From the IMG/VR virus record IMGVR_UViG_3300017956_000007, positions 1 to 64,000 of that record: a DNA stretch of 64,000 bases; one strand, given 5' to 3'. Source of the stretch: a virus. Shown here in pieces: positions 1 to 64,000 of this stretch (positions are counted from its first letter, which is position 1; each line of letters starts with the position of its first letter). The notes under the pieces are model-generated. The model had not been told where the DNA came from. It saw nothing but the letters and a program-made list of their open reading frames with translations, and ran no database searches. Made by a program: the position numbers and the translations under genes.

Positions 1-330
1 AACAACTTCCGTATCATCAGATCCTGCACCTGATCCACCGCCACCTCCAAAATCAGGATCTTTAAATATGTTTTTAATTTCTATTTCTTGAATATTTTTT
101 TTATTATTTTTATTTTGTCCAGGTAATATGTATTTTAACGTACCTCCCCAGCCATTATTATTTCTTGAAAAATATTCAATGCCTATAATTTTTGTTCCAT
201 TTTTATTTTCACCTACTATAAATTCTCTATTATCTACAATTTTGTTAAAGATTATTTCTTTTCTTGTCTTGCCGGCATATGGACCTTTACTTGCAGTTTT
301 ATTAAAATCGCCTGATTTTAAGTAAGCCAT
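1..330 (-). CDS. partial gene downstream of gp16, Gly-rich linker, function unknown
   Basis: An ATG at 330 opens a frame that stays open to the left edge, so 110 N-terminal residues are visible and the C-terminus is missing. The start reads MAYLKSGDFNK. The visible part is a small basic domain of about 90 residues, followed by a flexible linker (FGGGGGSGAGSDD) that probably leads into a second domain outside the window. It lies 3 bases after gp16 in the same direction, so it is the next gene in the packaging operon, where T4 has gp17. The sequence does not look like the start of a large terminase. It more likely lies between gp16 and gp17. No function is assigned. Confidence 0.7.
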   Translation of the reverse strand, partial: MAYLKSGDFNKTASKGPYAGKTRKEIIFNKIVDNREFIVGENKNGTKIIGIEYFSRNNNGWGGTLKYILPGQNKNNKKNIQEIEIKNIFKDPDFGGGGGSGAGSDDTEVV

Positions 331-333
331 TTT

Positions 334-738
334 TTAATCCTTATCTTTTAACATTTTTTGTAATTCTGCGGTGCTCCCAACAAATAATGCATTTGTAACT
401 TTACTAGGTGTATTTTTAACTTCCTGATTAATATCTTTAATTTGTTTATGCACGTTGACTAAATTTTGACTCTGTTCACCAACTGTTTTTATCAATTGAC
501 CCAATACCTCATACATTCTAGCATTACCACTATCTTTTGCTTCCTGCATCAATTCGTTTATAGCATCATGACCTCTTTCTATGATATTATAAAAATTCTC
601 TCTAGCATACTTATAATCCGTATTGACATCATCATCTGTAGATTCAACATTTATTTTTTCAATAGTATTATTAATTAATTTAATATTTGAATCATTAGAA
701 ATGTTCAATAATTCATCTAACTTATCTGGAAAATTCAT
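334..738 (-). CDS. 16: terminase small subunit, gp16-like
   Basis: Predicted DNA-packaging small subunit, which in T4 recognises DNA and regulates the gp17 motor. The 134-residue protein is acidic and almost wholly helical. Its central segment (about residues 40-100) has the pattern I recall for marine T4-like gp16: an aromatic-rich YARENFYNII, then ARMYEVLGQLIKTV, then a Lys-rich helix. T4 gp16 is 164 residues, so this is a compact version. It lies between gp15 and the partial gene, as in the T4 order 13-14-15-16-17, with only the small lipoprotein gene in between. Assignment rests on recalled pattern plus synteny. Confidence 0.75.
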   Translation of the reverse strand: MNFPDKLDELLNISNDSNIKLINNTIEKINVESTDDDVNTDYKYARENFYNIIERGHDAINELMQEAKDSGNARMYEVLGQLIKTVGEQSQNLVNVHKQIKDINQEVKNTPSKVTNALFVGSTAELQKMLKDKD

Positions 739-740
739 TA

Positions 741-1079
741 TTAGTCCTCATACCAATTTATGCCTTTTGATTTACAGAAATTACCTGCGGTTTTCATTTC
801 TATTCCTAACTTACCATTTCTTAATTTATTCAAAAATTCATCATCTCTTAATTTTTTTCTCATCTGATCTAAAGAACAACCACAATACAATATTGCTTTA
901 TTTCCATTCCATTTTGTATCAGTTTCTTTAAATTTATTTTCATGAACTTTTTTAAGACTTTTTTCACAACTTGACATACCATAATGTACAATAGAGGATT
1001 TCCAAGGTCTATCGCTTTTTTTATAATCACCCATACATCCATAAAGAAAAAATAATATTATTATCACATTTAATTTCAT
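741..1079 (-). CDS. small predicted lipoprotein
   Basis: A 112-residue protein with a short hydrophobic N-terminus (MKLNVIIILFFLYGC) that fits a type II signal peptide with the lipobox cysteine at residue 15. The mature part is hydrophilic and has further cysteines in SSCEKS, YCGCS and NFCKSKG, so it probably forms disulfides in the periplasm. Its start overlaps the end of gp15 by four bases (ATGA), and it ends 2 bases before gp16, so it is translated with the late neck and packaging genes. Its role is unknown. Phage lipoproteins in such positions can be outer spanins or receptor-blocking superinfection-exclusion proteins, but no partner i-spanin is visible and the cysteine pattern looks more like a host-derived periplasmic protein. 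Confidence 0.75.
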   Translation of the reverse strand: MKLNVIIILFFLYGCMGDYKKSDRPWKSSIVHYGMSSCEKSLKKVHENKFKETDTKWNGNKAILYCGCSLDQMRKKLRDDEFLNKLRNGKLGIEMKTAGNFCKSKGINWYED

Positions 1080-1999
1080 GTTTCATACTCACCTGTTAAA
1101 TTGTTATAATAAGCACTAGGATTAAATATTGTAATGCTTTTTAAATTTTCAGTTTTATCAGCAGTTTCAGATATAGGTGTGATTGAAATTTTACTTATAA
1201 TATTTTTTGACCCAACATTTGAATCACTATTTTCAAATAATAAATGAGTTTCATCTTCTAACAATAATCTGTTGATAGAAAAATTATTTGAATTTTCTAA
1301 ATTTAAAAAAACTAATTCCGAATTATTTAAATTTACTTGATCAATTGGAGTTCTAAAACTGATATCAATTGATTTAATAATTTTATCTGAAGTTCTAATA
1401 TTTGGATATATGAACCCTTTTAAAGTAAAATCTAATGTCCATACTATTGCCCTTCTCTGCAAAAAATCTCCTAGATAATCATCTTCTACAGATGAAGAAT
1501 TTAAAACAATAGGAACATCTAATTTCAATCCCATATCAGTTAAAATATTGACTGATACTGTAAATTCTGGTGTAAAATAAGGTAAAATTTGTTCTAATAT
1601 TTGAGTACCATCTTCTGCATTATCGACAAATACAAACAAACTAAAATCAAAAGTATAAGGATTTGGATTGTACATCGTTTTCAAAGTTCTAGAATTTGAT
1701 ACATAACTTTTATTTACCATTTTGCCGATGGAATTTAATTTCCTCTCCGGATCATAATTAATTGCGGTCATCTCAAATCCAATTCTAGGTAATTTTATAG
1801 AAATTTGTTTGTCTAAATTTGGATCTGCTTCTAATCTAGCTAAAAATTTCTGTTTCGGTCCATAAGCGACCGGAACCTTTATTTTAGATACCACATTATT
1901 ATTTGAATCTTTTTTTTCTATACTAATGTCGTTAAATAAAGTTCCAAATAATGCAACATATTTTCGAATTGTTTGATGGTAGAAAGTTTGTCCTAGCAT
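1076..1999 (-). CDS. 15: tail sheath stabilizer and completion protein gp15
   Basis: Tail terminator that caps the finished tube and sheath and contacts the neck. The N-terminus (YHQTIRKYVALFGTLFNDI, then VPVAYGPKQKFL) matches the T4 gp15 pattern of an aromatic, a RRYATLMGDLF-like helix and a VPITYASKEHF-like strand. Later conserved pieces are LPRIGFEM, YNPNPYTFDFSL and ILPYFTPEF. The protein is 307 residues against 272 in T4, the extra length being a C-terminal tail from about residue 225. The ATG at 1999 has a good ribosome site (GTGGAG) 6-7 bases upstream and an ACTAAATA box further upstream. Gene order gp15-gp16 agrees with T4. Confidence 0.87.
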   Translation of the reverse strand: MLGQTFYHQTIRKYVALFGTLFNDISIEKKDSNNNVVSKIKVPVAYGPKQKFLARLEADPNLDKQISIKLPRIGFEMTAINYDPERKLNSIGKMVNKSYVSNSRTLKTMYNPNPYTFDFSLFVFVDNAEDGTQILEQILPYFTPEFTVSVNILTDMGLKLDVPIVLNSSSVEDDYLGDFLQRRAIVWTLDFTLKGFIYPNIRTSDKIIKSIDISFRTPIDQVNLNNSELVFLNLENSNNFSINRLLLEDETHLLFENSDSNVGSKNIISKISITPISETADKTENLKSITIFNPSAYYNNLTGEYET

Positions 2000-2027
2000 T
2001 TTACTCCACTGATTAATATATTTCTAT

Positions 2028-2035
2028 TATTTAGT
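2028..2035 (-). promoter_or_regulatory. candidate T4-type late promoter for gp15
   Basis: Read on the minus strand this is ACTAAATA, two mismatches from the T4 late box TATAAATA. If it sits at -13 to -6, the transcript would start near 2022 and carry a leader of about 23 bases containing the gp15 ribosome site. An identical box precedes gp54 in a comparable position. Confidence 0.4.
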
Positions 2036-2037
2036 TT

Positions 2038-2045
2038 TATAAATA
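2038..2045 (+). promoter_or_regulatory. consensus T4-type late promoter box TATAAATA
   Basis: An exact TATAAATA lies in the 51-base gap between divergent genes. In T4 this box occupies -13 to -6, which puts +1 at 2051, exactly the A of the ATG of the plus-strand gene. No ribosome-binding site lies upstream of that ATG. The box therefore implies either a leaderless message or a start further downstream at 2090. Confidence 0.6.
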
Positions 2046-2050
2046 GTTAT

Positions 2051-2404
2051 ATGACAACATCAATAAAAACACAAGGACAAAATTTAGTAATGTATCAAGG
2101 AGCTACATTTGAGCAAACATTTGTCGCAAAAGATAAAAATAGTTTAAACGTATCTTTATCTGCAGGAACTTGCATATCTCAAATGAGAAAAAATTACAGC
2201 ACATCTAATTCTTCTCATATTTTAACATTTTCCACAACAATTAATGACAGTGCTGTGACTATTTCAGCATCTGCTAGTGATACTACAAATATGGAACCTG
2301 GTTTATATTTTTATGATGTTGAATTTAGGCAATCCGATAATGTAACTGTTGAAAAAATTGTAAATGGTATGGTAAATGTTATTGGGGAATCAACAAAAAT
2401 TTAA
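2051..2404 (+). CDS. small beta-rich virion protein, marine phage type
   Basis: A 117-residue, mostly beta protein with a recognisable marine-phage pattern: a YQGATFEQTF strand near the N-terminus, an ISQMRKNYS segment, then MEPGLYFYDVEF and a final VNGMVNVIGE strand. The layout resembles the Ig-like N-terminal domain of baseplate upper proteins (BppU type), so a baseplate or fibre accessory role is plausible but unproven. It stands alone on the plus strand between gp15 and gp14, and its stop shares a TTAA with the gp14 stop. The ATG at 2051 has no ribosome site; a second in-frame ATG at 2090 (residue 14) has AAGGA about 11 bases upstream and is the alternative start. Confidence 0.7.
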   Translation: MTTSIKTQGQNLVMYQGATFEQTFVAKDKNSLNVSLSAGTCISQMRKNYSTSNSSHILTFSTTINDSAVTISASASDTTNMEPGLYFYDVEFRQSDNVTVEKIVNGMVNVIGESTKI

Positions 2405-4917
2405 TAATTTGTTTCACTGAATGGATTTGTTTCTGAAAAATCTATGATAGAATCAGCTTCTTTTTCTATAGTATCATTTGTCGCCAGTTCATCATTAATA
2501 AAATTTTGTTCATCGGTTTGATCATAAACTCTTACAGAATTTCCATCAGAAGTTTTTATGAATTCATTATCATTAAAAGACCCTCCAGAATTGATTATTT
2601 TTATAGTAGTGGAATCTTTAAATGAAACTTCTCCTTTTAGTCCAGAATCATTGCCTATAACTATATCTCCCTTTAATATATTTGTTTTTGGGGCATCAAT
2701 AGTTAATGTTGGGGGCGAAGAATATCCATAACCAGAATTGTCTATATTAATTAGTTTTAAAGATCCATTAGCATACATTTCGGTTGTAAAAGATGCTTTA
2801 TAATCTTGAGCTAATCCAGTCGGATTTGAAATTGTCACGGTTGGATTAGTATAATAAAATTTACCTGAATTTACAATGTTTATTTTATCTACTATACCTC
2901 TACTGCTATTATATGAAGAAGTTGCCGTGGCATTGATATTTTCAAAATCATTATAATTTCCTGTGGGATCTGAAATTGTTATGGTGGGGGCTGAATTATA
3001 AAAATTTCCACCATAGTCAATATTAATTGATTGTAAGATTCCATCAGATATAACAGGAGACATAATTGCTTTAAAATCATTACTCGTTCCTGTCGGAGAA
3101 TCTATTGATATCAATGGAACTGATGAATACATTTCTCCATTTTCCGTCAAAGATATAGAAGTAATGATTCCGTTTTCTACTGTTGCAGTAGCAACTGCCT
3201 CCTTTTTTTCAAAACCTTCATAATTAATTTTGTAAGAATCATCGATATCAATTATATAATCTCTAGAAGTTGTTGGCGTATTTAAAGAATTGAAATTAGT
3301 ACCATTATAATAGATATCATCTACAATGAATCCTTTTGAACCTGAATTTTTTAAAATGATTCCGCCATTTCCTGTAAATGAATTATAATTGGTAAACCAC
3401 TCATCGGTCCATACTCCATTAAAAGGTGCCGTGTAATTTACAACTTCATTCGAATCGATTATTATTTTTAGATAAGTTAAATTAAAACCACTTCTACTTT
3501 TTATGAACTGTAAGAAATGCCAATTTCCATCAAGTATATCTGTTGCAGGACAAGATGGATAATGATATAATTGATTAGCAGAATCATAAGTTGTAAATTT
3601 TATCTCTCCATTTGTGTTCAATATTGATATTACACTTTGAATCTGATTCTCATTTTTAAATTCAAATATTGACACATCTGATATACCTGAATTTGTGTGT
3701 AAATTTTGATCATATTTGAACCAAAATGAAAAATTTCCTCCATAATTAATATTTGAACTATAATCACTTCTAAATTTTCTTAGTATCTGATCATTATTAT
3801 TAGATTTTGAAAATTGATAAGAATAATTACCAAATTTACTATCTGTTGTCCAATTTGATGGAATCTGAATAGTGTCCTGAATTGTCACATTCGGAACATC
3901 TTTATAGTACGTACCAGAATTACCTAGAACAATAGAAGAAATATAATTAGTTCCACTGAAACTATTTGAAGTCATTATGGCAGAAGCAGTTGCAGTAATA
4001 GGATCAGTAGTAGGCGGATTAACAATTATGGTGGGATTATTGTTATAAAAGCTTCCAGGATGCGTAACGCTAACACTTGAAACTGAGTTAGATATTAATG
4101 ATGATGTTGCCGTTGCTGTAATCGGATCCCCTGGACTATCTATTATTATTGTAGGATCCTCCACATAATATGCGCCAAAATTTGTGATAATAAAGCCGGT
4201 CAAACTTCTATTTGAAACTATTGCTGTTGCTGTTGCCGTTGTAGGTGATAAATCAGGATCGGTAATCGTAACGGTTGGATTATAAAAATATCCACTACCA
4301 TAATCTAATATATTAATTTTAGAAATTCTATAGTCTGATATGTCCGCAGAAATTATTGCTGTATTGCCAATTAGATATTTATATTCTGAAACATAGGAAT
4401 ATTTTTCTTCAATTTGATCGATATCATCAATTCCAGTGTCAATAGTTTGATCATCATATTGAAATAACTCACAGGTTAAATCATAGATGGGCAATTTACC
4501 AAATTGATAAAAAATTGATTCATGCTCAACAAATTTTATTTCATACAATTTTTTATTCAATGGAAAAAATATTAAATCCCCTTCTTTAGGACGAACATAA
4601 TCCAGAATTTCTAAATTTTCCCATCTTCTCCTAGCAATTGAAAATGTAACCTGGTCTCTTATTTCCAATCCAAATCTAGAAATAAAATCTCCATCTCCTT
4701 CAAACCCATCTACCGATTTTACATACATCTCTACTAGAAAAGAACTATTAAATTCTGATATTGTATCTTCTAAATATAGTTTATCCAAATTAACCAATGT
4801 TCTCGGTAAATAATATACATCAATTCCAAAATTTTTGATAGATTCAATAATTAAATCTTGATGTAGATTTTGTTCAGGAATATTTTGAAAATGATTGAAA
4901 TATGGATTCGTTGGCAT
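2401..4917 (-). CDS. 14: neck protein gp14 with a large beta-repeat and lectin-like insertion
   Basis: Head-tail neck protein that works with gp13. The first 180 or so residues are recognisable gp14: NPYFNHFQN, LIIESIKNFGIDVYYLPR, SVDGFEGDGDFISRFGLEI, then KEGDLIFFPL and IKFVEHESIFYQFG. The last 45 residues end in an acidic segment and DFSETNPFSETNY, like the gp14 C-terminus. T4 gp14 is 256 residues; this one is 838. The extra 600 residues are repeats of a GxxYxxxPTxTIxxP beta unit (four before and about four after) flanking a concanavalin/LamG-like block at about residues 350-540 (GNYSYQFSKS, FSFWFKYDQN, DGNWHFLQFIKS, VDDIYYNG). The stop overlaps the gp13 side by one base at 4917. A surface adhesion role for the insert is inference. 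Confidence 0.85.
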   Translation of the reverse strand: MPTNPYFNHFQNIPEQNLHQDLIIESIKNFGIDVYYLPRTLVNLDKLYLEDTISEFNSSFLVEMYVKSVDGFEGDGDFISRFGLEIRDQVTFSIARRRWENLEILDYVRPKEGDLIFFPLNKKLYEIKFVEHESIFYQFGKLPIYDLTCELFQYDDQTIDTGIDDIDQIEEKYSYVSEYKYLIGNTAIISADISDYRISKINILDYGSGYFYNPTVTITDPDLSPTTATATAIVSNRSLTGFIITNFGAYYVEDPTIIIDSPGDPITATATSSLISNSVSSVSVTHPGSFYNNNPTIIVNPPTTDPITATASAIMTSNSFSGTNYISSIVLGNSGTYYKDVPNVTIQDTIQIPSNWTTDSKFGNYSYQFSKSNNNDQILRKFRSDYSSNINYGGNFSFWFKYDQNLHTNSGISDVSIFEFKNENQIQSVISILNTNGEIKFTTYDSANQLYHYPSCPATDILDGNWHFLQFIKSRSGFNLTYLKIIIDSNEVVNYTAPFNGVWTDEWFTNYNSFTGNGGIILKNSGSKGFIVDDIYYNGTNFNSLNTPTTSRDYIIDIDDSYKINYEGFEKKEAVATATVENGIITSISLTENGEMYSSVPLISIDSPTGTSNDFKAIMSPVISDGILQSINIDYGGNFYNSAPTITISDPTGNYNDFENINATATSSYNSSRGIVDKINIVNSGKFYYTNPTVTISNPTGLAQDYKASFTTEMYANGSLKLINIDNSGYGYSSPPTLTIDAPKTNILKGDIVIGNDSGLKGEVSFKDSTTIKIINSGGSFNDNEFIKTSDGNSVRVYDQTDEQNFINDELATNDTIEKEADSIIDFSETNPFSETNY

Positions 4918-5924
4918 TACCCTGGTCCTACCATAAAATCTATTGGTAATTGATATTTAATTTGAACTTGTTCTTCTATTTCTCGTAGTTCATTTACGGC
5001 ATCATCGAATAATTGTCTACCATCGAGCGTTACACCTCCTGGCAATGAAACTCCTTGGTATTTTATTAGATTTGATCCCCATTGTTTTTTAAATAATGCA
5101 GTAACATATCTTTTTAAAAACATATCGTTATAAATTTTACCATATAAAGACGGATCAATAATTCTATATGCTTCTACAACAATATATTCGCCAATATCTA
5201 TATCGGAAACCCAATCCATATCCAAATATAATCTGCTTTGATGTCTATTGAATCTTATAGGTTTTTTACCAACAAAAATATCATTCAATAATTGTATATG
5301 CTGCATTGACATTTGGTAATTTATGATAGAAGTTGCCGTTAAATATGGCAATTCATTTAAATGAAATTGATATCTAAAGGAAAACATATCACTTGTAGTT
5401 TGTCCCCCTCCAGTATCTTGTATGTCAAAAATACTAATAACTCCCGTTATTGAATCGGTCAATGGAATGTATTTGTTATCAACATCTCCAAACACTACTG
5501 GATTATCAATTGCATCGACAATCGCAGAACTTCCAGATTTTTTACCTATGATAGTTTCACCACTTGAGAAACTAGATGACACATTATTATTTGAAATTCC
5601 AGTACTATCTTTGTGATTTTTGAATGTTATGAAACTTGAATTCGAAGTTGTTAATGTGGCAGAAGCATTCGATGTTTGTCCCTCTATAATTTCACCATTT
5701 GAAAAATCACCTATGACAGTATTAACAGAAACCGTTGATCCTGTTATTTGATGACGGTGATATATTTTTTCAATAGAATCAAAGTGATATTCCTGAAAGT
5801 ATTGTAAACCCTCGTCTATTCTGTCCTCAAGTTGATCATCATCAACATTAATTTCTATGACCGGTTTTCCAAGAGTTCTCAGACAATATTGTTTTAATTC
5901 TTCTCTAGATAATGGTTGCGACAT
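4917..5924 (-). CDS. 13: neck protein gp13
   Basis: Neck protein that joins the packaged head to the tail. The N-terminus (LSREELKQYCLRTLGKPVI, then DDQLEDRIDEGLQYFQEYH) and the C-terminal half (RLYLDMDW, IVVEAYRIIDP, LKRYVTALFKKQWGSNL, DGRQLFDDAVNEL) are typical of marine T4-like gp13. At 335 residues it is close to T4 gp13 (309). Residues 70-140 hold two copies of a short module, GDFSNGEIIEGQTSNASAT and FSSGETIIGKKSGSSAIV, that also occurs in other virion proteins here. Starts with ATG behind GGAAAT and lies directly upstream of gp14, as in T4. Confidence 0.88.
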   Translation of the reverse strand: MSQPLSREELKQYCLRTLGKPVIEINVDDDQLEDRIDEGLQYFQEYHFDSIEKIYHRHQITGSTVSVNTVIGDFSNGEIIEGQTSNASATLTTSNSSFITFKNHKDSTGISNNNVSSSFSSGETIIGKKSGSSAIVDAIDNPVVFGDVDNKYIPLTDSITGVISIFDIQDTGGGQTTSDMFSFRYQFHLNELPYLTATSIINYQMSMQHIQLLNDIFVGKKPIRFNRHQSRLYLDMDWVSDIDIGEYIVVEAYRIIDPSLYGKIYNDMFLKRYVTALFKKQWGSNLIKYQGVSLPGGVTLDGRQLFDDAVNELREIEEQVQIKYQLPIDFMVGPG

Positions 5925-5941
5925 TTATTTCCAATTTTAAT

Positions 5942-8900
5942 TTAAGAAATTGTTGGGTTAAATAAATTTAAAATGGTACCGGCACTATTATAAATTGGAA
6001 TTGCACAATCCACTTGATCTCCGGTCGAAGCTTTTGCTGATAATCTAGCTGATATTTTTACATTTTTAGTAAACTCGGACATACCATCAAATTTTGACTT
6101 ATTTGAAGTTACCCATAAACCAGGTGTTTTTACGTTACCCGTTTCATTTATGACACCATTAGTTCTTATAGTTATTTTTTGACAAGTAATATCACCTGCA
6201 TTGGTTATATTTCCATAACTTGAACCATCGTAACCAAGTAAATTCAGTGATGTGCCTCTGATTCCAGCACCAGATATAGAACCCGTAGTACCTGCTGAAA
6301 GACTGGTACCTGTAATTGCTCCTTGTGCGGTTATATAAGAACTAGATGTTATGTACGAACTTGCAACTATCGAAGTTGCATTCACTCCTTGAAAAGTAGA
6401 TGTTCCACCAGTAGCATTAAAATAAGTGCCCTCAACATAACCAGTTGCACTATAATTACCTGCTACGCTTACCGATTGATAAGTCACAGATGCTGCTCTT
6501 ATATCTCCAGTTACAAATATATCTCCCGATACCGTAAGATCTTGAGTGACGGAGGCATTTCCAGATATGTAAACATTACCGTTCTCATTAGTAGGCCACG
6601 AAACTTTTAATGTACCTCCTGCTATTGAAGATTCACTTCTACTATCAACTGTTAATATTCCAGTTGATTTTAAATTCTTCTTTGTCCATAAATCTCCGTT
6701 GGTAGTTATAGCACCTTCTGAATATGTAGTTCCATCAATAGTTGTACTACTTTTAACATGTAAATTACCGTCCTTAACTATTAACCCGTTTTTTACATAT
6801 AATTTATTTTGGATATAATTATTAGCGGTTGTACTTAATACTTCTAGTTTTCCGTTGACAACTTTAACACCTGTAGAATTAGTTGTATTTCCTGTTGTTA
6901 TAACCAATGAATTTGCAGTTATTTCGCCATCAAAAGTTATATTTCCATTTGCTGTAAGTTTATTTCCTTTGAAAGTAGCATCTTTATTAACTGTTAAAGT
7001 GTCTTTCAATAATGTTTGTTTTTCAACAAAAAGTCTATCATGTATGGTTAAATCTTTTGTAATTGTGGTATTTCCGGTAACATACACATTACCCTCATTG
7101 TTGGCTTTAACTACTGTTAATGTACCGCTTCCTAGTTTATTGACATTATCAGTCCCTGTGCCTATAGTTTCAATGTATTTTTGACTATAAAAATGTAAAT
7201 CAGTTGTTATTTGTTTACCGGCACTTATACTTCCTGTTACAGTTAAATCATCATCACCAATAATATCTCCCTGAGATACTCTGAGTGTTCCATTAATTAT
7301 ATCAACATCACCTCGACCAATTGTTAAAGTTCCTGCAATGTAATTATTAACCAGAGGATTATCGACCCATAAATATCCTCTAGGTTCTAATTCCTCATGG
7401 CCTGCATAAGTATGACCAACCGCATTTGGATTTTCTCCTCTTACGATTAAATTACGATTTATAAACAAATCGTCACTACCAATTATGTCACCTTCAGATA
7501 CATTTATATTACCTATTACTGTAGCGTCTTGTTCAACTCTTAAATTCCTAACATTTAAATCAGTATTTTGCATATCGAAATCACCGGAACCCTTGATATT
7601 TCCTGATATAGTCAAATCACCAAATATTTCAGTATTACCTTTATTATTCAATCTGCCTACTATCCAAGTATTACCGTATTTAACTCCAGTATCCGTATAT
7701 TCTCCAGTCACAGTTAATGCAACACTTTCCAAAACATCATCTTTTATATTAACCAAAGAAACAGCATTTTGAGAATATACCAAACCAGAAATATTTACAT
7801 TTGCCGTAACATCTGTATTACTTCCATTAAACTTTACATTACCGCCTACAGTTAAATTTCCTCTGGAAAATGTGTTAGAACTAACACTATCAATATATAA
7901 ATTTGCTCCAAAAAATCTAGTATTTCCGTTAAAATTAGAAGTTCCTTTTACATGCGTATTTGATGTAGATGAGCTTACAATTACATTCTGTCCCGTGTGA
8001 TATAGTTTACCATCGAATGTTACTGTTTTATTAGTAGAATCAAAACGAACATCTCCATCAAAAAAAGAATCTGTTTTTACATGTAAATCTTTATCGACCG
8101 TAAGATGGTCTTTCATCAAAACATTGCTTTTAAAATAAGCAAGAGGATTTACTGTAAAAGGTCCAGTGTAATCAAATAATGCATTGCCACTTACTACAAA
8201 ATCACCATCAAAAGTAACTCCTCCTCTCGCATCTAATGGACCTTGTACGAGTAAAGATGTCTCAAAAGTTGTAGGATGTCCAAATGTAAATTGACCATCC
8301 GCTGGATTAGGCCCAGTATCTGTAAATGTTACACTACCATTTGCCAAAGAAATATCACCATCAATTGTCATATCACCATTTGCCGTAACATGTTTATCAA
8401 TATGAACATTATGTTTAATTAAAACATTATTGGCAACTGTCATTTTTCCTGGAAATAATAAACTATTGTTATATTGATTGAATTCTATACCCCAATATTC
8501 TGGTCTACGATTTTTTGCTTCATTTCCAGGACCTGCATCCCATATAATTTGACCCATTCCTAAATAACTGTATCCTTGTCTTGTTCCTCCTGGATAGGTG
8601 GCATATAATGTTGTACCTGATGTGCTGTCTGTAGCATTTTCTCCGATTCCAAAAATAGCATATCCATCAGTTCCATGTGCATCCATCAAAAATATAGTAG
8701 TATTTCCATTCTGATGAACTACATTTGAATTAATTCTCATCTCATTTCCATTGAAAATCGAATTTGCCTCAACACCTAAAGTTCCTCCCACATGCAATGT
8801 ATGCCATGCTGTACCATCTCCAATTACTTCAATGACTTCGTTGGGTGCCACTGCGGTTGGTTCGTTGGTCTGTCTTTTAATTAGAATGGTTTCACCATCT

Positions 8901-10630
8901 ACCAATGATAAATTAACACCTACTTTGCCTAATGATTCCACATTTAAAACTTTACCATCATTGTTTTCTACAAGAAGTGTATCTCCTAAATTATCAGCAT
9001 GAGTTCTTACGTAAAGAGATGATCCTAAAGTACCTGCTCCTTCGCTAACTATACTCACCAAATTTGAGGTATGATCTGATATGGATCTAACAAATATAGC
9101 GGAACCTGATGTTATATTATCTGAAAAAATATCAATAGTGTTTGCTGTTGTATTCTCAGAGTCAACAAAAATAGAATAATAATTAGAATCAGAATTTATA
9201 TACAAACCTCTTCCGGATTTTGTATATAAATCCATCAATCTTGTTCCTGAAGCATCTTCATGATTCTGATTTAGAACAAATAACTTTCTTGAATCATTAG
9301 TTTGATTATCATCATTTAATTCTACAATAGAACCTGTCCAATTAATGGTTGAAGTTCCATATCTCATATTAAGTAAAGAACCGGTGGTCAATGTAGTGGT
9401 TCTAATATCGATTATATCAGATGTTGATTGATCACCATCAACAACAACTGCAGATCTATTTCCTTTATCAGCATTAATATAAAGAGCATAAGTATCGTCT
9501 AAATTATTCTGATGGATATGTAATTTTCCTTGAATATTTTCAAACGAACCTTGTGTTGCAATTTCTAAACTTCCTCCATTATCAGGATAAATTTTTACTG
9601 TTTCAGATTGATTAACACCTAATGTTAATTTGTTTGAATCATTACTATATTTTATGAATCCTTTTGTAGGTGATACAGCATCACCGAACTTTATATGTGA
9701 ATTTGAAGTGGTATTTGCTAAAAAGGTCATTCCGACAGAAGTATTACCCTCAACTACCAATTCATCAGAATTGGCATCAACTGTAATTTTTTGAGAATTG
9801 ACATCCGCAAAATCTCTTCTAATATGCAATCTACCAGAAGATGATACGGGATATCTCAAAGATCCTGGACCTGACCATTCCGGAAACTTACCAATACCAA
9901 CATTAGCGTCATCATTTGATGCAAATATTGCGCTGGTATTAGTTATTAAATAGTAACCTGTGTTAGCCGTAAAATCTGATGAATGTATTAGTCCTGAGTA
10001 AAATTCAGAAGAATCATATTTTCCCCCTAAAACCGTAGCACCTGTAAAATTATGAGTTCCACTTTGCACAGTAATTGTTCCATAATAAGTACTATTGATT
10101 TTTAGACTAGTTCCATGAATCGTTCCAGCAGTTCCTGTTCCTCCTGAAGGCACATAAGGGTAAACATTAAGTATCTGCACTTCACCCAAATTTGTTATCA
10201 CTGCTTCTGTAAAATCTATTTGCGATTGTCCATCCGCTCTTAAATCTTGACCATTTAATAATATTTCACTATCTCTTATTTGAACACTTTGAATGTAAGA
10301 ATCAGGATTTGAACCGCTTACGGTAGAACCACCTCGAACTTTTATTTGACTAGCGATTCCTAGAGAAACAACATTTGCATCTGTAAAATCAACAATAGAA
10401 GATTGGCCAGTAAATGTTAATTTAACACCAGTGACGGTATTGGCGGATACAGAATTTGAAGAGATAACATTTATATATGTCGCACCAGTGAAATCTGTTG
10501 TAACAATAGCATCGATAGGATCATCATCCGATGATTCTCTCAAAACTTTCAATGCTTTGTTAGTTTCGTTTCTCCAGTCTTCAAAAGTATTGATTAATTC
10601 TACGTCTATTAAAGTTTCAGATATTGCCAT
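5942..10630 (-). CDS. long repetitive fibre-like virion protein
   Basis: A 1562-residue protein made almost entirely of short beta repeats. From about residue 600 onward, units of 15-25 residues of the form L-x-V-x-G-N/D ... F-x-G/D-x-V (for example HVKTDSFFDGDVRFD, GNTTITKDLTIHDRL, NASVTQDLTVSGDIFV) suggest a beta-helical or trimeric fibre shaft. The N-terminus (LINTFEDWRNETNKALKVL) is the type that attaches marine phage fibres to the virion. The C-terminal 200 residues are the likely tip. It fills the gp11/gp12/wac part of the T4 order, between the wedge proteins and gp13. Host-receptor binding is inferred from shape and position. Cysteine is nearly absent. Confidence 0.75.
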   Translation of the reverse strand: MAISETLIDVELINTFEDWRNETNKALKVLRESSDDDPIDAIVTTDFTGATYINVISSNSVSANTVTGVKLTFTGQSSIVDFTDANVVSLGIASQIKVRGGSTVSGSNPDSYIQSVQIRDSEILLNGQDLRADGQSQIDFTEAVITNLGEVQILNVYPYVPSGGTGTAGTIHGTSLKINSTYYGTITVQSGTHNFTGATVLGGKYDSSEFYSGLIHSSDFTANTGYYLITNTSAIFASNDDANVGIGKFPEWSGPGSLRYPVSSSGRLHIRRDFADVNSQKITVDANSDELVVEGNTSVGMTFLANTTSNSHIKFGDAVSPTKGFIKYSNDSNKLTLGVNQSETVKIYPDNGGSLEIATQGSFENIQGKLHIHQNNLDDTYALYINADKGNRSAVVVDGDQSTSDIIDIRTTTLTTGSLLNMRYGTSTINWTGSIVELNDDNQTNDSRKLFVLNQNHEDASGTRLMDLYTKSGRGLYINSDSNYYSIFVDSENTTANTIDIFSDNITSGSAIFVRSISDHTSNLVSIVSEGAGTLGSSLYVRTHADNLGDTLLVENNDGKVLNVESLGKVGVNLSLVDGETILIKRQTNEPTAVAPNEVIEVIGDGTAWHTLHVGGTLGVEANSIFNGNEMRINSNVVHQNGNTTIFLMDAHGTDGYAIFGIGENATDSTSGTTLYATYPGGTRQGYSYLGMGQIIWDAGPGNEAKNRRPEYWGIEFNQYNNSLLFPGKMTVANNVLIKHNVHIDKHVTANGDMTIDGDISLANGSVTFTDTGPNPADGQFTFGHPTTFETSLLVQGPLDARGGVTFDGDFVVSGNALFDYTGPFTVNPLAYFKSNVLMKDHLTVDKDLHVKTDSFFDGDVRFDSTNKTVTFDGKLYHTGQNVIVSSSTSNTHVKGTSNFNGNTRFFGANLYIDSVSSNTFSRGNLTVGGNVKFNGSNTDVTANVNISGLVYSQNAVSLVNIKDDVLESVALTVTGEYTDTGVKYGNTWIVGRLNNKGNTEIFGDLTISGNIKGSGDFDMQNTDLNVRNLRVEQDATVIGNINVSEGDIIGSDDLFINRNLIVRGENPNAVGHTYAGHEELEPRGYLWVDNPLVNNYIAGTLTIGRGDVDIINGTLRVSQGDIIGDDDLTVTGSISAGKQITTDLHFYSQKYIETIGTGTDNVNKLGSGTLTVVKANNEGNVYVTGNTTITKDLTIHDRLFVEKQTLLKDTLTVNKDATFKGNKLTANGNITFDGEITANSLVITTGNTTNSTGVKVVNGKLEVLSTTANNYIQNKLYVKNGLIVKDGNLHVKSSTTIDGTTYSEGAITTNGDLWTKKNLKSTGILTVDSRSESSIAGGTLKVSWPTNENGNVYISGNASVTQDLTVSGDIFVTGDIRAASVTYQSVSVAGNYSATGYVEGTYFNATGGTSTFQGVNATSIVASSYITSSSYITAQGAITGTSLSAGTTGSISGAGIRGTSLNLLGYDGSSYGNITNAGDITCQKITIRTNGVINETGNVKTPGLWVTSNKSKFDGMSEFTKNVKISARLSAKASTGDQVDCAIPIYNSAGTILNLFNPTIS

Positions 10631-10633
10631 TTC

Positions 10634-10849
10634 TTAATCCTGAGAAATTTTTTCTAATATTTTTCGCAACATACATTTTAATTCGAATATTTCACTCTTC
10701 AAATTATTTATTTCATTCGAATGATTCATTAGCAAATTATTTTGTTTTACTTTATTTCGATGATTATCAAGAGTTTTTTTATCATTTCTTATAATCGCAT
10801 TAGAATACGTATCTTTAAGATACTTTGGATCATCTGTTTTCACAATCAT
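10634..10849 (-). CDS. small coiled-coil protein
   Basis: A 71-residue protein with an N-terminal segment YLKDTYSNAIIRNDKKTLD and a C-terminal heptad-rich helix (NEINNLKSEIFELKCMLRK). Small proteins of this two-part form sit next to large fibre genes in marine T4-like phages. The start overlaps the end of the 2288-residue gene by four bases (ATGA), and the stop lies 3 bases before the fibre gene, so the three are translationally coupled. It could be a fibre connector or an assembly helper; nothing in the sequence decides between these. Confidence 0.7.
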   Translation of the reverse strand: MIVKTDDPKYLKDTYSNAIIRNDKKTLDNHRNKVKQNNLLMNHSNEINNLKSEIFELKCMLRKILEKISQD

Positions 10850-13800
10850 GGAACACCTACACTATCCAATGCGATTGCTTTCATGTCTAAAATTTTAGGT
10901 ATCCCTATAAATGTAGTTTGTACATCTCTATTCAAGGTAAATGCTATTTTTATAGCAAATGTTCTAAAAGTATCAAATAAAGACCCATCAGAATTGGTGT
11001 AAGAAATATATTCATCTTTGGTTCTAAATACAAAATTCTTAGTATCATTTTCATTTAATGAATATGTTGATTCTGCTGTATCTTGTACCATTGCAATGTA
11101 AGGTTTTTCATCAAAAGATTCTGGATCACTATTAGATAAAACTTTATAATATACATGTATATTTGATCCTCTAGGCTTGTAAGCATTCAAATATATTCTC
11201 AAATCTCTAGCATCAAAATTTTCTTCCAAAGTAACACGTTTACTAATATATCTTGATAATAAATTTCCGCCAAATGAATGACTTACATTTGCGGTCAACA
11301 TCTCTTCTGGTTTTGCTCCTTCGCCATTAACCTTAACAACCATCGAAGTTGTTGAAGCAACATTATCAGTCAACACTCCAGGTGAACCACCATCATAAAT
11401 TGTTATTGTAGGTGTCGTCACATAACCTGAACCAGGATTTACAACATATACACTTTTAATACTTGTATTTGAAAAAACTTCTGCAGCCAATGTTGCTCGG
11501 TCTGTTCCATAATCTGGCATTGAAACTTCAAATAAATCTGTATTACCATGCGCATCAGTATCATATCCCTGACCAGTATTCGTAATTATGATATTATTAT
11601 TTGTAATCTCTCCATTATTTAATATATTCTCTACAGTTATGAAACCCATTCTAGTAACATCAAATACTGGAGATAATTTGGTATTTGTTGTTTCAAAATA
11701 CAAATTTATCATTAAAGAATTAGAATACTGCGCATTATTTACATCAGACATATAAGTGATTTGTTTTTGCTGTTGCAAATCAACCGTTTTATTAGGAGTA
11801 AATCTAATTTCAGGATTTCTTGTTATGGAATCTTTTTCTGTCAAAGAATGTTTAAAATCTACGAATGTATCAGTAAATTCTAATTGATCTGTCATTAACT
11901 TAAAAGTATCAAAATAAGTATTAGAATATTTTTTATTTGCTGAATACAGTTCATTCTTAAAATTTGCCAGACCACTTAATGCTGAAAATTCACACATATA
12001 TACTTCAAACATTAATCCTGAATTGTTTACACGATTGTATGTACCAGTATTTGTTGGTAAAAATAAAGACCCCACAAAATCATTTTTATTAACAGTCAAG
12101 GAATCAAACGGATTAGTTCCTGTAATTAAAGCATTTACATCAAAACCATATAAATTGTATGAACTACTATTAGAAAGTAAAGTTATCGCATATTCGCCAG
12201 GTTCAACATAAACAGGATGATCAAACACAAAATTAGTTTTAGATCCTTTATCCAAACCACTTGCGTTTGGTGTATTTGAGTTGCCAAGTTCTAAATCGGG
12301 ATAAATTTGCTGTGAAGTTAAAGCATCTGTTTGTGCAGTTGGTGTTTCAGTATTTGCTGTTACTCGTCCTGGACTTAATATTACTTCAGATCCTGGAATT
12401 ATAACCGATGGACTAGGATTACCATTAACAATTGGCCTTAATTGCAAAGTGACTGGAGTTTTCGCTCCGACAGTATCATCTTTTGTTCTAAAAAATAAAA
12501 CCACTCTCTCTAAAAAAACACCTTTTGGATATAAATCTTCACTGATGTAAAATGTTTGTGCCAATGGATGATAATAGTTTGTCGTACCTGTTTCATTAGA
12601 TTCTAAGACATCTTTGATTATTATTTCACTTGCGATATCGTTTCTTCTTAAAATTAATGGACGTGTAGAAAATATTCCATTTTCATTTTTATTATCGATT
12701 AAACCTTTAGAATAAAAAGTTTGTTCGGCAACTGATGTTGTTAATTCTGGTATATTTTCAGAATCATCACACACTCTAAATAATAAATCATTAGATTTAA
12801 AAATTGATGATGGTACAAAAAATTCTCCAGCTACTACTCCATCTTGATTAACAGACAATTGCTGATCTTGTAGTGTAAAATTTTGAATGCTTTCGATTAT
12901 TCCTTCACAAAAATGTTCTTTACCTCTGATTTTTTGGCCTATTCTAAACGAATCTTCATTGGAAAAATTTGTTACCATTATAGCACATGAATTGATAGTA
13001 TTCCTATCTGACATGAAAACAACTGTAGCAGTATTTCCTGCCTGGTCTTCGGAACCGGGTTCATCTAAAATTTCAATTTCCTCGTAATTATTTGGTGTTG
13101 TTCTAAAAACGTTTGCGGTATTTACATTTTTGAGATTAATAATAGTTGCTTGTTTTATTTGATTAGTCACTCTAGTATCACCAAAAAATGCAAAAACATT
13201 TTTATTTGGTTTTAATCCTTTGGCTAAGAATGTTATTTTTTGTTCCCTTACTCCAAATACAACACTCATATTCAAAACTTTGTTGCCAAAAGTTTTTATT
13301 ATTTGTTCTGGAATATTTCCTGTTGTGAGTCCAGATAAAGTTTTTTGTTGATTTGTCGTTGTGGTAGAACGATCACTGATAGATGGACTTCCTAAATCAA
13401 CAATACCGTTTTTAGTATCATTATTGATTTGTTTGCCTGACCAAAAATCTTCCCAATCTTTCCACTGAGAACCATGACCATTTTTATATTCTATTTTTCT
13501 CCAGTTATCAAATTGTCCCTCAATATTAACTTTAATATTAGCTTTATTAACCGTGTCATACCATATATCACTAGGAGGATCTAGAAACATAGATCCAATA
13601 TAATTCTGTAAACCCGGACTTATCTGAATAGTCTTTTGAAACGATGCGCCATTCCAATTTCCTGTTGTTAATTGACTAACAATAGGTGTTTTTATAAACG
13701 GTAATGTCAAAATTCCAGAATTATTTACAAGAGTTGTTGAATCAGTGTCAATATTAAATTTAAAAGCATCACTATAAAATGAAGGTCTTAATTTTTTATT

Positions 13801-16800
13801 TTCAAAATCTATTGCACATGAATAATCTAAATTCAAAACATCTCCAATATTATGTCCGGAGAAAGGATCTACTAATATACCATTTTTAAATCTATCATTA
13901 TTATTCGAATCAGTAATTACTAATCCGTCGGCTTCTTTTTCCATCAAACTCAATGATGTATAATATTCCAATGTTTCTATTCTACGTTCTAATTTTCCAA
14001 TATCCCTCATAGTATATCTTTTATTATCAATATATCGTATCTGCACATCACTAATTAATGAGGTATATGGTGCTAAGTCTAGACTATATAATGTCAAAGA
14101 ATCTTCATCATCTGGAGGTAATACAGGTTCTAAATCAGATATACCTTCTATAACTCTAAACTGTCGGTCTTTACCTAGTACTAACTTATCTTTTCTTGGT
14201 AGATAGTGATTATAACTACATTCAAATGCAAAATCATAATCAGGCATACATTTTTGAGAAAAAACGTTTGATGTTAGAATATCATTTGTTGATGATGATC
14301 CAAATTGATCTTCCGTTTCAATACCAACTCTTTTAGGTCTAAAATCTATAACATCTCGTAAATTGAAAGTTTTTCCTGTAGTTGGACTTGTATAATATGG
14401 TATGCTTTGATATTGAGTATTACCGGTTCCTGAATAAATGTATGAATCAACGGTAAAAGGTCCAAAACCTTCATGATTATAGTAATTCAAAATTACTAAA
14501 ATTTGACCTGCTGGAACAGTAGCATTATTTTTTAATCTAATATTCGCATAATTATAGTAATTATCTTTTTGACCGTTGTCAAATATAAAATCATTTGTTA
14601 CATTATAAATACTTGGAATTCCTGTTGTTTGGGAAGAAATTGCCGCCGCAACCATCGCATTTGATACATTTTGATTCGGATTTCTTGAGTCTACTATTGT
14701 TACTATTTCTTTAACATCTGAGATTTTTAAACTATTAATAGCACCAGGACTGTAATCTAATTCTGTTCCGAATGCTATTTGTCCTTGCTGTGCTTGAACC
14801 AATGATGGGGTAAGAGTCGAACTTCTTGAATCAACAACTGCTCCACTAGTATTGCCTGAAACTAATATTTTTTTACCTATGAGTCTACCTTCATCAGCAT
14901 CTGATGCTATCATTGTGGCAACTACATGAATATATTTACCCTCATAATTAAAATTTATACTGTCAGGATGTGTTGACCCCACATTTATCTGCAATTGTTC
15001 TGCTCCATTCAATGATGTAATAGATCTACCGGCAGATAATCCTGTGCCTGATGTATTAGAAAATTCAATATAATCTCCTTCTACACCCGTTTGAGATGAA
15101 TCTGGATCTAAAACAGTAACTATGTAATTTTGCTCTGCTTGTGATTCCGATAAAGTCAAATTTGAAATCGTTCCTGGATAAAATTTTTCCTTAGAACCAA
15201 AAGGAGTATTTAAAGTTGCAACATTACCTGTTAATGGCTCATAGAATGTTCTCTTAAATTTATATTCTCTGTTTGATGTCGATTCTATTGCTTTATTATT
15301 AAATGGAAATATCAAAGTTCTCTGATCATCATTATCATCAAATAGTACTGTTTCTCCTTCTTCAGTCAATGTATTTTTACCAGTAACATCAACATTAAAT
15401 GCTGAAGTGATTACTGATGTGCCCCCTCCAGTATCCTTTAATTTTATACCAGATTTAACATCTTTCAATGAAAAATTAATTGAAAAAGTAGAGTCTGATT
15501 GTGTAGGTTGGGTGAGTGGAGTGTCTAAAACTGCAGTATATTGCACACTGGGATCACCATTCACACTTGTTCCAGTATAAGAAATAATTTTTCGTATATC
15601 ACTTGTGACAACACCTAAAAAACTAGTATTAACAGTAATTGTCGCTCCAAATAAACAATTTGGGGTTTTATAATAATCATCAATCGTTATTAAACTGGTA
15701 TTAGAATTCGATGCTGTTACTGTGCTATCGTGCTTTGAAAATCTAAAATCAAATAAATGCATATTAAAAGTCGATGGATATAATCTATGATAAGTTCTAT
15801 TAACACTATCGGTAGCATATTTACTGTCGATGGTTAAAGATCTACCTCCATGGTGGTCTATTTGTCTAACTCTTGCTGTTCCGATTTTAGTTCTATTTGT
15901 ATCATCAGTTGATAAAACATCAATACCCACAAAAGATATCTCTGCATCAGCATCTGAAGTTATAAGATTCACAGTTCCATCAGTTCTTGATGTTGATGGC
16001 CATTTTACAATATGTAAATCAACTATGTCCATACCAGAACCTCCCCCATCTGCTGTATCTATTCCGGTATCTAAAACATTATTAGCAAAAAAATCAGTTA
16101 CCCGCATATAAGGACCAAATTCTAGTCCTTGCTGTTCACTCACAACATTTCGTAAATCTCTAGCCTTTTTAAGATCGACATACTTTGTTGTTATAGTTTC
16201 ATGCTCATAACCTTTTACATATGCTTTTCCTGGTCCTAATTGTAATGTTAATTTTGATTCTACACCAATATTTTGATTTTCTGTGCCATTTCCTAAAGAT
16301 TTTCCTGTAGATAATATCAAATATGAAGTATTTTGTATTGTTCCTACAGTAGCTGTTTTTGCAGTGTTACCAGATAAATAAATGACATCGCCTTGATTTA
16401 AATCATTGACAAAGTTAGTTCCTGTTCCATCTAGATTGTCCGATGTATTTTGTGTAGTTCTAGGACTCGCCACACCAAAAATTTTATGTTGTAAAACATC
16501 AATAGGAAAAGGTCTGACTGTAAAATCACCGTTAGTATCATAAGTTCTTCTCGCCAAAGTTTTTTCTATTTCACCTAAAACAGGATATACTATTTCTTCA
16601 GTTTTTTTACCGTTTTCAATCCTTAATAATTCAATAAAATTTGATGTTACATTTTTTTCTATTGGATTTACAATACCTCTAATGTACTCAACATCACCTA
16701 TTACAGGAGTTGATGGTTTACCTTGTATATTAAAACTAAAAGAAATACTAGTTCCAACTTCTGAAATTACATGCTTACCGTTCACTGTGTTATCAAGTGC

Positions 16801-17712
16801 TCCAGTAACAACAACTGTATCTCCAACACTTAAATTATGATCTGTGGCAGTTGTTATATTAATTTTACCAGATTTTAAATCTTTTTCATCAACCGCAAAA
16901 GTTACACCAGCAGGTATGATTTTTTTACCTTTTTCATAAAAATCTTTTTTCACCAATGTTAAAGAAATTTTATATCTATTCCCTCCAGGTGCGCTAAAAT
17001 TAGGATATCCCAATGCATTATCTAACAATGTTGTATCATCAATGCTGGATACAATTCTTTCATCTATTTCTAAACCTATTCTATTTGTGGGGGTATTGGA
17101 ATATTTTTCAAGTATTATAGTTTGTTTCGGAATATATAAAAAATATCCTCCAATATAAAAAATACCTTCACTGATTCCACAAATAGAACCACTTTTTGAT
17201 GATAGGGATGTAACTAATGTTTCGGAAAATAATATTCCTTCTGAACTATCAGTTACAACTGCAAAATAAGAAACTCCATCATCTATTGTATTAATAACTT
17301 CACCATCTAAAAATAAATCTTCACCAAAATAATTTATCATAATGGTGTTGTTATCTATATTTGTATACGTAGATGCGGCAATAACTTCTGCCTTTGCCAA
17401 AGAAGTTTGTCCTTGAATGGTTCTACCAACTAAATTATTAACATCTATCTCTTGTCCTAAATACTCTACTTTTAGTGTCAATGAATTTATTTTTGTATTG
17501 AGAGTTAACTCGCCACCAAAAACTCTTGATCCCTCGACAAAATTAACTTCACCTAATTTTTCTATTTGATTTAAAAGTATGGATTGTATTTGATTTAATT
17601 CTCTCGCTTGTACAGAAAACCCTGGTCTAAATAAAATTTTATAAAATTCATTGTCTTCAGAAAAATCATCAAAATATGGTGATATATTAAAATTTTGTGT
17701 AAGTTTAGGCAT
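10846..17712 (-). CDS. giant DUF4815-type baseplate-associated structural protein
   Basis: The longest gene in the window, 2288 residues. The N-terminus has the DUF4815 signature known from marine phages: FNISPYFDDFSEDNEFYKIL, FRPGFSVQARELNQIQSIL and EKLGEVNFVEGS, followed within 250 residues by FYIGGYFLYIP. The middle holds many Ser/Thr/Gly-rich beta modules, including SGNTSGAVVDS-type units. Around residue 1200-1300 is a region rich in Asp and Tyr (FRVIEGISDLEPVLPPDDED). The C-terminal third has GYxxxPTIT repeats (NPGSGYVTTPTITIYDGG) and a final EEMLTANVSHSFGGN part. It takes the place of T4 gp9 and gp10, between gp8 and the fibre gene, so an outer-wedge or fibre-attachment role is likely. 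Confidence 0.8.
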   Translation of the reverse strand: MPKLTQNFNISPYFDDFSEDNEFYKILFRPGFSVQARELNQIQSILLNQIEKLGEVNFVEGSRVFGGELTLNTKINSLTLKVEYLGQEIDVNNLVGRTIQGQTSLAKAEVIAASTYTNIDNNTIMINYFGEDLFLDGEVINTIDDGVSYFAVVTDSSEGILFSETLVTSLSSKSGSICGISEGIFYIGGYFLYIPKQTIILEKYSNTPTNRIGLEIDERIVSSIDDTTLLDNALGYPNFSAPGGNRYKISLTLVKKDFYEKGKKIIPAGVTFAVDEKDLKSGKINITTATDHNLSVGDTVVVTGALDNTVNGKHVISEVGTSISFSFNIQGKPSTPVIGDVEYIRGIVNPIEKNVTSNFIELLRIENGKKTEEIVYPVLGEIEKTLARRTYDTNGDFTVRPFPIDVLQHKIFGVASPRTTQNTSDNLDGTGTNFVNDLNQGDVIYLSGNTAKTATVGTIQNTSYLILSTGKSLGNGTENQNIGVESKLTLQLGPGKAYVKGYEHETITTKYVDLKKARDLRNVVSEQQGLEFGPYMRVTDFFANNVLDTGIDTADGGGSGMDIVDLHIVKWPSTSRTDGTVNLITSDADAEISFVGIDVLSTDDTNRTKIGTARVRQIDHHGGRSLTIDSKYATDSVNRTYHRLYPSTFNMHLFDFRFSKHDSTVTASNSNTSLITIDDYYKTPNCLFGATITVNTSFLGVVTSDIRKIISYTGTSVNGDPSVQYTAVLDTPLTQPTQSDSTFSINFSLKDVKSGIKLKDTGGGTSVITSAFNVDVTGKNTLTEEGETVLFDDNDDQRTLIFPFNNKAIESTSNREYKFKRTFYEPLTGNVATLNTPFGSKEKFYPGTISNLTLSESQAEQNYIVTVLDPDSSQTGVEGDYIEFSNTSGTGLSAGRSITSLNGAEQLQINVGSTHPDSINFNYEGKYIHVVATMIASDADEGRLIGKKILVSGNTSGAVVDSRSSTLTPSLVQAQQGQIAFGTELDYSPGAINSLKISDVKEIVTIVDSRNPNQNVSNAMVAAAISSQTTGIPSIYNVTNDFIFDNGQKDNYYNYANIRLKNNATVPAGQILVILNYYNHEGFGPFTVDSYIYSGTGNTQYQSIPYYTSPTTGKTFNLRDVIDFRPKRVGIETEDQFGSSSTNDILTSNVFSQKCMPDYDFAFECSYNHYLPRKDKLVLGKDRQFRVIEGISDLEPVLPPDDEDSLTLYSLDLAPYTSLISDVQIRYIDNKRYTMRDIGKLERRIETLEYYTSLSLMEKEADGLVITDSNNNDRFKNGILVDPFSGHNIGDVLNLDYSCAIDFENKKLRPSFYSDAFKFNIDTDSTTLVNNSGILTLPFIKTPIVSQLTTGNWNGASFQKTIQISPGLQNYIGSMFLDPPSDIWYDTVNKANIKVNIEGQFDNWRKIEYKNGHGSQWKDWEDFWSGKQINNDTKNGIVDLGSPSISDRSTTTTNQQKTLSGLTTGNIPEQIIKTFGNKVLNMSVVFGVREQKITFLAKGLKPNKNVFAFFGDTRVTNQIKQATIINLKNVNTANVFRTTPNNYEEIEILDEPGSEDQAGNTATVVFMSDRNTINSCAIMVTNFSNEDSFRIGQKIRGKEHFCEGIIESIQNFTLQDQQLSVNQDGVVAGEFFVPSSIFKSNDLLFRVCDDSENIPELTTSVAEQTFYSKGLIDNKNENGIFSTRPLILRRNDIASEIIIKDVLESNETGTTNYYHPLAQTFYISEDLYPKGVFLERVVLFFRTKDDTVGAKTPVTLQLRPIVNGNPSPSVIIPGSEVILSPGRVTANTETPTAQTDALTSQQIYPDLELGNSNTPNASGLDKGSKTNFVFDHPVYVEPGEYAITLLSNSSSYNLYGFDVNALITGTNPFDSLTVNKNDFVGSLFLPTNTGTYNRVNNSGLMFEVYMCEFSALSGLANFKNELYSANKKYSNTYFDTFKLMTDQLEFTDTFVDFKHSLTEKDSITRNPEIRFTPNKTVDLQQQKQITYMSDVNNAQYSNSLMINLYFETTNTKLSPVFDVTRMGFITVENILNNGEITNNNIIITNTGQGYDTDAHGNTDLFEVSMPDYGTDRATLAAEVFSNTSIKSVYVVNPGSGYVTTPTITIYDGGSPGVLTDNVASTTSMVVKVNGEGAKPEEMLTANVSHSFGGNLLSRYISKRVTLEENFDARDLRIYLNAYKPRGSNIHVYYKVLSNSDPESFDEKPYIAMVQDTAESTYSLNENDTKNFVFRTKDEYISYTNSDGSLFDTFRTFAIKIAFTLNRDVQTTFIGIPKILDMKAIALDSVGVP

Positions 17713-17715
17713 TTG

Positions 17716-19491
17716 TTAAAACTCCAGAATTATCTTATAATTTTCAACCTGATCGGTAACTCTTTGAACTTTTTTCTTATTCTCTATGTAAAGTATATCA
17801 CCGGAATAAGGTTTCATATCTCTATCTTTAAAAACATTAATTTTTGCCGTAGCGCCAGATTTGTTTCCTGTTATTACAGAATTTACTGAAAAATCACCTA
17901 AAATCGAATTAACTCTCATAGTAGATCTGCTTGTAAAATCAACTAAAAAACCATTAGCTGTACTAGATTCTAGTGTTTCTCCGACATATATTTTTTCATC
18001 TATTAAAAATCTACCTGATAATTCTATTAATTCTAATGTTATCATCTGACTAGCATACGCAGAAGTATAAAATTCATTGTTGGAATTTAATGGATCTCGT
18101 AAAATGCCAAATTGTCTATAATCATTAGTTGTGGTAAAATATCCAAATTCATTGCTCGTTAATGTGGTATCAATCATTAATCTGTTACCATTTAACTCTT
18201 CAATAGCATTTTTTCCGTGCCCTCCAACTGGCCCTATTATTATTTTCGCAGTTGCGCCTTGACCATGCTGACTATTAGCACTAATAATAGCGGTCCCTCT
18301 ACGATATGAATATCCTTTATTTGATATCAGTGTACTTGTGATACCATGTGTTGCATTTCCTAAAGTTCTTGCGGTAGCACCAACACCATCTCCTTTTACA
18401 GTCAAACTGGGTGAAATTATGTATCCGGAAGAAGTATTAGGTGTTACAACAAAAGGAGTTTGTGTTATAATTCTACGAGATTGAGAATCATATCTAATTA
18501 TCTTAGACTGTTCACCTTGTCCTGCATTATTTGATATGTAAATGGTTGATCCGACATATATGTTATCATTTTGATTATCTGCCGATGAAGATAAAAACAT
18601 CGCTGTCGAATTCAATACAGATGTGAACCTCCCTTCACTAAATACATATGTCGAAATAGAATCTGCTGTCGATTTTGCCAATGCGCCAGATGTCAATCCT
18701 TTTATGGTTTCAGTATTTGAAAATTTTTCTCCGGGATAACTAACTATAATTTCTGTATTACCTGTCTCAAAATATTCTAGTGTTGCATAAATATCATTGA
18801 CACTAGAATATAAAGTTTCTCCAACTATAAAATCTTGTGTATCACCATCATTATTAACTGGTTCAGTTTCTAAAAAAACTTTAAAATATCCATTAGAAGT
18901 TTTTGAGATAATATCTATCGCACCATCAACGGCAGAATCTTCAACATCTCTTTGATTTCCAACAACTGATTGTACTGTTACTTTTTGAACAGGAATAAAA
19001 TTATCGTCAGAAAATTTTAAAATATCTTGTGGTTTTATGGTGTACATGTATTTCCACTTATAACCATCGGATGTTTCTATAACATTCAATCCTGTACCTG
19101 TTGGCTTAACAGTTGAGAAGCCATTCGATAAATTATTCTGTAAGCATTTATAGACATTATTGTCATCTGTCACTACATAAAAATTTTTATCAAACATATC
19201 ATTCACATCGTGAGTGTATGCAAAATAATCAGAACTAAATGACCATTCTATTCTTGGTATAATATGTTTAACATCTCCAGGTTTAATTTTTTTTGCAGAT
19301 AACATATCATCCCAATATTTGAAATGAGTATTTGCTATCGATTGTGTAGGGCCAGGAGGATTTTCTTCATTATCCCATTCATCAGTTTTACCGATAAAAA
19401 GATACATATTAGTCGGATCTATTTCCGATAATGATTCAACAATTTGTTCCGCAATATGAATTTTAAAATTATTTGTAATTAATCTAGGCAT
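17716..19491 (-). CDS. 8: baseplate wedge protein gp8
   Basis: Baseplate wedge subunit. The N-terminal 170 residues match marine gp8: NNFKIHIAEQIVESLSEID, MYLFIGKTDEWDNE, KHIIPRIEWSF, FYVVTDDNNVYKCL and YKWKYMYTIKP. The protein is 591 residues against 334 in T4. The extra length is beta modules, with GYSYRRGTAIISA, GRFLIDEKIYVGE and GDFSVNSVITGNKSGATAKI near the C-terminus. It sits between the gp7-slot protein and the giant DUF4815 protein, as gp8 does in T4, with 3 bases to the next gene. Confidence 0.85.
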   Translation of the reverse strand: MPRLITNNFKIHIAEQIVESLSEIDPTNMYLFIGKTDEWDNEENPPGPTQSIANTHFKYWDDMLSAKKIKPGDVKHIIPRIEWSFSSDYFAYTHDVNDMFDKNFYVVTDDNNVYKCLQNNLSNGFSTVKPTGTGLNVIETSDGYKWKYMYTIKPQDILKFSDDNFIPVQKVTVQSVVGNQRDVEDSAVDGAIDIISKTSNGYFKVFLETEPVNNDGDTQDFIVGETLYSSVNDIYATLEYFETGNTEIIVSYPGEKFSNTETIKGLTSGALAKSTADSISTYVFSEGRFTSVLNSTAMFLSSSADNQNDNIYVGSTIYISNNAGQGEQSKIIRYDSQSRRIITQTPFVVTPNTSSGYIISPSLTVKGDGVGATARTLGNATHGITSTLISNKGYSYRRGTAIISANSQHGQGATAKIIIGPVGGHGKNAIEELNGNRLMIDTTLTSNEFGYFTTTNDYRQFGILRDPLNSNNEFYTSAYASQMITLELIELSGRFLIDEKIYVGETLESSTANGFLVDFTSRSTMRVNSILGDFSVNSVITGNKSGATAKINVFKDRDMKPYSGDILYIENKKKVQRVTDQVENYKIILEF

Positions 19492-19512
19492 ATTAGTATT
19501 TATTAATTTTAA

Positions 19513-22500
19513 TTAAGATTTAATTTCTATGGTTATCTCTACATCATTAAAAGGAGTTTTTGGTTCAAAAAGTAATTTTCCTTCTAATGATGTAGTGCCA
19601 CTGTATAAAAAGTTTTGAGTACCTATACCATCTTCTAATAATAATTCTCCAGTATCATTAATCGATGACACGACATGCATATGATTATTTGAACCGTCAT
19701 AAGGTAAATTCAGATGTAATATGTCTCCTTTTTCTTCAAGATCCAAATTTCTTGTCGATTGCAATCTAAATGTTTGATTATTGCTACCATTACCTAACGG
19801 AACACTTAAAACTAATTCTTGATTCTGTATTGTAGTATCTTCGGTTATCATTCTATCAAAAATGCTATTTTCAAGTAATAAATCAGAATCATCATTCTCT
19901 AATTTTATAACACTAAAATCAATTATATCAACAATTTTTGCAATTTTATCATCTTTGGAAGAAAGAGAAATGATATCGTTTACCGTTAAATCTTTATGGA
20001 ATCTAGTATTTATACCTTTTAGCGTGGTTATTCCATCATTTAAACCATTCGCAGTTGTATATCCTCTTACTGTTTGTTCCAATATCAAAAATGATTCAAA
20101 TTGTTTTTTATCATAATTTGTTTCAGAAGGATTTAAACTTTCTAAAGAAAAATATACAGTGCTTGTATCATCTTCTAAAATAATAGGAACATTATTGTAA
20201 AAATTTTCCGTTATTAAATTAAAACTACCTTCTGCCTCAGAATCAACTCTAGTTTTAGTTGATACACAAGATGAATTTATAATTGATACTATTTCTACTT
20301 CTTGGTCATTGTTAGTTAAAGTTATAATATCTCCGATTTCAAAATCATTTTGGAAATCAGAAGATAAAACATTATATAAATTTGCCGTGGAAAAATCAGG
20401 AATTATATCATCATCAATATTGAAACGAACAGAAATTTCAAAAGTTTTTTGATCTATAATATTTTCTATCAAATATTCATTATCATAAAACCTAAATTTC
20501 TGTCCTCCAAAAACAGTATATAATGGGGAATTTTGAATTAAAACCGTATCATAGTTTTTTAAATTGTGATTTATTTCTGTTTCAATTTTTATAGTTCGCA
20601 AAGAATAATCCAAATTTTTCACTTTTGGTAATGGATAATTATAACTATTGGAAAACATCAAATTAGAAGTATAATTTATTATTCCTGCGGTTATATTATT
20701 TGTATAGACATTAGTGTTTAAATCAAATCCAGTATTACTATTTAAGGTGTGAGTTAATAATTGTATATTATTATCTTGATCAACAGTTATTTTACTGATT
20801 ATAGATCTATACTCTTTACCATCGGATAATCTTTGATAGAGTGGATCATTTAATTTAAATTGATTAAAATTACTTTCTCGATAAAAATAAGTTTCTAGTC
20901 CTATTAAAGAGTATCCGTCTTCCATGACCAAATTATCATAATTTTCTAAAACAAATAAATTTTGTTTGGTATATGCAACAGGATTACTCAGTGTTAATAA
21001 ACTAATTGTATTTTGACTATCCGTAGTTATTTTGCCATAATAATTATGTTCTAACTTTAATTCCCCAAAAGATGTTTTGAATTTTTGCTCATTATCAATT
21101 ATAATGCTGTTATTAGCATCATAATCATCATTCAATTTTTTAATTGTACTCGTAGCAGATATTATATTATTTCCGCCCTGAACTCTAACTAAAGTACCCG
21201 ATCCATAATCACTAACATTTTTTCTTACCAAATAATTTATTTGATGATTAGGTTCAAAATAGGATTCGGCAATAATTTTTTTGACATCTTGATTTTCTAA
21301 TAATATTCCTGATCCATCTTCAAATGTTAAATAATTATCAAAACTAAAATTAATATCATCAGTTGGTATCACATACTCACCAAACATTTTTGTGCCTGCA
21401 GGATGTATTAATTTTTTCAATAGTTGTTCATATTCCGCAAACTGTATTTTATTTTTCAATACATACGAAAAATCTTGATAATAATAACCATCATATATTT
21501 TTTTGTTATAACTTAAAAAACCATTTTCATCAAGATACTTGCCTGAGGTATTTGCTATAGTTCCTATATTTGCAGTCAATATAGCATTACCATCTCCTAT
21601 TAAATTTGCAGAAACAATTGGATTCGTAGTATAACCTGCACCAGGATTAGTTATCTCTATTTCTCCAATTGCACCTGCATCATTTTCCTTCGCAGAACCA
21701 ACAATTCTAGCATTTTCCCCTTTATCTAAATTTATTGAGAAAACAGATCCGGAATTTGTCACATAAGCTTGTGCTCCACTATTATATCCAACAATAAAAT
21801 CATTTTCTGAAAAATCTACTGTAGAAATCAAAAATCTATCAGAAACATCATGATTATATGGTATTGTAAATTTTACGTAAATACCTTCATGAAAAAATAA
21901 ACTTCCTGTGACTGGTGTTGTAGCATTCTCATCTATTTCGTATTGAAATGCGTAATCATTTAAAACAACAATTTGATTTTCTCCATTATAAGAATTATCA
22001 ACTGAACCAACTACATTTACATTAATTCCTGTTGTTAAACCATGCTTGTATAGGGTTGTAGCAATTGCTTTATTGCCATCTTTTTCTATCGATTCTATAG
22101 GAAAATCTAGTCTTTGCCAATCGGCAGTCATCGATATTGGATCTGAGATGTAATCTATGTCGGTAAGATTATCCGCTATATCAATGTTTTTATCATTTGC
22201 AACTAGTCCTCTTCTAATTTTGAATTGATTAGGACCTGTTCCTTTGCCTCCTTCAGTCACCAATAAATCATATATGGTTGGATTACTAGGATTGATGTAA
22301 CTAGAATTATTAACCGTCAAGTCATTAGATCCTAATCCGTAAGTTCCCAAATATTCAGAATTTTTCATTCGCATTCTGAAGGGACTAAAATCTAACTTTT
22401 CCCCGTCATATACTAACCCTAAAAATGTACCTATTTTACTGCCGCCATTGCTGGTAATCGAATATATTCTTTCTCCTGGCGTGAAAGAACCTGTTATAGA

Positions 22501-24024
22501 AGGAGTAAATACTGATGAATCAGGATCTTTGTTTAAATTTAAGATCAATACACCACTATCTTCTGGAATTTTTACGGTTATTCGGTCAGTTGCGGTAATT
22601 TTGGGCAATGCCTGATATCTCGAACCAATAACTAAAGTTTTGATGGAAGATATTGTCCCCGAATTTAATTTTCTGAAACCAAAAGCATCTACTAATCTAT
22701 CGTAATGACCAGCATTTGGATCTCCTGATAAGCCATATTTTGATGCCGAAAGTCTTACGCCTGCAAAATCAAAAATGATGTCATTATTAAATGAAAAAGT
22801 GTAAGAATTAGTTATAGAATTAATTCTACCGGCAAAACCTGATCCTTGTGTTCCAAAATTGTTCACCGTTAAAATTGAATCTGTTGTATAACCATCACCT
22901 CCATCTAATATATCAAAATCTGTTAAAATTCCTGATGCTACATCCTTAACTCTAGCGGTTGCTTCTAACCCTCCTCCTCCTGTTATGGTTAATAAGTCTC
23001 CAACACTATAATTAGTTCCAGGACTTATTATGTTTACCTTATTGAGAACACCATAAGTAGTACCTTGTGAAAATTGGTCATCGACAACATTTGTTTTTAC
23101 AACTTCTCCTATGACAAATCTTCCTGATAAATTTTTTAAATATAATTCTGTTATTGTTAAATTTCCAATGGCAAATCTATCAACCCTATCTATCACAGCA
23201 CTAGCTAAACTTTTAACTCCTGTTATAAGTCTGCCCTCAAAATCTGTTAAATCATTGCTTGTTTCAATTCTAAGTATACTGTCAGATGTCCAATCACCCG
23301 ATGAAAGTTTAAATATGTCTTCTTTGGGGGTGTAAAAAACTAAATTTTGCTCGTTATATAATGATTTGAATAAAAAATCAAATGTGACATTTGTGCCTTT
23401 TGATCTATAAACTTCAATGATGTGTTTAATAACGTTTGATTTATCTGCTTCTATGTTTAAATCAAAATTGTGTAAAAATGTTTTAAATAAAATATCTATA
23501 AAATTTGTTGTTGATGTATTCAAGTCTATATTTTTCAATAAAGATCTTGATGCAAAAATTGGATTTTTAAAAAAAGAATTTACGTTTGCTTCAACTCTTG
23601 ATGTTTGTCCTTTGATTACCTCATTTTGTATGAAATCAACTCTTGTTAAATCTTTTACGTAAATTTTATCATTAGATATGAAAGTATCTCTATCAATAGT
23701 TGCGGTCGCACCTGATTCTTGTCCAACTATTTGCTCACCTTGAATAAAACCGCTAAGATTATTTCTTCCACTTTCTAATATCAATACAAAATCATCTTCT
23801 GTCAATAAACTATCTTCACCATTTTCAATATAAAATTTAAATTCAAATTGAGTAACATTTTCAACGGTTAATTCATGCAATTCCATCCACTTATAGTACG
23901 TTTTGATGAAATTACTGAATTCTGGTCCTTCTTCTAAAATAAAAGAAGGTAACTGATTTTCTATTAAATTGGAGATTCTTTTTTCTATTAAAAGATTTTC
24001 AGAATCGTTTAAAAATATACCCAT
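19513..24024 (-). CDS. large baseplate wedge protein in the gp7 position
   Basis: A 1503-residue structural protein between gp6 and gp8, exactly where T4 has gp7 (1032 residues). The N-terminus (EKRISNLIENQLPSFILEEG, then FIKTYYKWMEL) is the form seen in large structural proteins of marine T4-like phages, where an N-terminal helix pair docks into the wedge. The rest alternates two beta modules: FxxGExIxGxxSGAxA (GFIQGEQIVGQESGATATI) and GYxxxPxI (GAGYTTNPIVSANLIGD, GTNYSVGDLLTITGGGG). A segment at about 910-960 (KKLIHPAGTKMFGEY) is also typical. I do not see direct gp7 sequence identity, so the gp7 role is inferred from position and size. Confidence 0.75.
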   Translation of the reverse strand: MGIFLNDSENLLIEKRISNLIENQLPSFILEEGPEFSNFIKTYYKWMELHELTVENVTQFEFKFYIENGEDSLLTEDDFVLILESGRNNLSGFIQGEQIVGQESGATATIDRDTFISNDKIYVKDLTRVDFIQNEVIKGQTSRVEANVNSFFKNPIFASRSLLKNIDLNTSTTNFIDILFKTFLHNFDLNIEADKSNVIKHIIEVYRSKGTNVTFDFLFKSLYNEQNLVFYTPKEDIFKLSSGDWTSDSILRIETSNDLTDFEGRLITGVKSLASAVIDRVDRFAIGNLTITELYLKNLSGRFVIGEVVKTNVVDDQFSQGTTYGVLNKVNIISPGTNYSVGDLLTITGGGGLEATARVKDVASGILTDFDILDGGDGYTTDSILTVNNFGTQGSGFAGRINSITNSYTFSFNNDIIFDFAGVRLSASKYGLSGDPNAGHYDRLVDAFGFRKLNSGTISSIKTLVIGSRYQALPKITATDRITVKIPEDSGVLILNLNKDPDSSVFTPSITGSFTPGERIYSITSNGGSKIGTFLGLVYDGEKLDFSPFRMRMKNSEYLGTYGLGSNDLTVNNSSYINPSNPTIYDLLVTEGGKGTGPNQFKIRRGLVANDKNIDIADNLTDIDYISDPISMTADWQRLDFPIESIEKDGNKAIATTLYKHGLTTGINVNVVGSVDNSYNGENQIVVLNDYAFQYEIDENATTPVTGSLFFHEGIYVKFTIPYNHDVSDRFLISTVDFSENDFIVGYNSGAQAYVTNSGSVFSINLDKGENARIVGSAKENDAGAIGEIEITNPGAGYTTNPIVSANLIGDGNAILTANIGTIANTSGKYLDENGFLSYNKKIYDGYYYQDFSYVLKNKIQFAEYEQLLKKLIHPAGTKMFGEYVIPTDDINFSFDNYLTFEDGSGILLENQDVKKIIAESYFEPNHQINYLVRKNVSDYGSGTLVRVQGGNNIISATSTIKKLNDDYDANNSIIIDNEQKFKTSFGELKLEHNYYGKITTDSQNTISLLTLSNPVAYTKQNLFVLENYDNLVMEDGYSLIGLETYFYRESNFNQFKLNDPLYQRLSDGKEYRSIISKITVDQDNNIQLLTHTLNSNTGFDLNTNVYTNNITAGIINYTSNLMFSNSYNYPLPKVKNLDYSLRTIKIETEINHNLKNYDTVLIQNSPLYTVFGGQKFRFYDNEYLIENIIDQKTFEISVRFNIDDDIIPDFSTANLYNVLSSDFQNDFEIGDIITLTNNDQEVEIVSIINSSCVSTKTRVDSEAEGSFNLITENFYNNVPIILEDDTSTVYFSLESLNPSETNYDKKQFESFLILEQTVRGYTTANGLNDGITTLKGINTRFHKDLTVNDIISLSSKDDKIAKIVDIIDFSVIKLENDDSDLLLENSIFDRMITEDTTIQNQELVLSVPLGNGSNNQTFRLQSTRNLDLEEKGDILHLNLPYDGSNNHMHVVSSINDTGELLLEDGIGTQNFLYSGTTSLEGKLLFEPKTPFNDVEITIEIKS

Positions 24025-24029
24025 ATTTT

Positions 24030-25847
24030 TTAATTATTTGTAGTTAATGTGGAAGATATATCACTCATTTCAACCGTTACATTATTTTCCTTAATTATCA
24101 GTATTTGCTCATTTTTCGTATTGATATCATAAGAATCGGGCATTACAAAAATATCTAATGTAGTTCCAGTTATAGAACTTGGATTAAAATTATTTAATGT
24201 CATAATTCCAGTATCTAAATCGATAGATCCTATATTTGCTTTTCTAATTATTCTTTCCCCATCTATAAAATTATAAACTCTTAAAACATTACCATCATTA
24301 TCTATTCTACAATTTTCTCTAAAAACATTTATATCATCTACAATAGAAAAATACGATGATGTAACTGATCCGACAAAACCTGAATAAGGATAATATAACG
24401 GATTATTAAATAAAATTGAATAATTTATTTCTGAACCTAAAATGGGATTTAATTCCTTTTTTAATAGTATTTTAGTATCATTACCTATTATGGATGAATC
24501 AGTATTATCGATACTTCTCTGTAAAGACGATATAACAAATGAATTTTCAAAAGATTCAAGATTTGATGATGAATAATTGACAATGGATTGTGTGATTAAT
24601 CTTTTTATGGTATCTGAACTTCTATTTGTCAAAGTTGAATTAAATTTAACTTTTGCATTAACTAAAACATCAAGATAATCTATATCTACAAATTCGGGTG
24701 TTATGGATGCTACATTATATTTTTTTAATATATCATTTTTTATTCTTTGTTTAACTGAAGTAGATAAATTTATTCCTAATTTAGGTCGAATTCCCACAAA
24801 AACTTTACCAAATTGCGGAGGATATGCATCTTCCCCACCAAAAACTACAACAGATTGAGCCCCAGGATAATCTCTATAAATTAAAGATTTATAATCGTCT
24901 AATGTTACTGCTCTATTTTGAGTAGAATATTGTCTAGGAGCATTGAATCTAATAGAATCCAAAGATTCTTCATCATTTCCTCCATTAGAATTACTATTAG
25001 TTGTAATTATAACATTATCATATCCTGCTATTGATCCGATAGAAAAAAATGAATTTGCACCATTACCTAAAACTCCTGAACAAACATTATAATCGACTAT
25101 GACAATATTACCTGTTTTCGGTTTTCTACCCAAAACATTATCTCCAAATATTATTTCCTGATAAAAATCTGTCGTATCTTCTACAAAATACACATTTGAT
25201 GTATTTTTTATTTCCAATATATCATCAGCTAAAGTATACTTAGATCTTTTGGTTTCTATGGATGATTCTTGAACATAAACTTCTATTGAAGAACTGTCAA
25301 TACCTCTATTTGGTAATATAAATCTTTGAGTAGTATCAGAAGTATCAACGGTAAATCTATAAGTTAAAGGTTCTCCTTCTTTTACCGATACATTAGACAC
25401 AAAAATTGTAGAATTTAAAGTAGGATTAGAAACAGTATATGCGGTATTTGTACAAAATGTATAATTTATACCATTTATTGTAGAAAAGATTTTTGTATTT
25501 TTAGGAACTGTTAAACTATTGACATTAGTTTCAGTAGAGAATACTAAATTAACATTTGCAGTTGCACCTGTCCTAGATCTAGGTTTATATCCAATTTGTT
25601 TTGACAATGAAATTAAAGATGATCTTAGCACTGCCGAGTCCAAAAACATCTCATTGGCAACCATATTCAAATAAAAAGAATTATAATGTGTATTGTATGC
25701 TAAAATATCCAACAATGAATTAATTGTTGAACCTTCATAATCAAAATCTCTAAAATAATCTTGAGATTTTAAATATTTTTTAAAATTATTTTTAATTTCA
25801 TTGAAATCTAATTCGGAAACTCTTAATTTTGATGCTTCATTCATCAT
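24030..25847 (-). CDS. 6: baseplate wedge protein gp6
   Basis: Wedge subunit that forms the inner baseplate ring with gp25 and gp53; Baseplate J-like family. The N-terminal 110 residues are highly characteristic: KNNFKKYLKSQDYFRDFDYE, SLLDILAYNTHYNSFYLNM, EMFLDSAVLRSSLISLSKQ and GYKPRSRTGA. The central GAQSVVVFGGEDAYPPQFGK and the C-terminal dimer region are also present. At 605 residues it is close to T4 gp6 (660). The frame opens with ATGATG. The first ATG overlaps the gp25 stop by one base (TAATG), which implies coupled translation; either ATG could be used. Confidence 0.92.
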   Translation of the reverse strand: MMNEASKLRVSELDFNEIKNNFKKYLKSQDYFRDFDYEGSTINSLLDILAYNTHYNSFYLNMVANEMFLDSAVLRSSLISLSKQIGYKPRSRTGATANVNLVFSTETNVNSLTVPKNTKIFSTINGINYTFCTNTAYTVSNPTLNSTIFVSNVSVKEGEPLTYRFTVDTSDTTQRFILPNRGIDSSSIEVYVQESSIETKRSKYTLADDILEIKNTSNVYFVEDTTDFYQEIIFGDNVLGRKPKTGNIVIVDYNVCSGVLGNGANSFFSIGSIAGYDNVIITTNSNSNGGNDEESLDSIRFNAPRQYSTQNRAVTLDDYKSLIYRDYPGAQSVVVFGGEDAYPPQFGKVFVGIRPKLGINLSTSVKQRIKNDILKKYNVASITPEFVDIDYLDVLVNAKVKFNSTLTNRSSDTIKRLITQSIVNYSSSNLESFENSFVISSLQRSIDNTDSSIIGNDTKILLKKELNPILGSEINYSILFNNPLYYPYSGFVGSVTSSYFSIVDDINVFRENCRIDNDGNVLRVYNFIDGERIIRKANIGSIDLDTGIMTLNNFNPSSITGTTLDIFVMPDSYDINTKNEQILIIKENNVTVEMSDISSTLTTNN

Positions 25848-26326
25848 TAGCCTCTTGTTGACTGTAAAAATGTATCTATTTGTTGTACAATATTAGTATT
25901 TTTAAGTGAATAAGTAATAACAACGTCATATCCATCTTCATCTTGTCTGGCTGTCACTGATACTGATATTAAATTAACTCTTGGTTCGTAATTATCTATT
26001 ACATTTGTTATAGAATCTTCCAAAATTCTTTCGCTAATAAAATCGACTGGTTCAAATAATAGTTGTTTAATATTACTGCCTATATTTGGTCTAAATAATT
26101 TTTCGTAAAAATCTGTCAATAACAATGATTTTATCGATTGTTTAACAGAGTTTTCTCCTTTTTTTACAACTAAATCCGTATTGGTAGAATTAGTTACAAA
26201 AATAATATCTAGATCTAAAGATTCGGATCTTCTTATTCTTTCGTTTATAATTTGTCGACCAACATCATCATACTCATAGATATATAAGGAATCATAATAA
26301 TCTGTTTGTTGAGAATTATTAGCCAT
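25847..26326 (-). CDS. 25: baseplate wedge protein gp25
   Basis: Small wedge protein of the gp25/GPW family that starts sheath polymerisation and binds gp6. The conserved core is at the C-terminal half: FRPNIGSNIKQLLFEP, then DNYEPRVNLISVSV, which includes the EPR motif that holds the gp25/gp6 inner ring. The protein is 159 residues, slightly longer than T4 gp25 (132) because of an N-terminal Tyr/Asp-rich extension. It is immediately upstream of gp6 and shares one base with it. Confidence 0.92.
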   Translation of the reverse strand: MANNSQQTDYYDSLYIYEYDDVGRQIINERIRRSESLDLDIIFVTNSTNTDLVVKKGENSVKQSIKSLLLTDFYEKLFRPNIGSNIKQLLFEPVDFISERILEDSITNVIDNYEPRVNLISVSVTARQDEDGYDVVITYSLKNTNIVQQIDTFLQSTRG

Positions 26327-26336
26327 TAAATTACTT

Positions 26337-26669
26337 TCAAATTACTGTTGTACTAGCACTAAATGACAATTGTTGCACATTTAGAGGAGGTATTACAGGA
26401 ACAGGAGTAGGTGCTCCTAATGCTGGTATTGTAACAGTTAATGTTCCTGTCGCACTACCGGTTGATAAATTAACATTTCCGGGATAGAATAATTCTACCT
26501 GTAATTTAGAAGCAAATACTCCAATTGCAGTTGCAATATCATTTGCTAATTCTTCTTTTGCTGTCGGACTAGGGTTCAATTCTGCTTTGTCTAATGCAAA
26601 TTTTATTGATGATGCTAAAGTCGCTGTGTCTATCAATTCAAATCTCCTATTTTGTTGTGAATTTTGCAT
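26337..26669 (-). CDS. small structural protein between the Ig-like protein and gp25
   Basis: 110 residues. The N-terminal half is helical (FELIDTATLASSIKFALDKA ... AKEELANDIATAIGVFASKL); the C-terminal half is Pro/Thr/Gly-rich (TIPALGAPTPVPVIPPLNVQ). The start lies inside the end of the 1358-residue gene by 23 bases, and the stop is 10 bases before gp25, so it belongs to the baseplate operon. No family recognised. A helix followed by a Pro-rich tail fits a small baseplate connector or spike accessory, but there is no motif to prove it. No clear ribosome site is visible. Confidence 0.65.
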   Translation of the reverse strand: MQNSQQNRRFELIDTATLASSIKFALDKAELNPSPTAKEELANDIATAIGVFASKLQVELFYPGNVNLSTGSATGTLTVTIPALGAPTPVPVIPPLNVQQLSFSASTTVI

Positions 26670-29600
26670 ATGTATAGGATTTATCTAAAATCACTCCATA
26701 TGGATTTTCAACAGTATCATTATTATTTATTCGCAAATAATAGTCGGTTAATGTTGTAAGTTCAGAATCAGGTATAAAAACAATTCTATTTTTATGAATA
26801 TCATATATCGTCACTGTTCCTGTGATAAAATTACTTTGAAAATTTGGATCCGTAGATAATTCGAAAGAATTATTTTGTCCTATAGTAAAACTAGATAATG
26901 AAACGGTCTCGTTAAAAATAATTTGTATTAAGGGAATTAATGAAATGTCTGTTATACTATTATCTTGATTTGAATCATATTCCAATAAATTTACATTATC
27001 TATTATTAATTTTAAAATTTTAAAATCATCAGTTGTTGAAACTTTAAAAGTATAATTATGAATTAATATTTCAGTTTCCGAAGTTTGTGATGAATTTGTT
27101 GTGTAAGGAAGTGTTCCTCCTTTAGTTTTAGCGGTTCCTCTAGTACCAAAATATATGAAACTATTTTGAGATAATTGCAGATCATCATTCTTCATCAATA
27201 ATGACAATTTAAAAAAAGTATCATTATTTGAACTAGTTATATAAGGACTAAATGGTATGCAATTAGAAAAATTTGAATCATAAGATAGTATTAAATTGTC
27301 AGTACTTTGAATATTCTGATTATTTTTATTTGTGTTGAATGAGAGAGAATCAACATTCATTGTTTGATCAAAAGCAAAATGGATATCTGTCGTTGGCGAA
27401 ATATTTTCTTGATTTGAACTAAAATTTGTTACAAGTTGATCACTAATATTAGTGGCATAAAATTTAACTAAATTTGGTTCGGTTTTTGTATTAAAACCAG
27501 GTAATGTTGGTTCTGATGGATCACTTGTTTTTCCAATACCCTTACTCGTATATCCATAAATTCTATCGTTTGCTCTAGCAAAAGTCACATCAGTATATTT
27601 TTCTCGATATATTAATCTACTTTCATTTTCTATAAATTCTATTACAGTTCCTTCAGGAGCTTTACCAATAGCAGTATAATCTACGGAAAATCTATATGTT
27701 TGTTCATTTTCCTCAAATCCACATATTTCACCGGGAGCTATATCAATAATGTATTTACCAGATTCAATTGGAGTGTAGTCAATGTATGATAAATCTCCTT
27801 GTTCATCTAAACCATATTGATATACCTTTCCTCTACCTCCAGTGGTAAATCCATAAAAAACTTTTCCACTTGTTAGTCCGTCTATCTGAAAATTCTGATT
27901 TATCAAATTCAATGCTGATCTAACGAACAATCTCTTAGTACCTCTGATAGTCTCTCCAGAAACATAGTAATTTTCAACATCATCTGGAATAGTTTGCAAA
28001 ACCAATGATTTTATATCACTAATTTTTTGTTCTTCCAAATAATTTTTATTTAATGCTTTATCGCCTACTTTTTTTGTAATTTTTAATTTATAATTTGAAT
28101 TTGACGATAACTTTGTTAAAGGCTTAAATGAAAATGTGTCCGATTCTTCGATAGTTTTTAGAACTACAGGTGATTCCATTTGAACAACCGTATTAAAATC
28201 ATCACACGATAATTGTATTGTTCCAGAAGGTCTTGTGGATTCAGTGTTAACTGTGATAGTTGTAGGATCTATAGATTCATCAAACATAATAAGTATAGAT
28301 TCACCATTTAAATCCAATTCAACATCTTCATATGTGGTAGGATCAGATATTTGAGATATTGTCCTGCTATCTAAGATTTTTTGATAAAGCACACTACTTG
28401 AATTACTGTCGGAAAAATATATTTTTTTCACTGTAGGAGGTGTGGTATCTAATTCATAGATAGGAATTTCTGAAGGTTCATTAGTTGTCGTATCAGATTC
28501 AACAGGCCTAAAACCAGTAGTAATTGGTTCTGTGGTTTGAAAATTATAAGTCATAGTAGTTCCACCCAAATCAGAAACATCGGATTTAACTTTTAAATAA
28601 TAGTTTGTATATTTTTCAATTGTGCTAGGTGTCAAGATGAATTGTGAATTTCCTGTGTTTGATGTCACACTGTCAAAATCAACTAAAGACAGTAAATCAA
28701 AATTGTCATTTGATTTTGACAATTGAATTGTGCTACTTAATTTTGTTAAATTTTCAGAAAAAGGAATAATGACACCATTTGAACATATTAAATGTGAAGA
28801 GTTTGATACAGTTATAGTAGAAGTATTCATTGATTGACTGAAATTGATTTGAATAATTCCTACCTTCTCTTGATAATTATCGACATCATTTAAATTTTCA
28901 GATGTTTCTTCAATACCAGTTAAAAAATATAAAAGTTCTGTTCGTTGAGTGCTAAGTACAGGAGAATTTTCATTTATTGTTTTAGTAATTAGATATCTAA
29001 ATGAATATTCATCTAAAATTTCAGACACTAAAAAAGGACCAGTAAAAATCGTGTCAATTTTTCCATCAATGTAAATTTTATCTCCGATAGACAAAGTATG
29101 CTTTAAATTTGTTGTAACTGAAGCAGTTGAATCGTTTCTACTAATTTCGGAGATTTTAATTTTACTCGTTGTTGATTGGCCTTCTGATGGATAAATTTGT
29201 GTAATTTCTGGTGCCGAAGTATTAAAAGGATGAACATTATGATTTGGATAGGTATTTGCTTTAATGTGACATAATAATTTTTCTTGGCCATTTGATATTT
29301 CTAGAATTGAATTATTTACAAAATTATCTGTTATAATTTGATTATCAGAATTCACGCAAACATAATTTATAACATCTTCATCTTTTTTTATTATGCGCCC
29401 TAACATAACATCATTATCAGGAGAAATTGATGCTCCTCCATTCGGATTAGCATACAATAAAGTTTTCATCGATGAATTCAAATTGATATCATCTCTAAAT
29501 CGTATGTGATTTTGAAATGTTGTTGCTTTTTTTAGTGTTACTTTTTTCTGACCGTCAATAGTTTTAACATTAACTATATCTTGATTTTTAGACAACATCG

Positions 29601-30723
29601 GATGATAATTTAATCTACCTGCATTTTTTGATGAAATGTTATAAGGAATCGTAAATTTAAAATCATCTTTTCTGGTCACACGATAAGTATCAGTTTTAAC
29701 ATCACCAGATACTACATCATAAATTTTTATCAAATCTTCATCATTTAAATTATGTTTATTGTATGTTGTTATTTCAGTATTCGTGCCATCAGAAGAATAT
29801 GCTACATTCATTCGATAACAACTTAAATCAAGAGTAAATTTTAAATTATTTTTATCTACATTTGTTATTTTTCCAAACAATGGTTTATTTAAATTATAGT
29901 TATCAATAGTATCATTTTCTCGCAATAAATAAAAATTATCTCCAACAATAAAATCGGTTCTAAATGATTCCAAATCTATATTTAAATATTCTTCCTGACT
30001 GACTTGTTGCGGAATCTGTTCCGTTCTTCCATTAATTACAATGCGTTCTCCATTTTCATCTAATCTATCAACTAAAATAGTAATTGTTTTTTCTTGAGTT
30101 TGAGATAATTTTAAAAAATATAGAGTTAAATTTTCAGAATCAATTGTATTGACATTGAATCCTGAATATATTCCTTGAGAAGAAATTATCAAACTTCTAG
30201 AATTATCCGTCATAAATCCAGAACCTACCTCAAAAGAAATTTGTTTTTCTGTGCTATCTAATATTCCATCGTCTGCTAAATTTAAAAAATATACAGTATT
30301 AGATGACAAATTAATTTTTGGTATTATTGAAATTTTTTCATTTACTGATGAGGAATTTTCATCAAGCATTACTATGTCTTCAATATAAGAACTTATTGAT
30401 TCTATTTGTGTTATCTTTGAAGGTTTTGCTTCATTTTTTAACGTTAAAATATTGTTGTCTTCATTTGAAGATGAGGAGCATATATGAGTCAACTGAACAG
30501 TTCCTCTAATCAAATTATTATCTGTAGAAAAAGTTACAGATTCGGTATATAAGTTTGATGTAAATGTGACATCAAAATTTGAATCAATCGGAACAAAAAT
30601 TACACCATTTGCTAAATCCAAATCAGAAAATTTTCTAGTATCCTGACCATAATCAAAATCAACTTCAGAAGATATATTATTATCATCTATTGATGTAATT
30701 TTTCCTGTTCTGTTATATGGCAT
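26647..30723 (-). CDS. large Ig-like (Big_5-type) repeat virion protein
   Basis: A 1358-residue protein built of repeated Ig-like domains of the bacterial Big_5/SbsA type. Each has a strand such as IIQINFSQSMNTSTITV, SILIMFDESIDPTTITV, DIHFAFDQTMNVDSLSF or IIFNETVSLSSF, and ends 70-100 residues later with a motif such as TNYYLKVKSDVSD or TDYYLRINNNDTV. At least four such domains lie from about residue 590 to the C-terminus. The first 580 residues are a beta-rich region with no clear family. It starts one base inside the stop of the 1124-residue gene. This places a cell-surface-like, adhesin-type protein between hub and wedge genes; a host-binding or baseplate-decorating role is inference. Confidence 0.75.
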   Translation of the reverse strand: MPYNRTGKITSIDDNNISSEVDFDYGQDTRKFSDLDLANGVIFVPIDSNFDVTFTSNLYTESVTFSTDNNLIRGTVQLTHICSSSSNEDNNILTLKNEAKPSKITQIESISSYIEDIVMLDENSSSVNEKISIIPKINLSSNTVYFLNLADDGILDSTEKQISFEVGSGFMTDNSRSLIISSQGIYSGFNVNTIDSENLTLYFLKLSQTQEKTITILVDRLDENGERIVINGRTEQIPQQVSQEEYLNIDLESFRTDFIVGDNFYLLRENDTIDNYNLNKPLFGKITNVDKNNLKFTLDLSCYRMNVAYSSDGTNTEITTYNKHNLNDEDLIKIYDVVSGDVKTDTYRVTRKDDFKFTIPYNISSKNAGRLNYHPMLSKNQDIVNVKTIDGQKKVTLKKATTFQNHIRFRDDINLNSSMKTLLYANPNGGASISPDNDVMLGRIIKKDEDVINYVCVNSDNQIITDNFVNNSILEISNGQEKLLCHIKANTYPNHNVHPFNTSAPEITQIYPSEGQSTTSKIKISEISRNDSTASVTTNLKHTLSIGDKIYIDGKIDTIFTGPFLVSEILDEYSFRYLITKTINENSPVLSTQRTELLYFLTGIEETSENLNDVDNYQEKVGIIQINFSQSMNTSTITVSNSSHLICSNGVIIPFSENLTKLSSTIQLSKSNDNFDLLSLVDFDSVTSNTGNSQFILTPSTIEKYTNYYLKVKSDVSDLGGTTMTYNFQTTEPITTGFRPVESDTTTNEPSEIPIYELDTTPPTVKKIYFSDSNSSSVLYQKILDSRTISQISDPTTYEDVELDLNGESILIMFDESIDPTTITVNTESTRPSGTIQLSCDDFNTVVQMESPVVLKTIEESDTFSFKPLTKLSSNSNYKLKITKKVGDKALNKNYLEEQKISDIKSLVLQTIPDDVENYYVSGETIRGTKRLFVRSALNLINQNFQIDGLTSGKVFYGFTTGGRGKVYQYGLDEQGDLSYIDYTPIESGKYIIDIAPGEICGFEENEQTYRFSVDYTAIGKAPEGTVIEFIENESRLIYREKYTDVTFARANDRIYGYTSKGIGKTSDPSEPTLPGFNTKTEPNLVKFYATNISDQLVTNFSSNQENISPTTDIHFAFDQTMNVDSLSFNTNKNNQNIQSTDNLILSYDSNFSNCIPFSPYITSSNNDTFFKLSLLMKNDDLQLSQNSFIYFGTRGTAKTKGGTLPYTTNSSQTSETEILIHNYTFKVSTTDDFKILKLIIDNVNLLEYDSNQDNSITDISLIPLIQIIFNETVSLSSFTIGQNNSFELSTDPNFQSNFITGTVTIYDIHKNRIVFIPDSELTTLTDYYLRINNNDTVENPYGVILDKSYTYAKFTTK

Positions 30724-33700
30724 TATTTTATTTCCACGTCTAAAACGGTTGTTTGTAAAATTTTAAAGCCTCTTTTTAATGTCATTCCTCTATCAGAATC
30801 AACTTTCATTTTTTCTATGCTGTACACTGGATTTTTAACCGCAGAAAATATATAATTAGAATCACCAGGTTCTGTTGCTGATAATGTGTCAACCGGTGTA
30901 AAATCAACATTAAAAAATTCTCTACCATTTTCAAATGTTGTACTAACTGAAGGAGGATTTTTTAAAAGGAAACTATTTGTTCCTTGCGTTAATGTAAATT
31001 CTGATTTACCATTATCGACATCTTCTTGTGATAATTTAAATGCCGATGTTAATACCGTTGGAGACATATTAATTGTTCTGCCTTGTATTTTATTTATTAT
31101 TTCAATTTCATCGCTCGAAAACAAATGTGAATCATTTGCAAATATAACTCTAATTTTCGAATTACCTGGAATAATTGCAGATTCTGCATCGACAAATTCA
31201 TTGTTAGTATTTTGAACTCTAATATCATACACATACGGTTTTATTTTATCAGAAATAGTTCTACTATCTCCTTCTCCTAATAACTGTTCTATAAGAGATT
31301 CTAATGGTGAGCCTTCCACCAAAGATCTTGCAAAATTTGTACTAAAATCTTGTGCTAGTTTAAAATTATTTACAAATTTATTAAATCCTTTTGAATCAGT
31401 TCCAGAAGCATAAAAAACTATTGCAATAGTGTATTTTAAATCATCTAAATCTTGGGCAGATAATACAGTAGGGGTATCACTAGATTTATCTGCCGGAACT
31501 AAAACAGGTTTTAGTGTTTCAGTAGTCACTGTTTCCTCAATTCCAGTGATTGGATTTATTACTGTTGAATTTACCTTTACAGTTTCTATTTCCATGCTAG
31601 GAAATGGATTTGCTTTCTTTTGTAAAAATTTTGCATTAACCAATTTTGTTTTGAATTCATTCACCCCTCCAAAACCACTTAAAGATAAAGTATATAATCC
31701 ATTTGCATTCAATCCTTGTGTCAAAACAGTTAAAGCATCTAAAATTAATTTATTTGTATCATTTAACCATTTTATAAAATCTTCTATAAAATTTAATGCC
31801 TCATCAATTAATCCCAAAGGCTCTTCAATCCAGCCTCTTACAGTACTTGTTAATCCATAAATTCTATCTATTAATCTCCCGTAAACAGGTAAAAACTCAG
31901 CAATTGTAAAATAATTCCAGTTAGGGGGTATTGATGAATCTTGCTCGGAAAATAAATCAAAAAAAACATTTGATGTACCATCTTCTTTAGTATTGAAAAA
32001 ATCGAACCAGTCCGTTTTACCATTTGGAACTTTTACTGCATTGTCCAACAGAGAGGAAGAATCATCTATAGATTTATCCGCTATCATTCTACCCAATTTC
32101 ACCTGAATTTTATTCATACCTATAATTTGTCTATCAACTTTTTCCTTTGACTTTCTCTCAGGAACTGAATACCTGAATAATTCAACATTTCCTCTATTAT
32201 CGGCAACGTTAGTTGAATTTCCTTTATCATCAATAATATTAACTTCTTTAATGTGAAGATTTGTTCCCATTCCAGGAATTAATTTTTTCAACGATTGCCA
32301 ATTAAACGCAGAATTATCTTTCTTCAAATCCTCAGTGTCCACAGTACTCTCAAGTTCATCTGAACCCAAAAAAGGATGATTTACTTGCATACCAGGAACT
32401 AATTTATTCTTAACAAATTCATTCATTAAAAAAACAAAGTCTTCATCATATAAATCTGGTCTGTTGTAAATATCTTCTCCGTTCTGTGCCAATTTTGCAA
32501 ATTTTCTAACCCTAGGATCATTAGGAAAAACTTCTTCTAATGCTAAATTAGAAGAAGTAACTGTACCCGCAGCTGAACCAACCGGTTTGATGGATGTTTG
32601 ATCCGAATCGCCAGGTAAAAACATAGGAGACATTAAAATATCTCCATCATTAATATTTTTTCTAATCGTACCTGGATTTGAACTATCTCTAGTAGAATGG
32701 TTCAATAACAATTCGCCATCTACATTTTTCACCTGAACGGTATTAGATATGACTTCATTATTGACAATAATGATAGGATTATGTTTCACAACGGTGGCGG
32801 AAAAACTTTTTTGAAATAAACCTTCATTAGTTTGAACAATTTTATCGCCTTTTTTAAACATTGGTATTGTAACGGGTTCATCTGTAATTTTATAAGTTCC
32901 ATCTTTAACTTTTTTAATTTTTACATCATTGAACCAATATCTGCTTACTTGATCAGTTTTATTTCTCAACTGAACAGGACTACCTAAATTAATCGTCTGA
33001 GTTTGTTCTTCTTTGTCTGAAATTACTTTTCCATCCTCTGGAGTTAAAATTTCGAATATTCCTGCTAAAAAATTTGCCAAAGAATTTATTACTTTATTCA
33101 CTCCACTAAAAGAAGGCAAAGTCGCTAAAATGACAAGTGATGAATACTCGCCTGTTCCTGTCGGTCTATTACTATCATTACTATCATCAAATGATTTAAT
33201 GATATGATCTATTGCTTCTTTTGGGGTAAGTTCTCTCTTATTTAAAAATGTAGACAAATAACCAAGTGCTTCTCCTATTAATGAATCTGCCCATGTTGAT
33301 GAATCTAAATCCAAAAAATTTTTTAGTGACTGATAACTTTCTAAAACATTTTCTCTAAGTTGTGATGAAGATTGAGCTGGTTGTTGGATAAAGGATTTCG
33401 AATCAATTAATCTAGAAGTTCCTGAACGTATTGAACTAGATATTCCAAAAGGTTTTTCTACTCCCATCTCAATTTCAAATCCTGAAATGCCTGCTTTATA
33501 TTCACTGGGTAATGTTACACCGGCCAAATCAGAAATTGCATCTGTTACTGATGCTGTATTTACACCAGAAACTATTTGATTAAGTACAGAATTTGCAGTT
33601 TGTACATTAGTGACCTCATTAAAATCAATTCCTGTTCCTAGAGGAACCTCAAAATTTTCTTCAATTCTCAATGATTCTTCAATAGATTCATCCGTTCTCA

Positions 33701-34097
33701 ATGATTCTTCAATAGATTCATCCGTTGATTTACTTTTTAAATATTCTTCAAATTTTTTAAATGCAATCAATAACTGAGAAAAATTTACAGGTTCAGGAAC
33801 TGTTCCTACCTCCCAAGGATAAACTGTTAGAATTCCAGCACCAATATTTTTTAATTCATTGATATAAGATTGTAAACTATCTATAACAGGTAATAAAATT
33901 AACTCTAGAGGACTTTTTATGGCTTTTAAAAATACTGAAGCAATATCTAAAAATCTACTAATATCTTCAATAATATCTGCCAAATTATCTGAGAATTCAT
34001 ATGCATTTTGTACAAATTGATTGACAGGACCTTCAAGATTTAAAATTTGATCTCGTTGAACAAAATTACTTCCATCAGCGTTTGGTAAAACTGCCAT
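30723..34097 (-). CDS. large hub-associated structural protein, function unknown
   Basis: An 1124-residue protein. Residues 25-95 are helical and partly hydrophobic (FLDIASVFLKAIKSPLELIL, IGAGILTVYPWEVG). Residues 125-150 contain a perfect repeat of TDESIEESLR. The middle is mixed alpha/beta with IPPNWNYFTIAEFLPVYGRL and a helical part around residues 760-800. The C-terminal 200 residues are beta. I recall similar proteins at this position in marine T4-like phages, with no assigned role. It lies between gp5 and the Ig-like protein in the baseplate operon, so it is probably part of the hub or central wedge. No enzyme motif seen. Confidence 0.7.
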   Translation of the reverse strand: MAVLPNADGSNFVQRDQILNLEGPVNQFVQNAYEFSDNLADIIEDISRFLDIASVFLKAIKSPLELILLPVIDSLQSYINELKNIGAGILTVYPWEVGTVPEPVNFSQLLIAFKKFEEYLKSKSTDESIEESLRTDESIEESLRIEENFEVPLGTGIDFNEVTNVQTANSVLNQIVSGVNTASVTDAISDLAGVTLPSEYKAGISGFEIEMGVEKPFGISSSIRSGTSRLIDSKSFIQQPAQSSSQLRENVLESYQSLKNFLDLDSSTWADSLIGEALGYLSTFLNKRELTPKEAIDHIIKSFDDSNDSNRPTGTGEYSSLVILATLPSFSGVNKVINSLANFLAGIFEILTPEDGKVISDKEEQTQTINLGSPVQLRNKTDQVSRYWFNDVKIKKVKDGTYKITDEPVTIPMFKKGDKIVQTNEGLFQKSFSATVVKHNPIIIVNNEVISNTVQVKNVDGELLLNHSTRDSSNPGTIRKNINDGDILMSPMFLPGDSDQTSIKPVGSAAGTVTSSNLALEEVFPNDPRVRKFAKLAQNGEDIYNRPDLYDEDFVFLMNEFVKNKLVPGMQVNHPFLGSDELESTVDTEDLKKDNSAFNWQSLKKLIPGMGTNLHIKEVNIIDDKGNSTNVADNRGNVELFRYSVPERKSKEKVDRQIIGMNKIQVKLGRMIADKSIDDSSSLLDNAVKVPNGKTDWFDFFNTKEDGTSNVFFDLFSEQDSSIPPNWNYFTIAEFLPVYGRLIDRIYGLTSTVRGWIEEPLGLIDEALNFIEDFIKWLNDTNKLILDALTVLTQGLNANGLYTLSLSGFGGVNEFKTKLVNAKFLQKKANPFPSMEIETVKVNSTVINPITGIEETVTTETLKPVLVPADKSSDTPTVLSAQDLDDLKYTIAIVFYASGTDSKGFNKFVNNFKLAQDFSTNFARSLVEGSPLESLIEQLLGEGDSRTISDKIKPYVYDIRVQNTNNEFVDAESAIIPGNSKIRVIFANDSHLFSSDEIEIINKIQGRTINMSPTVLTSAFKLSQEDVDNGKSEFTLTQGTNSFLLKNPPSVSTTFENGREFFNVDFTPVDTLSATEPGDSNYIFSAVKNPVYSIEKMKVDSDRGMTLKRGFKILQTTVLDVEIK
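33665..33724. repeat. perfect tandem repeat, 2 x 30 bp, in frame
   Basis: Two identical 30-base units (33665-33694 and 33695-33724) lie inside the 1124-residue gene. The unit encodes TDESIEESLR on the minus strand, so the repeat adds exactly ten residues to an acidic helical stretch. Perfect identity suggests a recent slippage duplication. Confidence 0.95.
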
Positions 34098-34257
34098 TTT
34101 CTTTTGCCTTTTCTAATACTTTTTTATGCTCATTTAATAATTTTAAAAGACTATTATTGAATTCTAAAGTTTTATTAAATATTTCTACTAATTGATTATT
34201 ATACAAAGTTTTATTTTCAAAAAAATTTTCTGTTAGTTGTTGTTTTTTTTCTTCCAT
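34075..34257 (-). CDS. small coiled-coil protein upstream of the 1124-residue gene
   Basis: A 60-residue, wholly helical, highly charged protein with a heptad-like pattern (NQLVEIFNKTLEFNNSLLK, then LNEHKKVLEKAKENG). It begins 5 bases after gp5 and its end overlaps the start of the 1124-residue gene by 23 bases, so it is coupled to both. No ribosome site stands out. A connector or assembly chaperone is possible; no family is recognised. Confidence 0.6.
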   Translation of the reverse strand: MEEKKQQLTENFFENKTLYNNQLVEIFNKTLEFNNSLLKLLNEHKKVLEKAKENGSFTKR

Positions 34258-34262
34258 AAATT

Positions 34263-36311
34263 TTAATTCAAAAATGTTGATAGTTCTTGTTTTATTGCCG
34301 TAAATGCAGAACTATTAATTGGAGGACCACTTGGTCCACTAGGAGTTGTGACTGTTAAACTGTTTATGGCATCTAACAACTTATCTACAATACCTTTTAA
34401 TGAAGATGTTTGATTTTTTATACTAATGCGACCATCATTACCTATACTAATATTAGCTAAAAGATTTTGTAAATTAATTTTTCCTCCTAAAGAATTTAAA
34501 TCTATACTGCTACCACTAGACACAGAAAAAGAAGATGTAGGTCCATTTAAATTAAACTCAGCATTTCCCAATCTAGATTCCACTCTAACCCCCTGACCTC
34601 CTATTTTTAACCCGGTGTAAGTTGGAGTTAAAATTCCCTCATCATCTTCATCAAAAGAATGTTTTAAAATAATATCTCTTAATGGATTAACTACGTAATG
34701 CATTAAATTACCAGTTGATGCGGATTCTACTTTAGCATTACTGCCTAATAGATTGTTATAAGTTTCTGAAGCCTTACCTAATACAGTTTTTATGTATTTG
34801 TCATCTATTGTATTATTAAAAACACCAAGAACATTTTGATCTAGTTGACCGGCATTAACACCCATAGATCCTAATGTTTTTAATGCAAATTGTTGAACAT
34901 TATCGAAATTTATAATTGGTGAATTTTTTACTTCTAGATTAAATTTTTCGAAAGTTTGAGTTAATAAATCTTCATTGCCATCCTGTCTCGTATGAAGAAT
35001 TTTTTTTGCTTTAAGTATTATATTTTCACCAGCAGTTATCATAATGTTACCCGAATCAGATTTTATCTCATAATTACCTTTACCTTTAATTCTAAAAATA
35101 GAATTTGTAGTCGCTCCACGGCTATTGATTAATATGTTTTGATTACCTCCAACATTCTTAATTTCATTACCCATTATGAAAGATTCAAAATTAGAATCAG
35201 TAGTTAAATAATATCTTCCGATTACATTATCTATTCTAGAACCATCATTTTGAAAATCTATAAAACTAGTGCTTCTATGTAAAATTCTAATTCTTTCTTT
35301 ATTTGGTGTATCATCCATCTCAAAAGCATGGCCGCTCTCCGTATATGTAACATGATTAAACGGGTATTCAGGATCATAACAATTTACTGGTACTGAAATT
35401 GTGACTTTTGGATCAGCAGTTAAAATTCCTGTATGCAAATTTCTACGATATTCATCAATCATATTATTGACGCCATATAAAGATTTATAAATTTCAGAAA
35501 AAGGATTTAAAGTCGTTTGATACTCTTCTGAATCAGATTCTACCGGATTATCTTTATAATAACGATCAGTTTTTAATTTAAGTCTTTGCTTAGTGAATGA
35601 TAATAAAGGTATCGAAGGAAAACTATATAACATTTTACCTTCATCGTCAAATTCCATAAAATTTTCATTAGGATTTGATGAATAAGTTTGTAAGGATGCT
35701 CTTACAAAATCATCGTTTGTTTGCTTCACAATTGCAATTGCTTTATCAGAAACGCTGTCATATTCATAATATAATTTCGAACCAGTTTTTGCATACGTAT
35801 TTTCTCCTCTAAAATAATAAACTTTATCAACATTTTCATGAAAATCTACTATATGACCCGGCTTGCCATCTCTTGTTCGATCTATATAAAAAGGAGGATA
35901 AGGATACATTGTTTTATCTTCAAAAGATCTAGGATCAAAAAAACCTTTTCTTCTATTAGCCATGACAGAAGGTATGCCTACACAAGACCCTAGAACAACA
36001 GGTTCTTGTCCTTCTTTACCATCTCTAAAAAAACCAAAAACATGAGATCCTTCTATTAAACCTACAGGAGTCGTACCAATACCAGATATACCTGAAGAAG
36101 TGATTGGACTAATAACTTGTGCCCATGGCAATTCATCTGTTGGAATTTCATCCTTATTATCTGTATGAAATCCTATACATCTTACTTTTAATCTGCCTAA
36201 ATATAATGGATCTTTTCTGTCCTCGACAACACCATACCACCAAACAAAGTCAGACAAACCTGCAAAATCTTGGTTATCAATTTGATTTAAAATTTGTGAT
36301 AATTTTTCCAT
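34263..36311 (-). CDS. 5: baseplate central spike / hub gp5 without a lysozyme domain
   Basis: Central spike protein. The N-terminal OB-fold part (about residues 15-110) is clear: FVWWYGVVEDRKDPLYLGRL, VRCIGFHT, LPWAQVISPI, GLIEGSHVFGFFRDG and PVVLGSCVG. This is the gp5/VgrG pattern. The C-terminus has beta-helix-like repeats (SGNIMITAGENIILKAKK, SSFSVSSGSSIDLNSLGGK) ending in a short helix. Between them, where T4 gp5 has its muramidase, I see no T4-lysozyme E-x8-D-x5-T pattern, although the protein (682 residues) is longer than T4 gp5 (575). It follows the hub gene by one base. Cell-wall cutting must be done elsewhere or not be needed. Confidence 0.82.
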   Translation of the reverse strand: MEKLSQILNQIDNQDFAGLSDFVWWYGVVEDRKDPLYLGRLKVRCIGFHTDNKDEIPTDELPWAQVISPITSSGISGIGTTPVGLIEGSHVFGFFRDGKEGQEPVVLGSCVGIPSVMANRRKGFFDPRSFEDKTMYPYPPFYIDRTRDGKPGHIVDFHENVDKVYYFRGENTYAKTGSKLYYEYDSVSDKAIAIVKQTNDDFVRASLQTYSSNPNENFMEFDDEGKMLYSFPSIPLLSFTKQRLKLKTDRYYKDNPVESDSEEYQTTLNPFSEIYKSLYGVNNMIDEYRRNLHTGILTADPKVTISVPVNCYDPEYPFNHVTYTESGHAFEMDDTPNKERIRILHRSTSFIDFQNDGSRIDNVIGRYYLTTDSNFESFIMGNEIKNVGGNQNILINSRGATTNSIFRIKGKGNYEIKSDSGNIMITAGENIILKAKKILHTRQDGNEDLLTQTFEKFNLEVKNSPIINFDNVQQFALKTLGSMGVNAGQLDQNVLGVFNNTIDDKYIKTVLGKASETYNNLLGSNAKVESASTGNLMHYVVNPLRDIILKHSFDEDDEGILTPTYTGLKIGGQGVRVESRLGNAEFNLNGPTSSFSVSSGSSIDLNSLGGKINLQNLLANISIGNDGRISIKNQTSSLKGIVDKLLDAINSLTVTTPSGPSGPPINSSAFTAIKQELSTFLN

Positions 36312-38119
36312 TAATCTAAAACCTCTTGATTTGTGCCAGGCTTAACTGGCAAAGTAGATGGATTTGTTAATTTATTGGAATTTATTGAACCAGAATAAAT
36401 TTCCTCATCATCAGGAATTTCATACTCCGTTAATGCCTGAGAATAACTTTCAACTGGCTGTAAAGTATTAAATAAAGAATCTTTCACTAGTTCCATTTCT
36501 GTTCTATATTTTGAATCTTGAGTAATTGTATGTCTTATTTTTGTTATCAAATAATTGCCTTGATAAAAGGTGTGTTCATCAGATCCACCTACACTTGAGT
36601 AATACATTGATGGTATTTTTAATCTAACAATTTCACCTATTTTTCTATTTTGATCTCCTGATACTTTTATTTGTATAATTATATTTTTTAACATTCTTTT
36701 TTGTGCATTTGAGGTCAATAAGTATCTTTCTACCTGATTATCAAAAGTTGAAAATTTTGTAGTATTTCCTGTTAAAATTCCTCTCAACAAATTTATATTT
36801 CTTTTTTGAGAATGTCCAAAATTTGTAAATTTTAATTTGTATGATGCATCAGCACCCTTTAAGGCAATATGATTACTAGATGTTAAAGGTGCGTTAAATA
36901 TACCATCTCCCTCTGTAACATGTCTAAAATCATAAAAATCAACAAGATAATTATACTCATATTCAAAAATTCCACCTCTATAATCAAATATTTTTTTTAC
37001 ATTATCTGTTCTACCTCTTGAAATTTCAGATATTGAAGGAAGTTTTATTCTGTCAATGTTTTCACCTATTGTTTGTGTTATAGGATCATATGTTAATAAT
37101 TTCGATCCATACATACCTCCAACCAAATTAGAAATCACATCAAATGTAGATAAAAATTTATATGATTGAACTGAAATATCGCTTGCGGAAAAACTATATC
37201 CAAAATTATTTTGAGGCACAATAACATATGTTGCCATCGGAACTCTCACCGAACTCGCAACCGATGATACATTTACTCTTAACTTGTTCTTATTTTCTCT
37301 TAAAGATGAAGAAACATTTTGAGAATCCAAACCTTTTTCTTCATATATCTCATCCAATGAATTTTCAGCAAATTCGGCAGCACTATTTGATCTTAGAGGA
37401 TTTAATAGATCCCCAATAGACTTAAACCAAAAACCCATACTATTTTCGTAAAAAACAAAAGAACTAAAATTTCTAGATTCTAAATTTGTATCAATATTTT
37501 TAACGTTTATTGGAGTTGCTTTTCTAGCCAACATATTTATTGCCTGAAAAGGTCTAATTCTAGGAAATACTATGTGATTTAAATAAAAAGATGAATCTGA
37601 ATCTCCAACCTTATCGAAATATAAAGGTTTACGATTTTTTGTTACATTTTTTGCTATGTAAGTATCATATATACTTGAAACTATTTCAGATGCGGTTTTT
37701 GCCTTATAAGATTTTGAAACTTTATTTTTTAAATTAATAATATATTCTTCCGAAATAAAAAATAAAGTATACATCTGTATTCTATCTCGAATCATTTTTT
37801 CGGACATCTTATAAACTATGTAAGTACCTTCAAATTTATTTGCCGGAATTCTTTTATTAAAAAAAGAAATTTTTATTTTTTCTTGACCTATGATAGGTAA
37901 TCTTTCTTCCCATCCAGCCGAATCTGAAAAAGTTATATCACCATTAACAACATTATCCTCAAATAATGATTCATAAATGTTTATTTCAGTGAATAACGAT
38001 GGTCCTACCTTGAACTCTACATTTTTATAATTATAGAATGAAATGTCATAATCGCATTCATTTTCATAATTTTGTAAAGTATTTGTAGAGTTGTCTAAAT
38101 TAGTTAATTGCTGTGTCAT
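36311..38119 (-). CDS. baseplate hub protein, gp27-like position
   Basis: A 602-residue protein directly upstream of gp5, where hub proteins of the gp27 type sit. The N-terminus (VEFKVGPSLFTEINIYESLF, then NVVNGDITFSDSAGWEERLP and EKIKISFF) and the later LYFDKVGDSDSSFYLNHIVF with FQAINMLARKATP are typical of marine T4-like hub proteins. The C-terminal part holds IIIQIKVSGDQNRKIGEIV and YLITKIRHTITQDSKYRTEM, similar to the second tube-like domain of contractile-tail hubs. T4 gp27 is 391 residues, so this is longer. The stop overlaps the gp5 start by one base. The hub role is well supported; orthology to gp27 is inferred. Confidence 0.72.
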   Translation of the reverse strand: MTQQLTNLDNSTNTLQNYENECDYDISFYNYKNVEFKVGPSLFTEINIYESLFEDNVVNGDITFSDSAGWEERLPIIGQEKIKISFFNKRIPANKFEGTYIVYKMSEKMIRDRIQMYTLFFISEEYIINLKNKVSKSYKAKTASEIVSSIYDTYIAKNVTKNRKPLYFDKVGDSDSSFYLNHIVFPRIRPFQAINMLARKATPINVKNIDTNLESRNFSSFVFYENSMGFWFKSIGDLLNPLRSNSAAEFAENSLDEIYEEKGLDSQNVSSSLRENKNKLRVNVSSVASSVRVPMATYVIVPQNNFGYSFSASDISVQSYKFLSTFDVISNLVGGMYGSKLLTYDPITQTIGENIDRIKLPSISEISRGRTDNVKKIFDYRGGIFEYEYNYLVDFYDFRHVTEGDGIFNAPLTSSNHIALKGADASYKLKFTNFGHSQKRNINLLRGILTGNTTKFSTFDNQVERYLLTSNAQKRMLKNIIIQIKVSGDQNRKIGEIVRLKIPSMYYSSVGGSDEHTFYQGNYLITKIRHTITQDSKYRTEMELVKDSLFNTLQPVESYSQALTEYEIPDDEEIYSGSINSNKLTNPSTLPVKPGTNQEVLD

Positions 38120-38698
38120 TTAATACAAATTCCTAAATTCTTTTTCTATCTGTGAAACATAAGATTTATCGATAAGAATTATATTTCTTTTTTTCTCATT
38201 TTCTATGATCTCATAATCATAATTTGTCACTGCATTTTTAAGACCACTATCGGTTTCTAAATAACTTTGTTCATCAATAATTACTTTTTTTTCTAAAATT
38301 CTTTTATAAGATCCGTCTACCAAAATTTGAGTTTCTTGTCTAAGAATTTTTTCATAATGATGAATGGATGTTTGCGCTTGCTCAACAGAACCGTATTTAG
38401 AAGAAATGTAATTAGTTAAAGATATACCAAATAATGGCCAATCATAATGTACATCAATTATATCATTGGCAAGTAAAATAATCCAAGTAAATCTAACATT
38501 ACCATAATAATCATATGATATTGAATCAGGTCTCTCGTAATCTTTAATAATGTAAGGATAAAAAGATGTTAAATTTTTCTTGACCAGATCTCTTAATTTT
38601 ACTCTATTCATCACATTCACTGAACTTGTTGTGATTATTGGTAATTGCTTTTCTATGTTGTAATTAATTTTTGAATAATTTTTAAAAAATTCAGACAT
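38120..38698 (-). CDS. 53: baseplate wedge protein gp53
   Basis: Wedge protein that clamps the inner baseplate ring. The 192-residue length is almost that of T4 gp53 (196). Conserved parts are the N-terminal MSEFFKNYSKINYNI, the aromatic core PDSISYDYYGNVRFTWIILL, then DIIDVHYDWPLFGISLTNYI and KYGSVEQA. It starts one base after the tube-cap gene stop region and is followed immediately by the hub gene. Confidence 0.9.
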   Translation of the reverse strand: MSEFFKNYSKINYNIEKQLPIITTSSVNVMNRVKLRDLVKKNLTSFYPYIIKDYERPDSISYDYYGNVRFTWIILLANDIIDVHYDWPLFGISLTNYISSKYGSVEQAQTSIHHYEKILRQETQILVDGSYKRILEKKVIIDEQSYLETDSGLKNAVTNYDYEIIENEKKRNIILIDKSYVSQIEKEFRNLY

Positions 38699-39876
38699 TA
38701 ATATCCTTGTGCAGCAAATTGATTGTTCAACGCAAAATTTTCTTTAAAAGAAATACTTAATGAAATATTAGTCGGGTATGATTGATCTTCAAAAAATGTA
38801 TTGCCATATTTAACCGATAATGATTCCAAAACCGATTGTCCTATTTTAAATAGATACTCATTTCCTGTTGTTTCACCATCTAAATCATAAAAAGTTATTG
38901 TATATACGTTTGGAAATTTAAAAAATTGAGAAGGCATTGTTGCTGTGTTTGTCGTTGTTATAGTTTTGGATTTTTTATTTTCTGTTGACATTGACGCTAA
39001 ATCATTTTTATCAACATCAGTTAAAGAATCGTCTTGTATATCTGTAGTAATTACCTCATCTCTTTCATGTTTACCTAGAGAAGGTAACATGCCTTTTTTT
39101 AAATTTGATATAATTTTTATTGCATTTTTCGCATCATCCGCACTTCTTGGTTTAAATTCAAAATTAAATGAATGTTGTCTTAAATTTCTCACTCCATTGA
39201 ATGATAATGCCGCATATGGATTTATTTGTCTTCTCATTGATTGAGCTGCGATGTCTACAGTTGAAGCATCGAATGCAGGAGATAAAAAAGTTGCACCTGC
39301 AGTTATGGCATTATATTTGATTCTATCAGTAAAATTATTCATATAGGCATCTAATGCTTTTTCAGTGTATGGAGATAATGATTGCCATACATCTCCATAT
39401 AATTCTTTAGTTTTTTCCCAAAAAGAATCATTACTATTAGTGTAATTATTATATGCTTGTTGAAGTCTATTTCTATCAGTAGAAGAAAATTGTTCAAATG
39501 CTTTACCTATTAAGCCTAATTCTACGTTCTGATAATCTGCGACATAACTAGTATTTAATGATCCTGATGGTAAAAATAAAACATAAGAATTTAAACTTTG
39601 ATAAGATTCACTTGTATTACTGGATGTAAGATAACTACTAATTTCAAAAGAATTGTCCTCTAAAAAATTTGTCAATCCATTATACGGATCATTTTGTTTT
39701 TCTTGTTCTAATAATCTATACTCCCTTATAATCATAAAATGATGAAGTCCTTCAGATTTATCTCCTATATTTTTAGGGTATCTATATACATTCTTACTTG
39801 TGACTAATTTTTGTATATAACTTATATAACCAGTAGGGTCATTGTTTGTTGATAAAGTAGATACCCCTTTTTCCAT
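38698..39876 (-). CDS. 48: baseplate tail-tube cap protein, gp48-like
   Basis: Tube cap on which the tail tube begins. The 392-residue protein (T4 gp48 is 364) has a gp48/gp54-type tube fold: LRQHSFNFEFKPRSADDAK, a long helix ending in KKGMLPS, then FKFPNVYTITFYDLDG, EYLFKIGQSVLESLSVKYG and a closing SYPTNISLSISFKE strand. The same pattern is in the next gene upstream, as expected for the homologous pair gp48 and gp54. Length favours gp48 here. It overlaps the upstream gene by one base and ends at the gp53 start. Confidence 0.78.
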   Translation of the reverse strand: MEKGVSTLSTNNDPTGYISYIQKLVTSKNVYRYPKNIGDKSEGLHHFMIIREYRLLEQEKQNDPYNGLTNFLEDNSFEISSYLTSSNTSESYQSLNSYVLFLPSGSLNTSYVADYQNVELGLIGKAFEQFSSTDRNRLQQAYNNYTNSNDSFWEKTKELYGDVWQSLSPYTEKALDAYMNNFTDRIKYNAITAGATFLSPAFDASTVDIAAQSMRRQINPYAALSFNGVRNLRQHSFNFEFKPRSADDAKNAIKIISNLKKGMLPSLGKHERDEVITTDIQDDSLTDVDKNDLASMSTENKKSKTITTTNTATMPSQFFKFPNVYTITFYDLDGETTGNEYLFKIGQSVLESLSVKYGNTFFEDQSYPTNISLSISFKENFALNNQFAAQGY

Positions 39877-40814
39877 TATGCCCCCTCTTCTAGAATTTGA
39901 TTATAATCACTCTCACATCTCTCTCTAGTATAGATGACAGTTTCTTTTAAGTTTAGAGTTAAATTAACCGAATGCGGAGAATTATTTTCCTCGTGAAAAA
40001 CTGGTTGAGGTGTATCACCAGAATATGTTACATCAAATTTTGTCATAACAGCATCTTCAATTTTGAACATCAAATTTCCTTTTTGCGAAGAAAAATTTTT
40101 TGTTGTGGGATAAAATCTAACACCAAAAACGTCTGGTAATAATTGAACACCATTATTTTCAAAAGTCATACCATTTAGAGACTCTGGACTAGTTACAAGA
40201 TCTTGTGGTAACATGCTAGATTTGAATATTTGAATCACCCTATTTAGAGCAATAGAATCATTTTTATTTTTGGGTACTAAATTGAAATTAAAAGAAAATT
40301 CTCTAAAACCAACTCCAGAAAAAGTTGAAGTCATAAATGGATTTTCTATTTTATTTTCATTATTCGTAAAAACTGCCCTAAGACCGGGTTTACCTTTTAA
40401 AGCCAATTCTGCTGCAATATTGAAAAAATTGGAACTATTGAAAGAACCTACTCCTTTTTTCAAAATTCTTGTAGCATTGGATCTGATTTCATCAAATTTT
40501 TCACCACTTATATTACCTCGCAATGAACCTACAGCAGCAGCTCCCACTGCACCGAATGATGAAGTATTATAACTCACATTCAATCCATCATTTAATTCTA
40601 AAGGTATAGGCAATGCAATAAAACCCTTTAATATCTTTGAATTTCCGGATCTTCTTTTTTTAATTGTAAATACACAAAATTTAGCACTTTCTCCTCCTGC
40701 GTTTGAGAAAATTAAATCAGAAGGAAATCTAGCAACATATGTAGAATCACCACTATCTGAAATTGGTAAATCAGTGACAATGTTTTTTAGTTTATCAGTC
40801 ATTGATAAAGTCAT
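39876..40814 (-). CDS. 54: baseplate tail-tube initiator, gp54-like
   Basis: Second member of the tube cap/initiator pair, 312 residues (T4 gp54 is 320). Shared tube-fold pieces are GFREFSFNFNLVPKNKNDS, FKSSMLPQDL, FGVRFYPTTK and FKIEDAVMTKFDVTYSG. The end (HSVNLTLNLKETVIYTRE) is a usual tube-initiator C-terminus. The ATG at 40814 has AAGGAA 5 bases upstream, and an ACTAAATA box lies 33 bases before it. It is the first gene of the long minus-strand baseplate operon. Assignment as gp54 rather than gp48 rests on length and order. Confidence 0.75.
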   Translation of the reverse strand: MTLSMTDKLKNIVTDLPISDSGDSTYVARFPSDLIFSNAGGESAKFCVFTIKKRRSGNSKILKGFIALPIPLELNDGLNVSYNTSSFGAVGAAAVGSLRGNISGEKFDEIRSNATRILKKGVGSFNSSNFFNIAAELALKGKPGLRAVFTNNENKIENPFMTSTFSGVGFREFSFNFNLVPKNKNDSIALNRVIQIFKSSMLPQDLVTSPESLNGMTFENNGVQLLPDVFGVRFYPTTKNFSSQKGNLMFKIEDAVMTKFDVTYSGDTPQPVFHEENNSPHSVNLTLNLKETVIYTRERCESDYNQILEEGA

Positions 40815-40847
40815 GTATTTCCTTATAGAATTTTTTGTTGTAATATA

Positions 40848-40855
40848 TATTTAGT
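40848..40855 (-). promoter_or_regulatory. candidate late promoter for the gp54-gp13/14 operon
   Basis: Minus-strand ACTAAATA in the 41-base divergent gap. With T4 spacing the transcript would start near 40842 and have a 28-base leader carrying the AAGGAA ribosome site of gp54. The same eight bases precede gp15. It is the only intergenic space upstream of 38 kb of nearly contiguous minus-strand genes. Confidence 0.4.
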
Positions 40856-41290
40856 ATGGCTTACAAAGGAAAATATAATATAAAAAATATAAAAAAATAT
40901 AAAGGTGATCCCACTAATGTTACATATCGTTCATTGTGGGAAAGAAAATTTATGAAATATTGCGATGAAAATTTGAATATTATTGAATGGTCCAGTGAAG
41001 AAATAATAATACCTTACCGATCTCCAATCGATAGAAAAATACACAGATATTATCCGGATTTTTGGGTAAAACTAAGAAGAAATGATAAAAAAATAGAATG
41101 CTTTTTAATTGAAATAAAACCAAAAAAACAAACAATTCCGCCCAAAAAACCTTCTAACATGACACAAAAATATATTAAAGAAGCATATACATATGGAATA
41201 AATGAAGCAAAATGGAATGCAGCAAAAGAATATTGTAAGGACAGAAATTGGAAATTTGAAATTATTACAGAAGATCATTTATTTAACTAA
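40856..41290 (+). CDS. 4: head completion protein gp4
   Basis: Head completion protein with a nuclease-like fold, needed for the DNA-filled head to join the tail. The 144-residue length matches T4 gp4 (150). Conserved parts are YKGDPTNVTYRSLWERKFM, EWSSEEIIIPYRSPIDRKIH, RYYPDFWVKL and FLIEIKPKKQT: the D plus E-x-K arrangement of PD-(D/E)XK-type nucleases. First gene of the plus-strand tail block; there is no ribosome site, and only AT-rich sequence stands before the ATG. Confidence 0.9.
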   Translation: MAYKGKYNIKNIKKYKGDPTNVTYRSLWERKFMKYCDENLNIIEWSSEEIIIPYRSPIDRKIHRYYPDFWVKLRRNDKKIECFLIEIKPKKQTIPPKKPSNMTQKYIKEAYTYGINEAKWNAAKEYCKDRNWKFEIITEDHLFN

Positions 41291-41293
41291 ATA
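41286..41293 (+). promoter_or_regulatory. candidate late promoter box, leaderless geometry
   Basis: ACTAAATA on the plus strand spans the gp4 stop region. Placed at -13 to -6 it puts +1 at 41299, the A of the next ATG. No ribosome site precedes that ATG. The distance is the same as between the exact TATAAATA at 2038 and the ATG at 2051. Confidence 0.35.
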
Positions 41294-41298
41294 TAGAT

Positions 41299-41874
41299 AT
41301 GGCAAAAGAAACGTTTTCAGATAAATTAAAAAAATTAATAAGAACCAGTCAGGGTACTCAAAAAACTAAAGACGCATCAAAATGGCTAAAAAGAAGAATC
41401 AGAAGCATTTCAACCGGACTAACAAATCGTTTTTCACAAATAAAAAATGCAGATGATTTTTACAGAAAAAATGATAAAAAAACTATATCATATGTAGAAC
41501 CTGGTGTAATGGCTACTTATTTTTATGATCCCAAATGGAAAAATATATTACCTTATTATGATAGATTTCCTTTAATTTTATGCGTAAAAATGTATAAAGA
41601 TGGATTTTTAGGATTAAATTTTCACTATCTTCATCCAGTAATGAGAGCAAAACTAATGGATTCTATTGATAAAATTAATGAAATCAATTGGAACAATGTT
41701 TCGAAAATAAAACAAATTAGGCCAACGGTAAAAAGATACCTATACAAACACATAACATCAAAGGTAGTTATTTTAAATGATGAGGAAAAAGAATTAGCAT
41801 TGTTTTTACCACTTGAAAAATTCGAAAAACAAGACAAAAAAACTGTATGGAAAGATAGCAAAGGAATGATATAA
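41299..41874 (+). CDS. conserved marine T4-like protein next to gp4, function unknown
   Basis: A 191-residue basic protein. The N-terminal 60 residues are strongly cationic (KRRIRSISTG, KLIRTSQGTQKTKD). The core is aromatic and well conserved in marine T4-like phages as I recall: LPYYDRFPLILCVKMYKDG, then FLGLNFHYLHPVMRAKLMD. T4 has gp2 (DNA end protector) and gp3 (tail tube terminator) beside gp4, so this could fill either slot, but I see no sequence evidence for gp2 or gp3. The stop overlaps the next ATG by one base. DNA-end or tail-related function is inference. Confidence 0.72.
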   Translation: MAKETFSDKLKKLIRTSQGTQKTKDASKWLKRRIRSISTGLTNRFSQIKNADDFYRKNDKKTISYVEPGVMATYFYDPKWKNILPYYDRFPLILCVKMYKDGFLGLNFHYLHPVMRAKLMDSIDKINEINWNNVSKIKQIRPTVKRYLYKHITSKVVILNDEEKELALFLPLEKFEKQDKKTVWKDSKGMI

Positions 41875-42470
41875 TGCCCATATCTATCAGCGAATTTAGA
41901 ACAAAGATAAATCTAAATAAAAGTGTTACTCCTGTAAACAGGTTTGAAGTAAGATTTAAAAATAGTTTAAATCAAACGTATAATCCAGAAAACCTAAGTT
42001 TTTTTTGTGAAATTGCAGAATTGCCGGGTAGGAATTTATTAACTACAGAAGAAAGAATGTACGGACCAATAAGAAAAATTGCTTATGGCAGCTCTTATGT
42101 AGAAACCAATATGACTTTCTTATGCACAAACAATGGAATGTTGGAAAAAAGATATTTTGATGAATGGATGGACAATATCATACATCCAACATCATTTGAC
42201 ACTAATTACTATGAAAATTATACAAAAGAAATAGATTTAAGCATTTTTACAGAAACAAATGAATTAGTATATTTCTGTACATTCTATGAAGCATATCCAA
42301 CTCTAGTCAGTGGAATTTCATTAAACGCTGCAGCAAAAGATGATTATGCTAAAATAAATGTAACTTTTTCATATAGATATTGGTTGAGAAATAGTGATCA
42401 AAATACAAATCTTGATACTATTTTAGATACCAATTTTGAAATGAGGCGTCAATATGGAATTGGGCCATAG
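41874..42470 (+). CDS. tail-tube family protein (gp19 fold)
   Basis: A 198-residue protein of the T4 gp19 tube family. Conserved parts are SVTPVNRFEVRFKN, SFFCEIAELPGRNLLTTEER, MYGPIRKIAYGSSYVETNMT, RYFDEWMDNIIHP, FCTFYEAYPTLVSGI and the closing INVTFSYRYWLR strand. T4 gp19 is about 163 residues and is normally beside the sheath gene gp18, which is not in the window. So this may be the main tube protein moved away from gp18, or a second tube-like adaptor at the baseplate or neck end. Overlaps the upstream gene by one base. Confidence 0.75.
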   Translation: MPISISEFRTKINLNKSVTPVNRFEVRFKNSLNQTYNPENLSFFCEIAELPGRNLLTTEERMYGPIRKIAYGSSYVETNMTFLCTNNGMLEKRYFDEWMDNIIHPTSFDTNYYENYTKEIDLSIFTETNELVYFCTFYEAYPTLVSGISLNAAAKDDYAKINVTFSYRYWLRNSDQNTNLDTILDTNFEMRRQYGIGP

Positions 42471-42507
42471 GCTAATAGTATTGACTTATATTATAATCAC
42501 ATAACAA

Positions 42508-42531
42508 AAATCAATTGTTAAAAATTGATTT
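42508..42531 (+). other. AT-rich hairpin in the gap before gp26
   Basis: The 94-base gap between the tube-family gene and gp26 holds a perfect 9-bp inverted repeat (42508-42516 with 42523-42531) with a 6-base loop. The stem is almost all A-T and has no strong T-run after it, so it would be at best a weak terminator or RNA-processing site. The rest of the gap has a TATAAT at 42492 with no properly spaced -35 element. Confidence 0.45.
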
Positions 42532-42564
42532 AAATTGAAAATTTTTAATGACACAGGCAAAATT

Positions 42565-43299
42565 ATGTTACCGAAATTAGACATACCTACTTATGAAATA
42601 AGTCTAGTATCAAATGATCAAAAAATAAAATTTAGACCTTTTTTGGTGAAAGAGGAAAAAATATTATTAATGGCACTGGAATCTGGACAAGAAAATGATA
42701 TATTAAGGGCTATAAAACAAATACTACAAAATTGTATCATAACAGAAATAAATATAGATGATCTTCCATTATTCGATCTTCAATATATTTTCTTACAACT
42801 TAGAGCAAGATCTGTAGGAGAAACTATTGAAGTTAGATTGAGACACAGGGATGGTATAAACAAAAATGGTGTTGAATGTGACGGAACTCAACTAATTAAA
42901 ATAAACATTGATGAAATAAGACCATCAAAAAATAAAAAATTAGAACCGAAGATTGAACTATCCAAAGATATCGGAATAGTTTTAAAATATCCTACTGTAG
43001 ATATTCTTGATAAGATTTCAACAACATCAAATACGCAAGGAATATTAGACAACACTTTTGAGATAGTTGCAGAATCTGTCGATTACATATATGAAAAAGA
43101 TGAAATATATCATAGAAAAGACCATAAAAAAGAAGAATTTGTAGAATTTTTAAATAATTTAAATTCAGAACAATTTGAAAAAATAAAAGAGTTTTTTTCA
43201 AATATGCCAACTATGTCTTTGACCAAAAACTATAGATGTAAAAAATGCGGAATTGATGAAGAATTAGAATTGAAAACATTAGAAGATTTTTTTTCGTGA
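42565..43299 (+). CDS. 26: baseplate hub assembly protein gp26
   Basis: T4_baseplate family protein, needed for hub formation. Recognisable parts are MLPKLDIPTYEISL, then KIKFRPFLVKEEKILLMALE, a helical region ending in LQYIFLQLRARSVGE, and two strands around it. The C-terminus has a Cys pair (YRCKKCGIDEEL), common in gp26 of marine phages. I start at the ATG at 42565 (244 residues) because an AGG lies 7 bases upstream and homologues begin with a PxLxIPxY motif. The frame extends upstream to a TTG at 42535, which has no ribosome site. The end overlaps the next gene by four bases (GTGA). Confidence 0.85.
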   Translation: MLPKLDIPTYEISLVSNDQKIKFRPFLVKEEKILLMALESGQENDILRAIKQILQNCIITEINIDDLPLFDLQYIFLQLRARSVGETIEVRLRHRDGINKNGVECDGTQLIKINIDEIRPSKNKKLEPKIELSKDIGIVLKYPTVDILDKISTTSNTQGILDNTFEIVAESVDYIYEKDEIYHRKDHKKEEFVEFLNNLNSEQFEKIKEFFSNMPTMSLTKNYRCKKCGIDEELELKTLEDFFS

Positions 43300-43487
43300 G
43301 CCTGTGTCATAGTTCATTAGAAAATTATTATATTTTAAATTTTAATTTAATGCAACATCACAAATATAGTTTATCAGATCTGGATAACATGATGCCTTAT
43401 GAACGTGACATTTATGTTACTTTATTGTCGAATTTTATTAAAGAAGAAAATGAAAGATTAAAACAACAACAATTAGCGAGAAAATAA
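43296..43487 (+). CDS. 51: gp51-like hub assembly protein, short marine form
   Basis: A 63-residue helical protein starting at a GTG that overlaps the gp26 stop (GTGA). The core, NFNLMQHHKYSLSDLDNMMP followed by YERDIYVTLLSNFIKEEN, is found directly after gp26 in marine T4-like phages and is usually called gp51, the hub assembly catalyst. T4 gp51 is much longer (249 residues), so identity rests on order and the small-protein pattern. An internal ATG at 43350 is a less likely start, since it would remove part of the conserved core. Ends at the first base of the tape measure. Confidence 0.6.
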   Translation: MSLCHSSLENYYILNFNLMQHHKYSLSDLDNMMPYERDIYVTLLSNFIKEENERLKQQQLARK

Positions 43488-46342
43488 TGCCCCAAGAAAA
43501 AAATTTTTCTAATTTAATTAATTATGCTAGAGAAAATTTTAAAAATAAAAATGAAAAAAGTAATGATATTGAAAAAAATTTAAAAAATATAACTCCAAGT
43601 ATAAAAGGTATTCTAAAAAATACAAATTCGATTAGTGGAAATTTAGACATACAATTAAATTCTCAGCGAGAAAATTATAATCAATTATTAGATAATCAGA
43701 TTAAAAATAATAGTTTTCTAATAGGAAGTTTGATTGATTTAAAAAATTATATCTCTTCTTTATCTTACAATACAAAAAATAACGAAAAAGATAACCCTAG
43801 ATCTTTTGTGGAAAATAAAAATTCTAGTTATTTGAATAATTCATTTATAAAAAATAATAATCTACAAAAAAACATTCAATATAAAACATTCGATAACGAT
43901 CAGAATAATCAAAATATCGATAACTTCATAAAAAATGGTTCTCCACTAACAAAAATATATACAAAATTAGCCACTAAGCCATATGACTGGGTTTCAAAAG
44001 ATCCTGGACCATATAGACAAGGTTTTGAATTAAAATCCAAAGAATTATACGGTAAAAATGCCATAGAAGAATTGATAAAAGAAATTTCAAACGGAATACA
44101 AAAAAAATTTAAAACAATAGACATCAATAAATTTTTATCAGATGCGGTACAATATAAAAACATTTCAAATAATACAAATAATTCTAATATTATTTACGAT
44201 AATACAAATACTGAAAATAATTTTAATAATGAGAAAAAATTATTTTCAGATAATGAAGTATTTGGTAATATTTTAAAATTTACAGAAAACATATACAAAT
44301 CATCTCAAAAAATATTAAATGTAAATAGAAAAAATAATGATCAATTAAAAACATTTAATGATTCTGTATTATCTTTAATAGGTAAAGATCAACAAGTTGA
44401 AAATGAAGAAAATATTGAAAAAGTTATTGAAAAATTAGAAGGAATTAATAATTCTACTGAAAATTTAAAAAAATCCAATGAAAAAGAAAATAATGAAACA
44501 CAAAATAATCAAGAAGAAACACAAAATAATCAAAAAGAAGGAAATAATTTTTTAAGAAAATTGTTGTTAATATTTGATAGAAAAAAATATCAAGATCTTG
44601 AAGATAGACTTGAAGGAATGAAGGAAAGATTTAGTTCAATAGGAGGCACAAAAATACCAAATTTGCCAAATAAAGGACTAGGAGGATTTTTATCAAGTAT
44701 ATTGTCATCAATATTTTTAGGACCGAAAGGTGCGGCATTATTATCTAGTATGATACCTGCAACATTAGGAGTTGCAGGCAAAACACTTTTTGGGGGAATA
44801 GCAGCAATACTATTAGGTCCTAAATTATTTGAATCTATAAAGGCAGGTTTAGAAAAGGGGGGTGATGAAGGTTTTACAGCAGGTGTAGGAGAACTACTTG
44901 ATACTTTTTTTAAAGAAGAAGATATTAAATCAAATTTAGGAGCAGGAGCTGCTCTTGGATTTTTAGCATTTAAAGGACCCAGAGGCATTATACCAGGAAT
45001 GATTTTGGGTGGTACAATGAATTTCTTAAAAAAAATGTGGGGCGATAAAGTTTTTGAGCCTGAAGGAGGTGTGACAAAAGGTAAATTCCATAAAATTTTA
45101 ACAGATAGCGCCATTGGTGGACTACTCGGAGCAGCAGTTTTAGGAATACCAGGAATTTTACTTGGAGGTTCGTTTAATGCTTTATACGGAGTATTAACCG
45201 ATAAAGACACGCACATAAATCCAACTTCTATAACAACAGGTATAATGGGTCTTATAGCAGGACTTTCGGGTGGAGCATTATTAGGAGCAAAATTGGGTCT
45301 GGTTGGCGGACCAATAGGTGCATTAGCAGGTGCAATGTTAGGAGCAGCATTAGGTGTTGCCTTTGGTTCGTGGATTACAGATACAGAAGCAAAAAAAGCA
45401 GTTCAAGATATTGCAAAAGATTCTAATGAACATTTACAATTGATGAACAAAAAATTATCACCTGAAGGTCTTACTGAACAAGAATCTGTCAGAATGAATG
45501 AATTAAATGAAAATTATCAATTAAAAATGAGTAAAGTTGCAAGTAGTCCCCAAGAAGCATCAACAAAATTGTTTGCTGCACATGCTGTTGATCCTAGTCA
45601 AATTAATGATACTATGGAATTAATTGATAGAATGAATTTAAAAAATGAATTATCTACTATTAATAGAATTTTAAATACAAATATGTCTAAAATAGGAGAT
45701 TTATTTACTTTTGATGTGGATGAACAATCATTAAAATTAAAAAATAATGCTAGTTTTGATGTTAAAAAAATTCCAGGAGATCCCAGACCAGATGCTCCTA
45801 AACATAACATAAAATTTGATGCAAATGAAAACCTTGAGAATATTTTATTAAAAGCTGGAGGAAATACTGCATCACAGATTTCTCAAAGATTGATAAATCA
45901 ATTAAACAGTATTGCCAGATCATCACCTGAATTTGATAGAATGAGTCGAGAGAGAATGCAAGATAAATCAAGAAGATTTGGTCCACAAGATCGTAAAAAT
46001 CTTCAAGGAAAATATATTAATGATATTTTATTAGAAATTCCGATGAAAAAAACTGGAGGAGTTTTTAATAACCCTGAATTGATTATGGTAGGAGAATCAT
46101 CACCGAACAATCCTGAAATTTTATTCAATAGACAACAATTAGAAGCGTTGGGACAAATTTTTAGTATGCAAAAAGAAAACAAAAATATGAGTCAATCATT
46201 AAATGTTGCTCCAATTGTAATACCGCCTAACACTTCTAATTATTTTGATAACAAAAATATTTCGGTTCAAGAATATAACATTACTGAAATACCGCCTGAA
46301 CCGAATTCATCTGTATCTTTTAAAGATAGTCTATCGTATTAA
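43487..46342 (+). CDS. tail tape-measure-like protein
   Basis: A 951-residue protein following gp51, where T4 has gp27-29. Residues 1-390 are Asn/Lys-rich and coiled-coil-like. Residues 398-632 are Gly/Ala/Leu-rich with several hydrophobic stretches long enough to cross a membrane (LLGAAVLGIPGILLGGSFNA, IMGLIAGLSGGALLGA, LAGAMLGAALGVAFGSWI). The C-terminus has GGVFNNPELIMVGES, close to the VGExGPE motif of many tape measures. Hydrophobic centre, length and C-terminus together support a tape measure (T4 gp29 role), which could also help DNA cross the inner membrane. Stop shares TTAA with the gp32 stop. Confidence 0.75.
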   Translation: MPQEKNFSNLINYARENFKNKNEKSNDIEKNLKNITPSIKGILKNTNSISGNLDIQLNSQRENYNQLLDNQIKNNSFLIGSLIDLKNYISSLSYNTKNNEKDNPRSFVENKNSSYLNNSFIKNNNLQKNIQYKTFDNDQNNQNIDNFIKNGSPLTKIYTKLATKPYDWVSKDPGPYRQGFELKSKELYGKNAIEELIKEISNGIQKKFKTIDINKFLSDAVQYKNISNNTNNSNIIYDNTNTENNFNNEKKLFSDNEVFGNILKFTENIYKSSQKILNVNRKNNDQLKTFNDSVLSLIGKDQQVENEENIEKVIEKLEGINNSTENLKKSNEKENNETQNNQEETQNNQKEGNNFLRKLLLIFDRKKYQDLEDRLEGMKERFSSIGGTKIPNLPNKGLGGFLSSILSSIFLGPKGAALLSSMIPATLGVAGKTLFGGIAAILLGPKLFESIKAGLEKGGDEGFTAGVGELLDTFFKEEDIKSNLGAGAALGFLAFKGPRGIIPGMILGGTMNFLKKMWGDKVFEPEGGVTKGKFHKILTDSAIGGLLGAAVLGIPGILLGGSFNALYGVLTDKDTHINPTSITTGIMGLIAGLSGGALLGAKLGLVGGPIGALAGAMLGAALGVAFGSWITDTEAKKAVQDIAKDSNEHLQLMNKKLSPEGLTEQESVRMNELNENYQLKMSKVASSPQEASTKLFAAHAVDPSQINDTMELIDRMNLKNELSTINRILNTNMSKIGDLFTFDVDEQSLKLKNNASFDVKKIPGDPRPDAPKHNIKFDANENLENILLKAGGNTASQISQRLINQLNSIARSSPEFDRMSRERMQDKSRRFGPQDRKNLQGKYINDILLEIPMKKTGGVFNNPELIMVGESSPNNPEILFNRQQLEALGQIFSMQKENKNMSQSLNVAPIVIPPNTSNYFDNKNISVQEYNITEIPPEPNSSVSFKDSLSY

Positions 46343-47250
46343 CCTTCTTCTGCCAGTTTTGCAAAATATGACATATCTTCATCATCGTCATCAACATTCA
46401 TACTTGCATATGCTGGCATAGGCTTACGATCCTGCTGCATTTCTTCCTCAGCTGTAGGACGTTTTTGAACAGATTGAACCACAGGTTCCTCAATTCTTGG
46501 TTTATCTAGGGCAAGAACCATATCTAATCTTTCTTTTAGTTCATCATAGGTTTTGAAGTTATCGTCCGCAGTAAACTCAGACAGAGAATACTGAGAATTC
46601 CAAACAGCTTCAAGTTCTTCATCAGTTTCAAGTAATTGACCTGGTGAATCAAATTCAGATTTATCATAATTTTGATAACCTTCTACTTTACGAATTTTCA
46701 ATTTAAAATTCGCACCCTCCCATAAATCAAAAGGATTTACAGGTGTTTCGTCTTCAAATTCAGGATTCATAAGATCATTGATCTTATCGAAAATCTTTTT
46801 ACCAAATTTGTAAAGAAAAACTTTTCCTTCATTTTGAGGATTTTTTGGGTCAGAAATAACATAAATGTTACTAATATATGTCAAACGGCGCTTTTGCTTT
46901 CTCGCCACTTCTTTATTTGCTTCAATACCAGAATTCCATAATTGAGTATTATATTCTGATACTGGATCTTTTTTTCCAAGGGTGGTCAAAGAATTTTCGA
47001 TATACCATAGTCCTGTTGGACCTTGAAAACCATGATTAAAAACTCTAGCCCAAGGAATATCTTCTCCTTGCACTGGAGGTAAAAATCTAATAACGGCATA
47101 ACCATTACCAGATTTATCTACTTCTGGTTTCCAGAACCTATCATCAATATAACTCTTTGATTCAGAAGGAGTGTCAATTTTTTCAATTTCTTTATTGAGT
47201 TGCTTTAAAAAAGAATTGCGGTTTTTCTTGAGTTCGGATAGTGAAGTCAT
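46339..47250 (-). CDS. 32: single-stranded DNA-binding protein gp32, zinc-free form
   Basis: Replication and recombination ssDNA-binding protein. 303 residues, as T4 gp32 (301). The N-terminal cooperativity segment (SELKKNRNSFLKQLNKEIEK) and the core (GNGYAVIRFLPP, PWARVFNHGFQGPTGLWYIE, KKRRL-like KQKRRLTYISNIYVISDP, KVFLYKFGKKIFDKI, PFDLWEGANFKLKI) are clear. Where T4 has zinc ligands after WYIE, this protein has NSLTTLGKKDPVSEYNTQLW, without cysteine, as in cyanophages. The C-terminal tail is acidic (NVDDDDEDMS), for partner binding. ATG has AAAGGAAC upstream. Confidence 0.95.
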   Translation of the reverse strand: MTSLSELKKNRNSFLKQLNKEIEKIDTPSESKSYIDDRFWKPEVDKSGNGYAVIRFLPPVQGEDIPWARVFNHGFQGPTGLWYIENSLTTLGKKDPVSEYNTQLWNSGIEANKEVARKQKRRLTYISNIYVISDPKNPQNEGKVFLYKFGKKIFDKINDLMNPEFEDETPVNPFDLWEGANFKLKIRKVEGYQNYDKSEFDSPGQLLETDEELEAVWNSQYSLSEFTADDNFKTYDELKERLDMVLALDKPRIEEPVVQSVQKRPTAEEEMQQDRKPMPAYASMNVDDDDEDMSYFAKLAEEG

Positions 47251-47275
47251 ATCGTTCCTTTCGTATTTCGAAATA

Positions 47276-47887
47276 TTACGTTGTATATTGCTGTATCTTG
47301 TTTCGTAAAATTTTACGAAACTTGGTCTTATCCACCTCCAAAAATGGAGTATACTTCAAAACTTTATTTCTAAATTGAGGCCATACAAATTTTTCAGAAA
47401 TTTTTCTGTCCCAATCAGGTATAAAATTAAGAATTAAATTTAGTATGGAGAATGTTTCCATACTAATATATTTAGCAATGGCCAATCTCAATAAAAGTGG
47501 ATGATGACCTTTATCGATTTTGAACCATTGATCAAAATCTCCTTCATTTAATAGTTTATCTATTTCATTACTAAACATGTAACCCATGCTTTGAACACGT
47601 TTATTCCAATTAGTATAACATATTTCTGCTTGAGTGTCAAGCGCTTCTCCAATCCACATATTTTCATCATCGATGAAATTTGCCACAAAAAATTTAACGA
47701 TTTCTTCATCTTTGAAATTTTTTGCTAATTTTACAAAAAAGAAATGATCATTACGCTTTTTAAATGTTTCGTATGAGACCTTTCTTTTTCCTTTTCCATA
47801 CTTAAAATAATCAAATTTTTCAGTAAGAAAATGATTTTTGATTGCTACATATTCCTTATAACAATCGAACGGTTCCATTTTAATCAT
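47276..47887 (-). CDS. 59: gp59 helicase loader
   Basis: Loads the gp41 replicative helicase onto gp32-coated DNA. 203 residues against 217 in T4. The N-terminal FDCYKEYVAIKNHFLTEKFD, then KRKVSYETFKKRNDHFFFVK, the ANFIDDENMWIGEAL segment and the C-terminal FIPDWDRKISEKFVWPQF all fit gp59. Its start overlaps the gp33 stop by four bases (ATGA), and gp32 follows 25 bases later, so loader and ssDNA-binding protein are made together. Confidence 0.92.
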   Translation of the reverse strand: MIKMEPFDCYKEYVAIKNHFLTEKFDYFKYGKGKRKVSYETFKKRNDHFFFVKLAKNFKDEEIVKFFVANFIDDENMWIGEALDTQAEICYTNWNKRVQSMGYMFSNEIDKLLNEGDFDQWFKIDKGHHPLLLRLAIAKYISMETFSILNLILNFIPDWDRKISEKFVWPQFRNKVLKYTPFLEVDKTKFRKILRNKIQQYTT

Positions 47888-48108
47888 AATCCAGGTATTG
47901 TAGCAGTTTTTGGTAAAAAGTGCAAATCAATTGCCTCTTCTCTAACTTTCTGTTTTAAAGCTCCTTGAATTATTTTTCCTGCCGTTTCAGGTTCAATTTT
48001 ATTTTCTTCACAATAATATGAAATAGCCTCAATATAAGTCATTTTTGTCTGTATGACTAATTGTTCAATTATTACTGAAAATTCTTGAGGTTTAAGAGTT
48101 TTAATCAT
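47884..48108 (-). CDS. 33: late-transcription coactivator gp33
   Basis: Small RNA polymerase-binding protein that links late promoters to the sliding clamp. The 74 residues include FSVIIEQLVIQTKMTYIEAI, YYCEENKIEPETA and a Lys-rich helix, and end in LPKTATIPGL, the type of hydrophobic C-terminus that binds the clamp. T4 gp33 is 112 residues. It overlaps both neighbours by a few bases. Its presence supports T4-style late promoters here. gp55, the late sigma, is not in this window. Confidence 0.82.
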   Translation of the reverse strand: MIKTLKPQEFSVIIEQLVIQTKMTYIEAISYYCEENKIEPETAGKIIQGALKQKVREEAIDLHFLPKTATIPGL

Positions 48109-48292
48109 AAATTTTAAAAAATTCTTTCAAAATAGGTTTTAACAAATCCCTGTCTTTTAGTATTTTACCGACATTATGACCACAATTTTGAATAGTCATT
48201 TTTTTAATATTATCACAATCCTCTATTAATGTCAATTGTTTTTGCTCATTAGAAGAGTCTCCATTAATAATTAAATATTCTGTTTTAATCAA
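48101..48292 (-). CDS. 63-residue protein resembling an alpha/beta-hydrolase C-terminus
   Basis: A short gene between ClpP and gp33, overlapping both (4 and 8 bases). The sequence reads like the last strand-helix units of an alpha/beta hydrolase: an EYLIINGDSS strand with a GD, then KKMTIQNCGHNVGKIL, where the His would be the catalytic His, and a final LLKPILKEFF helix. No nucleophile elbow or full fold is present in the gene or around it. It may be a remnant, a short member of a phage family, or chance likeness. Coupled starts suggest that it is translated. Confidence 0.6.
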   Translation of the reverse strand: MIKTEYLIINGDSSNEQKQLTLIEDCDNIKKMTIQNCGHNVGKILKDRDLLKPILKEFFKIYD

Positions 48293-48933
48293 GATAATTC
48301 CTTGACCTCATCACAAATTCCATATTTCAATGCCTCATTTGAAGATAACCAAACATCGTGCGGAGGCAATAAAAATTTACGTATTTCATCATCATCAATG
48401 CCTGTACACTTTCTATAATGATTTAACATTCTTTCGGTTGTTAAATCATATTCTTTTTGTACAGCAAAAAGTTCATGCTCTTTACCAAAAGAACCCCAAG
48501 AATATTGATGAGATAAAATACTTGTATTCGGTGTTAATAGTCGTCTTCCTTTTTTCCCAGCCATAAAAATTGAAAGTGCGGCACTTCCTATAATACCAAG
48601 ACCGACTGTATGAATAGGAATAGAAGACCCTCTCATAACGTCAATCAAAGCAAAACCAGCCGTCATATCTCCTCCATGAGAATTTATGCACAATGTCAAA
48701 AATTCTGGTCTTGACGTTTTTTTCATATTATTGAGTAATACCCATTCAATCGCATGTAAAACCGAACCATTATAGATATCATCAAATAAAAAATAATATC
48801 CTCTATTTTCCAAAGATGCGCCATCATCCTCAACATTTTCTGATGGTGCATTTGCTATAAATTTCTCAGCAACTAACGTTGCAAATTCTGGATTTACTAA
48901 TGATTGTGCTATCTTATCTTCATTTATTTTCAT
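48289..48933 (-). CDS. clpP: ClpP-like serine protease
   Basis: 214-residue ClpP-family peptidase with the complete catalytic triad. The nucleophile region is GLGIIGSAALSIFMAG with Ser117 placed like E. coli Ser97, followed by GKKGRR. The His is in LSHQYSWG (His142), and the Asp in HDVWLSSNEALKYGICD (Asp193). The strand CINSHGGD is the substrate-binding Gly-rich loop. No propeptide beyond the usual helix is evident. It heads the block with gp33, gp59 and gp32, so it is probably not a prohead protease but acts in the cytoplasm with host ClpA/X or alone. Its end overlaps the 63-residue gene by four bases. Confidence 0.93.
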   Translation of the reverse strand: MKINEDKIAQSLVNPEFATLVAEKFIANAPSENVEDDGASLENRGYYFLFDDIYNGSVLHAIEWVLLNNMKKTSRPEFLTLCINSHGGDMTAGFALIDVMRGSSIPIHTVGLGIIGSAALSIFMAGKKGRRLLTPNTSILSHQYSWGSFGKEHELFAVQKEYDLTTERMLNHYRKCTGIDDDEIRKFLLPPHDVWLSSNEALKYGICDEVKELS

Positions 48934-51900
48934 ATTTTACCATTTGAATAATTTTATCAATTCCATCAAAAACCATCTCAGTAGAGATATTTTTTGTACA
49001 CTCAAACATTCTATCGGTTCCTTTATGATCCGGACACCAAAGCCAATCGCCTGGATCGAACTTATGTCTATTATAGCAACTATTGCAAGTTTTGTCATTA
49101 AAAATCCTAACACATTTTGTGGAAAATTCTGAATTAGGATTACTAAACCCAGAAATTAATAAAACGTGCTTATTCATAGACCATGCTAACCATGACAATC
49201 CTGACCCTAATCCTATGAAAAACTCAGATTTATTTATAGTCGCAATTGTCTGATTTAAAGTTCTATTATGTCTCGGTATAATACCATCTGGACAATAGTT
49301 AAAATATTCACCCTGTCCAAAAGAAGGATGTTTGTCAATACAAACCACATCATACCCCTTAGTCTTTACATATTCAACAACTTTATTCCAAGCACCAGGA
49401 TTATTCCAATATTTTGCCTGAGCAGTTGATTGCGTAGCAATTGCAACATAAGGTTTATTCAATTCGTATTCTTTTTCGTACACTGTAATTTTTGATGGTT
49501 TTTCCTTCCAATCCTTAAATCCTAAAATACTTGCGCACAATGTTTGCAATGGAACATCTTTACAATCGACTGGAGACAAATCACATTTTTCAAAAAATCC
49601 TATTCTATATTGATGGTCAAAATCTTTAAATCCTGAATTAGGTTTTTCAAATTTTATTTCAGGATATTCATTTTCGAATAATTCATTGAAAAAAGTGCTA
49701 CATATGACTTTACATTTATGTTTTTTTCTAAATGCTTCGACCGGTTCCATCCAAGCAATATTATCGCCTAATGCGGAAGAATCTAGCCAAATGAAAACTT
49801 TTTTATTTTCCATTTTCATATCATACACATGCACTAATTCTTCAGTTTTTTCATCAAAAATTTCAATTTTCCAAGGTATAAAATAAGATAATGTTGATGC
49901 GGCCCAACAATTGTTTCCTATTTTAGTTTGAAAATGTATATAATCAGTTTCTGAATCTTTGAAATTAATTTTAAAGTTTTTATCTACATTACCTTTTATA
50001 GACACATAAGGATTCGGGTTAACTGTTATATTATAATAAGATTTTTTTCTATCGTGTCTGTATTTACTAAAATCATGTTCACTAGCATTTTTCAAATCAT
50101 TTTGATATATGCTTATTAATCTTTCTCCCATATCCAATGGTATAGTTTGTTTCAATTCTTTTGCTCGGTAATAATATTTTTCTAAATTTAAAAAAATGTT
50201 ATCCCAATCTCTTTCCATAGCAAATTTTCTAGCATCTTTTGATGACTGGTCTAAATCATTCAAATGATGTAAAATACCCTCAACTATTGTATCCACACTT
50301 CTATCGCATTGATAAAAACCTGGTATTTTCATTTCATCTTGTAATGTTCCAACAACTGGCAATCCACATGCCATTCCTTCTAGTACACCTAAACAAGGTT
50401 GTCCAGTTTCCATTGATGCCGGATGTACAATAATATCTTGTTCGGATAAAATATCTCTTAGATCTTTTTTGAAAACATTGCCTAATAGATTTATTTCTAT
50501 GTCTTTTTTGCAATCGTTGTATATCTGATAAAAAACTTTATTGTAATCGTCATGTATAGAATCCGCTCCGACTATTGTTATAGGAAAGCCTAATTTATGG
50601 GCAGCCAAAATCGCTAAATGAAATCCTTTTCTATCGTCTCCCCCTCCAACACAAACCAATCTATTGCTTCTTTTTTTAGTATAATTGGGATAATAGAAAT
50701 TAGTATCAACTCCATGATGTAAATGAAATAATTTATCCTGAGCATCAAAATATGATATGAATTTATTGATAGGGGTTAAACTTAGAACAGAATTTTCAAT
50801 TGTAGATTTTATTTGGTTATATGAATAACTATATTTTTCCTGTAATCCTACCCACGCATCATGAACTGTATGAATAAACGGCACAAATTTATGTTTTAGT
50901 GAATCATTAAAATTAACCATATGATTATGAAAAACATCGTAATTTTCCAATTCCGTTTGTGTAATTTCACTTAACCACATCAATTTTACGTTATGTCCTC
51001 TTCTCTTACCGGCATTGATATATTGACCAACAACTTCCTCAACACCTCCATAACCTTTAGGAGGTATTTCTATACCGCATCCTGGATTTATTTGAATTAT
51101 ATTTAATTTTTCAAAATTATTATCATGAATTATACGTTCAAAGTTTTCGACAGGTAAATTTTCAATTTCGCTTTTTTTCTCAGATTCTGGTTCACTAATT
51201 ACCTCAACTATTTTCTTAATTTCTCCGTTTTTCGATCTTGTAATTAATGTGAACCTATTGTCTTTATTATACCAGTTAAAATGATAATTTAAATCCGTCA
51301 TCATACTAATAACATCAGATATTATGTCAATACCTGTTCTATTATTTTTCATTAAATGAGAATTATCACAAAAAATTACAATCTCACAGTTAAAACTCAA
51401 GTTATTTTCAATAGATTCTATAAATTTTGATATTTCTTCTACAGTATCTTCAAGATTTATTTTAATGAAAAAATAATCAACGTTTTTAACTCCATCGAAA
51501 AAAACATTGTGATCAAAAAATAATTTTTTCAATTTTTCTTTTTTAAGAATATCATATTTAAAATTTAAGAAACTAATATTTTTAGCTTGAATTTCATGAT
51601 TTAGATATGATATGTAAGTTGATTCCGCTGAATCATATATATCATCAAAATATTTTAAATTTCTAGGATATTCTAAAATAAAATTTTTTCTTCTTTCTTT
51701 AGCATCAATTGCTAATTGTGCCTCTCCTCTTGTATTCCAATTTCTGTAATTCTCGGAATCATTATGGTCTCTTGCCAAATAAGTAGTTCTTGGAATTGTA
51801 ATCCATTTACCTCTCTCTTCCATCATTAATAACCACTGTCCATCATTAGAAGAACATGCTTCTCCGTCTTTATGTACAGGAAATTTAATGCCTGGCAAAT

Positions 51901-52423
51901 TTCTAAAAATTCTTAAATATCCAAAAATATTTGTTCTATTTGGCCATAATTTTTCAAATCCTTCAAGAAAAGAATCATTATCGGTTGTCATAAAAACGTT
52001 ATCTTTGAAATTCGACAAAAAATCCTGATTAGATTTTATAGTAAAATTATCATAGTATTTGTTCGCATTAAAATGCATCAAAACACTCTCTGGAAACAAA
52101 TTAAAATAATAATTTATACGTTTTAACGTATTAGGCAATATAAAATCATCAGAATCAATGTGACAAACTATATCTCCAGTAGCGTGTGTCTGGGGATTCC
52201 ACCATATTTCTTTTTTATATTTTGGTTGTATAATTTTTATTCTATCATCTCTGAGACTGATATCATTGATAATTTCCAAAGTTTTATCATTAGAAAAATC
52301 ATCTGATATTAACCATTCCCAATTATCATAATTTTGACATAATATAGATTCTGCGGTTTCTCGTATATATTTTTCAGCATTAAAACATGAAGTTATTAAT
52401 GACAATTTCAATTCATCATACAT
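48920..52423 (-). CDS. three-domain glycosyltransferase: GT2, GT4, TibC-like heptosyltransferase
   Basis: A 1167-residue fusion of three glycosyltransferases. Residues 5-270: GT2, with SLITSCFNAEKYIRETAESI, WEWLISDDFSND and the DSDD motif. Residues 435-775: GT4, with PPKGYGGVEEVVGQYINAG, VCVGGGDDRKGFHLAI and the E-x7-E-like METGQPCLGVLEGMACGLP. Residues 780-1160: GT9-like, with FIWLDSSALGDNIAWMEPV, CKVICSTFFNELFE, GLGSGLSWLAW and four cysteines at about 1113, 1116, 1130 and 1142 (C-x2-C-x13-C-x11-C). That end matches the autotransporter heptosyltransferase family (TibC), which needs a Cys4 metal site and transfers heptose to Ser of proteins. Start chosen at the ATG at 52423, behind AAAAGG; a TTG precedes it. 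Overlaps clpP by 14 bases. Substrate unknown. Confidence 0.85.
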   Translation of the reverse strand: MYDELKLSLITSCFNAEKYIRETAESILCQNYDNWEWLISDDFSNDKTLEIINDISLRDDRIKIIQPKYKKEIWWNPQTHATGDIVCHIDSDDFILPNTLKRINYYFNLFPESVLMHFNANKYYDNFTIKSNQDFLSNFKDNVFMTTDNDSFLEGFEKLWPNRTNIFGYLRIFRNLPGIKFPVHKDGEACSSNDGQWLLMMEERGKWITIPRTTYLARDHNDSENYRNWNTRGEAQLAIDAKERRKNFILEYPRNLKYFDDIYDSAESTYISYLNHEIQAKNISFLNFKYDILKKEKLKKLFFDHNVFFDGVKNVDYFFIKINLEDTVEEISKFIESIENNLSFNCEIVIFCDNSHLMKNNRTGIDIISDVISMMTDLNYHFNWYNKDNRFTLITRSKNGEIKKIVEVISEPESEKKSEIENLPVENFERIIHDNNFEKLNIIQINPGCGIEIPPKGYGGVEEVVGQYINAGKRRGHNVKLMWLSEITQTELENYDVFHNHMVNFNDSLKHKFVPFIHTVHDAWVGLQEKYSYSYNQIKSTIENSVLSLTPINKFISYFDAQDKLFHLHHGVDTNFYYPNYTKKRSNRLVCVGGGDDRKGFHLAILAAHKLGFPITIVGADSIHDDYNKVFYQIYNDCKKDIEINLLGNVFKKDLRDILSEQDIIVHPASMETGQPCLGVLEGMACGLPVVGTLQDEMKIPGFYQCDRSVDTIVEGILHHLNDLDQSSKDARKFAMERDWDNIFLNLEKYYYRAKELKQTIPLDMGERLISIYQNDLKNASEHDFSKYRHDRKKSYYNITVNPNPYVSIKGNVDKNFKINFKDSETDYIHFQTKIGNNCWAASTLSYFIPWKIEIFDEKTEELVHVYDMKMENKKVFIWLDSSALGDNIAWMEPVEAFRKKHKCKVICSTFFNELFENEYPEIKFEKPNSGFKDFDHQYRIGFFEKCDLSPVDCKDVPLQTLCASILGFKDWKEKPSKITVYEKEYELNKPYVAIATQSTAQAKYWNNPGAWNKVVEYVKTKGYDVVCIDKHPSFGQGEYFNYCPDGIIPRHNRTLNQTIATINKSEFFIGLGSGLSWLAWSMNKHVLLISGFSNPNSEFSTKCVRIFNDKTCNSCYNRHKFDPGDWLWCPDHKGTDRMFECTKNISTEMVFDGIDKIIQMVKYENK

Positions 52424-52426
52424 CAA

Positions 52427-53434
52427 TTACCTTTTAAAATAAATTGTAGTTGTTTTTTTAATATTATTGACTAATGTTTGATCATTTAAATCAAAAGTTT
52501 TTATCAACTCATCATTCATAAAAATTTCTATCAATTGACCTTTATTAAATTTAACTAGATTATAAAAACCTTTCATAAAAAATGAATCCGATACTATTTG
52601 ATTATCTACAACTATTTTCATTTTCATATCAATAAAATGATTTAAATGAAATATATAATCTTCTTCATTATCACCTATATAAAGTGCCACCCAAGGTTTT
52701 GTTTCTTCTATGTGCATCCTATCTTGTTCAAATTGTATTCGATTCAAATTAGGAACAAAATCGATTAATTCCACATTTGAATTTTTTTCATCATTGTATT
52801 TTGTCAATCCCAAAACATAAGCAAAAAACTCCTCACCTGGTAAGAATTGATACTTCAAAGTTATTTCTTTTTGAACTTCTAAATCCAAATACTTCATAAA
52901 GCGTTCATACATATAATCTACGTTTCCGGACATCAATCTTGTAGTAACTTGCATTTTGCCGTGAGTGTCGGAATTGTCTTCACTGGACCAATAATAAAAA
53001 ACACCATCTAATTTTTTAGATAATATCTTATATTCATTCATAATCAATTCATGTGGACTTTTAATAAGACCATCATAATCCATGATATGAATAATTTTTT
53101 TTCTTAAAATTTTTGCATAATTAATACCCAAAGTTAATAATCTGTAAACCGCAAAAGTTGTATTGTGACCATGAAATTGTTTTGTTGATAAATCAAACCC
53201 ATCTGTGTAATACGTTATATAACCTAAATATTCTGGATCTTTTAACACAATATTGTCTTTATCATAAACAAAATAATCAACTTTTTCCTGAATTTCTTTT
53301 GACACCGGTGTATGGGTAGTTAATATTATTTCATAATTAAAATATTTTATATTATTAATCAACTCTAAACAACATTTTATTCTCTCAGGAGTTGAAAGAT
53401 GGGCATGAATTAATACAATAGAATCAGAGGACAT
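52427..53434 (-). CDS. glycosyltransferase-like protein with DxD motif
   Basis: 335 residues from the ATG at 53434. The N-terminal part (SIVLIHAHLSTPERIKCCLE, then YEIILTTHTP) and the MDYDG motif at about residue 119 fit a GT-A-type fold with a DxD metal site. The last 70 residues are beta (VVDNQIVSDSFFMKG ... VKFNKGQLIEIFMNDELI) and may be a small carbohydrate- or lectin-like domain. No firm family. I start at the second ATG because GGAG lies 9 bases upstream; the first ATG at 53449 has no room for a ribosome site. It lies between two fused glycosyltransferases and shares their direction. Confidence 0.7.
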   Translation of the reverse strand: MSSDSIVLIHAHLSTPERIKCCLELINNIKYFNYEIILTTHTPVSKEIQEKVDYFVYDKDNIVLKDPEYLGYITYYTDGFDLSTKQFHGHNTTFAVYRLLTLGINYAKILRKKIIHIMDYDGLIKSPHELIMNEYKILSKKLDGVFYYWSSEDNSDTHGKMQVTTRLMSGNVDYMYERFMKYLDLEVQKEITLKYQFLPGEEFFAYVLGLTKYNDEKNSNVELIDFVPNLNRIQFEQDRMHIEETKPWVALYIGDNEEDYIFHLNHFIDMKMKIVVDNQIVSDSFFMKGFYNLVKFNKGQLIEIFMNDELIKTFDLNDQTLVNNIKKTTTIYFKR

Positions 53435-56099
53435 ATGTGATGTCTCCATCCTTTAATAATGAAGTTCCATCTTTAAATGATTTATCTAGATATGAATTAC
53501 CGGAACATTGTATTGAGTATGGGTTTTTTGTGATACCTCCAACCATTTCATTTAATACATTATTATTTAACCACAAATCATATGTGTCCCATCCTGTTTT
53601 TTCAAATTTATTTAAAAAATATTCTCTACAATTTGCAGGAATTAAATAACAATGCGCTTCTGACATTCTGTTTGTCACATCAAAATATTTATTTCGTTTT
53701 TGATAATGCCATTCAACAATCCTTTTACCAAAATTCATATATTTTAAATCAAATTCCATTAAATCATCAAATCTATCAGTTATTTCTTTATAAACTTCAA
53801 AAATTGGTTTAATAAAAATTGCATCACATTCACAAAATAAAACCGCATCTACCTCATCATTCAAATGCTCTAACATTGCCTTATAATGTGCCAAATAATT
53901 ACCGTAATGGGCAGGAGTTAATTTATAATGTCCGGGTTCCATTTGAACATCATCTGGTCTGGCACAACTCTCTTTAGGAGGCATGTCAGAATATTTTTTG
54001 TTAATCATTTGAACATATTTCCATCCAGAATATTCAGCTAATTTTGTCAAATGTTCTATCGATTTTTTTTCACGTTCACCTTCAATGTCAACTAACATGT
54101 GTACTATTTTAATTTTAGGTACTCTAGATGCCCATAGGTTTCCTAATCCTCCATCAACAATTTCTTTATCAAATTTAACATCATATCCTAATTTTTTTAA
54201 CCTATCAATCAATTTACTGGATCTTAAAATTCTAGATTCTAAAGAATTATCATTATTGAAAAAATCATGCACTTCCATTGTGATTTTTCGTATGCGATGC
54301 TTCAACATATGATCGGAAATGGTAGGCATAATATTCCATTCTGCCCCTTCACAATCTAATTTTAACACATCTATTCTATCAACATCATTATTTTTCATGA
54401 ATGTGTCAAAATTTATAGTTCTAACTTCTTCAATTTTTTTCTTTCCTAAAGTAGTTGGATTTTCTTCAGAAGTATTAAAACTATCATAAAAAGTATTCAC
54501 TGCCGAAGAACCTAAGATTTTAAATTCTGAAGTTCCATTTTTATCGGACAATGCCATGTTAAATTTCTTGACTTGATCATAACCTTTTAAATTTTCACAC
54601 AATATTTCAAATGTTTTTTTTGCCGGCTCAAATGTGAAAATTTTTGAGGCTCCTTTACTCAAACAATATAGGTCAAAAAGACCATAATGACCACCAACAT
54701 CTAAAACAACATCACCTTGCAATATATTTACGTATTTGTAACATTCTTGATAAAAAACTTCATATAATGTAAACCAAGATGCAGGATCATCTTGAATACC
54801 CTTTATATTTACATCAACATCATTGATCTTAATATCATCAATTTGATTATCAAAATCAAATGTTTTCTCATATAAAATATGATGCTCATCCATTAAATTG
54901 CCATCAGTTAAACTTGAAAAATAGTCACCAGGAGCATCATAAATTTTTAGATTAATTCCTCCCAGAATTTTTTGAGAACAATTAGGTTGAACCCAAAGAT
55001 TAGGACTAAAAATTTTTGATCTGTAAACTAATAAATTAGTTTTTGTATCAAACAAACAAACCAATTTATTTTCAAGACATTTAAAATAATCTCCAGTGGA
55101 GATTGATATTTTAGTATCATCTTCTAATTTACATGAAATAAAGTTTTCGGTGATGTTCAATTTTCTCAAAATTTTTAATTTATTTACCTCAAAATTATCA
55201 TTAGTCAAATATGTTACCTTATCATCTAACTTATTCAAATAAGAATCTAACTTATATACAATAGTAGGCATTTTCCAACTTAATGCTTCTTTTATCGCTA
55301 AAGGATTTGTTTCCTTATCATGTACATTGCCCCTAGATGTGAATAAAAATAAATCCATACAGGAATAAAAATTATCAACATCGGATCTTTCACCCCATAT
55401 TTTACAATTATCAGGAATGTCACTCATCAATGGTTCCCAATATGATTTAAAATTAGGTGCCATATTTCCGACAAAATGAAATTCTATAGGAAATTGTCTT
55501 AGACTTTTTGCATATTCTATAATTTCTGCCTGATTTTTTCTAGGTGTAAATAGACCTACATTTAAAACATGATACTTTTCAGGATCTAAATTTAATTGCT
55601 TCAAACCTTCTATTCTATCACGTTTATCTTTTATAGGAACTGGATATTCTATTACAGAACTTGGAATTTTTAAGGAAGAAAAATTATGTACCTGATTGTC
55701 ACTACAAAATAAAAATCTATCAGGCAAAAATACTTTATTTGAAGGTTCGAAAGATGAATCGTGAGATGTTTCGAAAATTAAATATTTTCTTTCTGTATTG
55801 TATATTTTTTTAGAAATATCTTGACTCATGAAAAATTCAGGCATTTCCTCAAAATGAATAATATCAGGTTGAATTTTTTCTATAATTTGAAAAATTTCTT
55901 CCTTTTCCTCTCCAAGAGTAAAAACTTTATCATTTAATAAATTAATTATTTTGTTTTTTTGTACTCTGTAAATTCCGTAGTCGTTATATTCTATGACATA
56001 AATATTATAAATATTTTTCAAAAATTCTATTTTTTTTAATAGATACTGAGGAGCTCCTCCAGTTGACAAATGAGGAGTAATGTACAATATATTTTTCAT
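53424..56099 (-). CDS. three-domain fusion: GT4, FkbM methyltransferase, GT25-like
   Basis: An 891-residue fusion. Residues 1-320: GT4, with ILYITPHLSTGGAPQYLLKK, HVLNVGLFTPRKNQ and ETNPLAIKEALSWKMPTI. About 330-440: a beta region. About 445-640: FkbM-type SAM methyltransferase, with VLDVGGHYGLFDLYCLSKGA, FTFEPAKKTFEIL and VLKLDCEGAEWNIM. About 650-891: GT25-like, with ESCARPDDVQMEPGHYKLTP, HYGNYLAHYKAMLEHL, ECDAIFIKP and a YDLWLNNNV end. The ATG at 56099 has AAAGGTGG 5 bases upstream. First gene of the leftward part of the modification island. It may build and methylate one glycan. Which acceptor it uses is not visible. Confidence 0.88.
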   Translation of the reverse strand: MKNILYITPHLSTGGAPQYLLKKIEFLKNIYNIYVIEYNDYGIYRVQKNKIINLLNDKVFTLGEEKEEIFQIIEKIQPDIIHFEEMPEFFMSQDISKKIYNTERKYLIFETSHDSSFEPSNKVFLPDRFLFCSDNQVHNFSSLKIPSSVIEYPVPIKDKRDRIEGLKQLNLDPEKYHVLNVGLFTPRKNQAEIIEYAKSLRQFPIEFHFVGNMAPNFKSYWEPLMSDIPDNCKIWGERSDVDNFYSCMDLFLFTSRGNVHDKETNPLAIKEALSWKMPTIVYKLDSYLNKLDDKVTYLTNDNFEVNKLKILRKLNITENFISCKLEDDTKISISTGDYFKCLENKLVCLFDTKTNLLVYRSKIFSPNLWVQPNCSQKILGGINLKIYDAPGDYFSSLTDGNLMDEHHILYEKTFDFDNQIDDIKINDVDVNIKGIQDDPASWFTLYEVFYQECYKYVNILQGDVVLDVGGHYGLFDLYCLSKGASKIFTFEPAKKTFEILCENLKGYDQVKKFNMALSDKNGTSEFKILGSSAVNTFYDSFNTSEENPTTLGKKKIEEVRTINFDTFMKNNDVDRIDVLKLDCEGAEWNIMPTISDHMLKHRIRKITMEVHDFFNNDNSLESRILRSSKLIDRLKKLGYDVKFDKEIVDGGLGNLWASRVPKIKIVHMLVDIEGEREKKSIEHLTKLAEYSGWKYVQMINKKYSDMPPKESCARPDDVQMEPGHYKLTPAHYGNYLAHYKAMLEHLNDEVDAVLFCECDAIFIKPIFEVYKEITDRFDDLMEFDLKYMNFGKRIVEWHYQKRNKYFDVTNRMSEAHCYLIPANCREYFLNKFEKTGWDTYDLWLNNNVLNEMVGGITKNPYSIQCSGNSYLDKSFKDGTSLLKDGDITYVL

Positions 56100-56122
56100 G
56101 AATCCACCTTTACATATTTTAA

Positions 56123-56130
56123 TTTTTATA
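56123..56130 (-). promoter_or_regulatory. candidate late promoter for the 891-residue fusion gene
   Basis: Minus-strand TATAAAAA, one mismatch from the T4 late box. With T4 spacing, +1 would be 56117 and the leader 18 bases, ending in the AAAGGTGG ribosome site. It lies beside a 20-bp palindrome in the divergent gap. Confidence 0.45.
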
Positions 56131-56135
56131 CAGAT

Positions 56136-56155
56136 ATATATACTATAGTATATAT
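56136..56155. promoter_or_regulatory. 20-bp perfect palindrome in a divergent gap
   Basis: ATATATACTATAGTATATAT is its own reverse complement, with CTATAG in the middle. It lies in the 86-base gap between the leftward fusion gene and the rightward structural gene. An operator or a bidirectional promoter element is possible, but AT-only palindromes arise easily in this composition. The rest of the gap holds the two ribosome sites and the leftward late box. Confidence 0.5.
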
Positions 56156-56185
56156 TTAATAATTTGTCAATGAAAAAGGATTTTG

Positions 56186-57484
56186 ATGCCGAGACCTTTA
56201 GTATATAAAGAAAATACTAGTGGAACTGAATTTGGTCTATATGAACTTACCGATAGCCAATTAGAACTACTATCATATCTAGTTAGAGCTAGATATGCGG
56301 AAAAATTAGCAGATATCAGTAGTACAACCAGTGGAATAAGAGGACAAATCTATCTCAAAACATTTTCAAATTCGGCCCCTAGACGAGGAACAACATCGGA
56401 CTATTTTTCGGGGAGTTTTAGAGACTCTAGAAGAGATTATGCTTTATCAGGAAATTTGTCTGCCTCTGACGATAGACTTGGGTCTGATTTATTTAGTGGA
56501 CCATCGTCAGCAGCACAACTAACTGTAGAAGATGTGCCTGGTGCAACATTAACCGATAATAAACTGATTTCTAATTTTGGTCCTGCACCCTCTGCTGTAC
56601 CAAGTTATACTACTGGAGGATACACATTTACACCAAGAAGTTATGACAGTTATATGTTATATCAAAGAAGCGCACAAGAATTAACGCCTTCTGATGCAGA
56701 TACAAATGAAAATGGGTTTTTAATTTATACATCAAGAAGTCTTAAACCTGCAGGGAAAGATAGATCTGTCATAACAGAATTACTCTCAGATTGTTACACC
56801 CAAATGAAAACGGGAGATGGAGTTGGAACATATTATGTTGATAAGAGTACAGCAACAAAACCTGGGGGACAAACAAATGGAACCTTCGTAAACATGGGAA
56901 CATTTTTTATCGATACAAGATCACAAGTCAGTAGTGTAACAACAACTTCCATGACTATTGATGCGGATGGATACCCTAGAGGTAAAAACTATGGTTCTGT
57001 TGTAGAACAGCACAATTTACCTAATATGTCATATGCTTGGGGTGTTGTTGTTACATATAATTATTGGGTAAAAACAGAAGATACTGCTTTTGATGTTTCG
57101 GGGGGAACAAAACAATTTAGTAATTTAATGTTTTTAAAAAATGATGGTCATAAATTATTAAGAAAAGATAGAACTTCAACTTCTGCCCCAACAAGTACTT
57201 CTGATTTGAAGACTAAATATGGAGTATTTATGGATATGATAGATAAAGTAATAATTCCTCAATTTGCTAACGGATCTGATTTACCAACTTATTACAAAAC
57301 AAATAATAATCCTCCATCCCCTGCTTCGAAAATAAGAGGAACTATAGAAGATACATATTATGCAGGAACAAATACTTATTTGTACAGATCAACTTCAGGA
57401 TTAACATATAAGAGACTTGATATTCCAAAAATAGACAACAACAATGTCTTTACAACAACTATGTATTGGTATATTAATAATTAA
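56186..57484 (+). CDS. virion structural protein, first copy of a duplicated module
   Basis: 432 residues from the ATG at 56186, which has AAGGA 5 bases upstream; a TTG lies directly before it. The N-terminal helix LTDSQLELLSYLVRARYAEKL and the later DGVGTYYVD, GTFVNMGTFFIDTR and YNYWVKTED strands are typical of marine T4-like virion proteins. The next structural gene (58291-59322) has the matching pieces MSDAELDILSYVVRKKYAQLL, DGVGSYHFG and GTYVNMGMIYQDTT, so the two are paralogues. The C-terminus ends in IEDTYYAGTNTYLYRSTSG and a YWYINN strand. It may be a neck- or tail-attached protein. Confidence 0.75.
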   Translation: MPRPLVYKENTSGTEFGLYELTDSQLELLSYLVRARYAEKLADISSTTSGIRGQIYLKTFSNSAPRRGTTSDYFSGSFRDSRRDYALSGNLSASDDRLGSDLFSGPSSAAQLTVEDVPGATLTDNKLISNFGPAPSAVPSYTTGGYTFTPRSYDSYMLYQRSAQELTPSDADTNENGFLIYTSRSLKPAGKDRSVITELLSDCYTQMKTGDGVGTYYVDKSTATKPGGQTNGTFVNMGTFFIDTRSQVSSVTTTSMTIDADGYPRGKNYGSVVEQHNLPNMSYAWGVVVTYNYWVKTEDTAFDVSGGTKQFSNLMFLKNDGHKLLRKDRTSTSAPTSTSDLKTKYGVFMDMIDKVIIPQFANGSDLPTYYKTNNNPPSPASKIRGTIEDTYYAGTNTYLYRSTSGLTYKRLDIPKIDNNNVFTTTMYWYINN

Positions 57485-57502
57485 ATTATTTAAGGTAAAA
57501 TA

Positions 57503-58288
57503 ATGGAAAACACTGATAATGTTGTAATATCAACAATTGAAACTTCAAACGATGAAATTATTGCAAATAATGAATCCGTAAATGTGTATATTCAAGAGAG
57601 TGATAGTGCTAGTGATAGTACGATAGAAAATCCTGAATATTTCTCAAATGAAACTGATGAATCCTCCATAACTGATATTTCATCAGAAACAGAATTAGAA
57701 AGTGATGAATCGGTAAATGAATTAGATGAGGAAATTGAAGAGGAAGAAATAGAATTATTTACAATAAATGGCGTTACGTTAACTAACAAAATGCATGATC
57801 CTTGTCCAGAATTTAGACCGATATATGCACATTTTAATGATGAAAAAAATACGGTGGTTAGAATATTTTTCATTAGTCTAGATGAAAATGAAAAAGGAGA
57901 AACATATTGGTCAAAGTTGCAAAATGGTTTATTTTCTTATCAAAAACCCATACCCGAAATACAGAAACTTTCAATATTTTTCAGTGAACAAGACTTAATT
58001 GACAATCACAATAAACTAATATATGATGATTTAGAATTTCAAAGAGAAGTTTTTAATTACATGGAATGGAAAGCTACAGGATTATCAGGATCCGAAGAAA
58101 AAATTACTTTAAATAACATTAAACAATTAAGTTCAGAAGCACTTTTTAAAATAAAATTAGAATTATTTGAAGAAGCCGTCATTCAAGAATGCGAAAGTGT
58201 TGAATTAAGAGCCAATTTGAGAAAATCAAATAATTTAATAGAATTGTTTTATCATTATCAAACTATTTTAAATCAAAGTAAAGAATAA
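57503..58288 (+). CDS. acidic partner protein, first copy
   Basis: 261 residues. Residues 1-95 are a low-complexity acidic stretch of Glu, Asp and Ser (ELDEEIEEEEIELF). The C-terminal 80 residues (FNYMEWKATGLSG, LSSEALFKIKLELFE, ELRANLRKSNNLIELFYHYQ) match the C-terminus of the second acidic protein (59334-59864). The acidic nature and its place after a structural gene fit an assembly chaperone or a cofactor carried by that protein. It has AAGGT upstream and is 3 bases from the next gene. Confidence 0.7.
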   Translation: MENTDNVVISTIETSNDEIIANNESVNVYIQESDSASDSTIENPEYFSNETDESSITDISSETELESDESVNELDEEIEEEEIELFTINGVTLTNKMHDPCPEFRPIYAHFNDEKNTVVRIFFISLDENEKGETYWSKLQNGLFSYQKPIPEIQKLSIFFSEQDLIDNHNKLIYDDLEFQREVFNYMEWKATGLSGSEEKITLNNIKQLSSEALFKIKLELFEEAVIQECESVELRANLRKSNNLIELFYHYQTILNQSKE

Positions 58289-58290
58289 AA

Positions 58291-59322
58291 ATGGCAACAA
58301 ATAGACCTTTAAGATTTGATGAAACGGTCAAATCATTTAGACAAATGAGTGATGCAGAATTAGATATTTTGAGTTATGTTGTAAGAAAAAAATATGCACA
58401 ATTATTGAGTAGCGGTACCGCTACCATTGGAGGAAAAATTTCTCCGGGCACATCTGCTTCTAATTATTCCTCATTAGGATCAGTAACAGATACAAAAACC
58501 TTACAATATACTGCTACTAACGCAGACAGTCCAACTGGTGGTGCAGATAACATATTTCCAACAACATTAAATTCATCATATCATCAAGAAACTGAAACGA
58601 TTTATAATTATAGACAATATATACCTTCAATCAATTTATCCTCATCAACACTTAATTCTTACAGTTATCTTGTTTATGATCAAAATACAAAAACTTTTAA
58701 AATTGAAGGTGACATTTCCAATATATTCGACACTATCGTAAGTGATTGTGTGAACAAAATACATGATCCTAACAGTGATGGTGTCGGATCATATCATTTT
58801 GGTTTATCCTCTCCAACGACAGGAACATACGTAAATATGGGAATGATATATCAAGATACGACATATTGGAATAGTACAGTACAATTTAATCATTATATTA
58901 AAACGGCTGCCGATAATGAAAACGATATACTAAACGATGCCAGTGCATATAAATATATATCAAGATACATAGGAATTGTTGATGGCAGTGTTAAAATATC
59001 AGAAATACCAATAAATGATATCACAGAAAATATAGTAGTTGATATACTAGAAAAAATATTGGAAAAAAGATTTCCAAAATACACATTAACAAGAGTAGGA
59101 AGCACAGATTCAACAACAACTGCTACCACAACAATGGCAGGCTACACCTCAAATAATTTTGGTTTTTTACATGAAAGATTTGTATTTTCTTCATATACCG
59201 TAGTATCCACTTCTGGTGTATCAGGAGGAACTTACACAGCAAACTATCAACCAGATAACAATAGTTATAGATATAATGTATGGGCATTGACTGCCAATGG
59301 TTATAATACAACTGATTTATAA
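58291..59322 (+). CDS. virion structural protein, second copy of the duplicated module
   Basis: 343-residue paralogue of the 56186 gene, sharing the N-terminal helix, the DGVGSYHFG motif and GTYVNMG followed by a D-T-x-Y strand. Between them the sequences differ in length and content: this copy lacks the first copy's residues 60-130 and has its own ISRYIGIVDGSVKISEIP region and a C-terminal Ser/Thr/Gly-rich part. Divergence is old. Start ATG with AAAGAAT upstream. Confidence 0.75.
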   Translation: MATNRPLRFDETVKSFRQMSDAELDILSYVVRKKYAQLLSSGTATIGGKISPGTSASNYSSLGSVTDTKTLQYTATNADSPTGGADNIFPTTLNSSYHQETETIYNYRQYIPSINLSSSTLNSYSYLVYDQNTKTFKIEGDISNIFDTIVSDCVNKIHDPNSDGVGSYHFGLSSPTTGTYVNMGMIYQDTTYWNSTVQFNHYIKTAADNENDILNDASAYKYISRYIGIVDGSVKISEIPINDITENIVVDILEKILEKRFPKYTLTRVGSTDSTTTATTTMAGYTSNNFGFLHERFVFSSYTVVSTSGVSGGTYTANYQPDNNSYRYNVWALTANGYNTTDL

Positions 59323-59333
59323 AAAGGAACATT

Positions 59334-59864
59334 ATGTTAATTGATGTCGATAATATTGAAATATTAAATGCTACATTTCCTAATTTGACCTCTAGAAATT
59401 TAATAATGGTTGATTATTCCGACATAAATGGCGAAAGAAAAAGTATGGTCATAGGTTCTGATGATGATTCGGATTTTGGTTTAAAAGTTTTTGATAAATT
59501 TAATCTATCTACGATTGAAAACAATACAAAATTACTACACGAAGAAAACAAAAAGCAGGCTAAAAATTTTTTACAATTTTTAGAATGGAAAGAAAGTGGA
59601 TTAATTAAAACTATAGATGATGATGAAGAAAAAATAATTGAAGAAAAAATTTCAGAAATACAGCCTCAGGAAATAACTTTAGATTTTTTAGAGAATTTGG
59701 ACAATGAAAATTTATTCAAATTAAAGTTGAGTATTTTTGACATCGAAGAATTTCAAGATATTGATGATAGAGAATTGAGATCACAAGTTAGAAAATCAAA
59801 AAATTTACCAGAATTAATGCATTATTATCACATCTTTAAAATTAATCAAAATTCAAATAATTAG
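59334..59864 (+). CDS. acidic partner protein, second copy
   Basis: 176 residues, acidic, paralogous to the 57503 gene over the C-terminal half: FLEWKESGLIKT, then LENLDNENLFKLKLSIFDIE, ELRSQVRKSKNLPELMHYYH. It lacks the long acidic N-terminus of the first copy, and begins MLIDVDNIEILNATFPNL. AAGGAAC lies 4-5 bases before the ATG. Its end overlaps the convergent glycosyltransferase by 23 bases. Confidence 0.7.
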   Translation: MLIDVDNIEILNATFPNLTSRNLIMVDYSDINGERKSMVIGSDDDSDFGLKVFDKFNLSTIENNTKLLHEENKKQAKNFLQFLEWKESGLIKTIDDDEEKIIEEKISEIQPQEITLDFLENLDNENLFKLKLSIFDIEEFQDIDDRELRSQVRKSKNLPELMHYYHIFKINQNSNN

Positions 59865-60540
59865 GGTCAAATTTATTAATAATGGTTGAATCAAATTTTG
59901 CGTTCATAAAATGAACTATTTTTATATCATCATTAAAACATCCATCTAAATACAACCAACCGGATGGATGTTTCGTATTTAAGTAATAATACATCATTCT
60001 ATCGTAAGAATCGTTTTTTAATTCAAATTTCATATCATATCTCACAAACCAACTATCTGGTAAAAATTTTAATTTTAATTTTTTTCTAGCAAATGTTTCA
60101 ACAAAAAATTGTTCACCATTAACATCCCCAGTTGTTATTTTATTTTCTAAAAAATATTTCATCCAAAAATCAGGTTTTTTCATAAATTCATCATAAATAT
60201 ATTTACAATCTTTTGGATAATATTTTTGAAAACCTCCATTTAAATTATACTGACCAACATCTGTATCTTTCCACCAAGAATTGGCGGTTAAAAATTCTCC
60301 TCTTTCAATGGGATATAAAATAGCATCCATATAATTGTTTATAAAAAGCATATCAATATCAATAACTAATACCGGGTCATCAATATTTAAATTCATTATT
60401 TTCAACTTATTCCATTGTAATTTTAACCCATCGGATTCTTCCCTGATCCAATTTACATTTGGTATTTTAGAATTAATATAATTTTCAACATCCTGACCGT
60501 ATTTTGAACCAATCCTTATTGCAAATATTTTAGGAATCAC
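59842..60540 (-). CDS. GT-A-type glycosyltransferase (GTG start)
   Basis: 232-residue glycosyltransferase-like protein with VLVIDIDMLFINNY, in which the DID at residues 61-63 is the metal/nucleotide-sugar motif. Other pieces are IFAIRIGSKYGQDVENYI at the N-terminus and GEQFFVETFARKKL and KIVHFMNAK near the C-terminus, the last like the final His of GT8-type enzymes. Starts with GTG at 60540 inside the end of the oxygenase gene (11-base overlap), with an AGGATGGG ribosome site. Last gene of the right-hand modification operon. Confidence 0.78.
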   Translation of the reverse strand: MIPKIFAIRIGSKYGQDVENYINSKIPNVNWIREESDGLKLQWNKLKIMNLNIDDPVLVIDIDMLFINNYMDAILYPIERGEFLTANSWWKDTDVGQYNLNGGFQKYYPKDCKYIYDEFMKKPDFWMKYFLENKITTGDVNGEQFFVETFARKKLKLKFLPDSWFVRYDMKFELKNDSYDRMMYYYLNTKHPSGWLYLDGCFNDDIKIVHFMNAKFDSTIINKFDPNYLNFD

Positions 60541-60979
60541 AAACCCATCCTACCAATGAATATCTAATACCAGATTTTAAAACATTAACTCTATGATCAA
60601 GTTTAGAATTAAAACTGACACAATCTCCTTTTAATAATTTTATAATACCAACGTTTTTTATCTCAAATTCACCTCCTGCAAATTCATCATTTAATAGAAC
60701 CGTAAAACTCTCAATTCTATTAAAATTTCCATCAGTTTTAAAATCAGAATGCCAATTGTAAAATTGATTTTTAGTATATTGTGTAAATTGAAACAACATT
60801 TTTTTACGATTGAATTTTTTCTCTAATTCTAAATCATTTTTCCATATATAAACTCTAGAAATTCTAGTTGAAAAATCGAAAGAATTTTTTCCAACAGCAG
60901 CAGGAACTACTTTTTTTCGATACGTTAGAATCATATCAAAACATTCTTCATCAGTAAAAAAATTTTTAATAATTTTCAT
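60530..60979 (-). CDS. 2-oxoglutarate/Fe(II) oxygenase
   Basis: 149-residue dioxygenase of the prolyl 4-hydroxylase type. The iron ligands are visible: His77 and Asp79 in YNWHSD, His129 in LDHRV, and Arg139 in GIRYSLVGW as the 2-oxoglutarate anchor. Supporting strands are FTVLLNDEFAGGEFEI and LLKGDCVSFNS. The protein is minimal and has no extra domain. It is set between two glycosyltransferase genes and overlaps both, so hydroxylation of a glycan, lipid or protein acceptor as part of the same pathway is likely. Confidence 0.9.
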   Translation of the reverse strand: MKIIKNFFTDEECFDMILTYRKKVVPAAVGKNSFDFSTRISRVYIWKNDLELEKKFNRKKMLFQFTQYTKNQFYNWHSDFKTDGNFNRIESFTVLLNDEFAGGEFEIKNVGIIKLLKGDCVSFNSKLDHRVNVLKSGIRYSLVGWVCDS

Positions 60980-61529
60980 TTAAAATATATTCCTTTACCC
61001 ATTCACATTCTCTCATATGTTCATATGATTGGTTGAAAAGACATACTGAATAATCTTTTTCATTTCTATCAAACATCCAAGACCAGCAAACTTTATCATA
61101 AGTTTCGTATTTTATTTCTTTATAAATATACTCATCAATACCTTTCCAATATTTGACTCTGCTATAATCTTCATCTTCATAAAATTTATTATAAATATAT
61201 GATTGATCACCATACCATGACATAATTGAAGAATTTAAAGGAGTGTGAGCTGGTTCACGCCACCATGCATATAATAGTGTAAAATTATTTCTAACTAAAT
61301 GTGAAATATCACCTTTAATAACAACATCTAAATCAAAATACAAATATTGTTCTTGATTTTTAAACTCATTGAACAACTGTAACTTATCATATACCGATCC
61401 TTCACCATCAACGATACCTCTTACATCTATTAAATCACAGTTGACACAGTGATTATACAACATATATTTAAGATTGTCAATCCACCAAGAAGAATATTTT
61501 GTGCCTGTACACACATAAAGAATTACCAC
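60966..61529 (-). CDS. GT-A-type glycosyltransferase (GTG start)
   Basis: 187 residues, starting with GTG at 61529 and overlapping the previous gene by 7 bases. The DLD motif at residues 66-68 is in QYLYFDLDVVIKGDISHL, followed by AWWREPAHTPLNSSIMSW and the C-terminal VCLFNQSYEH. The pieces DLD, PLNSS-x2-W and CLFN are shared with the 251-residue protein at 62738-63493, so these are paralogues. Proteins of this type are common in marine phage genomes and have no known acceptor. Confidence 0.78.
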   Translation of the reverse strand: MVILYVCTGTKYSSWWIDNLKYMLYNHCVNCDLIDVRGIVDGEGSVYDKLQLFNEFKNQEQYLYFDLDVVIKGDISHLVRNNFTLLYAWWREPAHTPLNSSIMSWYGDQSYIYNKFYEDEDYSRVKYWKGIDEYIYKEIKYETYDKVCWSWMFDRNEKDYSVCLFNQSYEHMRECEWVKEYILNENY

Positions 61530-62152
61530 TGACCTATCACCATAAATCTAGTGTAATTGTCCATTTTTTTACTACCAGAATAAAAAACTTTTTTGATATT
61601 ATTTTTTTCAATCAATTCTTCGGCAGAATTTACGCAATTTACATGTTCTACTAAATCATAATAATCATTAGATTGTAGGACTAATATTGGGGGTTCTGGA
61701 TAATCTTTGTAGTAAGGCTTCATTCTTACAACATCTTCCATATGTTCAGATGATGTATTAACAATCAAATGTCTTCTCCTCAATTCTTTTCTCTCAAAAT
61801 AATCATCGAAGACTTTTACTTTAAAATTTAGATTAAAATAATTAGTGTATTGCACTAAAATTTTTTTATTAATTTCATCCAATTCATAAAAATCCAAGCT
61901 TTCTATGTCAATTACATAATCTAACATTTCAATTAAAGGAAAACCAAACCAACCGCCAATAATTTCAACATGAACGGGATATAAAAAATCATATGAAATA
62001 TTTAATTTTTCTATCAGCCATGTTTTAGATTCAAATTGACCATCAGATAATGAATCTTCTAATTTATCAAAATAATTCGGATAATTATTTAAAACAAAAT
62101 TCTTCACTTTAAAATATGGAGAATTTACGTAGTTATTAATCTTTAAGTTCAT
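61523..62152 (-). CDS. SAM methyltransferase-like protein
   Basis: 209 residues with a Rossmann-like pattern: VHVEIIGGWFGFPLIEML as the glycine-containing first strand, IESLDFYELDEINKKILV with the acidic end of strand 2, and HLIVNTSSEHMEDVV as a later strand. The end is VNCVNSAEELIEKNNIKKVF and YTRFMVIGQW. I recall this form, including NTSxEHM, from marine phages annotated as class I methyltransferases. Gene order and overlaps place it in the same operon as glycosyltransferases and the oxygenase. Confidence 0.65.
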   Translation of the reverse strand: MNLKINNYVNSPYFKVKNFVLNNYPNYFDKLEDSLSDGQFESKTWLIEKLNISYDFLYPVHVEIIGGWFGFPLIEMLDYVIDIESLDFYELDEINKKILVQYTNYFNLNFKVKVFDDYFERKELRRRHLIVNTSSEHMEDVVRMKPYYKDYPEPPILVLQSNDYYDLVEHVNCVNSAEELIEKNNIKKVFYSGSKKMDNYTRFMVIGQW

Positions 62153-62751
62153 AGATTATCTCCGCAAACCATATAATAATTTAATACCTTCTGATCGTAT
62201 TCACGAATCATTTGCCAATTCGTTTCGTAATAAACGTTTTTTATTTTATTTTGCCTAATCAATTGTTTTGTAGAATTTATAGGATTGCAAATATGTAAAC
62301 CATCATCGTTATTACCAACCAATATAAATTTTCCTTTATATACTCTACCTATAGGATAAGTATATTCACAGTACTTTTGTAAAAAATTTCCTGTTAAATT
62401 TAATTCGTCAAAAATAACATCGCAATGAAAACTGTTTTTAGTTAATATTTCATTCGACTCATGAACAGCATAATCAAAATCAAAAAAATTAAATTTTTGC
62501 ATATCAAATTTTAATTTTTTTATATAATTCAAATCTATGTCACAAAACCAACTACACATTACATTAAAATTATCTTCAAGTAAATCAAAATTAGAGAAAA
62601 TATAATCGTATATTTTTAGATTTAAATTCAAATGTGTTTTTCTATTATATCTAATTCGAATATAATCATAATTTTTGTCCAATCTCATAGGAAAAGGAAC
62701 TCCAAATGATTCATATTTATCACGCAATTTAGTATATTCATGCTTTTTCAT
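62149..62751 (-). CDS. diverged paralogue of the methyltransferase-like protein
   Basis: 200 residues. The C-terminus (CNPINSTKQLIRQNKIKNVY, then LNYYMVCGD) matches the last 45 residues of the neighbouring 209-residue protein (VNCVNSAEELIEKNNIKKVF, RFMVIG). The middle shows FFDFDYAVHESNEIL, in which the acidic D matches the strand-2 end. The NTSSEHM motif of the neighbour is not present; the same place reads YCEYTYPIGRV. So it is probably a copy that has lost or altered its activity. It shares four bases with its downstream neighbour. Confidence 0.6.
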   Translation of the reverse strand: MKKHEYTKLRDKYESFGVPFPMRLDKNYDYIRIRYNRKTHLNLNLKIYDYIFSNFDLLEDNFNVMCSWFCDIDLNYIKKLKFDMQKFNFFDFDYAVHESNEILTKNSFHCDVIFDELNLTGNFLQKYCEYTYPIGRVYKGKFILVGNNDDGLHICNPINSTKQLIRQNKIKNVYYETNWQMIREYDQKVLNYYMVCGDNL

Positions 62752-63493
62752 ATTTCATCCATAAATCTTTTGCCCACCCTGTTGCTTCATGTAATTCTAT
62801 TTGTGTTTCGTTTTTTCTAGCCCATGCTTTATGAGATGTGTTGAATAGGCATATTTTATATTTCTCACGGTATTCTTTTGGTGATAAATCATCAGGAAAT
62901 CTAGCTCCAATATTATAATTGTAAATAATACCTTTATCCCAAAGATTTATTAAATTTTTTCTGTAGAACTGATAAAAAACAAATTTATCCAAAGACGGAT
63001 ACATAAAAAACGCTTTTTCTTCATGTTTGACTAAAAATTCATATAAATTGTACCCAACATCATCTTGCCACGCCACAAATGAAGAATTTAAAGGTGTAGT
63101 CATAAAGGAATAATTTTTAATATGAGACATTGGATCTCTCCAATAATTCATAATAAATCTAGGCTTATCATGTTCCATATCAATTAAATTTGTGATATCA
63201 CTTTGAATTAAAATATCCAAATCAAACCATGCTTTTTTGCCAGCAACATTTTTAAAATCATAAAAAAAACACATTTTTTCAGAAGTAAAAATTCTTTTTC
63301 TGGTATGTCTTAAAAATCTTGTAGGTAAAGGTAAAATTTTAATATCAGGGTCTAAAAATTCTGAATTATCAGTTAAACAATGAAAATTAAAATTTTTTTT
63401 ATAATTTATTTTTAAAGAATTAAATAATCTATTAACATATTCTGGACCATATTTTAAGCCCCATTTTAAACAATAAAAATTAGTCATTTCCAT
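62738..63493 (-). CDS. GT-A-type glycosyltransferase
   Basis: 251 residues. DLD at 91-93 in KAWFDLDILIQSDITNL, then NYWRDPMSHI, TTPLNSSFVAWQDD, and the C-terminal YKICLFNTSHKAWAR. N-terminus NFYCLKWGLKYGPEYVNRLF is usual for this marine-phage type. Paralogous to the 187-residue protein at 60966-61529. The ATG at 63493 overlaps the upstream stop by 10 bases; a second ATG at 63487 would overlap by four (ATGA) and is equally likely. Confidence 0.8.
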   Translation of the reverse strand: MEMTNFYCLKWGLKYGPEYVNRLFNSLKINYKKNFNFHCLTDNSEFLDPDIKILPLPTRFLRHTRKRIFTSEKMCFFYDFKNVAGKKAWFDLDILIQSDITNLIDMEHDKPRFIMNYWRDPMSHIKNYSFMTTPLNSSFVAWQDDVGYNLYEFLVKHEEKAFFMYPSLDKFVFYQFYRKNLINLWDKGIIYNYNIGARFPDDLSPKEYREKYKICLFNTSHKAWARKNETQIELHEATGWAKDLWMKYEKA

Positions 63494-64000
63494 TGATCTC
63501 CATAAGCATCAAACCCATTTCCACATTTTTGTGCGCATATTTCTGCTTTCCCTTCTTTACAAGAAGATAAACTCCATGATTTTTCAATTTTTTTAAAAAA
63601 ATCTCCGTCAATTATTTTTCTCAACGGAACATTTTTCGCATTAATTTTTTCCAAATCTTCAATAAAATTCCATATTTGATCTTCGCCTATTTTCTGATAT
63701 GTTTTATACAATCTACCCGCAGTCCAACAACAAGGAAAAATTAAACCTTCAGCGGATATATAAATTTCTTTATTTAAAATTGATTTACAAGATATTACAG
63801 TATTGTCTAAATAATTTTGAAAACTGCCAAATTTTGTTATCAGATCATCATAAGTATTAACACTTTTATTTTGATAATTTTGATTCGATGGAGGTTTAAT
63901 ATAATTTCCTTTATTCGTTTCTTTTTCTGATATTTTATTTTTTGTTTGTACCCATCTACCACTTTTTTTCTTTATAAACTGAAGACCAAATAGTTTAGCC
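63484..64000 (-). CDS. radical SAM protein, C-terminal SPASM part (5' end outside window)
   Basis: The frame is open from the right edge to the stop at 63484, giving 171 C-terminal residues. The apparent start at 63711 is an internal TTG. The visible part holds the SPASM-type signature: CKSILNKEIYISAEGLIFPCC (here split as CKSILNKEI and YISAEGLIFPCC), and a later CKEGKAEICAQKCG. SPASM domains bind auxiliary Fe-S clusters in radical SAM enzymes that modify peptides or small molecules. The radical SAM CxxxCxxC core must lie beyond the window. It heads the visible part of the right-hand operon. Confidence 0.75.
   Translation of the reverse strand, partial: AKLFGLQFIKKKSGRWVQTKNKISEKETNKGNYIKPPSNQNYQNKSVNTYDDLITKFGSFQNYLDNTVISCKSILNKEIYISAEGLIFPCCWTAGRLYKTYQKIGEDQIWNFIEDLEKINAKNVPLRKIIDGDFFKKIEKSWSLSSCKEGKAEICAQKCGNGFDAYGDQWK

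Follow-up and report, generated by a model that had tools for sequence, protein, structure and literature searches.

The C-terminal domain of a 1167-residue glycosyltransferase from a marine T4-like phage can be assigned, on strong evidence, to the TibC-type glycosyltransferase family, and the occurrence of relatives in hundreds of uncultured phage genomes suggests that phages glycosylate the proteins of their own tails. In bacteria, TibC-type heptosyltransferases are known to modify virulence adhesins. The stretch of DNA analyzed here (the window, 64,000 nucleotides) belongs to an IMG/VR record of 84,465 bp, which is probably incomplete.

Domain architecture of the glycosyltransferase gene

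The glycosyltransferase open reading frame occupies positions 48920-52426 on the minus strand and, from the ATG at 52423, codes for 1167 aa. The gene and its parts are the following:

48920..52423, minus strand: three-domain glycosyltransferase gene, GT2 + GT4 + TibC-type GT9-like (ORF, Pfam, NCBIfam)
52016..52408, minus strand: GT2 domain, aa 6-136, with a DSDD motif within VCHIDSDDF (PF00535, E 5e-18, and motif reading)
50159..51103, minus strand: GT4-like (GT-B) domain, about aa 441-755 (PF00534/PF13692, PDB GT4 chains)
48950..50041, minus strand: TibC-type O-heptosyltransferase-like domain, aa 795-1158, including the N-terminal beta-barrel (TIGR04414, AlphaFold2 model, Foldseek)
48998..49087, minus strand: predicted four-cysteine iron finger, C1113/C1116/C1130/C1142, equivalent to TibC C339/C342/C358/C370 (alignment)

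The sequence-only reading had described GT2, GT4 and GT9-like domains joined in one gene, and all three are recognized by Pfam above the gathering scores, at aa 8-136 (PF00535), aa 583-695 (PF00534/PF13692) and aa 984-1097 (PF01075), while TibC_1st scores under its gathering score in the 1167-aa protein. PDB GT4 chains align with aa 491-693. The C-terminal features from which that reading had started, namely the start motif DSSALGDNIAWM, the CKVICSTFF strand and the cysteine spacing C1113-x2-C1116-x13-C1130-x11-C1142, are all found in the translated ORF. The same three-domain fusion occurs in viral relatives at 51-100% identity.

Relationship of the C-terminal domain to TibC

Membership in the autotransporter heptosyltransferase family, as originally proposed, is borne out by the NCBIfam model TIGR04414 (autotransporter O-heptosyltransferase), which the domain matches with 323.9 bits (E = 1.3e-96) against a curated cut-off of 200 bits, over model positions 27-374 of 374. 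A PDB sequence search aligns TibC (4RAP/4RB4) with aa 819-1158 (E = 1.5e-64). At the level of sequence, the E-values of TIGR04414 and of TibC exclude chance as the source of the motifs and the family match.

The structure of the TibC-type domain was predicted with AlphaFold2 from 64 homologues, three GenBank-phage rows being left out, and the model reached a pLDDT of 95.5 and a pTM of 0.91; a full-length model of the 1167-aa protein was set aside (mean pLDDT 66.7, pTM 0.40). In a Foldseek comparison with the PDB, TibC chains occupy ranks 1 to 21, with TM values of 0.79-0.84 across some 380 columns, followed by WaaF at TM 0.52 and then WaaC at about 0.43. The GT9 lipopolysaccharide heptosyltransferases WaaC and WaaF are thus distant GT-B relatives (TM 0.42-0.52), far weaker in sequence and fold match, and the view that the domain matches only generic GT9 enzymes therefore fails, the model fitting TibC far better. 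The domain is accordingly modeled with the TibC fold, an N-terminal beta-barrel and a GT-B core; the beta-barrel, the thumb and the iron finger are additions of TibC to a WaaC/WaaF-type fold (PMC4358343).

Residue numbers and roles in TibC follow Yao et al. 2014 (PMC4358343). By alignment, the catalytic base Asp110 corresponds to D887 of the window protein, the donor residues Thr226, Lys230 and Trp305 to T1000, K1004 and W1078, and the iron ligands Cys339/342/358/370 pair one-to-one with C1113/1116/1130/1142, by which a four-cysteine iron finger is predicted in the window domain. Phe368 is retained in the window protein and in its viral relatives. Across 92 phage, bacterial and archaeal domains, retention is nearly complete for Asp110 (91), Lys230 (91), Trp305 (92) and each of the cysteines (90-91). 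Arg286, in contrast, is kept in just 24 of the 92. Unlike TibC, the window protein has T1059 at this position, E1039-Y1040 in place of the thumb tip Phe265-Val266, and G1073 in place of Pro300, the stereoselectivity position. In TibC, Arg286 contacts adenine N1, and an Ala in its place leaves little or no activity; the hydrophobic thumb tip is needed for the active dodecamer, which Asp at either F265 or V266 breaks (PMC4358343). Nucleotide choice and the dodecamer may thus differ from those of TibC, and the Arg286 to Thr exchange makes ADP-heptose less than certain as the donor.

The likeness to TibC and AAH, which are bacterial autotransporter heptosyltransferases (BAHT), extends to the full-length domain match, the fold, the catalytic Asp, the donor Thr/Lys/Trp and the cysteines of the four-Cys iron finger, yet the enzyme is phage-encoded, has GT2 and GT4 fused in front and lacks an adjoining autotransporter. 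BAHT genes often, but not always, adjoin the gene of their autotransporter substrate, and none lies beside the domain gene in the window. Since Arg286 and the thumb tip, reported to be conserved across TibC's family, are both replaced, the domain is filed as a TibC-like variant, below the rank of a proven BAHT. Judged from its catalytic features, it probably works like a protein O-heptosyltransferase.

Distribution among phages

Relatives of the domain are encoded in at least 588 IMG/VR stretches, and all 64 of the relatives scanned match TIGR04414 at E <= 1e-30. Among GenBank phages, 4 of 50,697 records match, namely three huge-phage assemblies and Microcystis phage Mel-JY01 (GenBank PP395634), the sole isolate found, whose domain-bearing product is annotated as an FkbM methyltransferase. 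None of the PHROG families matches the TibC-type domain. At least 22 contigs of GTDB genomes carry it, a count which is a lower bound because the search patterns were phage-led. In a midpoint-rooted tree, from whose rows AAH itself is absent, TibC and Negativicutes form a group (100/100) separate from the other 89 rows, including that of the window. The window protein is one of 18 rows in a supported clade; 17 of them are viral contigs or the window, and one is filed as a Chloroflexi MAG. Complete genes of this clade encode long fused glycosyltransferases (1137-1438 aa); outside it the domain either stands alone, at about 385 aa, or belongs to fusions whose lengths are about 700 aa or 1200-1300 aa. 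The TibC-type domain is widespread in uncultured phages, in a large and mostly unnamed phage lineage. Among the papers searched, none was found that links O-heptosyltransferases with phage enzymes.

Genome context

The record is that of a T4-like phage, with gp32, a gp59-like loader, baseplate proteins and a VrlC-like protein, and is rich in tail genes; by gp6, its nearest isolates are Pelagibacter phages Mosig and HTVC008M (40% identity). The neighbors of the gene include the GT4-FkbM fusion, ClpP-like, gp59-like and gp32-like genes and two unnamed Ser/Thr-rich proteins. Those closest to the cassette are:

52427..53449, minus strand: 340-aa protein in the same gene run, clustering by BLAST with the neighboring glycosyltransferase group
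53424..56099, minus strand: GT4 + FkbM methyltransferase fusion, 891 aa, the cassette's first gene (Pfam, NCBIfam)
56183..57484, plus strand: divergent Ser/Thr-rich (23%) protein adjoining the cassette, candidate acceptor (composition)
58291..59322, plus strand: second member of that Ser/Thr-rich cluster, candidate acceptor (composition, protein clustering)

The 340-aa protein has no family match. The upstream GT4-type cluster to which the GT4-FkbM gene belongs is present in 74 of the compared loci, and proteins of the Ser/Thr-rich cluster lie close to the cassette in 17. The second member of the latter cluster has the highest Ser+Thr content among the proteins measured (24.5%) and no match in GenBank phages. 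In one freshwater group of relatives, tail sheath and tube genes follow, adjacent to the domain gene.

Phage glycosyltransferases often act on DNA (PMC12619734), and in a T4-like phage the enzyme might glycosylate hypermodified bases in the manner of the T4 glucosyltransferases. This is very improbable, as the top match is a protein O-heptosyltransferase rather than a DNA glucosyltransferase, and no base-modification gene was recognized beside the glycosyltransferase gene.

Sugar donor

Downstream of the domain gene, one freshwater clade has an HldE-like nucleotidyltransferase at +1 (13 loci) and a kinase at +2 (10 loci). The best NCBIfam models are the heptose-1-phosphate adenylyltransferase domain for the former (103 bits, below the cut-off of 181.5) and heptose-7-phosphate kinase for the latter (102 bits, below the cut-off of 345). 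The best solved relatives of the +1 gene are ethanolamine-phosphate and glycerol-3-phosphate cytidylyltransferases, and that of the +2 kinase is HldA, a heptose-7-phosphate kinase. An HldE-C-like gene occurs in 10 of 50 domain-bearing records, in none of them above the cut-off, and GmhA is found above the cut-off in a 636-kb phage carrying the TibC-type domain. These findings support a nucleotide heptose, be it ADP-heptose or another, as the putative donor in those phages. Searches of the probably incomplete 84-kb window record with TIGR02199 and TIGR00441, two heptose-pathway families, gave no match, and HldE/GmhA genes of its own were rejected for this record.

A TibC-type protein glycosyltransferase that uses a donor other than ADP-heptose would be compatible with a virion target, and this reading, if unlikely, has several observations in its favor. 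Besides the scarcity of the adenine-contacting Arg286 among the relatives and the Gly at the Pro300 position of the window protein, they comprise the likeness that the phage HldE-C-like gene also bears to glycerol-3-phosphate cytidylyltransferases and the nature of the only cultured host, the cyanobacterium Microcystis. Cyanobacterial LPS often lacks heptose. The retention of Trp305, Thr226, Lys230 and Asp110, however, argues for the donor of TibC, as does the kinship of the phage kinase to heptose-7-phosphate kinase.

Candidate acceptors

Flanks were fetched around 120 loci, and at 33 of these they hold a gene whose product has 200 aa or more and consists at least half of Ser/Thr/Gly/Asn. Many of these genes code for (G-T/S-S)n proteins of 1,000-3,196 residues, and giant fibre-like genes of this type lie near the domain gene in several lineages, at distances within records that are mixed, from about 2 to 25 kb or more. 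Such fibre-like proteins are plausible O-glycosylation acceptors. The domain is present in 16 of the 41 records chosen solely for the repeat, and the repeat in 17 of 33 domain-bearing records. The pooled association between the two is marked (20/44 vs 2/47, p = 4e-6), in sets that differ in length and lineage, and is 8/20 vs 1/12 (p = 0.10), short of significance, when length is matched. The 39 sheath-anchored records, a control with a bias of its own since loci carrying the domain supplied its query, include 11 with the domain, 5 with the repeat and 3 with both, leaving 8 domain-bearing records without the repeat; the association within this set has p = 0.125. Neither domain nor repeat occurs in the gp6-anchored marine records (0/19 each). 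Given the length-matched and sheath-set p values, the association is not claimed as proven and is only suggestive. In the window record, no (GTSGSS)n gene was found and autocorrelation of the window proteins gave no repeat periods, so that an acceptor of this kind is ruled out there.

The sequence-only reading had allowed for either a fibre of the phage or a host surface protein as the target of the enzyme. Gene neighborhoods compared across phages favor virion proteins, and fibre glycosylation is the leading, if unproven, reading. The cassette might instead alter the host surface at infection (LPS/O-chain or an outer-membrane protein), blocking superinfection or changing the receptor, a role already proposed for pelagimyophage glycosyltransferases. 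By baseplate gene, the closest isolates are Pelagibacter myophages, and the pelagimyophage cassettes of glycosyltransferase, rfaE and radical-SAM genes, many of them near tail fibres, are read as O-chain modification in the relevant passages of PMC7029224; the substrate of TibC itself is a bacterial surface protein (PMC4358343). Such a role is nevertheless rather doubtful, since the TibC-type family, whose known activity is on Ser residues of proteins, is retained in widely differing phages and often has virion genes as neighbors. No flippase-type gene was recognized within the cassette, and no adhesin adjoins it in the window.

Proposed pathway and its meaning

The preferred proposal, whose chances appear evenly balanced, is that a phage assembly line O-heptosylates Ser/Thr of virion tail proteins and then extends the glycan. 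The TibC-type domain would start the glycan by transferring heptose from a nucleotide-activated form, ADP-heptose or a close analogue, onto Ser/Thr in a phage structural protein from the tail/fibre region. Elongation and O-methylation would then fall to the GT2 and GT4 domains together with the GT4-FkbM protein encoded upstream, so that the virion would bear glycosylated appendages. For the window enzyme, we infer both donor and acceptor. A broader hypothesis, held more tentatively, is that of a large class of phage systems for protein O-glycosylation, in which TibC-type enzymes, often accompanied by the phage's own heptose-activation genes and chain-extending glycosyltransferases, hyperglycosylate tail appendages, among them giant (Gly-Thr/Ser-Ser)n fibres that reach 3,000 residues; many environmental phages would then have a sugar-coated tail.

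Known viral systems offer partial parallels. PBCV-1 A64R, a virus-encoded glycosyltransferase-methyltransferase fusion tied to capsid glycans, likewise unites sugar transfer with later steps of the pathway in one polypeptide (PMC4691112), but its domains are unrelated and its virus is eukaryotic, which makes it an analogy only. Mycobacteriophage virions bear glycans on the capsid and tail tube (Freeman et al. 2023, as cited in PMC12619734); those phages, however, are different ones. Pelagimyophage cassettes resemble that of the window in their broad phage group, their position near tail genes and their radical-SAM and rfaE genes, but are interpreted as modifying LPS, and the passages of PMC7029224 that describe them do not name a TibC-type enzyme.

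A catalytic module that modifies adhesins in bacteria, with the cysteines of its unusual iron finger, is encoded on hundreds of contigs from uncultured phages. Should its targets be virion proteins, glycosylated phage tails would be much commoner than the small number of known examples suggests, which would bear on adsorption, immune recognition and the evolution of glycoproteins.

TibC-type genes in contigs filed as bacterial

The same fusion (1144 aa) is encoded by L105, a contig filed under a Chloroflexi MAG, and groups within the phage clade of the window's protein; L105 is probably a phage contig, wrongly binned. In the Negativicutes, two TibC-type genes stand in tandem (loci L118 and L119), and the second copy of L118 is missing the equivalents of both Asp110 (the catalytic base of TibC) and Lys230 (a donor-site residue), which suggests that this copy is an inactive partner.

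Neighbouring genes in phages

In phages, split HldE-like kinase and nucleotidyltransferase genes follow immediately on a TibC-type gene:

L077 11438-12190 and L080 11056-11445, split HldE-like genes

Several phages carry giant genes built of (GTSGSSGTSG)n repeats and 2,000-3,200 codons long, and a 735-kb phage contains more than 1,000 exact repeat matches:

L048 11499-21089, giant repeat gene
L051 11438-20791, giant repeat gene
L104 11755-17931, giant repeat gene
LR756501, giant repeat entry

The GenBank annotation of Microcystis phage Mel-JY01 is incomplete at one gene, which also carries a TibC-type domain. Two genes upstream of it is a (GTSGSSGTDG)n reading frame, at least 1016 codons long:

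PP395634 4750-8430, product 'methyltransferase FkbM', with TibC-type domain
L023 2-3052, repeat reading frame

Genes beyond the window

Further along the same record (L021, record positions 64001-84000), several radical-SAM-type genes form a run, two of them confirmed by Pfam and the others called by eye from cysteine motifs, together with an aminotransferase fragment:

L021, between 1564 and 17714, radical-SAM-type genes
L021 19180-19965, aminotransferase fragment
L021 4475-6921, TctA (PF01970, E 8e-92) and TctC-like pair

Comparable radical-SAM cassettes are described for pelagimyophages in PMC7029224. Directly after TctA comes a gene called by eye as a TctC-like periplasmic binding protein, which gives this phage record a predicted tripartite tricarboxylate transporter pair.
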